Positions 1-23,704 of a stretch of DNA of 23,704 bases are shown here, in pieces. The notes beneath the pieces are model-generated. The model saw only the letters and a list, made by a program, of their open reading frames with translations, searched no databases and was not told where the DNA came from. Location: the IMG/VR virus record IMGVR_UViG_3300044681_000016, positions 1 through 23,704 of that record. One strand, written 5' to 3'. This stretch comes from a virus. The first letter of the stretch is position 1; every line of letters starts with the position of its first letter. The translations under genes and the position numbers were made by a program.

Positions 1-1327
1 CTTGACGATAAGCATTGGCACGATAAGGTTCAATAGAAGGACTAGTATTGCCCATGAGAATGGAAGAAGAAGCATTGGGAGCAATAGCCATAAGGTGACT
101 AAAGCGGTTCCCAGTGCCCACTGCATCAGGAGCTTCACCCCTCTCAGATCCAAGTTGTGTATTTGCTTCATCTAATTTGTACCTAATCTTTGAAAACATT
201 TGACGATTTGCTACCTTAGCCATAACGCCTTCGAATGGGGTGTTTGTCTTTTGTAGGTAAGCATGGAACCCAAGAGCGCCGATACCAATGCTGCGCTCAC
301 GACTAGCAGAGTAAACAGCACGGCTAATAGCAGAAGGGGCATTGTCAATAAAATACTGCAGAACATTATCAAGCATTTCTGCAACATCACGAAGGAACAA
401 CGGATCGTCTTTCCAGTCATCGTAATATTCCAAGTTGAGTGAAGACAAACAGCAAACTGCGGTTCGTTCTTCGTTTGTTGGTAGAATGATTTCTGAGCAT
501 AGATTTGATTGATGAACTCTCAAACCAAGTTTCTTCAGATGCTCAGGTAGTTTACGGTTGGACTCATCAATGAAGTGTAGGTATGGTTCACCAGTTTGCA
601 TACGCAACTCTAGAATCTTTTGCCAGAGTTCTTTAGCGGAAACTACTTCACGTACTTCTCCGCTGTGTGGATCTCGCAGTTGCCAAGAATCATCGGCATC
701 TGGGTTGAGCATGCAGTTCTCGATGATCTGCATGAAGTCATCTGTGATATTAATACCATGATGCAGATTCAGGCAACGCATGTTCTGGTCACCTGTAGGT
801 TTGCGCATCTCTAAAAAGGGAATAATATCAGGATGGTCAATATTAAGATAGGCAGCATAAGAACCACGACGAGTACGTCCTTGGCGATAAGCCAAACTCG
901 AAGCATCGTAAATCTTGAGGTGAGGCATAACGCCAGTACTCTTGTCATCCGCAGAACGAATACCAAAACCAATGCCGACACCGCCACCAAGCATGCTAAG
1001 CCAATTAGTTTCACTAAGATTGTCAACTAAACCCTCCGCTGTGTCTTCAATAAAATTCAAAAAGCAGCTAATGGGTAATCCCCTTTTACTGCGACCAAAT
1101 GATAAGATTGGCGTAGAGTATGACAGCCAATGCTTACTTGAATAGTCGTACAAACGCTGTGCATGCGCTGCATTACTACCAAAACTAGATGAGACAAAAG
1201 CAAACCTCTGCTGTGGTGAAGTTTCGTCTTCTCTCATATATGATTCTTTAAGTCTTAGTAGACCGAGTTCGTCAAACAACGAATCCCTTGTGTAGTCTAC
1301 CTTAATCCCATTTACCATTTCTTCCAT
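1..1327 (-). CDS. nrdA: Ribonucleoside-diphosphate reductase, large (alpha) subunit, N-terminal part; C-terminus lies outside the window
   Basis: Class Ia ribonucleotide reductase large chain, which reduces NDPs to dNDPs for phage DNA synthesis together with a small radical subunit not seen here. About 442 residues are present. Visible: SCFL with Cys88 (redox cysteine, E. coli Cys225 equivalent), NLCSE at 275-279 (the active-site Asn/Cys/Glu trio, E. coli 437/439/441), and VCCLSSLNL with Cys292/293 near the second redox cysteine. The protein has only about 87 residues before the first redox cysteine, so the N-terminal ATP-cone that senses dATP appears to be missing. The ATG at 1327 has AAGGA 8 bases upstream; an in-frame ATG at 1318 is an alternative. 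It follows thyX with a 4-base gap and reads as the last gene of a primase-thyX-nrdA run. The frame is open to base 1. Confidence 0.95.
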   Translation of the reverse strand, partial: MEEMVNGIKVDYTRDSLFDELGLLRLKESYMREDETSPQQRFAFVSSSFGSNAAHAQRLYDYSSKHWLSYSTPILSFGRSKRGLPISCFLNFIEDTAEGLVDNLSETNWLSMLGGGVGIGFGIRSADDKSTGVMPHLKIYDASSLAYRQGRTRRGSYAAYLNIDHPDIIPFLEMRKPTGDQNMRCLNLHHGINITDDFMQIIENCMLNPDADDSWQLRDPHSGEVREVVSAKELWQKILELRMQTGEPYLHFIDESNRKLPEHLKKLGLRVHQSNLCSEIILPTNEERTAVCCLSSLNLEYYDDWKDDPLFLRDVAEMLDNVLQYFIDNAPSAISRAVYSASRERSIGIGALGFHAYLQKTNTPFEGVMAKVANRQMFSKIRYKLDEANTQLGSERGEAPDAVGTGNRFSHLMAIAPNASSSILMGNTSPSIEPYRANAYRQ

Positions 1328-1331
1328 ATTT

Positions 1332-2015
1332 TTATTCCTTAGTTACAAATTCCGATGCCATTGGGAATATCTTAGCAATAACTTCTGCGCATACTATTGC
1401 GATATCCATGTGTTCTTTTTGAGTTCCGTTCGCACTTCTTAGTTCAATATAATGAATCCATGATCTTAAAGTACCATTCATATACATACGAGACATAGTT
1501 AACCCTTCAGGTAAAACTGCTCTCGCTTGTTCTTTGGCAATACCTTTAGAGATTGCCCATTCATACGCATTGCGTGCTTCATTGATAACACGTTGCTGCA
1601 TCTGTTCCCATCCATACGCAATCTGTCTTTGAGCATCGTCGTTCATGTCCAGCTCAACAGAGTTTTGTCTGTTCTTGGTATCCTGAAGACGTGCATCACG
1701 AACAGTAAAGGCTAGATCCTTAGTTGGGTCAGCATAACGCTGAGAAAATTCTTGGTATGAAAAAGAACGATGACGTAGAATCTGGCGAGCGATGTCACGA
1801 GTTGTTTCAATCTCGAGGCAAGCACTTACCATTTCTAGTGGTGACCAGTGTTTGTGTTTAATCAGATAACGAATTAGTTTCTCTGATGTTTCTGTGTTTA
1901 ATTGATTGGCAGGATTCGATACCCTTGCGCAATACGCAATCAGATCCTGAACATTATTAATATCATCTGCCATCTCATCAGATGGTGTTGAGTAACTGAT
2001 TAACTTAACCTTCAT
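1332..2015 (-). CDS. thyX: Flavin-dependent thymidylate synthase ThyX
   Basis: Converts dUMP to dTMP using methylene-tetrahydrofolate, FAD and NADPH. The ThyX signature RHRxxSxxxxSxR is intact as RHRSFSYQEFSQR (residues 81-93 from the chosen start), and the 227-residue length is normal for the family. I chose the ATG at 2015 because GGAG lies 6 bases before it. The ATG at 2027 adds four residues but has no ribosome-binding site. It sits between primase and nrdA with short gaps, so the three are probably co-transcribed. Because the phage makes ordinary dTMP here, any thymine modification by the upstream cassette would most simply occur after synthesis of the DNA. There is no sign that this enzyme is a hydroxymethylase, but specificity cannot be read from sequence alone. 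Confidence 0.96.
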   Translation of the reverse strand: MKVKLISYSTPSDEMADDINNVQDLIAYCARVSNPANQLNTETSEKLIRYLIKHKHWSPLEMVSACLEIETTRDIARQILRHRSFSYQEFSQRYADPTKDLAFTVRDARLQDTKNRQNSVELDMNDDAQRQIAYGWEQMQQRVINEARNAYEWAISKGIAKEQARAVLPEGLTMSRMYMNGTLRSWIHYIELRSANGTQKEHMDIAIVCAEVIAKIFPMASEFVTKE

Positions 2016-2036
2016 TAACTTCTCCATACATATTGT

Positions 2037-3056
2037 TTAACACTTTTTCCAAGAAGCAAACTGCATTTCAGCAGCCAACCCTTGGTAGGAATTTTTATTT
2101 ATTACGCTTACGATTTCTTCTACGGACATTCCGTTCATTACCATATCGTTAATGTCTTTGAATTTTATTTCTTCTGGGAACATACAGACTGTATATCCAG
2201 ATTCAATATACTTACCTAACTGCTTTACGATTTCTTTATTTCTTGGTTCATTGTCCATGACAAGAACACAATTTGATTTGATTTTCTGAATGTCTAGAAG
2301 ATCAAAAGAAGCACCACCAACAGCAAGACAATTGGGAAGGAAAAGAGAATCAACTTGCCCTTCAACAACAAATACTTTCTGTCCCCAGTCGATCCTGTCC
2401 AAACCATAAATTTTCTCCTTGTCCTCATCAATCTTGATGGTAATATACTTAGGCTCTTCGTTTCCGAAGGCTCTTGCGCTGTATGCAAAGACTTTTCCTT
2501 GCGCTGTAAAGAAAGGGAATACCAAACGTGGAGCATCGTTTTCCTCATTAGTGAATTTGAACTTGACTGAGTTACTCCACTTCTTAAACTTCTTCGCAAA
2601 ATAAATTAGATCCCACTTATCCTTTGGGATCTTTCTAGACATTACATACTGAACTGCTGGGTGAGTAATACTTAGTTGATCTATTCTTTCTAGACCATCT
2701 AGGATATCGTCACGCAAAACTTCAGGCTCTTGCGTTTGGGGGAGTGTGACAGAAATGTCTTTGTGTGCGTTGTATCTAGTTGCGCCACTCTTGTAGCGTT
2801 CTATTACATACTCATCATAAAGAATTGGGTCAACAGTCTTGATAAAATTACCAAGATTTGTTCCGTAACCGCAATTGTGACACTTAACAAATAAATCGGA
2901 CTTTTTCCGATATATGAACCCTCTTGCTTTCAACTTGTTTGTTGCACTGTCACCGCAGACAGGACAAGAAAAGTTCCAAATATAATCTTTTTTCTGCTTG
3001 AAGTTCCTCAGCTTAGGAGAAAGCATCGAAGCATACTTGACATCAATAAAAAGCAT
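2037..3056 (-). CDS. 61: DNA primase, T4 gp61-like
   Basis: Primase that makes RNA primers for lagging-strand synthesis and works with the gp41-type helicase encoded at 20680-22086. The protein is 339 residues, close to the 342 of T4 gp61. An N-terminal zinc ribbon is visible: CPVC at about residues 31-34 and CHNC about 25 residues later. A Toprim core follows, with the glutamate in VVEGQVDSL and the metal-binding VMDNEP. The start is supported by GGAGG 7 bases upstream. Transcription probably starts at the paired sigma-70-like promoters at 3086-3119 just upstream, separating it from the lysis genes. The C-terminus is lysine/cysteine-ended with no special motif. Confidence 0.93.
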   Translation of the reverse strand: MLFIDVKYASMLSPKLRNFKQKKDYIWNFSCPVCGDSATNKLKARGFIYRKKSDLFVKCHNCGYGTNLGNFIKTVDPILYDEYVIERYKSGATRYNAHKDISVTLPQTQEPEVLRDDILDGLERIDQLSITHPAVQYVMSRKIPKDKWDLIYFAKKFKKWSNSVKFKFTNEENDAPRLVFPFFTAQGKVFAYSARAFGNEEPKYITIKIDEDKEKIYGLDRIDWGQKVFVVEGQVDSLFLPNCLAVGGASFDLLDIQKIKSNCVLVMDNEPRNKEIVKQLGKYIESGYTVCMFPEEIKFKDINDMVMNGMSVEEIVSVINKNSYQGLAAEMQFASWKKC

Positions 3057-3085
3057 AACAAAACCTCCACAGTTACCATAATCAA

Positions 3086-3119
3086 AGTATACTATACCGA
3101 ATGATAAAAGTCAAGTCAA
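3086..3119 (-). promoter_or_regulatory. Two overlapping sigma-70-like promoters for primase-thyX-nrdA
   Basis: On the minus strand TTGACT (3119-3114) is 17 bases from TATAGT (3096-3091). A second TTGACT (3114-3109) is 17 bases from TATACT (3091-3086). Both pairs have ideal spacing and are offset by 5 bases. The predicted start sites lie about 20-25 bases before the primase ATG at 3056, leaving room for its GGAGG site. The -35 boxes lie in one arm of the hairpin at 3110-3137. Confidence 0.8.
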
Positions 3120-3137
3120 CTTTGTAATTGACTTGAC
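3106..3137 (-). terminator. Probable intrinsic terminator of the lysis operon
   Basis: A perfect 10-bp inverted repeat (arms 3128-3137 and 3110-3119, GTCAAGTCAA and its complement) encloses an 8-base loop. Read on the minus strand it is followed by CTTTTATC, a short U-tract. It starts 8 bases after the stop of the coiled-coil/TM gene (3145). The stem is AT/GC mixed and the U-tract is weak, so termination may be partial. Confidence 0.6.
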
Positions 3138-3144
3138 CTTTTGT

Positions 3145-3468
3145 TTAATGCAATATAGTCAGGGGAATATTTGAGATCAACCATGCAGCAGCCACTGCTG
3201 CTCCAAGAATCCAGTATCTCCATCTTTCCAATGCTGAGATCCTACCATTGATTCTTCGATCCATGGTCTCCATCCTAGCAAGTATATCTGCATGCTGATC
3301 GTTTGTTGCATGCGTCATATGAGCAAGTTTGTCAAGAATCTTTTCATTTCCTTCGGTAATTCTACCGTGGATTATCTTAAGTTCATCGACAGTACTATCA
3401 ACGTCCTCTTTAATTGCTTCTACCTTGGTTTCGATTTTAGCAACTTTAATATCTAAACTTTCTGCCAT
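3145..3468 (-). CDS. Coiled-coil protein with C-terminal membrane anchor, XhlA-like, in the lysis block
   Basis: A 107-residue protein with a long charged heptad-like N-terminal region (about residues 1-80, with repeated VAKIETKVEAIKEDV-type segments) and one hydrophobic segment near the end (YWILGAAVAAAWLISNIPLTIL). This architecture, coiled coil followed by one C-terminal TM, matches XhlA-type haemolysin/holin-accessory proteins in phages. It lies immediately downstream of Rz/Rz1, so a role in membrane lysis is likely but inferred. I chose the ATG at 3468, which has GGAG and AAGG upstream; the ATG at 3477 adds MEK but its AAGG is too close. Alternatives are another small membrane protein or a superinfection-exclusion protein. 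Confidence 0.75.
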   Translation of the reverse strand: MAESLDIKVAKIETKVEAIKEDVDSTVDELKIIHGRITEGNEKILDKLAHMTHATNDQHADILARMETMDRRINGRISALERWRYWILGAAVAAAWLISNIPLTILH

Positions 3469-3479
3469 TTTCTCCATCC

Positions 3480-4079
3480 TTATTTGGTTTCATTATAGTT
3501 TTTCTCTTGAAGTCTTACCCATTCTTGTAAGGACTTCAGTTGTTCTCTGACTTGGTTGCAGGTTGTGTAGTTTTGGGAGACTGTTCTTCCGACTTCAGAG
3601 ATTTTAACTCCGCTGGCATCTCCATCAGTACTGCTGGGGGCTGGGGGAACTTTGGTCTGAGCGGTGGCGTCGTGGAGCACGACGAAACCATTAGGCACGT
3701 CACACTTAGCGTCAGACTCAACAGTAATGTATTTTGGTATCTCTTTAACAATTGTCTCACCCTGTTCTCTTATCGTTACGATTTTATCTCTATACTGTAC
3801 TACAACCTTCTCTGTTATTTGCTTTGATTGAGATTCAATCTTAGCAATTTGTTGTTTAGCTTCCTCTAACTGGATAAGATATTCACGTTGAGTCCAGAGA
3901 CCACCATGAATGAAAACACCAGCACAGAAAAAGAGAATGCCTATAAAGTTAGTCACCCACCTAGGAACGACAAGACCTGGAATTCCGATAAAGTGAATAA
4001 ACAAACCAACTATAATCAAACCTGTTGCTACGGCAGTAAAGATCCACAATGGCAACACATTCAGCAAAAGCATCATCAT
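3480..4079 (-). CDS. Rz-like inner-membrane spanin
   Basis: A 199-residue protein with two N-terminal hydrophobic segments (about residues 9-31 and 41-62), then a glutamine/lysine-rich coiled coil (about 66-115) and a C-terminal region ending in LKSLQEWVRLQEKNY, a pattern common in Rz-type spanins. The periplasmic part would span to the outer membrane and join Rz1 to fuse the two membranes at lysis. The identification is strongly supported by the nested lipoprotein gene at 3536-3760 in another frame. Two TM segments rather than one is unusual for Rz. The start has AGAGGAAG upstream within the end of the previous gene, and ATG codons at 4079, 4076 and 4073 are all possible. The gap to the preceding gene is 2 bases. 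Confidence 0.85.
   Translation of the reverse strand: MMMLLLNVLPLWIFTAVATGLIIVGLFIHFIGIPGLVVPRWVTNFIGILFFCAGVFIHGGLWTQREYLIQLEEAKQQIAKIESQSKQITEKVVVQYRDKIVTIREQGETIVKEIPKYITVESDAKCDVPNGFVVLHDATAQTKVPPAPSSTDGDASGVKISEVGRTVSQNYTTCNQVREQLKSLQEWVRLQEKNYNETK
3536..3760 (-). CDS. Rz1-like outer-membrane lipoprotein spanin, nested inside Rz
   Basis: A 74-residue lipoprotein read in a different frame and wholly inside the Rz gene. It has a basic start (MRQLLKR), a hydrophobic stretch (TLLLSLTLSVTCLM) and a lipobox VSSC with Cys28. The mature part is about 47 residues and proline-rich (TTPPLRPKFPQPP), typical of Rz1. The start codon is GTG, with AAGAG/AGAACAGG upstream inside the Rz coding sequence. 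In the lambda system the o-spanin Rz1 is likewise embedded in Rz in another frame and pairs with it. The lipobox plus the proline run in an alternate frame is hard to explain by chance. Confidence 0.88.
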   Translation of the reverse strand: MRQLLKRYQNTLLLSLTLSVTCLMVSSCSTTPPLRPKFPQPPAVLMEMPAELKSLKSEEQSPKTTQPATKSENN

Positions 4080-4081
4080 GA

Positions 4082-4588
4082 TTACTTCCTCTTCATCAAC
4101 AATGCATCAAGTTTTTTCTTTTTATTCATCCTGATTACAGCATCATCGGTGGAGACTGCTGCGCCAGTAGCATTTGTTGGTGCTGCTGCGCCATCCTCTA
4201 GGAACATCTTCACAAGAAGTTCTTCCTCAATCAAACTGATGTTGTTGCTCTCCAATTTCTCGATGATGAAGTTGAACTTCTGTTCGAGAATAGTTTGATT
4301 GATTGTTTTGTTGTGGGATTCTTTGATTAACCATAGAGCAGCAACGACGTTCTTCAACTTCGTTTCACCACCAGGCAATCTATTGATAATTCTTTTGACA
4401 TTGAACACTAAACGATGCAGATAGGTGTATGCTTCCTTTTCTGCAGTTGTGCTAAGAGAGGAAACCTTCTTGAGAAGTTTTCCCTTTTCATCTATAATAC
4501 CCAACTTGAATGCATCTGATTCAGCGAATGGTGTCACTAACATTGACAACACTCGATAAGCAATCAAATTATCTACTATTCTTGACAT
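4082..4588 (-). CDS. Conserved T4-like phage protein of unknown function (168 residues)
   Basis: Not assigned a function. The N-terminal two thirds look alpha-helical (LIAYRVLSMLVTPF, YLHRLVFNVKRIINRLPGG, VVAALWLIKESHN). An alanine/threonine-rich linker (AAAPTNATGAA) follows, and the end is very basic (MNKKKKLDALLMKRK). From memory, similar proteins occur in marine T4-like phages beside the small gene upstream, without a known role. AGGA lies 8 bases before the ATG, inside the end of the upstream gene. It precedes Rz by 2 bases. A virion or assembly role is possible given the flanking fibre and lysis genes, but nothing in the sequence proves it. Confidence 0.75.
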   Translation of the reverse strand: MSRIVDNLIAYRVLSMLVTPFAESDAFKLGIIDEKGKLLKKVSSLSTTAEKEAYTYLHRLVFNVKRIINRLPGGETKLKNVVAALWLIKESHNKTINQTILEQKFNFIIEKLESNNISLIEEELLVKMFLEDGAAAPTNATGAAVSTDDAVIRMNKKKKLDALLMKRK

Positions 4589-4969
4589 TTATATTTTCCT
4601 TAGCACTGAAATAACTTGTTCGTCCAGCATTATGTCAGAAGAACTAAAATCAGTATTAGGTATCTTATCTGGCATTCTATTTAAGAACAGCAAGAAAGTT
4701 GTTAAGACATTCCAATACTTTTCTTCTATCTTATAATACAGCATACTTGTTGCTGCATCACCAAAGACATTATAAAGAACTATGATATGATTCAGTATCA
4801 GTCTCTCTCGAAGCTCTCCACCAGAAATGTATCTGGTGAAGAGTTTCTTAAGATATAGAAACCTTTTCAAGTCATCTTCAAACTCTGCAACACTATGACA
4901 CTGTGGGTTGTTATAGTGATGCATTGCATAGAGTAGGAAGTTGTCTTCAGTCAGCTTTTGGTTCGGCAC
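4589..4969 (-). CDS. Conserved T4-like phage protein of unknown function (about 126 residues)
   Basis: No recognised function. The protein is mostly helical with a hydrophobic core (ILNHIIVLYNVFG, NVLTTFLLFLNRMP) and an aromatic N-terminal part (LTEDNFLLYAMHHYNNPQC). The start is uncertain. An ATG at 4999 would overlap the upstream gene by 53 bases and lacks a ribosome-binding site. The GTG at 4969 has GAGG 9 bases upstream and reduces the overlap, so I prefer it. The stop directly abuts the next gene (start at 4588). It belongs to a three-gene set (5159 to 4082) lying between the fibre-like protein and the spanins. Confidence 0.72.
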   Translation of the reverse strand: MPNQKLTEDNFLLYAMHHYNNPQCHSVAEFEDDLKRFLYLKKLFTRYISGGELRERLILNHIIVLYNVFGDAATSMLYYKIEEKYWNVLTTFLLFLNRMPDKIPNTDFSSSDIMLDEQVISVLRKI

Positions 4970-5159
4970 CGTCGACAACCTCACTTGGTTCCATCGCATT
5001 TAATAGTTTAACGCACTGCTGCATAGCACCATTAAATAAATTCACTTCAGCTTCTAGCTTTCTAATCTCAACATTCAACTCAGAAATTTTTTGTTTCTTT
5101 TCCTGAATTTGTTTCTCATAGTTAGCCAAGTCAGCTTTCAAAGTATCTTTCAATTCCAT
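4947..5159 (-). CDS. Small coiled-coil protein (70 residues), unknown function
   Basis: A short highly charged protein predicted as one long coiled coil (LANYEKQIQEKKQKISELNVEIRK region, about residues 10-45) with an acidic tail ending EPKAD. No enzymatic motif or membrane segment is seen. GAGG lies 5 bases before the ATG, a good site. The end overlaps the start of the following gene. Proteins of this size and type in phage structural regions are often scaffolding or adaptor parts, but that is a guess. Confidence 0.72.
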   Translation of the reverse strand: MELKDTLKADLANYEKQIQEKKQKISELNVEIRKLEAEVNLFNGAMQQCVKLLNAMEPSEVVDGAEPKAD

Positions 5160-5184
5160 AACGACCTCACATGTATAAAGTTAA

Positions 5185-5787
5185 TTAAGCAGTGGTAAAT
5201 CCATTTCCACCAATGATATGCCATGCACCTGATAGATACATTAGCATTACTGATTCGCCAACTGCGTTCAAGACCACGGAAGTGATCGCACCAGTGAAGT
5301 CACCAGTGATAGTAGCAGTTTGAGCAGTTGTCTGAACAACAATCTTAACTTGACCCTCAACACCAGCTGCTAGAGATAGAGTTGTGGAACCAGTGACTGC
5401 AGAAACAGTAACAGCTTTAGTTAAGCTGATTGTATCAGTACCTGAAGCAGTAGTTGTTTGTGGAGTTTGTGCGAACATCAAGAAGCCATTTGATAGAGCC
5501 ACGTTACCTGCGACGTCTAGCTTAGCATTTGAGTTTGGTGTATTGGTACCAATACCAATCTTGTTGTTTGCTGCGTCAGAGTAGAAGTTATAATCGTCAG
5601 TATCTGACTTGATTGTAACTGGAACAGTGTCAAGACCTTGTGGGTTGATAACAACTGGAACACTGATGTTACCCATCATGTTCTCAAATGTTAACTTCTT
5701 GTTTGTTCCACCCTGAACGATTGGGAATAAATCTGCGCCACTTGGTGTAGACGCAGCCGTTAGTTCGGAAATCTTTTGATCAGCCAT
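5185..5787 (-). CDS. Fibre-like virion protein
   Basis: A 200-residue protein that starts KISELTAASTPSGADLFPIVQGG, an N-terminal segment common in phage fibre and appendage proteins. It continues with GIGTNTPNSNAKLDVAGN, the 'GIGTxxPxxKLdV' pattern typical of repetitive fibre shafts ahead of chaperone-type ends. The second half is threonine/alanine-rich beta (TTTLSL, TITGDFTGAITSVVLNAVGES) and ends in WHIIGGNG, a common trimer-type C-terminus. No intramolecular chaperone domain is present. It is likely a minor fibre, head fibre or decoration trimer. It has its own upstream leader of about 95 bases with a late-promoter-like box at 5870-5876. The ATG at 5787 has AGGAGAAAAC upstream (AGGAG). Confidence 0.75.
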   Translation of the reverse strand: MADQKISELTAASTPSGADLFPIVQGGTNKKLTFENMMGNISVPVVINPQGLDTVPVTIKSDTDDYNFYSDAANNKIGIGTNTPNSNAKLDVAGNVALSNGFLMFAQTPQTTTASGTDTISLTKAVTVSAVTGSTTLSLAAGVEGQVKIVVQTTAQTATITGDFTGAITSVVLNAVGESVMLMYLSGAWHIIGGNGFTTA

Positions 5788-5826
5788 TTGTTTTCTCCTA
5801 TTCGATAATAATGGACTTAGTTGTTT

Positions 5827-5852
5827 TGGGGTACTTTGTTACAAGCACCCCA
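5827..5852 (-). other. Hairpin in the 5' leader of the fibre-like gene
   Basis: A 6-bp inverted repeat TGGGGT/ACCCCA with a 14-base loop lies between the stop of the Ig-like gene (5883) and the fibre-like start (5787). No U-tract follows on the minus strand, so it is not a convincing terminator. It may be an mRNA-stabilising leader hairpin. Confidence 0.35.
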
Positions 5853-5869
5853 CACCTCTAGGGTAATAT

Positions 5870-5876
5870 TATTTAG
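5870..5876 (-). promoter_or_regulatory. Late-promoter-like box CTAAATA before the fibre-like gene
   Basis: CTAAATA on the minus strand resembles the T4-type late -10 element TATAAATA, which needs no -35. It is in the longest gap of the virion region, 83 bases before the fibre-like ATG. The same heptamer precedes the genes starting at 11497 and 15015. Confidence 0.4.
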
Positions 5877-5882
5877 TTGCTA

Positions 5883-6479
5883 TTATACAGCAATAGCGAT
5901 GTTCACTTCATCAGTTGTAACTGATGCTGCGCCAGCCGACGAAACTACGCAACGGAACAAGTAACCATCCAATGAACCAGCGCCACCGCCTAGATCGACG
6001 TCAGCGTTAGGGATTGTCATGGTTGCAGTGTTAAAGCCAGTTGCCCATCCTGGTTGCTCAGAGTCCCAAGTGCTACCACTGTCTTCACTGAACGCCCATG
6101 CGTATGTTAGAGCGCCACCGTTATTTACGGATGCTTCAACAGTGTATGTAATGGTATCTTCGTTACCCAACTCGAATGTTGCGCCTGTTGGCTGCTCATC
6201 GATAGTGATTACTGGGTCGATACCAATCTTAGTATCGTCAGCATTGTTATCGCCAGAGATTGAACTCATAGCGACTAGTACTTCAGTTTTGTTTCTCACT
6301 ACACTACCTGAGTCAGTATAGGTTGCGGTTTTAACCCAACCTGCGTGAGCAACACCCTTAGCCTTGTTGGCTGGTAGTTGTGCTTCAGCTTCTGAAACTC
6401 CGTATGTAAGTGCCTTCTCAGCAGTGGTCAGATATTTTGGCTTGTCCGCTGCTTGGTCTACTTTTCCCCATAGTGCCAT
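5883..6479 (-). CDS. Virion surface protein with an Ig-like domain
   Basis: A 198-residue protein. The N-terminal part (MALWGKVDQAADKPKYLTTAEKA through about residue 75) is a module I recognise from marine T4-like phage structural proteins. The C-terminal part (about 88-198) has an Ig/PKD-like pattern: ITIDEQPTGATFELGNED, then YAWAFSEDSGSTW with the core tryptophans, then GYLFRCVVSSAG with the paired cysteine/beta strand, ending in a short strand NIAIAV. Ig-like domains on phage heads and tails (e.g. Hoc) often bind host surfaces or mucus. Function here is inferred from architecture. AAGGAG lies upstream of the ATG. It follows the 656-residue modular protein with a gap of 14 bases. Confidence 0.78.
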   Translation of the reverse strand: MALWGKVDQAADKPKYLTTAEKALTYGVSEAEAQLPANKAKGVAHAGWVKTATYTDSGSVVRNKTEVLVAMSSISGDNNADDTKIGIDPVITIDEQPTGATFELGNEDTITYTVEASVNNGGALTYAWAFSEDSGSTWDSEQPGWATGFNTATMTIPNADVDLGGGAGSLDGYLFRCVVSSAGAASVTTDEVNIAIAV

Positions 6480-6493
6480 TTGATTCTCCTTAG

Positions 6494-8464
6494 TTATCTA
6501 TTTTTTGATCCAGCAGGTCTACCACGACCACGCTTTGGTTTATCGTCTGCGTCATCGTTCTCATTATCTGAATAACTGCGAGTATGGGTTACTCCAGTTG
6601 CAGTCTTGGTTACGGTTCCATGTTGTGTCTTCTTCGTATCACCAGTTTTCATCTGACGATCCTTAGCTGCCTTCAACATATCATCCCAACCCTCTAAGAA
6701 TGCGGAGAAAGAAGTTTTCTCTTCGTTCTTAGACTCACGGTCAGCTTGCAACTTAGCAGCGATTGCCATCTGACGTTTCTTCTCGTCTGACTTACCTGCA
6801 AATTGTGGTGCATCAGATTTCTTGAAGTCTTTAATAACATCTCCCATCGTTGCCTTCGAGAGATTCATTTTTTCTGCAATTGTTAGGAATTGTTCAATCA
6901 ATTGCAATTCTTCTTGTGTGAATTCCATATCTTCCTTTCGTAAGGCACGACCTATTGCCTTGTTATGTGCTTGTGCAGTTGAGTGCTCAGGTTCACGATC
7001 AGGGACTACGTTACCAGCTGCCTTGTAACGAGCACCACGAGAAGCATCCATGCTCTTACGCATCATAGCGTTTTGCTTGTTGCGCTCTTCGATCGCTTCA
7101 AATTCTTCTTTAGCCAGACGATCAATCGCTTTACCGACACCTCTTTCACGACTTCTTGATTTGGATTTGTATTTGTCTGCTAGTTCTTTAGCAGCAGCTT
7201 TCATACCTGGTTTTCTAGATCTGTCTGCTTCAAAATCTTTACCGATTGATTGCTGCATTCTTGCATCGTGTGTTGCTTTCTTAGCATAAGAAGCTAAAGT
7301 GCTTTTTGACAGTTCTTCAATCTCTTCTACTTCTTCATTCTTCAATTTATCAGCAACTTTCTTATAACGAGCATAGTTTACATCTTTATCTACAGTCTTT
7401 TTAGTGCTGTCTCCTGGAGCATAGTTTTGTGCATCCATTTTTTTATTCAATTGATGTTTTGCATATCCTGGAACATATTTTCTAAGAGTCTGTTGTAAAC
7501 CTTCGTCAAGTTCAACTTCTTCTTTGTAGATAGTTCCAACATGTTTTGCGCCAATCTTCTTTAGAGAGTTGCGACCAGAAGAATTTGAAGTGTGGTTAAC
7601 ATCAAAGCCACCACTGTGAGCATGAATCTCAATACCATCAAGGTTATCACGATGCGTTTTAACTTTTTCCTTAGCGTATTTCACAGCATCTTCTTTAGTT
7701 TTGAATGGTGCTGCTTCTGCTAAATCAGTTTCTTCTTTTACAGAAATTCCTTTACTTGGATCGCCATAAGACGCTTGGCGTTTCTTAGCAAGATCCTGTT
7801 TTGCTTTCACGGCAGCTGCGAGTTTAGGATCTGACTTCAACATCCATCCTGGCTTGTAACCAGTCGCACCTTCTTTAACATTGGTTGGGTGACCATTGAT
7901 TGGCTTGCTCTTTTCTTTATGCGCTTTCCACTCTGGCGTTCCCTTGATATACTTTCTAGGAATGGTAGGTGCAACTGGTGCGTGCGATTCTGGTACGCAG
8001 TTAGGCACTTTCTTACCGTTCTTGTCTTTCATACCAACAGCAGTATATCCTTTCCAGCAAGCATCCTTTAGATCACCTGTTGGCTCTGGTGTTTTCTTTT
8101 CGTCAATTTCGACTTCTTCAGTCTTCATCGTAGACTTTGGTTGTGGAGAATGGTACTCAGCGTCGTGCACTTTGTAACCCTTCTTCTTATAGAACTCTTT
8201 AGCTTTAACAACAGCGTGGTCTTTGTTATCAGCATTGACAACAACACGCTTCATGATTTGTTCTTTACGCTGAGAGACTGCTGGATGGTTTGGATCAGAT
8301 ACCGTAACCATAACCTTATGTGCAGCTTCTTCGATATACTCTTGAAGTTCTGATTCTTCCTTACGGAGTTTCTTAAAATCATCAGCGTCAAGTTTACCAT
8401 TCTTGTTCTTGTCAAGTTTATGCTGGTTGCCTTTAAGCATCTCTTTTAATTCTCTGTAGTTCAT
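6494..8464 (-). CDS. Large modular virion-associated protein with EF-hand-like loop and AT-hook (656 residues)
   Basis: Highly charged, lysine/glutamate-rich protein with no single enzymatic domain. Features in order: an EF-hand-like loop DKNKNGKLDADD (18-29); a CWKGYTAVGMKDKNGKKVPNC segment (136-156) containing two cysteines; GWMLKSDPKL (206-215); a small IHAHSGGFDVNH module (280-291); GLQQTLRKYVPGYAK (322-336); LSKSTLASYAKKA (385-397); RSRERGVGKAIDRLAKEEFE (437-456); VIKDFKKSDAPQF (543-555); and an AT-hook PKRGRGRP (643-650) at the end. Modules are separated by (I/L)xE sites such as IEE/A, IDE/K, LAE/A, LDE/G, IEE/L and IEE/R, which resemble T4 prohead protease gp21 cleavage sites. I infer an internal head protein that is processed on maturation and binds packaged DNA. 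AGGGG lies 7 bases before the ATG. Confidence 0.75.
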   Translation of the reverse strand: MNYRELKEMLKGNQHKLDKNKNGKLDADDFKKLRKEESELQEYIEEAAHKVMVTVSDPNHPAVSQRKEQIMKRVVVNADNKDHAVVKAKEFYKKKGYKVHDAEYHSPQPKSTMKTEEVEIDEKKTPEPTGDLKDACWKGYTAVGMKDKNGKKVPNCVPESHAPVAPTIPRKYIKGTPEWKAHKEKSKPINGHPTNVKEGATGYKPGWMLKSDPKLAAAVKAKQDLAKKRQASYGDPSKGISVKEETDLAEAAPFKTKEDAVKYAKEKVKTHRDNLDGIEIHAHSGGFDVNHTSNSSGRNSLKKIGAKHVGTIYKEEVELDEGLQQTLRKYVPGYAKHQLNKKMDAQNYAPGDSTKKTVDKDVNYARYKKVADKLKNEEVEEIEELSKSTLASYAKKATHDARMQQSIGKDFEADRSRKPGMKAAAKELADKYKSKSRSRERGVGKAIDRLAKEEFEAIEERNKQNAMMRKSMDASRGARYKAAGNVVPDREPEHSTAQAHNKAIGRALRKEDMEFTQEELQLIEQFLTIAEKMNLSKATMGDVIKDFKKSDAPQFAGKSDEKKRQMAIAAKLQADRESKNEEKTSFSAFLEGWDDMLKAAKDRQMKTGDTKKTQHGTVTKTATGVTHTRSYSDNENDDADDKPKRGRGRPAGSKNR

Positions 8465-8473
8465 CTATTTCCC

Positions 8474-8908
8474 CTATTGTGACGACTTTAGCATCCAACC
8501 GTGTTTCTTGTGGACGTCTAGTCTTCCAGCAGCAAAGTCGGCTAATCCCTGTTCGTTTGCTGCACTTGCTACGCTGAATAATTTATTTAGGCTGACAATA
8601 ACCTCATCGTTAGCAGAGATCAAATTGCCAATCATAGTTGAGATATCGGAAGGTGGTAGTGAGTCTTCCATTATCGTTTTAGCGTCATACAGATTACTAA
8701 TGCTATGTGGCGCAAGTGCATCATGCGCACGCATTTCCTCAGCTGCTGTATCTACTGCAGCGAATAGTTCTTCGTATAAGTCGCCAAAGAAGTCATGGTA
8801 TTGACTGAAGTTAATACCCTTAACATTCCAGTGGTAAGCATGTGCTTTGAAATACATAACAAATGTATTTGCTAAGACAACTTTAATTGTAGCTTGTAAT
8901 TCGTTCAT
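8474..8908 (-). CDS. dps: Dps/ferritin-like ferroxidase
   Basis: A 144-residue four-helix Dps-type protein. The ferroxidase ligands are fully conserved and keep E. coli Dps spacing: His26, His38, Asp53 and Glu57 (E. coli 51, 63, 78 and 82), within HAYHWNVKG and DTAAEEMRA. Dps proteins form 12-mers that oxidise Fe(II) with peroxide, store iron and can coat DNA. There is no long lysine-rich N-terminal tail, so direct DNA binding through such a tail is not evident. The C-terminal HGWMLKS is a usual Dps end. It sits between virion-type genes rather than metabolic ones, so it may protect DNA late in infection or be packaged. AGGGG lies 6-7 bases before the ATG; the same leader sequence (AATAGGGGAAAT) precedes the next gene. 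Confidence 0.9.
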   Translation of the reverse strand: MNELQATIKVVLANTFVMYFKAHAYHWNVKGINFSQYHDFFGDLYEELFAAVDTAAEEMRAHDALAPHSISNLYDAKTIMEDSLPPSDISTMIGNLISANDEVIVSLNKLFSVASAANEQGLADFAAGRLDVHKKHGWMLKSSQ

Positions 8909-8927
8909 TCATTTCCCCTATTAATAA

Positions 8928-9398
8928 TTACCATGCCTTGCAAGACCAATAACGTGCTTTATCCTTTGGTCCAGGATTGTCACAGTTGTGTCGAGCACGG
9001 AATGATTTGCGTCTTGCAGGAATATTCTTTTTGATGGTCATGTTCTTGTCGCCAAAGTTAACCTTTGTTGCTTTACCATCACCATCTGGATCAACATAAA
9101 CCTTAGACTTCTTAACATCACCAGCCATTGGTTTGTTAAGGGGCACTTCACGACCTTGATAGGTTGCTTCGTTAACCTTATTGTCTTTTGGTTTCTCTTT
9201 AGATTCTTTTTCTTTACGCTCACGTTCTAGACGTTCACGTTTAGCCATTGCACCCATTTTCTTAAGGAAAGATGGTTTGTTGTAGTATGGGGTGGCTTCT
9301 TTAATATGATTACCACCTGCACACTCGCAAGGTTCTTTACCGCAGACAGGGCAGCGTTCAGCGCTAGACTCTTTGAGCCAATCTGTAAATGAGATCAT
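8928..9398 (-). CDS. Cysteine-rich, basic virion-associated protein of unknown function (156 residues)
   Basis: No assigned function. It begins MISFTDWLKES, resembling the short leader seen on three other proteins here. A possible zinc-binding cluster CPVCGKEPCEC (16-26) follows, then a lysine/glutamate-rich stretch (RLERERKEKESKEK), an aspartate-rich DPDGDGK loop, and a C-terminal module (RRKSFRARHNCDNPGPK ... WSCKAW) that I recognise only as recurrent in marine T4-like phages. The ATG overlaps the stop of the 700-residue gene as ATGA (9395-9398), implying translational coupling. An internal head protein is plausible. Confidence 0.72.
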   Translation of the reverse strand: MISFTDWLKESSAERCPVCGKEPCECAGGNHIKEATPYYNKPSFLKKMGAMAKRERLERERKEKESKEKPKDNKVNEATYQGREVPLNKPMAGDVKKSKVYVDPDGDGKATKVNFGDKNMTIKKNIPARRKSFRARHNCDNPGPKDKARYWSCKAW

Positions 9399-11497
9399 TT
9401 TACTTTCACCCTATCTCTTTCGATTCTACGAACACGAGGAACTAAACGCATAGCAACTCTATTCATAAATGGCTTCATCTTCTTGATGCGCTGCTCTAAT
9501 CTTTCTTTCTCTGCTACTGACAACTTGTTCAGTGGCTTCTTAGCGAAACGCTTCTTCATCATCTTGATAGCCATACGTCTTGCACGTTTGTTGATAACAT
9601 CATTCGATGATGTCTTGCGTAGAGCGATTTGAATTCTGCGCTCACGTTTTGCTTTTGTTCTTTTGAATCTTGTAGCAGCACGAATACGTTCTTGTCTAGA
9701 AAGAACCTCTTGCAATTTAGTTGGTTCATCTGCTTCGTCTTCTAGTTCGTCAAGATCAACTTCTTGTTGTTCGTCGTCATCCCACGCCATAATCTCTTCA
9801 TCGTCATAGCCATACTCGATTAACTCATCATCAGTGTGATTGTTAATCATAGCCTCGATATCGTGGTCGCTCATTTCTTCAGCGTCATCTGGAACCACAA
9901 AGAGTTCTGGGGTTGGTACTGCATCTTCAGTAACGCTAGCAACCTTCATCTTTCTGTTAGCGTCGCTGGTATTCTGCATGCTGGTTCCAGGTTTTCCGCT
10001 GGCAACTGCTTTAAGTTTCTGATAGTCAGCATATGAAAGGATAGACTTAGCTAGGTTATATTTGCTGTTCTTCTCAACTTCAGCATTCTCTTTAAGTTTG
10101 CTATGCACCAAATTCTTATCGTATTTAATACCAACATCGTCTGCTAGTTCTAGCATGCGATCAAGGATGTTTAGTGATTCAGGATTGAATGACTTGCTGC
10201 GAATCTTACGCAAGCCAGAGTTGACTAACTGCTCTGGGTTACTCATAGATTCTGCCTTGTCAACTCCAAGCATATCAGCAATCATTCTTCCTACTTTAAT
10301 CTTGTCGCTGTTCTTCAACGTCTTGACTGTTAGCTCTTCACCGAATGCTTCTTCCTTGCCAGCTTCTTTATAGTTGGCAACCAAACGCTCCATCTCAGCA
10401 ACGTGACCATCGATATATTCATGGTGCTCAAGATCACCTAGAGATGTCAAGTACTGCTTAGCTCTCTTAACATGTTCCATGAAGTTATCAAGTTGCTCTG
10501 CTTGTTGGGTAGCAACTGCTGCTTTCTCATGACCGAGATAAGCATCTGTCTCTTTAATGGCATTAAGGATGGCGACTGGGTCACCACCCTTATGAATTAG
10601 GTCATTGAATGCATCTACTGCATCTTGACACATATCAAAGTTCTTTGTTAGGTATCCCTTGAAAGAAATTTGCATTGTGTTTTCTGTATGTTGGTCGTCT
10701 TCATAAAGACTCATATACGTCTGCGATACTTCAGTAATCCATTTCTTTTGCATAGTTCCCTCTGAATCTACTACAGTTAAGTAGTTTGTTCCTCGGTCAA
10801 GGATCTCATATACACCTTGTTCATCCTCAACGCATTCTCCAATCAGAAAGATTTCTCCGTTGTGATACTTCTCTCTAAGAGAACTGACTTCAAATTTGAC
10901 CGATTCTTTAATCTTATCGACACCCATACCATCTCGGATTTCATTCATAAGACGTTTGGCGTCAACCGTGGTGATAGTGTGAGGCAACCCTGACTTAAAG
11001 AGTTTGAAGTCACCTTTCTTGGCAGCTTCCCTCATCTTTGTTCCTGACATTCCTGATGCATCGTCCGCATCTGGATCACGCTCACCAGCAGAAACAACTT
11101 CTACTGTGTCATAATGGAATTCTTTTCCGTTGTATGTTTCAAGCAGACGCTTGTATTCTGGCACACGATCGCTTCCTGCGACCATGACCAGATTCTTGTA
11201 TTTCTTATTGAGTTGTTTAGCGACTTCGATTAGCGTTCTGGTCTCGCCACCAGCTGCCATGAAGTTAGTTCCTGGGAACATACGCTTTAGGTAGTAGACT
11301 TTTCTGTCTACTGGGAGAGGGTTCTTCTTAGCGTCTTGAGTGTGGGACGCATAGATAACATGTGCGTCTTTTCCAGCCACTTTCTTGACTGCATTTACTA
11401 GAAGTTCATGACCGATTGTTGGAGGCTGAAACCTACCAAAAGCAAATACTACCTTTTTGGATGGTAGTTCTTTTATTAGTTGCTTAAATTTCTTCAT
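9395..11497 (-). CDS. Nucleotidyltransferase (cytidylyltransferase-like fold) fused to a large virion-type extension (700 residues)
   Basis: Residues about 14-200 are a HxGH-type nucleotidyltransferase. FGRFQPPTIGHE (20-31) is the nucleotide-binding motif, VAGSDRVPEY lies near the middle, and SGTKMREAA is the equivalent of the ISSTxxR motif. Related enzymes (NMN adenylyltransferase, pantetheine-phosphate adenylyltransferase) move an NMP from NTP onto a phosphorylated small molecule; the substrate here is unknown. The remaining ~500 residues include a small beta module (FLIGECVEDEQGVYEILDRG), helical segments, an aspartate/glutamate-rich stretch and a very basic C-terminus (RRIQIALRKTSS ... 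RRIERDRVKVK) typical of marine T4-like phage proteins. The start MKKFKQLIKE resembles a T4 capsid-targeting leader. A late-promoter-like box lies 35 bases upstream. Confidence 0.85.
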   Translation of the reverse strand: MKKFKQLIKELPSKKVVFAFGRFQPPTIGHELLVNAVKKVAGKDAHVIYASHTQDAKKNPLPVDRKVYYLKRMFPGTNFMAAGGETRTLIEVAKQLNKKYKNLVMVAGSDRVPEYKRLLETYNGKEFHYDTVEVVSAGERDPDADDASGMSGTKMREAAKKGDFKLFKSGLPHTITTVDAKRLMNEIRDGMGVDKIKESVKFEVSSLREKYHNGEIFLIGECVEDEQGVYEILDRGTNYLTVVDSEGTMQKKWITEVSQTYMSLYEDDQHTENTMQISFKGYLTKNFDMCQDAVDAFNDLIHKGGDPVAILNAIKETDAYLGHEKAAVATQQAEQLDNFMEHVKRAKQYLTSLGDLEHHEYIDGHVAEMERLVANYKEAGKEEAFGEELTVKTLKNSDKIKVGRMIADMLGVDKAESMSNPEQLVNSGLRKIRSKSFNPESLNILDRMLELADDVGIKYDKNLVHSKLKENAEVEKNSKYNLAKSILSYADYQKLKAVASGKPGTSMQNTSDANRKMKVASVTEDAVPTPELFVVPDDAEEMSDHDIEAMINNHTDDELIEYGYDDEEIMAWDDDEQQEVDLDELEDEADEPTKLQEVLSRQERIRAATRFKRTKAKRERRIQIALRKTSSNDVINKRARRMAIKMMKKRFAKKPLNKLSVAEKERLEQRIKKMKPFMNRVAMRLVPRVRRIERDRVKVK

Positions 11498-11531
11498 TGT
11501 TATCCATCTATAAATGTTATTGTTATACTCT

Positions 11532-11538
11532 TATTTAG
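11532..11538 (-). promoter_or_regulatory. Late-promoter-like box CTAAATA before the 700-residue gene
   Basis: CTAAATA on the minus strand lies in the 47-base gap between the 164-residue virion gene and the nucleotidyltransferase fusion, 35 bases before its ATG. Spacing to the start codon is normal for a T4-type late promoter. Confidence 0.45.
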
Positions 11539-11544
11539 CGATTT

Positions 11545-12039
11545 TTAACTTCCAACTTGAGTAGGATCGTCGTAAATACCATATTCAGCGGTCTCAACCT
11601 TTGGTACCCAACCTTCTTTTCTTAAACGAATAATACAGTGACCCTCGCCATCAAATGTGAGGCGTATATCTCTATTTGCGTAGACACGATCAGAAAAACC
11701 ATGACCATAACTATAATCATAGAATCCAGTACCATTTAAGTAGTAGTGACCATGTACTATATCTGGGTTTGGAGCAGTATCTAGTATTCGAGTGATGTCT
11801 AACTGCTTACCAGATTTAGTACCCCACCACAAACCAGTGATGTATACTCTAGAACCAGTGTAATCAAAATAACTACCACCAGTCTCATCTGGGATACTCG
11901 TTGGTGCTACATATACTTGAGTATCCTTAGTCATATCGTTTTGTAAACTAAGATCGACTGTACCACCACCATTTGCTGTGATATAACACTTGAAAACAAT
12001 TTCTGTCTCAGTGTGCTTGATTATGTGTTTAGTTGACAT
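11545..12039 (-). CDS. Probable virion structural protein (164 residues)
   Basis: A beta-rich, glycine/tyrosine-rich protein (VDLSLQNDMTKDTQVYV, YFDYTGSRVYITGLWWG, HGHYYLNGTGFYDYSYG, RLTFDGEGHCIIRLRKEGW) with no enzyme motif, signal peptide or membrane segment. I recognise the HIIKHTETE start and the RLRKEGW/YGIYDDPTQVGS end from marine T4-like phage proteins generally called structural, without a defined position in the particle. AAGGAT precedes the ATG. It follows the KxDG protein with a gap of 9 bases. Confidence 0.7.
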   Translation of the reverse strand: MSTKHIIKHTETEIVFKCYITANGGGTVDLSLQNDMTKDTQVYVAPTSIPDETGGSYFDYTGSRVYITGLWWGTKSGKQLDITRILDTAPNPDIVHGHYYLNGTGFYDYSYGHGFSDRVYANRDIRLTFDGEGHCIIRLRKEGWVPKVETAEYGIYDDPTQVGS

Positions 12040-12048
12040 ATCTTATCC

Positions 12049-13281
12049 TTATCGTTCCCAACCTTTAATAACTTCAGGTGAGAAGTTAGCTTTGCTGAAT
12101 TCCATACGGTCGACAATCTTTACTGCTCCACCTGTCAGGTGGTCAATAGCAACAAAACCCTCAACCCCAGTAGCTTGGAATCCAGTTTTTGTTTTCAAGA
12201 AAGTAGACATATGACCTGCCTGATTCATCTTGTTGACGATCATCTGCTTTGCGGATGCCATCAGATTCATCAGGGTAATAACCTTAACAATCTCAGACTT
12301 ATCATGCTTAGTGAAATACGCAAGGACTTCTTTTCGTTCAGCTTCCTGAACTGCCTTACCCTTTTCTGTTTTACGCTTATCCATCTCTGCTTGATACTTG
12401 TCATGGATGAAGTGGAACAATTCAGTAACATGCTTCTCAGGATTCTGGATCTTAACACCCTGACGAATCTTAGAGTTATTGAATGTCTTGATAAACGTCT
12501 TCAGCTTCTCGTGGTCTTTGATGTCATTTAATGTAGCAGCAGGGATAGATTGGAAAACCTTCCCTGCTTGAGATAATACATTTGTTAACTCAGCTGTTTC
12601 TGCTGCGGTGAAAGTTGCAGTTCCAGAAACATCTTTGTAATTGGCATCGTCCATCCACACACTTGATACTTTCTTCATGTGCTGAACGATTGACTTACCG
12701 AAGGATGCTTTCATTGTTTCGAAAGAGTTACCTGTGTAGGTCGTGTGCCAAACTACGCCAATCTTTGCTGCTTTGATAGAAGACGCTAAAGCACCAGAAG
12801 CTGGCACAGCATAAACGATCGTGTTTGGGTGGAATGTGATATACTCCTGATCGTTGATAGTTTCCTTCTTTATGTCTGATGCGGTGAACATAATGTCACC
12901 TTGGAACACACCAGACTTGATGCCGAGTTTACTAAACTCAGACAATGCAATCTTTAGTTTGGTAGCCAAGTCGCCTGAAGTATCGGCATCGATATCAGCT
13001 GCGGTCTTATATACCTTTGGCTCTTTGTTGAACACACCCTTCTTCGCTACGAAGAATTTACCATCACGTGGGTCAATACCAGCGAACACAGCTGGTGCGC
13101 CATCCCATTTAACAGTTGCGGTTACTTTATTGCTTGTATTACCAGCGAGCATGTCACGAAGGTCACGAAGAAAGTTTATAGCCTTGCGTGTGCCATCGAC
13201 GCCACCATTGAAGATCTCATCCTCAATGTGCTCCATATGGGTATTCTTTTCTTCTACTATAAACTGTTTAAGTGTTTTCAT
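12049..13281 (-). CDS. KxDG-motif protein, putative covalent nucleotidyltransferase (ligase-like), unknown function
   Basis: A 410-residue protein. Residues 58-61 are KWDG in the context ATVKWDGAPAVFAGID, resembling motif I (KxDG) of ATP-dependent DNA/RNA ligases and capping enzymes, where the lysine carries AMP. Downstream are a possible motif III (GVFQGDIMF, 124-132) and a possible motif IV (IGVVWHTTYTG, 174-184). I cannot identify motif V or a matched OB domain, so ligase activity is a hypothesis. The second half is helical. The N-terminus MKTLKQFIVEE closely resembles the T4 capsid-targeting leader. The ATG overlaps the stop of the HAD phosphatase gene as ATGA, so the two are translationally coupled. 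I recall this as a conserved uncharacterised family in marine T4-like phages. Confidence 0.75.
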   Translation of the reverse strand: MKTLKQFIVEEKNTHMEHIEDEIFNGGVDGTRKAINFLRDLRDMLAGNTSNKVTATVKWDGAPAVFAGIDPRDGKFFVAKKGVFNKEPKVYKTAADIDADTSGDLATKLKIALSEFSKLGIKSGVFQGDIMFTASDIKKETINDQEYITFHPNTIVYAVPASGALASSIKAAKIGVVWHTTYTGNSFETMKASFGKSIVQHMKKVSSVWMDDANYKDVSGTATFTAAETAELTNVLSQAGKVFQSIPAATLNDIKDHEKLKTFIKTFNNSKIRQGVKIQNPEKHVTELFHFIHDKYQAEMDKRKTEKGKAVQEAERKEVLAYFTKHDKSEIVKVITLMNLMASAKQMIVNKMNQAGHMSTFLKTKTGFQATGVEGFVAIDHLTGGAVKIVDRMEFSKANFSPEVIKGWER

Positions 13282-13892
13282 CTTACTGTCTTTATCGATC
13301 CGTCTGGGTTAGCGAAGTATGCTTCAAATTTAACATTTGGGAATTCTGGTTTCAACTTCAAGAATTCCTTAAGGTTTGACATTGCATCATCAAACAACCT
13401 TACTTTAGAGAACTGCTTAGTATTTAGGTAGTTTCTAATAATGATTGCTTTCTTGACTGCAGGATGACCAACATCATTAATGTTTCCTGCTCTTTCAACC
13501 CTTACCTTATCGATATCAAATCCATGCTTGCGGAAGGTATCGAGAAACTTTTCTTTGTCGTTGAAGTTTGCTCTTGCTGTTACGATGATTACCCTGCTGT
13601 TTGGATTCTTCACAGAGTTAGCTAAAATTGCTTTAGCCTTATCGAGCATTCTCTGAATCGGTTTCGACTCATGATAGAATTTCTCAGAGTCTCTAAACTC
13701 TTCAAAATCGAATTCCTCACCTTTACCCAAAGTGTAGGTATTGAACTCTTGATTGCTAAGACGTTTGACAACCTTACCGTCTTTCTTAACGGCGATCATC
13801 GCAGTCGTATGGAACAGGGTATCGTCGATGTCGAAAATCGTCAGACTTCCACCCATCGTTTCTTCTTTTAAGTATTCGGAAAACCTTTTCAT
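13278..13892 (-). CDS. HAD-superfamily phosphatase, possibly a polynucleotide or nucleotide phosphatase
   Basis: A 204-residue HAD hydrolase. Motif I is FDIDDTL (Asp21 nucleophile, Asp23 acid/base), motif II is VIIVTAR (Thr105), motif III is probably Lys147/148 in HPAVKKAI, and motif IV is LFDDA (Asp168/169). All catalytic positions are present. The substrate is not readable. T4 Pnkp joins a HAD 3'-phosphatase to a kinase for RNA end healing, and here the neighbour is ligase-like. The start at 13892 is chosen because AAGG is 7 bases upstream; an ATG at 13898 is too close to it. That choice gives the N-terminus MKRFSEYLKEE, a capsid-targeting-like leader. A consensus promoter (13905-13933) lies directly in front. 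Confidence 0.85.
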   Translation of the reverse strand: MKRFSEYLKEETMGGSLTIFDIDDTLFHTTAMIAVKKDGKVVKRLSNQEFNTYTLGKGEEFDFEEFRDSEKFYHESKPIQRMLDKAKAILANSVKNPNSRVIIVTARANFNDKEKFLDTFRKHGFDIDKVRVERAGNINDVGHPAVKKAIIIRNYLNTKQFSKVRLFDDAMSNLKEFLKLKPEFPNVKFEAYFANPDGSIKTVR

Positions 13893-13904
13893 CTTCATAC
13901 CTTA

Positions 13905-13933
13905 ATTATACCCTACTTTGCAATAAAAGTCAA
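13905..13933 (-). promoter_or_regulatory. Consensus sigma-70-like promoter for the HAD-KxDG pair
   Basis: TTGACT (13933-13928) and TATAAT (13910-13905) are separated by exactly 17 bases, a near-perfect sigma-70 promoter, in the 70-base gap between the unknown protein (ends 13963) and the HAD gene. The expected start site falls at or within a few bases of the first ATG, so the transcript would have almost no leader. Confidence 0.85.
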
Positions 13934-13962
13934 GCATTATTTTCCCCTGTAAAATCAACAAC

Positions 13963-15015
13963 TTAGCGCAGCCAAGCCGACCTGTATGCCCTAGGAAAGA
14001 TACCAATACGGAAATTCTGGTTGTTTAGACCATTTGGACCCTTATTGTTTCTTCCGCTGGCATAACGTGCGCCGAATACAGGTTGATAGTTGATATCAAA
14101 AGTCATATCTCCATTCTTATGGCTATGACTATAAGACAAGCTGGTCTTGGATAAACTCACTTCACCTTGTGCAATGAAGTGGCAGTTGTTAATACCGTAT
14201 GAGTTCTTACCGTAGTCCATTCCGAAGACAGACATACCGATAATCTTGTTATCCTTGATTACTTGGAATACTTCTTCTTTCTTCCCAGCTTGTGACAGAG
14301 CAGCTAGGGTTGTGTAGAATTTGATTGTTTCTTTATGCTGGAAAATGTATGGTGAACTTTTCTCTGACAGACCAGAGTAGTTCTGGAATCCTTTAGCATC
14401 GGTTCCCATCTTGTATGACATATAGCAATCAGGATAAAGTTTGTTACCCTTTCTGCATACCAGAACAACGTCTGCTTTAGGTTCACCATTGGTAACTGGA
14501 ACCATGCCAATTACACCACTGAATGTGAATCCGTGGATGCGTAGGGTCAACCCTTTGAACTGAGCATCAAGCATTGGCTCAATGGCTTTGTTGAAGTCAG
14601 TGACGCATTTGACGTCAGATGCTTCCTTAATTGCTGAGACTAATGTTCCACCACTGAAGGTAGAACAAACGTCTGCGAATGCACTTGTGTCAAATTTGGA
14701 GAGGTCGATGGTTGACAGCACCCCATAGTAAGCACCTGAAGCAGTTTTCTTGGCACCCTTCGCTGGCTTAACTAGAACAGTATAACCACCTGGAATCTTA
14801 ACATCATTTGGTCTCTGTACTGTGATTTCGGATCCAGGGAATTCTGCGATGACTGCGAATGTCATCTTTGTGCGCATCTGTGCGTTGTTCTCTGGGATAT
14901 CCAGACGAACCGTCTTAGCAGTTTCTTTATAGATTTTGCAGTCTTTTAGACTCTTTACCTTGCACAGTTTAGTGATAACTTGATCTGCCGAGGTAATTGG
15001 CGTCACTCTAGCCAT
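13963..15015 (-). CDS. Unknown protein with a degenerate PD-(D/E)xK nuclease-like signature (350 residues)
   Basis: No firm assignment. In the middle is GEPKADVVLVCRKG followed by YMSYKMG (Asp182 ... Ser200-x-Lys202). This has the layout of the PD-(D/E)xK nuclease core, with serine in place of the acidic residue, and is followed by GFQNYSG. Marine T4-like phages carry proteins with a similar 'KADxxL ... SxK ... FQxYSG' stretch, from memory. The N-terminal ~130 residues are beta-rich and the C-terminus is rich in Asn/Gly/Arg (YASGRNNKGPNGLNNQNFRIG). Catalysis is doubtful without the acidic residue; a structural or DNA-binding role is possible. AGGAG lies 6 bases before the ATG, and a late-promoter-like box lies 31 bases upstream. 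Confidence 0.7.
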   Translation of the reverse strand: MARVTPITSADQVITKLCKVKSLKDCKIYKETAKTVRLDIPENNAQMRTKMTFAVIAEFPGSEITVQRPNDVKIPGGYTVLVKPAKGAKKTASGAYYGVLSTIDLSKFDTSAFADVCSTFSGGTLVSAIKEASDVKCVTDFNKAIEPMLDAQFKGLTLRIHGFTFSGVIGMVPVTNGEPKADVVLVCRKGNKLYPDCYMSYKMGTDAKGFQNYSGLSEKSSPYIFQHKETIKFYTTLAALSQAGKKEEVFQVIKDNKIIGMSVFGMDYGKNSYGINNCHFIAQGEVSLSKTSLSYSHSHKNGDMTFDINYQPVFGARYASGRNNKGPNGLNNQNFRIGIFPRAYRSAWLR

Positions 15016-15044
15016 GGGATCTCCTAATATAGTATAAACAACTA

Positions 15045-15743
15045 CTATTTAGGGTACTTGTTATATCTCTTCTCCCACCTGAGGATCTCTTTGAATAGCT
15101 TCTCGATAACCTGTTTGTTACCACTGAAGTCGTGTCCAAACGTCTTGTAAATCTCTGTTAGGGTTGGTGAGTTTGATCTGTTTCTCTTTGAAGAACTCAA
15201 GAGATAATCGACTGGCTGATGTGGGCACAGCATTTTGTAGTCGAGGTAGATGCAGTGAGCGTATGCCTGAATCTCATCGAAGTGAGAGTAGTATTTACGA
15301 TCTTCGTCCATACGTTTGACGCCTGTCTGCTTATGGGGTAGGTAGTAGTCAGTGCCCTCATCGTACCTACGATCGTACTGCATAAAGTGAATAAGTTCAT
15401 GCATGAGGGTTTGAATGAACTTAAATTTGAAACGCTGCCAAGAGGTATCTGTGAAGCTGAAGGTATTGAACCTTTTGGTGTAGACGAATACCGTGGATTG
15501 ACGATCCCAGTATTCACCACCAACAGCAATCGCTTCATCCCAGATTTTGGCTTTGGATTTTTGCTTGATAAACTTTACAGAAGTTCTCCACTTCTTGCAA
15601 TAGTTTTGTAACCCCTTGGAGTCATTTTTATAACTATCTAGATCCGACCAGATTTTGGAAGGAATGAACTTGGCTCTGAATGGTCTGTCACCAAACGGAA
15701 GAAGGTCTATGAAATCGATGTTGCAAGATTCTAGATAAGTCAT
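15045..15743 (-). CDS. HExxH zinc metalloprotease-like protein
   Basis: A 232-residue protein with a zincin motif, HELIH (His115, Glu116, His119), inside a hydrophobic helix FIQTLMHELIHFMQY. A downstream HFDEIQAYAH segment probably supplies the third metal ligand, as in minimal SprT-like and related 'NEiqA' zincins. No signal peptide is seen, so it should act in the cytoplasm or in the particle. The substrate is unknown; a maturation or host-protein-degrading role is possible. The ATG at 15743 follows AAGG by only one base and lies directly at the predicted start site of the promoter at 15750-15778, so translation may be leaderless. The gene ends in TAG within a CTAAATA box. Confidence 0.82.
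   Translation of the reverse strand: MTYLESCNIDFIDLLPFGDRPFRAKFIPSKIWSDLDSYKNDSKGLQNYCKKWRTSVKFIKQKSKAKIWDEAIAVGGEYWDRQSTVFVYTKRFNTFSFTDTSWQRFKFKFIQTLMHELIHFMQYDRRYDEGTDYYLPHKQTGVKRMDEDRKYYSHFDEIQAYAHCIYLDYKMLCPHQPVDYLLSSSKRNRSNSPTLTEIYKTFGHDFSGNKQVIEKLFKEILRWEKRYNKYPK
15046..15052 (-). promoter_or_regulatory. Late-promoter-like box CTAAATA overlapping the metalloprotease stop codon
   Basis: CTAAATA on the minus strand includes part of the TAG stop of the metalloprotease gene and lies 31 bases before the next ATG (15015). It could drive late expression of the unknown 350-residue protein. Because the last codons impose the sequence, chance is not excluded. Confidence 0.4.
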
Positions 15744-15749
15744 ACCTTA

Positions 15750-15778
15750 ATTCTACCATACTCGCTCCAGAAAGTCAA
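15750..15778 (-). promoter_or_regulatory. Sigma-70-like promoter for the metalloprotease gene, inside the end of the kinase gene
   Basis: TTGACT (15778-15773) and TAGAAT (15755-15750) are 17 bases apart. The -35 box and spacer encode the last residues of the P-loop kinase (LDFLERVW) and the -10 begins with its TAG stop. The downstream sequence AATTAAGGTATGA is identical to that after the promoter at 13905-13933. Confidence 0.8.
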
Positions 15779-16289
15779 GTACGGCAGATTGCTCCTCTAA
15801 GTTAGTGTTTGCAAACTCAGTGATATATGGCATCAAGGCAAAATTCGATAGTAAGTTATTATATTTAGTCGCCCTACCTTTTAGGAATTGCTCAGACTGG
15901 TCAGACCCCCTATCCTTATATCGTTGCTCTAGCAGATCCTTGGGCACGGTTAGGAATACAACATGAAGTTCCGTATTGGGCAAATCCATTGCAAATTCTA
16001 AGAAAGACTGGTTGAAGATCCTGTCCCCCTCGAACAAGATATTGGAGGTTGTTTCTGAAACAAACTCTTGGGCGATAGGCTGGACTGCCATACTCAATCT
16101 GTCAGTTCCAGCAAAGGTTTCACCCTCTTCGTATTTACCCAAAACATAAAGGTCTAGTTCCTTGCAATAAAGGGCAGGGAGCATCTTCTTGGGTTCAACC
16201 TTCTCCCATGTTTTGTTCTCCATAAACTTACGGAACAAAGTAGTCTTACCAGTTCCTGGGCTACCACCAACGGCTACTAACTTTCTCAT
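15753..16289 (-). CDS. P-loop kinase, candidate 5-hydroxymethyl-pyrimidine DNA kinase
   Basis: A 178-residue P-loop kinase. The Walker A is GSPGTGKT (9-16), and an acidic FEGDRIF motif (Glu87, Asp89, Arg90) occupies the Walker B/substrate position. It is small, cytoplasmic and has no extra domains. Alone it could be any nucleoside or small-molecule kinase. Its stop-start overlap (ATGA at 16286-16289) with a gene of the alpha-glutamyl/putrescinyl-thymine pyrophosphorylase group makes a 5-hydroxymethyluracil DNA kinase the best reading. In phages such as SP10 and ViI, that kinase phosphorylates 5-hmU in DNA before amino-acid transfer. GAGGAG lies 8 bases before the ATG inside the upstream gene. 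Confidence 0.8.
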   Translation of the reverse strand: MRKLVAVGGSPGTGKTTLFRKFMENKTWEKVEPKKMLPALYCKELDLYVLGKYEEGETFAGTDRLSMAVQPIAQEFVSETTSNILFEGDRIFNQSFLEFAMDLPNTELHVVFLTVPKDLLEQRYKDRGSDQSEQFLKGRATKYNNLLSNFALMPYITEFANTNLEEQSAVLDFLERVW

Positions 16290-17311
16290 ACCAAAAACTC
16301 CTCTAAATTGAAAGCAACAACTTGCTCTTCGTCATCAAACATCCAGTGAAGTCTGGACATATTTCCAGTGTTAACAAACTCAGAGAATTTCTCTTTGTTT
16401 ATCTTGTTCTTACCAGTCAACCTGCTATCTAAGGTTTCATTTCTGGCTTGCCATAAAACATCCCAATCAATACCATACCATCCGTCTTGTTCAACTTGAA
16501 GTATTTCCTCAGACTGTCTATCAAGGTAGTAGCCAAGATATCGTCCGTGGTGTTCTCTAAAAATCTTTTTGAAGGAACACAAACAAGTTTCCATAGTGAA
16601 GAAGTCAATTTGGTTTGCCAGTTCAGGAAACCTTTCTAGCATCTCAACCCTAATTCCTTCGCCAGCGTGCTCAAGGTATTCGTACTCTTTTCCAGAGAGT
16701 TTTCTATCATAATCGTCATCTTTGCCAAGGGCAAGAAGTAGTCCATTACGATGAGACTTGGAACCAGAATAATCGTCCAGCATGAGAGAACTAGGCTCCA
16801 CATTAACACCAGCAGTGTGCTTAAGGTGCTGTAAGTAAAACCAAGTAGAATAACGCCCAAACTTATGAAGGTTTCCTTTAAGTGCCACCCACAGTGCATC
16901 AAAGTTTTTCTTCGCATCGCCTTCGTAGTATAACTCGAGTCGTTCACGTTGTGTTCCAGTTCCAATAAATTTTTGATATGATTCAAACATGGCAGGTAAG
17001 TGACCCTTGTTCCACTTCGTGTCAGTTTGATAGCGTAGACGTTTGTAGTTAGAAGTATTCCATACAGTCATACGGTCTACTGTCGCCAACTCAAAGTCAG
17101 GAAACTCATTCAACAAAACCCAAGCAGTTGGACCATGATATGTGTTACCATATAACCATGCGAACCAGAGACGTTGCTCATCGTTATGTTCGTAACGCTT
17201 GTTCAAATAGTTCGTCATCCATACTGCTGGGTCACAGTCATTGTGCTTCAATGACCATGCATACCAACGAATGAACGCTTCTCTACGGTTTTGTTTTAAT
17301 CTGTAGTCCAT
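16286..17311 (-). CDS. Alpha-glutamyl/putrescinyl-thymine pyrophosphorylase-like protein (amino acid:DNA transferase group)
   Basis: A 341-residue helical protein with an aromatic N-terminal half (REAFIRWYAWSLKHND, LWFAWLYGNTYHGPTAWVLLNEFPDF, TDTKWNKGHLPAMFESYQKF). I recognise this pattern as the phage alpha-glutamyl/putrescinyl-thymine pyrophosphorylase group (probably clade 3). These enzymes replace the (pyro)phosphate on phosphorylated 5-hmU in DNA with an amino compound. The identification is from memory of the family, not from a search. It partners the kinase downstream (ATGA overlap), the usual arrangement for such pairs. It overlaps the phosphatase gene upstream by 16 bases. The C-terminus LEEFLV resembles the LESFF tails discussed for the dioxygenase and polymerase, but these codons also contain the ribosome-binding site of the kinase. 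Confidence 0.75.
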   Translation of the reverse strand: MDYRLKQNRREAFIRWYAWSLKHNDCDPAVWMTNYLNKRYEHNDEQRLWFAWLYGNTYHGPTAWVLLNEFPDFELATVDRMTVWNTSNYKRLRYQTDTKWNKGHLPAMFESYQKFIGTGTQRERLELYYEGDAKKNFDALWVALKGNLHKFGRYSTWFYLQHLKHTAGVNVEPSSLMLDDYSGSKSHRNGLLLALGKDDDYDRKLSGKEYEYLEHAGEGIRVEMLERFPELANQIDFFTMETCLCSFKKIFREHHGRYLGYYLDRQSEEILQVEQDGWYGIDWDVLWQARNETLDSRLTGKNKINKEKFSEFVNTGNMSRLHWMFDDEEQVVAFNLEEFLV

Positions 17312-17718
17312 TTAGCCAGCGCAGTCTTAATCAATTTAATAACTTCATGATGCATCTCTGTTCCTGAAGCAAACGCAGGATCTGGGATCTTGTTTACTCC
17401 TTGAACATAGTCAGACAACTTCTGCGCTTTTGATTGCTCACCGAACTGGTCAACAAATCGTTTTGCATTTGCGTCATCCATATAAAAGACTTTGTCAGCC
17501 CAGTCAACCAGTTCCTTGGTAGCAACTGATGAACGAATTCCTTCTGAGGGATAACCTTCTTTCTCTAAGGTCTCTCTCATTTTCTTTGCAGTGATTCTAC
17601 CATTCGATGTCTTCAATCCTGCTGACTTAACTTCAAGATTTGGGTAATCTTGCTTGCAGATGATTTCGGCAGCTGCACTGCGGTTCACATTACCATGACA
17701 CAGGAACAAGACTTTCAT
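17296..17718 (-). CDS. Low-molecular-weight protein-tyrosine-phosphatase-like protein
   Basis: A 140-residue LMW-PTP/arsenate-reductase fold protein. The P-loop is CHGNVNRS (Cys7-x5-Arg13), right after the first strand VLFL, and the general-acid loop is PDPAF with Asp113. All catalytic residues are present and the length is normal. These enzymes hydrolyse phosphate monoesters through a cysteinyl phosphate. Inside this operon it could remove phosphate from a modified base or intermediate, or act on host proteins. The start shares one base with the stop of the amidoligase (TAATG), and the end overlaps the next gene by 16 bases. Arsenate reduction is less likely in this context. Confidence 0.85.
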   Translation of the reverse strand: MKVLFLCHGNVNRSAAAEIICKQDYPNLEVKSAGLKTSNGRITAKKMRETLEKEGYPSEGIRSSVATKELVDWADKVFYMDDANAKRFVDQFGEQSKAQKLSDYVQGVNKIPDPAFASGTEMHHEVIKLIKTALAKWTTD

Positions 17719-18686
17719 TAGTAACCTTTCTGTTTAAGTTCTTGAATGATTGGGTATACGTCTTTAGATGATACGTTCTCGATGTCATCAATGTTAATAC
17801 GTTCACGTAGAGCATCAAGTCTTTTAATTATATCACCTTTCGTGTTTGTATCAAAGTTTGTAAACTGATATCCTTGTTCTGTTTCAAACTCGTATGGCTC
17901 AAACTTTGGAAACGAGAAGTTATCAGAGTTGAAGATCTCCAATGGGCTATCTTCGTCACCCAATGCTGCCTCTAAGAATTTCTTGCACCACTTGATACTA
18001 GATTCCATCTCACCAAGATGCAAAGTTCCAGGGAAGTGTCTGAACTCAATAGTGTTTGTTTCTTCCCACATCTGACGCAAGTTAATGCCAGCACGTGGGC
18101 ATTGGAACCAAGAAGGATTACCTTTGGCATCACGGTGAGCATGTTCCTCAAAGAATTCTTGAGTAGTAGTTGCTGCTAACATTGCTTCAATACGCTTTGC
18201 TGGGAGTTTGTGTTGATGAGATTTGTAACGTCTCTTCATTCGTTTAACTGCCCACTCATACTCAAGTGCTGGTAGGTTTCTATCTGGCACTGGGATCTGT
18301 TCAACGATCTCAAATGCTTGCTCTTGAAAACGAGTAATGTATTTTAGAAGTTTCTTACAAGACTCCAAATCGTCTTTCAATCCAGGAACACGAATGTGGA
18401 TGTGAAGGTTACTGCGATAGTTGACGATTCTCTTCGGAGAAAGAAGTGCGCCATTAATCTTAGAGATGTGATCAATCTGCTCAATGATAGTATTGGTTGG
18501 TCGTGTATTGATCTCACCACCGTAAGCGTAGAGTTTACCACTTGGGTCATTAGCAATACCTGTGCTGCTAACGCAAGTGTTGTCTTTATCATTCCATTGA
18601 GCGCCATCTGGTAGTTCAGCGAACCTGTGGCAGTTACCATATTCTAATTCTACGCCATACGACCAAGAATCACTATCATACTTCAT
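17718..18686 (-). CDS. Amidoligase-family protein (COOH-NH2 ligase, glutamine-synthetase-like fold)
   Basis: A 322-residue protein matching the Amidoligase_2 pattern: YGVELEYG at the N-terminus (Glu13, Glu15), YGGEINTRP (Glu59), NLHIHIRVPG (His95, His97), and NTIEFRHFPGTL (Glu214, Arg216). These conserved Glu/His/Arg residues bind ATP and metals in the family. Members join a carboxylate to an amine using ATP. The upstream gene encodes a class II glutamine amidotransferase, which could release ammonia for it; such pairings are known for phage and bacterial amidoligases. The start lies 11 bases inside that gene, with AAAGGA 8 bases before the ATG. The substrate is not readable; an amino-acid adduct on DNA is my inference. 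Confidence 0.85.
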   Translation of the reverse strand: MKYDSDSWSYGVELEYGNCHRFAELPDGAQWNDKDNTCVSSTGIANDPSGKLYAYGGEINTRPTNTIIEQIDHISKINGALLSPKRIVNYRSNLHIHIRVPGLKDDLESCKKLLKYITRFQEQAFEIVEQIPVPDRNLPALEYEWAVKRMKRRYKSHQHKLPAKRIEAMLAATTTQEFFEEHAHRDAKGNPSWFQCPRAGINLRQMWEETNTIEFRHFPGTLHLGEMESSIKWCKKFLEAALGDEDSPLEIFNSDNFSFPKFEPYEFETEQGYQFTNFDTNTKGDIIKRLDALRERINIDDIENVSSKDVYPIIQELKQKGY

Positions 18687-19368
18687 ATTGATAATCCTTT
18701 GCTTTATTGTTTACGGTTTCATAATCTAATGTTAAATGCGTACCTATCGTTATGGTGCAATATGTATTCGCATCCATAACTTCAGGTTCAGCGGAAGGGT
18801 CTGCTCTCTTAATAATGTCCTTAGTTGATGTCACCAATACCCCATTAGGGAGAGTCGTCATATACAGAGGTCGTTTACCACTACGATATACTGTCAGCTT
18901 TTTGTCGATACTCAACTCACATACACCCATTGACATATTAGGAAATTCATCCAACGGATCTTCTGAATGCAGAACAAGTTCACTATCATTTTTAGTAATG
19001 CAGTCATACCCATAAAGTTCTTTCCAGCGATGCGGAAGTTCTTGGGTTATAACTCCATTGTGAACAATACTCTTTTCAGAATTGTAAAGTGGTTGGTTAT
19101 ATTCCAAGTCAGATGTTGAGTAGCGACAGTGACCAATTAGGTAGAGGTTTCCATCTTTAGCAACGCAATCCTCTAAGTTGTCAAGATGAACAAACTTGTC
19201 TGCTGGCACTGGTTCTTTGAATGTTTGTATTTCTTTAGACCAGTGCGGTAGAACAGACATACCTGTTGCGTGCATCCCTCGAATCTTAGACTCAAGGAAC
19301 ACACGTCTTATTAAACTGAAGTCATCAGCAGAGGGTTTCCTGATTATAGCACCAATAACAGCACACAT
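18676..19368 (-). CDS. Class II glutamine amidotransferase (N-terminal-nucleophile hydrolase)
   Basis: A 230-residue stand-alone GATase-II domain. The start Met is followed directly by Cys2, the N-terminal nucleophile, which fixes the start codon. Other family residues are GHCRYST (Arg82 region), the oxyanion HNG (103-105), NQP, and DSE in TKNDSELVLH. It hydrolyses glutamine to glutamate and ammonia. No synthase domain is fused, so the ammonia must be used by a partner, most likely the amidoligase overlapping its end by 11 bases. The TAA of the dioxygenase lies 2 bases before its ATG, and no clear ribosome-binding site is present, so translation is probably coupled. Confidence 0.9.
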   Translation of the reverse strand: MCAVIGAIIRKPSADDFSLIRRVFLESKIRGMHATGMSVLPHWSKEIQTFKEPVPADKFVHLDNLEDCVAKDGNLYLIGHCRYSTSDLEYNQPLYNSEKSIVHNGVITQELPHRWKELYGYDCITKNDSELVLHSEDPLDEFPNMSMGVCELSIDKKLTVYRSGKRPLYMTTLPNGVLVTSTKDIIKRADPSAEPEVMDANTYCTITIGTHLTLDYETVNNKAKDYQYEV

Positions 19369-19370
19369 AA

Positions 19371-20669
19371 TTAACCGAAGAAACTTTCTAGAGTTGATAC
19401 GTTTGACTCTGGGTGATACTTGTGGAGGGTTTCCTCTCCAAGTTTGCGTTCCAGATAATCATACCACTCTTGAGACAACCACATACCCTCAGAAACGCCA
19501 TTCCAAAGAGGACGCCATTCTGGATGCTCTTTATTCATTCTACGCTCATCAACAAAGTCTTTGCGTGACATCTCGTATTCCCAGCTACCCAACTCAAGCA
19601 TCTTCTCACGGAAGTAGCAGACGAAAGAAATACGCTCAGCACCTTCTTCAGCAATCATCTCTGTGTTGCCGTGGATACCTTCATGGTTGTTAACAAGCAA
19701 CAGATCACCTGGACGAATGTTAACTGCAACACGATACTCAGGGAATACAAGATAACCACCAGTATACTTACCGTTGTTTGACACCACAGTTAGGTTACTG
19801 AACCCTACATTCAAATCACCAGCATCTCTGTGTGCTGCAGTTCTGAATGTCTTGTTAACTGTCACAGTAGTGAATACAGTTCCAGGGACAATGAACTTCG
19901 GATCAAGTTTCTTACATGCTTTGTTTTGTTCTTCCCAACGCATAGGGAGAAGTTCTTTGAATCCTTCAGACAAACTCTGCAGGAATGGGAATCCCATTTC
20001 AAATTTCTCATAGTTGTTGGCTGTGAATGAAGTTGGGCGACCGTATGGGATACGAGGATAACGATCAAAGTAACCAGCAATACCAGAGAACACAGAGTTA
20101 GCATAAGTCGTTTGACATACTAATTCTTTAAGAACACGCTTGGTCTCTTTCTTGGCGTCATCGCCTGACATCTGTCGTACTTCCTCAACCCAGTCGTCAA
20201 ACTGGAATCCTTCGTCTTTGGTTCTATTGATAGACCAAACTTGACCACGTGAGGAAGGTAGGCTGGATCTGTTTTCGCCATACTTGTCCATGATAGTCTT
20301 GATTGGGTCTTCACCAAACAAGTTCTCCGCAGGATTCAAAAACTGATCCATGATCTCGAATTGATACTCAGTAACCCATTCACGATTACCTAGAGTACCT
20401 GCTTTTGGACCAGCAGCAGTTCCACGATTCTGAGTCTCAACTGCTGCTTCACGCAGACCAGTGTAAGCAAGTCTTTGTTGCTCCTCAGTAAACCAGTTCT
20501 TGCGAAACTTGAAGATGATATTCTTTTCGCTATTCTCTTCACCGAGTGCTGGTGGAGCATAGAAGTCCATATCTTCTTCAACCAGCAGGTCGTAATGTTG
20601 TTCGTCTACAAACTGACCAAGCAAATGCTCAGAGTCATGCTTCATGTCAGCGGTGATTACCTTAACCAT
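19371..20669 (-). CDS. TET/JBP-like 2-oxoglutarate Fe(II) dioxygenase, predicted DNA 5-methylpyrimidine oxidase
   Basis: A 432-residue protein whose core (about 262-355) fits the TET/JBP family: TVNKTFRTAAHRDAGD with His280 and Asp282, GFSNLTVVSN, YTGGYLVFPEYRVAVNIRPGD, LVNNHEGIHGNTEM with His329/His333 (one is the distal iron ligand), and ERISFVCYFRE with Arg346 for 2-oxoglutarate. The family oxidises the 5-methyl group of thymine (JBP) or 5-methylcytosine (TET) in DNA. The N-terminal ~250 residues are unassigned. The C-terminus ends LESFFG, matching the DNA polymerase tail LESFFV in this window. I chose the ATG at 20669 because AAGGAG is 6 bases upstream; an ATG at 20708 would overlap the helicase. 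It heads the modification operon. Confidence 0.88.
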   Translation of the reverse strand: MVKVITADMKHDSEHLLGQFVDEQHYDLLVEEDMDFYAPPALGEENSEKNIIFKFRKNWFTEEQQRLAYTGLREAAVETQNRGTAAGPKAGTLGNREWVTEYQFEIMDQFLNPAENLFGEDPIKTIMDKYGENRSSLPSSRGQVWSINRTKDEGFQFDDWVEEVRQMSGDDAKKETKRVLKELVCQTTYANSVFSGIAGYFDRYPRIPYGRPTSFTANNYEKFEMGFPFLQSLSEGFKELLPMRWEEQNKACKKLDPKFIVPGTVFTTVTVNKTFRTAAHRDAGDLNVGFSNLTVVSNNGKYTGGYLVFPEYRVAVNIRPGDLLLVNNHEGIHGNTEMIAEEGAERISFVCYFREKMLELGSWEYEMSRKDFVDERRMNKEHPEWRPLWNGVSEGMWLSQEWYDYLERKLGEETLHKYHPESNVSTLESFFG

Positions 20670-20679
20670 TTCTTTCTCC

Positions 20680-22086
20680 TTAAAACTTGAACCCTTCAAA
20701 GTTCTCATCCATTACTCTAATTTTTCTTCCCATTAAAGACTTATCGAACATTGGGACATCGTCATCTCTACTTGAACTTCCTGCATCTGCAATTCCTTGT
20801 TGGGCTGACACTTCTACATTATACAACTTCATCTTGCTTCTGTCAACCCCTATAATAAATCTTTTGTAATAACTTGGATCATTATATCGGTTCTTCAACT
20901 GCTTCACCATAATCTGATTAAGCTGTTCAAGTTCTTCAGTTGAGATCAAAGCAAGCATCAAGTCAACTGTTGCAGGCAAACCAAACGATTCAGAAGTATC
21001 TTCAAGACCTGGATCGGAGTTTGTGAAACCAGATCGAGTCGTTTGCGTCGCACTCAAAATTGGAACACTATACTCAACTGCCAAACCACGAATCTCCTCA
21101 GCAATGCTCTTCACATATGTATAAGAGTTTACATTGGCACCTTGCTTCATACGTTGACTTGCGCAGATATTCAGATAGTCAATGATGACCATCTCAGGTA
21201 AGAAGTCTTTCTTCATCTTCAGTTCCTCAAGCAGAGCACGGAAGTGTCCTGCGTGAGCAGATGCAGTTGGATACTCTTTGATGATTAACTTACCTTGAGT
21301 CTTAGTCGCCAGCTTTGCTACCTTGTTTTCAAAGATGTCTTTGTCAATAGCCTTCAATTCATCCATGGTCAGATTCAAGAGGTTCGCATCAATACGTTCA
21401 GCGATTCTTTCTTCTGCCATTTCCATAGTTATGTATAATACATTTTTACCCTGCATTAGAGTTGAGGCAGCAACGTGACACATGAACAATGACTTACCAA
21501 CACCAGTACCTGCCAAGACTACGTTCAAAGTTTTCTTGGACAAACCACCTTTAGTGATACTGTTCAACATGTCAAGATCGAAAGGCACTTTCTCTTCAAC
21601 ACGATGATAGAAGTCATATCGTGAATCCGCATCATCAATGTAATCGTGACCAATGTTATTGTCGAAAGAAACAGCCAACGCATCAGAAAGGATTGATGGT
21701 ATTGCATCTTTAGTTTGCGTACCACTACGGTTATCAATGATCTTGATTGACTGCATGATAGCAAGATAGACTGCTCGCTCTTTGAAGAATTCTTCTGTTC
21801 TTCCGATCAACCAGTCAACATTAGTCTCACTGGGAGAAAGGCTAGAGATAATCTCTTGCGCATTCTTCTGTTCCTGTTCGTTGACATCTGTTCTGTTAAA
21901 TACCTCAATAGCCAACGCTTCTTTGGTTGCTGGCTTATTGAACTTCGTGAAGAAACTTACAAGTTCTTGAACAATTATGTTTTCAGCCTTATCCGAAAAA
22001 TACTCAGCCTTCACAAAGGGCAAAACCTTACGGCAATACTCCTCATTGTGAACTAGAGATCCGATAATACTGTTTTCAATTCGCAT
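20680..22086 (-). CDS. 41: Replicative DNA helicase, T4 gp41-like (DnaB family)
   Basis: A 468-residue DnaB-type helicase, close to the 475 of T4 gp41. The N-terminal domain (1-170) is followed by a RecA-like motor with Walker A AGTGVGKS (192-199), a following strand ITMEMAEER (the E of motif H1a), Walker B MVIIDYLNI and the SATQTTRSG motif with the sensor glutamine. It unwinds DNA ahead of the fork and recruits the gp61 primase. The start shares one base with the stop of the small gene upstream (TAATG). The gene order uvsX - small gene - gp41 mirrors T4. Confidence 0.95.
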   Translation of the reverse strand: MRIENSIIGSLVHNEEYCRKVLPFVKAEYFSDKAENIIVQELVSFFTKFNKPATKEALAIEVFNRTDVNEQEQKNAQEIISSLSPSETNVDWLIGRTEEFFKERAVYLAIMQSIKIIDNRSGTQTKDAIPSILSDALAVSFDNNIGHDYIDDADSRYDFYHRVEEKVPFDLDMLNSITKGGLSKKTLNVVLAGTGVGKSLFMCHVAASTLMQGKNVLYITMEMAEERIAERIDANLLNLTMDELKAIDKDIFENKVAKLATKTQGKLIIKEYPTASAHAGHFRALLEELKMKKDFLPEMVIIDYLNICASQRMKQGANVNSYTYVKSIAEEIRGLAVEYSVPILSATQTTRSGFTNSDPGLEDTSESFGLPATVDLMLALISTEELEQLNQIMVKQLKNRYNDPSYYKRFIIGVDRSKMKLYNVEVSAQQGIADAGSSSRDDDVPMFDKSLMGRKIRVMDENFEGFKF

Positions 22087-22373
22087 TAAGTTCCACCTTT
22101 ATAGACAAGTTCTTGTTTCTCTAAACCCCTCTGTATCATATCAACGAGGATGTCGCCGATAGTATTCTCGAGGTCTTTAATATTGTTTTCTGGAGTTGGT
22201 GTTTCTAAGTCATAATCAAATTGCAAGATTGGTTTGTCCTCATCTGGGAATCGAACAGAACCAATCGTGAACACTGCGCCAGCCCAAGCACCATCTATGA
22301 TAATAATCTTATAGTGGTCTTTGGAGTCAGGTTCCTCATCGAACCTGATTTGATAGTTAGGTGGTTTCCTCAT
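22086..22373 (-). CDS. Small unknown protein between uvsX and gp41 (95 residues)
   Basis: Unrecognised. From the chosen start it is [22 protein letters not shown]..., with a beta segment ([23 protein letters not shown]) and an acidic C-terminal helix ([23 protein letters not shown]). The ATG at 22373 is preceded by AGGAAG at 6 bases and overlaps the uvsX stop by 17 bases; the longer reading from 22445 would overlap uvsX by 89 bases and is unlikely. Its position matches T4 gene 40, but I make no claim of homology. Co-expression with helicase and recombinase suggests a replication accessory. Confidence 0.75.
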
Positions 22374-23415
22374 CGAGTTCTTCCTCATCTGTTGGTACAA
22401 CTTCATCTGATCCGAATTTATATTTCGTTGCGCAGTATGCGTCAATCTGACTCAAAATCTCTTTAGTGAAATACTGAGTAGGATTTTCGTTGATGTTCTT
22501 ACCAAATACTTTACGACCATCGGTTAGTTCAATACGACCACCTTGTGACTTCCAAACACCTGCTTCAATAGCAAGATCACTCAACCCATAGTATTTGTCA
22601 AGACCTTTACTGAACGACAGTTTGGTTTCAACCATAGATTGCTCTTTAGTGAAACGTGACTTCTCAAGTTTACACTTGATAATGTTACCGATGACTTCAG
22701 TGCCGTCTTTGTCTTTTGACTTCGACAAGAACACGATAGTTGATGCAGCATACTTCAGACCATCACCACCACCCATCGTCTTTGTTGGGACATAAGCACC
22801 AACGACAGCATACGTATGGTTAGTAACAATCATAGCAATGTCAAGTTTAGCCAGCTTCAGTGACAGAACACGGAAAGCACCACGAACCAACTGAGCACGT
22901 GTCATGTCTCGAGTTTCTTTACCTTCGCTTACGTCTTCCATTTCTTTAGTAGTTGAAAGCATACCCAACGAGTCAAGGCACATCAGAAGTGGTGGGCGAT
23001 CTCCCTTTGGTGCTTTCTCATAAGCATCAAGAATCTTAGTAGCCTGAGTTCTGAACTCTTGAACAGTCGATACAGGAACAATGACGAAACGGCGAGTGTC
23101 AATACCTCGCTCAGTTAACATATCTTTAGTCAACGCACCTTCAGTTTCAAAGTAAACAATTCCTGCTTTCGGATCTGAGTTAAGAAAATTCTTACAGATA
23201 CCCAATGCATAAAATGTTTTACCAGTTGAGGACTCACCTGCCAAAGCAGTCACCTTGTTACTAGGTAAGCCACCATAGATTGAGCCACTAAGCAATGCGT
23301 TAAACGCATAAGAACCAGTGTCAATAAAGCCAGCTGTGTCGCCAACAATTCCTTCGTCGGCTAGACCAGCGTATTCATTGTCAAGTTCTTTTACAATGTC
23401 TTTTAGAAAGTTCAT
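22357..23415 (-). CDS. uvsX: UvsX RecA-like recombinase
   Basis: A 352-residue RecA/UvsX protein (T4 UvsX is 391). Features: [20 protein letters not shown] upstream of the Walker A GESSTGKT (60-67), the catalytic-type [18 protein letters not shown] (Walker B), and IVTNHTYAV with the following glycine-rich [11 protein letters not shown] loop. The C-terminus is very acidic ([11 protein letters not shown]). It forms filaments on single-stranded DNA for strand exchange and recombination-dependent replication. The ATG at 23415 has GGAG 6 bases upstream; the ATG at 23436 adds seven residues without a good site. A consensus promoter (23439-23467) precedes it. Confidence 0.96.
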
Positions 23416-23438
23416 ATTAATCTCCATTAGTTTCAATA

Positions 23439-23467
23439 AGTATACCCCATAAAACCATTTCCGTCAA
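23439..23467 (-). promoter_or_regulatory. Sigma-70-like promoter for uvsX
   Basis: TTGACG (23467-23462) and TATACT (23444-23439) are exactly 17 bases apart, ahead of uvsX and directly after the gp43 stop codon (23468-23470). The predicted transcript leader of about 17-20 bases carries the GGAG site of uvsX. Confidence 0.8.
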
Positions 23468-23704
23468 TCAGACAAAGAATGATTCCAAAGAGGACTTGGG
23501 TTCAACGCTCCACCTTAGTGGGTTAATTACAATCTCAAGAGGATCCAAGAAAACCTTTTCGAATTGTTTGTCATAATCAACATATGTAGTTAAATTCAAT
23601 TCGCTAGGTAGTTGACCTAAGAAAGAAACTACATCTTCTTGGATTGGGTTTGGCTTCTTCAGGTAAACAAATTTGATTTTCTCGCCATCCTTGATAAGTG
23701 GGTA
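23468..23704 (-). CDS. 43: DNA polymerase gp43, C-terminal 78 residues (start lies outside the window)
   Basis: Reading the minus strand from the window edge gives YPLIKDGEKIKFVYLKKPNP, then YVDYDKQFEKVFLDPL and NPLRWSVEPKSSLESFFV, then TGA. These are clear matches to the thumb/C-terminal end of T4/RB69 family-B DNA polymerase (DGEKIKFxYLKKPNP, QFEKVFLxPL, WSVEP). The final LESFF is the equivalent of the T4/RB69 tail that binds the sliding clamp gp45. Exonuclease and palm domains are outside the window. The stop is followed by the uvsX promoter. Confidence 0.93.
   Translation of the reverse strand, partial: YPLIKDGEKIKFVYLKKPNPIQEDVVSFLGQLPSELNLTTYVDYDKQFEKVFLDPLEIVINPLRWSVEPKSSLESFFV

Follow-up and report, generated by a model that had tools for sequence, protein, structure and literature searches.

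A T4-like phage operon for the probable hypermodification of thymine by a TET-initiated route

Described phage systems and the six-gene operon

Thymidine hypermodification has been described in the phages M6 and ViI and in Pseudomonas phage PaMx11, where it proceeds through a 5-phosphomethyl-dU intermediate, with phosphorylation by a kinase and transfer of an amine (PMC6449724), as we propose for the operon reported here. M6 and ViI differ from it in the origin of their 5-hydroxymethyluracil (hmU), which is supplied before replication by a ThyA-type dUMP hydroxymethylase (PMC6449724), as well as in having kinases of other families and no TET dioxygenase. PaMx11 gp46 (PUGT; PDB 8z2m, 8z2n) shares its fold with the amino acid:DNA transferase (ADDT) of the operon. 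A five-gene thymidine hypermodification system with genes for a TET-like protein, a transferase-family protein and a 5-hmU kinase has been published for Rhodococcus phage Tonitrus (PMC11955845); it differs by an annotated aGPT-Pplase2 gene, and neither a glutamine amidotransferase (GATase) nor an amidoligase is named (PMC11955845). In mycobacteriophage Zemanar (cluster B), gp1 to gp4 encode ParB, a TET-like protein (whose match falls under the Pfam cut-off), an ADDT and a PF18751 kinase. The TET-ADDT-kinase core thus stands in a row as in our operon, but GATase, amidoligase and low-molecular-weight phosphatase (LMWP) are absent from these four genes. The cultured T4-like Caulobacter phage Cr30 carries a TET (47% identity), an ADDT and a relative of the kinase (39% identity) inside about 9 kb, but it has a TAGT-like gene and a ThyA-family gene, and the stretch read gave no match to GATase, amidoligase or LMWP. 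OM43 phage Melnitz-1 shares the TET and a kinase of the same family, its genes encoding in order a C5-methyltransferase, a TET, a 427 aa protein and a PF18751-like kinase; it differs in that the methyltransferase points to cytosine and no ADDT match was found among the genes scanned. Phage DLP6, listed as restriction-resistant in a review table (PMC8228603), possesses a TET relative 49% identical to that of the operon. Neither an ADDT nor a PF18751 protein was found in DLP6, whose resistance is therefore evidence for no more than a TET-type system. The TET-ADDT-kinase core is not new, being already present in cultured phages (Cr30, Zemanar, Kozie), and our operon is therefore a variant of an existing arrangement, most likely a widespread variant of a known phage way to hide DNA from bacterial enzymes. 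If true, it would help to account for the escape of abundant environmental phages from restriction enzymes.

The operon occupies positions 15753–20669, on the minus strand, of the window, i.e. the whole 23,704 nt stretch of DNA that was analysed. An ORF check of the window recovered all six ORFs announced by the sequence-only reading, together with their tight joins (gaps of at most 2 nt, ATGA, TAATG and overlaps of 11–16 bases). A TET/JBP 2-oxoglutarate-Fe(II) dioxygenase (19371–20669; Pfam Tet_JBP, 7.1e-23) is separated by 2 nt from a stand-alone class II glutamine amidotransferase (glutaminase) domain, the GATase (18676–19368; GATase_6, 2.3e-8), which overlaps by 11 nt (18676–18686) a carboxylate-amine ligase (17718–18686; Amidoligase_2, 6.5e-8). 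The latter shares 1 nt (17718, TAATG) with the LMWP (17296–17718; LMWPc, 6.9e-19), whose gene overlaps that of the ADDT (16286–17311; PF18724, 8.4e-21) by 16 nt (17296–17311), and a 4 nt ATGA overlap (16286–16289) joins the ADDT to a P-loop kinase (15753–16289; PF18751, Ploopntkinase3, 1.5e-9). All six Pfam matches lie above the curated cut-offs, and the labels TET/JBP, GATase-II, amidoligase and LMW phosphatase first given to four of these genes are confirmed. The longest TET ORF reaches 20708 via an upstream ATG, but we prefer the start at 20669, as first placed, because a Shine-Dalgarno-like AAGGAG precedes it and the consensus of its relatives begins at this Met.

A neighbourhood search found the gene set again in many contigs with its order unchanged, as the sequence-only reading had suggested checking, and codon position 3 changes about 3 to 6 times as often as position 2 in every gene of the six; the operon is thus not a product of chance, and all six genes are under purifying selection. 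The gene at 15045–15743 was rejected as a member of the cassette, since it is found as well at places that lack ADDT and kinase. A host scan of genome contigs returned only three MAG contigs and no clear host.

Predicted activities and proposed pathway

The Tet_JBP domain of the dioxygenase contains the HxD...H iron ligands and the 2OG-binding Arg; H293, D295, H346 and R359 (numbering from the 20708 start) are conserved in 85 sequences, and the predicted reaction is the oxidation of DNA thymine to hmU. A TET accompanies the kinase in all of the 24 kinase-anchored loci that have sufficient flank, only 5 of which have dnaB in the stretch, and in one locus (L324) TET and kinase are fused in a single ORF. 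A PDB sequence search with TET, ADDT and GATase gave no significant match.

The protein at 16286–17311 had been taken for an alpha-glutamyl/putrescinyl-thymine pyrophosphorylase, a family that we take to be today's PF18723 (HMUDK_hel). This was the wrong family, the protein being an ADDT that matches PF18724 with 75.2 bits vs 26.2 for the cut-off. Its predicted structure (pLDDT 90.5) matches PaMx11 gp46, a 5-PmdU glycinyltransferase (8z2n), with a VIA Z of 17.3, vs 10.9 for the next unrelated entry. Comparison of its alignment profile with the M6 ADDT, a single sequence, fell short of significance (0.031), and the link between the two rests on Pfam and fold. The protein is predicted to swap the phosphate of 5-phosphomethyl-U in DNA for an amine.

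The kinase, too, lies outside the families first invoked, as neither of the named 5-hmdU kinase families, PF18748 and PF18747, was listed in Pfam at E up to 1. Its P-loop kinase assignment nevertheless stood, and its profile aligns with the M6 kinase of the PF18748 family (hhalign, 2.6e-8), in a match that extends beyond the P-loop, and with the ViI kinase (1.2e-4). By these profiles the PF18751 protein is related to the named hmU kinase families but does not belong to them, and is predicted to be a 5-hydroxymethyl-pyrimidine DNA kinase. The name terminase small subunit (phrog_800) was rejected for this gene, which matches P-loop kinases and is found together with the TET.

In the GATase, C2 directly after Met1 (the N-terminal nucleophile), R30, the oxyanion-hole N104-G105 and D128 are conserved in 99 sequences, as in class II glutamine amidotransferases, and the protein is predicted to be the ammonia source. 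The amidoligase model (pLDDT 91.8) retrieved glutamine synthetase with Foldseek (1.5e-4) and gave VIA Z values of 10.8 to 1tt4 and 10.2 to YbdK (1r8g); together with the family match and conserved acidic residues, the modelled fold is that of a YbdK/gamma-GCS/glutamine synthetase carboxylate-amine ligase, from which an amidated or peptide-like adduct is plausible. The LMWP displays the CX5R(S/T) and DP loop of its family (C7-R13, S14 and D113-P114), conserved in 44 sequences. Its best PDB match is YwlE, but a role as arginine phosphatase was not adopted, given a Val at the position of a Thr that we take YwlE to require.

We consider it probable that these enzymes form a TET-initiated thymine hypermodification pathway of a T4-like phage, leading from hmU to phosphomethyl-U, an amine and an amide. 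The TET would turn the methyl of T already in DNA into hmU, and the PF18751 kinase would phosphorylate the hydroxyl to give 5-phosphomethyluracil in DNA. The ADDT would then displace the phosphate by an amine, the nucleophile being most likely ammonia from glutamine, supplied by the GATase, or alternatively a free amino acid. The amidoligase, with ATP, would form an amide bond on this amine (or on the carboxylate of the amino acid), yielding an aminoacyl- or peptide-like base, and the LMWP probably dephosphorylates an intermediate or phosphomethyl sites left unused. The parts of the pathway were examined computationally (families, fold matches, conserved residues, gene linkage); we infer from them the substrates, step order, final base, ammonia route and LMWP role. 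The earlier proposal of a TET-started, post-replicative base hypermodification is supported by the families, the conserved catalytic residues, the PaMx11 gp46 fold, the TET-kinase linkage, the TET-kinase fusion and the lack of ThyA-type hydroxymethylase and C5-methyltransferase in the cassette records.

Probable origin of the hydroxymethyl group

No ThyA-type hydroxymethylase (PF00303) was found in the 16 cassette records, which include records of 161–171 kb although many are fragments, the window itself being a 23.7 kb record. By comparison, the five known hmU phages have PF00303 in 5/5 cases, an ADDT in 4/5 and a TET in 0/5. A second record set agrees, with 12 TET records all devoid of PF00303 and two PF00303 records both devoid of TET. 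The PF00303 enzymes of these two TET-less records share with M6 and ViI one Asn, which presumably marks dUMP, not dCMP, as substrate, and in one related cassette a gene resembling that of dUMP hydroxymethylase is present and a TET is lacking. Of the 16 cassette records, 12 encode a ThyX, and the window does so too, which makes 13; that of the window, a ThyX-type thymidylate synthase outside the operon (1332–2027, minus strand; phrog_85, 9e-74; ThyX-like RHRSFSYQEFSQRY), suggests that the phage makes dTMP and therefore that T can enter DNA first.

C5-cytosine methyltransferase (PF00145), expected of a phage whose TET acts on 5-methylcytosine, was found in 0/20 TET records and 0/16 cassette records, the window being a 23.7 kb record, whereas the controls gave 10/14. 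That the TET acts on 5-methylcytosine, with the resulting 5-hydroxymethylcytosine then decorated, is accordingly quite improbable in our view: 5mC is reportedly the substrate of the best-studied phage TETs, and in Melnitz-1 a C5-methyltransferase gene adjoins the TET-family gene with the PF18751-like kinase two genes further, but the 16 cassette records, those of 161–171 kb included, have neither this methyltransferase nor a ThyA-type hydroxymethylase, and the related TET-less cassette carries a hydroxymethylase of dUMP type. Because both enzymes are missing there, ThyX is common and the known hmU phages are ThyA-type without TET, T is favoured over C as the target, in line with the thymine start in DNA proposed at the outset. 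Kinases and GATases are common in nucleotide and tRNA metabolism, which might suggest RNA or the nucleotide pool rather than virion DNA as the target; we give this very little credence, as both the Tet_JBP and the ADDT family act on DNA and the 16 records yielded no ThyA-type hydroxymethylase that would supply a pool. If thymine is indeed the start, the phage would obtain a hypermodified thymine from ordinary T in finished DNA, needing no modified-nucleotide pool and with a swappable final step.

A modular slot and the possible route of amination

Across relatives the locus is modular, with a TET-ADDT-kinase core and a slot occupied by a GNAT, by amidoligase and GNAT, or by amidoligase and LMWP, and in some cases a glycosyltransferase. 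LMWP and GNAT never occur together in 195 loci, the LMWP taking the place of the GNAT in amidoligase cassettes. GATase and an acylating enzyme are both present in 109 loci and both absent in 10, with no mixed case, the loci being counted without regard to kinship; in an unscored exception, L319, GATase and ADDT are accompanied by an FAD oxidoreductase, and neither GNAT nor amidoligase is present.

One reading, which we advance tentatively, is that the GATase passes glutamine ammonia to the ADDT, so that 5-phosphomethyl-U is aminated directly, and that the base, still in DNA, is next aminoacylated by the carboxylate-amine ligase with the use of ATP. The slot would in that case provide an exchangeable cap (acetyl, aminoacyl or sugar) on a common aminomethyl-U. 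We know of no DNA base that is the product of a glutaminase-fed transferase or of an amide ligase working on DNA. It is also possible, if somewhat doubtful, that, as in PaMx11, the ADDT attaches a free amino acid to 5-phosphomethyl-U, GATase and amidoligase then amidating or extending its carboxylate. The solved member of the ADDT family, gp46, uses glycine and not ammonia, and activation of a carboxylate fits the amidoligase fold; however, the 70 loci with GATase and a GNAT but no amidoligase in the slot would have no carboxylate activator.

GATase, amidoligase and LMWP might instead not act on DNA at all but build a small molecule, a peptide tag or a modification of the surface, leaving only TET, kinase and ADDT to modify DNA. 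GATase relatives also occur in Pseudomonas phages, at three loci (L348, L356, L359) the stretch examined contains amidoligase and LMWP but yielded neither TET nor ADDT, and phage amidoligase/GATase pairs have been tied to cell-wall change (PMC10580990). We nevertheless regard a separate product as unlikely, given the single operon with tight overlaps, the alternation with GNAT in one slot and the recurrence of the three genes with ADDT and kinase in rearranged order (L338, L341, L352). If the hypermodification pathway is correct, a GATase-amidoligase branch would be identified whose product is readable by mass spectrometry, with an enzyme toolkit for putting amines and amides on DNA.

Cassette composition and linkage

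The complete IMG/VR virus record of 23,704 bases contains T4-like replication genes, encoding a primase (2037-3056), a DnaB-type helicase (20680-22086) and a RecA/UvsX-like protein (22357-23436), and the cassette at 15753-20669. The six minus-strand genes and their overlaps were found in the sequence as the sequence-only reading had described them, in the reading order TET, GATase, amidoligase, LMWP, ADDT (amino acid:DNA transferase) and kinase, and all six proteins score above the curated Pfam cut-offs. The label "pyrophosphorylase-like" given in that reading is better replaced by ADDT, the name of the Pfam family (PF18724), and the kinase belongs to PF18751. Alignments of each gene (44 to 113 sequences) retain the expected catalytic residues of TET (H293/D295/H346/R359), GATase (C2/N104/G105/D128) and LMWP (C7-R13/D113), together with the P-loop of the kinase and the amidoligase's acidic and basic residues, and third positions hold most codon changes in all six genes. 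Directly after the kinase gene, a protein with an HExxH motif (HELIH) is encoded at 15045-15743; it was left out of the cassette because loci that lack ADDT and kinase keep it in the same position.

Scans of IMG/VR returned at least hundreds of relatives for ADDT, TET and GATase. Among the 24 kinase-anchored loci counted, those with at least 6 kb of upstream sequence, TET is present in all and an ADDT HMM match in 19, and Pfam recognized a divergent ADDT in three loci without such a match (L317, L319 and L321). Only 5 of the 24 have dnaB within the stretch, and some cassettes adjoin terminase-like genes in siphovirus-like contigs. In addition, a 723-residue ORF (L324:6405-8576) is a natural fusion of TET (residues 49-383) and PF18751 kinase (533-674). 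The constant pairing of TET with kinase, the infrequent dnaB and this fused ORF therefore indicate that the cassette travels as a unit among differing genome neighbourhoods.

Another fusion (L312:5869-8007) joins ADDT to an N-terminal domain like a 349 aa protein that L310 encodes separately and that may be PLP-dependent. A different TET-linked module occupies the same dnaB-adjacent site in L142-L146, L149, L150, L163, L174 and L191, with a 334-335 aa protein (MSLHEFLGEER...) downstream of TET, followed by a ~149 aa protein whose start resembles HAD phosphatases (SYDxDGVLA); no ADDT or GATase was detected in these modules.

Variable slot and proposed order of chemistry

A variable slot separates GATase from ADDT; it holds a GNAT acetyltransferase alone in 28 loci among the matches listed, and elsewhere amidoligase with LMWP or with GNAT; extra genes encode a GT4-like glycosyltransferase, a TET-associated glycosyltransferase (PF20691) or a 2OG oxygenase. 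Loci with ADDT and GATase, among the matches listed, divide into amidoligase and GNAT (77), GNAT (70), amidoligase and LMWP (45) and others (3), the same contig possibly entering twice through overlapping windows, and none of them combines LMWP with GNAT. The three others fit L311, L316 and L320, each with a short protein in the slot, which matches GNAT domains in Pfam in the latter two. When loci with distinct ADDT sequences and with TET, ADDT and kinase matches were counted, GATase and an acylating enzyme (GNAT or amidoligase) were both present in 109, both absent from 10 and mixed in none among the matches listed, an association given no probability test because the loci are related. L319, with GATase, ADDT and an FAD oxidoreductase, is an exception outside this HMM count. 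In L012, L014, L017, L019, L064 and L072, the slot contains an insert of 413-451 aa, which may be a mobile or homing element within the cassette; that of L019 weakly matches ParB_N.

The ADDT model is all-helical (pLDDT 90.5), and its top solved match is the 5-phosphomethyl-2'-deoxyuridine glycinyltransferase gp46 of Pseudomonas phage PaMx11 (PDB 8z2m/8z2n; VIA Z 17.3, 255 residues at 3.6 A), the best unrelated entry following at VIA Z 10.9. Foldseek gave E 0.027 and probability 1.00 for gp46, and predicted viral proteins named ADDT match more strongly (e.g. mycobacteriophage Fortunato, E 4.6e-14). Given these fold matches, this ADDT branch most likely has a phosphomethyl base within DNA as its substrate. 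The model of the amidoligase (pLDDT 91.8) is similar to YbdK, glutamine synthetase and glutamate-cysteine ligase, which activate a carboxylate and couple an amine to it.

Since GNAT and amidoligase alike form amides on amines, and ADDT is the sole evident acceptor of GATase ammonia in GNAT-only cassettes, we favour an order in which an amine would first be made on the base and then acylated. The order of the substrates, ammonia as the source of the amine, the amino acid coupled by the amidoligase and the role of LMWP are points that we infer.

Thymine or cytosine

PF00303, to which dUMP and dCMP hydroxymethylases belong, was found in none of 16 cassette records, which include records of 160.9, 170.6 and 170.8 kb, most related contigs being fragments. 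ThyX is present in 12 of the 16 and in the window itself (13 in all), and no C5-MTase was found in the 20 TET records searched. The identical PF00303 search was positive in all five known or likely hmU (5-hydroxymethyluracil) phages (ViI, M6, phiW-14, SPO1 and Cygsa01), none of which has TET. In a second record set, all 12 records with TET are without PF00303 and both records with PF00303 are without TET; one of the latter, that of L349, contains GATase, ADDT, amidoligase and LMWP. Both PF00303 proteins have the Asn found in the enzymes of M6 and ViI, a residue that we take to mark dUMP over dCMP enzymes. A dUMP-type enzyme where TET would otherwise stand indicates hmU as a putative intermediate common to the two kinds of cassette. 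L348 and L366, from one record, carry amidoligase and LMWP; that record lacks TET and encodes a dUMP hydroxymethylase of the M6 type, and an adjoining ORF is HMUDK_hel-like as judged by eye.

A cytosine version probably exists elsewhere: consecutive genes of Melnitz-1 (L331:2758-6835), encoding a C5-MTase, a TET-family protein, a 427 aa protein and a PF18751-like kinase, are probably a cytosine-based counterpart.

Known systems

Complex base pathways built on TET were reportedly predicted by Iyer in 2013, and Lee in 2022 is said to have described amino acids installed on hmU and tailored afterwards, with acetyltransferases among the tailoring enzymes. Among cultured phages, mycobacteriophage Zemanar and Microbacterium phage Kozie have TET-ADDT-kinase as in the cassette core, Kozie with an additional FAD enzyme. 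Together with these precedents, the published hypermodification system of Tonitrus, with TET, transferase-family and kinase genes (PMC11955845), therefore places the core among those already known in kind. The six-gene set was found in no cultured phage record; amidoligase matches occur in two such records, GATase matches in 36, of which all but one are from Pseudomonas phages, and TET matches in nine others. The closest cultured TET (49%) is that of DLP6, whose DNA is reported to be restriction-resistant (PMC8228603) and which, unlike the cassette, has neither ADDT nor this kinase. Public records KU682439, KF301602, MG450654 and phrog_800 contain likely misannotations, namely the names "SNF2 DNA repair protein" for TET relatives and "terminase small subunit" or "adenylate kinase" for kinase relatives.

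Follow-up and report, generated by a model that had tools for sequence, protein, structure and literature searches.

Why should an enzyme that oxidizes DNA bases end in the same residues as the DNA polymerase of the same virus? This question is raised by a 23,704-base virus fragment (hereafter the window, meaning the whole stretch of DNA that was analyzed), in which a dioxygenase and the polymerase gp43 finish in a common peptide. The window phage's own gp45 sliding clamp and most of its gp43 lie outside the fragment. A sequence-only reading had proposed that the oxidase is a clamp client that acts on newly made DNA. The features on which the analysis rests are the following.

19371-20708, minus strand: TET/JBP-type 2OG-Fe(II) dioxygenase, 445 aa (Pfam PF12851, E 7e-23; AF2 fold matches; invariant residues)
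19374-19397, minus strand: dioxygenase C-terminal tail STLESFFG, putative clamp-docking peptide (LESFF at 19377-19391; conserved in homologs; AF2)
23468-23704, minus strand: family B DNA polymerase gp43, C-terminal 78 aa, cut by the window end (T4/RB69 gp43 alignment; full-length homologs on related contigs)
23471-23494, minus strand: gp43 C-terminal tail SSLESFFV, putative docking peptide (LESFF at 23474-23488; in register with T4 EEKASLDFLF)
16286-17311, minus strand: ADDT (amino acid:DNA transferase, aGPT-PPlase clade), 341 aa (Pfam PF18724, E 8e-21)
16289-16309, minus strand: ADDT variant tail NLEEFLV, putative docking peptide (Leu nearly invariant in the family; AF2)
15753-16289, minus strand: P-loop kinase of the 5hmU-DNA-kinase type, context, without a detached tail (Pfam Ploopntkinase3; family tails)
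18676-19368, minus strand: class II glutamine amidotransferase (GATase), context, tail in 0/83 of the family (Pfam; family scan)
17718-18686, minus strand: Amidoligase_2, context, tail in 0/40 of the family (Pfam; family scan)
17296-17718, minus strand: low-molecular-weight phosphatase, context, without a tail (Pfam; family tails)
20680-22086, minus strand: gp41-type DnaB helicase, context, with the different conserved end NFEGFKF (Pfam; family tails)
22357-23436, minus strand: UvsX recombinase, context, tail in 0/77 of the family (Pfam; family scan)

The dioxygenase scored 81 bits against PF12851 (Tet_JBP; cut-off 34.9), and its AF2 model (mean pLDDT 87.5) was matched by Foldseek to CcTet (E 2e-10), TET2, and NgTET1 (Naegleria Tet). 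The iron-binding HxD...H residues (H293, D295, and H346) are invariant across the dioxygenase family alignments. Downstream of it, Pfam identified the GATase, Amidoligase_2, low-molecular-weight phosphatase, ADDT, and P-loop kinase genes, and the gene set from dioxygenase to kinase is a post-replicative hypermodification cluster. Based on the adjoining kinase and ADDT, the substrate of the dioxygenase would be thymine, converted to 5hmU or oxidized in a related way at C5.

When the two C termini were re-read, the reported identity proved exact: the dioxygenase ends NVSTLESFFG and the gp43 fragment PKSSLESFFV, with LESFF in the same register and, in each, a single residue between it and the stop. 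LESFF is encoded differently in the two genes (CTA GAA AGT TTC TTC in the dioxygenase and TTG GAA TCA TTC TTT in gp43), so the tail is not copied DNA, and copying between the two genes was ruled out. Among about 52,000 protein pairs in four related complete or near-complete genomes, no identical same-register terminal 5-mer was found, and a tail-like pattern occurred at 0.7% of internal decoy positions compared with 96-98% of dioxygenase-family and gp43 ends. Judged by these sequence comparisons, the terminal match is not due to chance. The dioxygenase stop codon lies immediately before the next ATG (19368), and it had been argued that no ribosome-binding site forces the codons at 19371-19397. 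The homologs bear this out, as their tails are encoded with the full set of six Leu codons and with both Phe codons, which rules out a constraint from the ribosome-binding site of the next gene and shows that selection acts on the peptide.

The gp43 fragment aligns end to end, with a weak E of 0.018, with the last 78 residues of T4 and RB69 gp43, and in this alignment EPKSSLESFF faces T4 EEKASLDFLF. T4 gp43 itself ends KASLDFLFG, and T4 gp55 ends SPSLDFLYEAND. The C termini of T4 gp43, gp55, and gp33 all bind gp45, and any of them can freely take the place of another; in gp55 the motif is carried by a linker that diverges both in sequence and in length, and RB69 gp45 has been crystallized with the 11 C-terminal residues of RB69 polymerase (PMC2988020), in agreement with the earlier statement that the polymerase C-terminal peptide is the gp45 docking site. 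The motif in gp55 and gp33 has been named LDFL (PMC9690074).

The conservation of the dioxygenase tail was analyzed in homologs collected by three alignment scans of viral contigs, single-protein scans, and a phage collection, which gave 163 distinct sequence sets. Tails were counted in the 150 distinct dioxygenases with a YHP anchor, using the pattern x-[LIM]-x-x-[FLM]-[FW]-(0-2) at the stop. Alignment of these homologs, the check that the sequence-only reading had put forward, showed the pattern at the C terminus of 148 of the 150. Within the tail, the entropy is 0.38 bits at Leu, 0.63 at Glu/Asp, 0.63 at the first Phe, and 0.06 at the second, compared with 2.37 at the free position and 2.3-3.0 in the linker, which is 3-11 aa long and variable in sequence. 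The gp43 proteins on related contigs carry the same tail in 59 of 61 cases by the strict pattern and 60 of 61 by the broad one. Exceptions include Cr30 (dioxygenase TGATLF, gp43 DLSSLFD, and TAGT DLSKLF), L195 (TLDAFL), L150 (SFEDFICE), and L140, whose dioxygenase has a Cys-rich extension and no terminal tail, whose gp43 ends EEQVSLF, and which encodes a gp45 relative. In this 145-kb phage (L140 11270-11371 and L278), the gp43 end EEEEQVSLF resembles a bacterial β-clamp motif. In bacterial genomes, the scan turned up distant TET relatives only, which were without tails, and once phages lacking gp45 were added, the alignments diverged too much to be searched for patterns.

Both the dioxygenase tail and the ADDT tail are placed outside the confident folded body in the AF2 models. 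Residues 441-445 of the dioxygenase have a mean pLDDT of 61, with a helical turn at 440-444, in a protein whose body is mostly about 90, and residues 331-341 of the ADDT have a pLDDT of 43-54, with a helical turn at 336-339 and a body of about 95. As modeled, such low-confidence tails would fit a peptide that becomes ordered on binding.

Is the dioxygenase the only modification enzyme that carries the peptide? It had been stated that the other proteins in the window lack it, and this is where the earlier account was wrong, since the ADDT in the window ends AFNLEEFLV at its stop, a variant maintained across the ADDT family, and the tail is also present on further modification enzymes in related phages. 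The dioxygenase is thus not a single carrier, and the error strengthens the case for a clamp client. The ADDT family retains a terminal [GSN]LExF even at 25-50% identity (SLESFFGDS, GLENFL, SLDKFF, and TLDHLFEV). When 54-55 same-strand families around the dioxygenase were scanned (families being reported if at least half of their members were tailed, at a decoy rate of 0.7%), the tailed families were gp43 (52/53), the dioxygenase (143/149), a GT4-type glycosyltransferase (9/9), a 226-aa GNAT (33-34/38), and ADDT (49-61 of 77-78), and the tail was found in none of the UvsX, GATase, and amidoligase family members. Smaller sets with a tail are TAGT glycosyltransferases (NTLDEFFG, STLEGFF, and SDLSSFFN), a second GNAT (SVDLNSFL), and, in C48C1, a D12 adenine methyltransferase directly after gp43 (33480-34364; STLDAFFG). 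In G001, a 170-kb record, the tail is found on the products of 4 of 179 ORFs, namely gp43, the dioxygenase, the GNAT, and the ADDT.

Some protein ends resemble the tail. The kinase in the window was considered as a clamp client and rejected, as its LDFLERVW continues a conserved C-terminal stretch and is not a detached tail. Thioredoxin ends LLEFLKG, gp26-like baseplate proteins also match the broad pattern, and gp41 matches a looser one, so that the motif by itself is no proof, and we rejected the broad pattern as the only evidence. The gp26-like baseplate hub proteins, for which a clamp role is not expected, end [LIM]xxFF in C48C1 (115098-115805), phiW-14 (gp26; L330:12980-13750), G001 (17284-18018), and DLP6 (135667-136368). 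Most members of the gp41-type helicase family, in the window and in relatives, end in a conserved peptide of their own, FxG(F/W)KF.

If the tail binds the same partner as the polymerase C terminus, the two would be expected to change together between phages. That the tails of modification enzymes vary along with that of the polymerase holds across phage groups, and for the dioxygenase it fails letter for letter: some dioxygenases end LEDLF(G) or LENMF(A) beside a gp43 ending LEDFFS or LDCFFS (L193, L218, and L226), and co-variation of the FF and LF subtypes was rejected on these cases. Across groups, the strongest test came from hmdU phages, in which the polymerase tails are unrelated. Vibrio phage D506 has a KxLW type of tail on its polymerase (KKARKLW), kinase (AKTKKLW), ADDT (KTRKLW), and second ADDT-like protein (STKRLW), and no further ORF in its 49 kb has such an end. 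In Salmonella phage ViI, the polymerase RRVNLLSMMGKKG, the kinase SSVSLLGLMRKA, and the ADDT TSVNLMSLLKR have VxL(L/M)x(L/M)(L/M) in common, and tails of this type are also found in Dickeya phage RC-2014 and one Klebsiella phage. An LGxF(F) type is present in phiW-14 on the polymerase (AKLGAFFV), ADDT (GLGSFFR), putative kinase (GLGGFFKG; a 267-aa protein assigned by similarity to an M6 protein), an exonuclease, and gp33 (SLGGFAAT). The phiW-14 exonuclease, gp032 (L330:16497-17357; end GLGGFFA), may from its terminal sequence be a further clamp client. In Cygsa01, the polymerase ends ASVMDFFS, the kinase NVFDLF, the ADDT NDLMGFFQ, and the second ADDT-like protein KSVLDLF. All of these phages encode gp45. 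The true pairing of enzyme tails with polymerase tails was the best of 40,320 permutations across eight phage groups and the best of 120 for the non-TET phages alone, for phages that were picked by ADDT/TET content and not at random, with related phages merged by hand.

The presence of the tail was also compared with that of gp45. Relatives of the window phage encode gp45 (G001, with an E of 4e-27 against T4 gp45, DLP6, Cr30, and C48C1). In M6 and Mycobacterium phage Zemanar, an ADDT is present without a tail, and gp45 was not detected. Nor was gp45 detected in S-CBWM1 (in which no PolB was found either), HTVC112P, or P12024L, and their dioxygenases have no tail. One exception to the pairing is Aeromonas phage TSW001 (L294/L305/L311), in which both ADDTs end TKKLW and the polymerase ends KVNVLKFFKQKEA; perhaps this mismatch reflects transferred genes or a second clamp site. 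The end of the TSW001 ADDTs is the tail of the Vibrio D506 polymerase.

The tail had also been offered as the explanation of how a genome can be modified without modified dNTP pools. This part of the proposal does not stand. A divergent ThyA-type enzyme, of the kind that modifies dUMP, is encoded in ViI, D506, and phiW-14, which probably make hmdU at the nucleotide level, and was not found in the TET phages G001, DLP6, and C48C1; modification without modified dNTPs is therefore the doing of the TET/JBP oxygenase. Phages of the dNTP route are tailed as well, on the enzymes of later steps (kinase and ADDT).

Based on the results above, it is highly probable that the dioxygenase tail is a gp45-binding motif and that the dioxygenase is one of several clamp clients in DNA hypermodification, modifying DNA after its synthesis. 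The claim that the base oxidase is a clamp client is thus retained, in that its tail is of the docking type, is conserved together with that of gp43, and is absent from homologs in phages where no PolB or gp45 was detected, and in that the tails of modification enzymes follow the polymerase tail between groups; it is amended, in that there are other clients besides the oxidase. With its eight C-terminal residues, which are hydrophobic and acidic and follow a flexible linker, the dioxygenase would occupy the same gp45 site as the polymerase C terminus. Docking on gp45 would keep these enzymes close to duplex DNA that has just been synthesized, with several tailed enzymes sharing one clamp ring, and both base oxidation and the subsequent additions would then occur on the duplex soon after it is made. 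The dioxygenase and the ADDT, which works on the polymer, are tailed, and the enzymes thought to prepare small molecules (GATase, amidoligase, and phosphatase) are not. The sequences show directly that the peptides exist, are conserved, recur on unrelated enzymes, match the polymerase, and are present or absent with gp45, whereas we infer that they physically bind gp45, that modification is coupled to the fork and takes place on new DNA, and which base is modified. Counted against gp45 clients are the TSW001 mismatch, LEDLF and LENMF beside an FF-type gp43, the untailed L140 enzyme in a phage with a gp45 relative, the look-alike ends, and T4 α-glucosyltransferase, which binds gp45 without such a C terminus (it ends FKEQFDIITK).

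A broader proposal, which we hold with somewhat more belief than doubt, is that hypermodification in the T4 superfamily is a clamp-borne assembly line, in which unrelated enzymes (a TET/JBP oxygenase or hmU-DNA kinase, an amino-acid transferase, an acetyltransferase, a glycosyltransferase, and a methyltransferase) have each acquired a polymerase-matched peptide at the C terminus. The gp45 trimer would deliver these enzymes to new DNA, and the peptide code would diverge between phages as the clamp does.

Docking on gp45 need not mean coupling to the fork. The tail could use the clamp as a DNA-tracking platform at any time, for processive modification of the whole genome, which we regard as possible, although short of probable. 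T4 gp55 and gp33 work through a tail of this kind, attached to clamps that track along DNA away from the fork (PMC2988020), and binding of T4 α-glucosyltransferase to gp45 was confirmed by pull-down and found not to be the main determinant of glucosylation levels (PMC13216743). The tail type of phiW-14 gp33, which is that of the phiW-14 kinase and ADDT, points in the same direction. On the other side, loading of T4 gp45 takes place chiefly at primer-template junctions and the ring is easily lost from DNA, which favors recently replicated DNA. The sequence data presented here appear compatible with both tracking and fork coupling.

An unlikely alternative is that the tail binds some other replisome partner that recognizes the polymerase C terminus, for instance the clamp loader or a scaffold specific to the phage. 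The TSW001 ADDTs, which share KKLW with each other and not with their own polymerase, are what would be expected if there were more than one site. However, the T4/RB69 polymerase C terminus binds gp45 and is interchangeable with the gp55 and gp33 tails (PMC2988020), and phiW-14 gp33 has the same tail type as the modification enzymes. It is very improbable that the similarity arises from chance or from a structural feature of a C-terminal helix; the superficially similar ends of thioredoxin, the gp26-like protein, and the kinase would be accounted for in this way, but the tail is common to unrelated families, is joined by variable linkers to a folded body of which it is no part, and becomes KxLW or VNLLSMM-type where the polymerase tail does. 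Hydrophobic C termini can be recognized by host proteases, yet a degradation or stability signal of early proteins is scarcely credible here, as the tail is absent from the adjoining early proteins UvsX, GATase, and amidoligase and such a signal would not be expected to change between phages along with the polymerase sequence.

Modification of DNA by clamp-bound enzymes, the mode of action favored here, is already known in principle from T4 α-glucosyltransferase and DNMT1. T4 α-glucosyltransferase was reportedly found bound to gp45 by Sommer in 2004. As is predicted for the enzymes analyzed here, this phage DNA modifier sits on the clamp, and it has been proposed to work alongside replication; unlike them, it lacks the polymerase-matched peptide that several unrelated enzymes carry here, and it is not a homolog of them. 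In eukaryotes, DNMT1 is recruited to newly made DNA via PCNA by a clamp-binding peptide (PMC9690074), a likeness in how a modification enzyme is brought to new DNA, although the clamp and the enzyme are different and DNMT1 maintains methylation marks, whereas here bases are oxidized and built into large adducts. With T4 gp43, gp55, and gp33, the proteins studied here have in common the type of C-terminal motif and a gp45-encoding phage; they differ in that the clients are DNA base-modification enzymes, with binding predicted from sequence. The pathway also resembles thymine hypermodification in ViI, phiW-14, and M6 in the presence of a P-loop kinase and an ADDT, and in ViI and phiW-14 these two enzymes likewise match their own polymerase tail, whereas M6 has no detectable gp45 and no tails. 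The first oxidation here is probably made on DNA by the TET/JBP oxygenase, in contrast to the dUMP hydroxymethylase and dNTP incorporation of those phages.

In the searchable literature, outside of which most subscription papers lie, we came across no description of a clamp motif on a TET or ADDT enzyme of a phage; the only phage modification enzyme reported there to bind a clamp was T4 α-glucosyltransferase, and a polymerase-matched, co-varying docking peptide on TET/JBP oxygenases, ADDT, kinases, acetyltransferases, or glycosyltransferases was not found. The present comparison of protein ends suggests that, in a large T4-related phage group, DNA-decorating enzymes ride on the replication clamp, with tails that change together between viruses. 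How phages achieve early modification of most or all of their bases without modified dNTPs, ahead of host nucleases, is poorly explained, and a polymerase-matched clamp tag on modification enzymes offers a concrete, testable mechanism. It also provides a sequence rule for finding new modification enzymes, namely proteins of a T4-type genome that end like their own polymerase, which in phiW-14 picks out the kinase, ADDT, exonuclease, and gp33 and in the 49 kb of D506 exactly the kinase and the two ADDTs.

In public records, TET/JBP homologs from DLP6, Cr30, S-CBWM1, and HTVC112P are labeled "SNF2 DNA repair protein," which seems to be a propagated misannotation.
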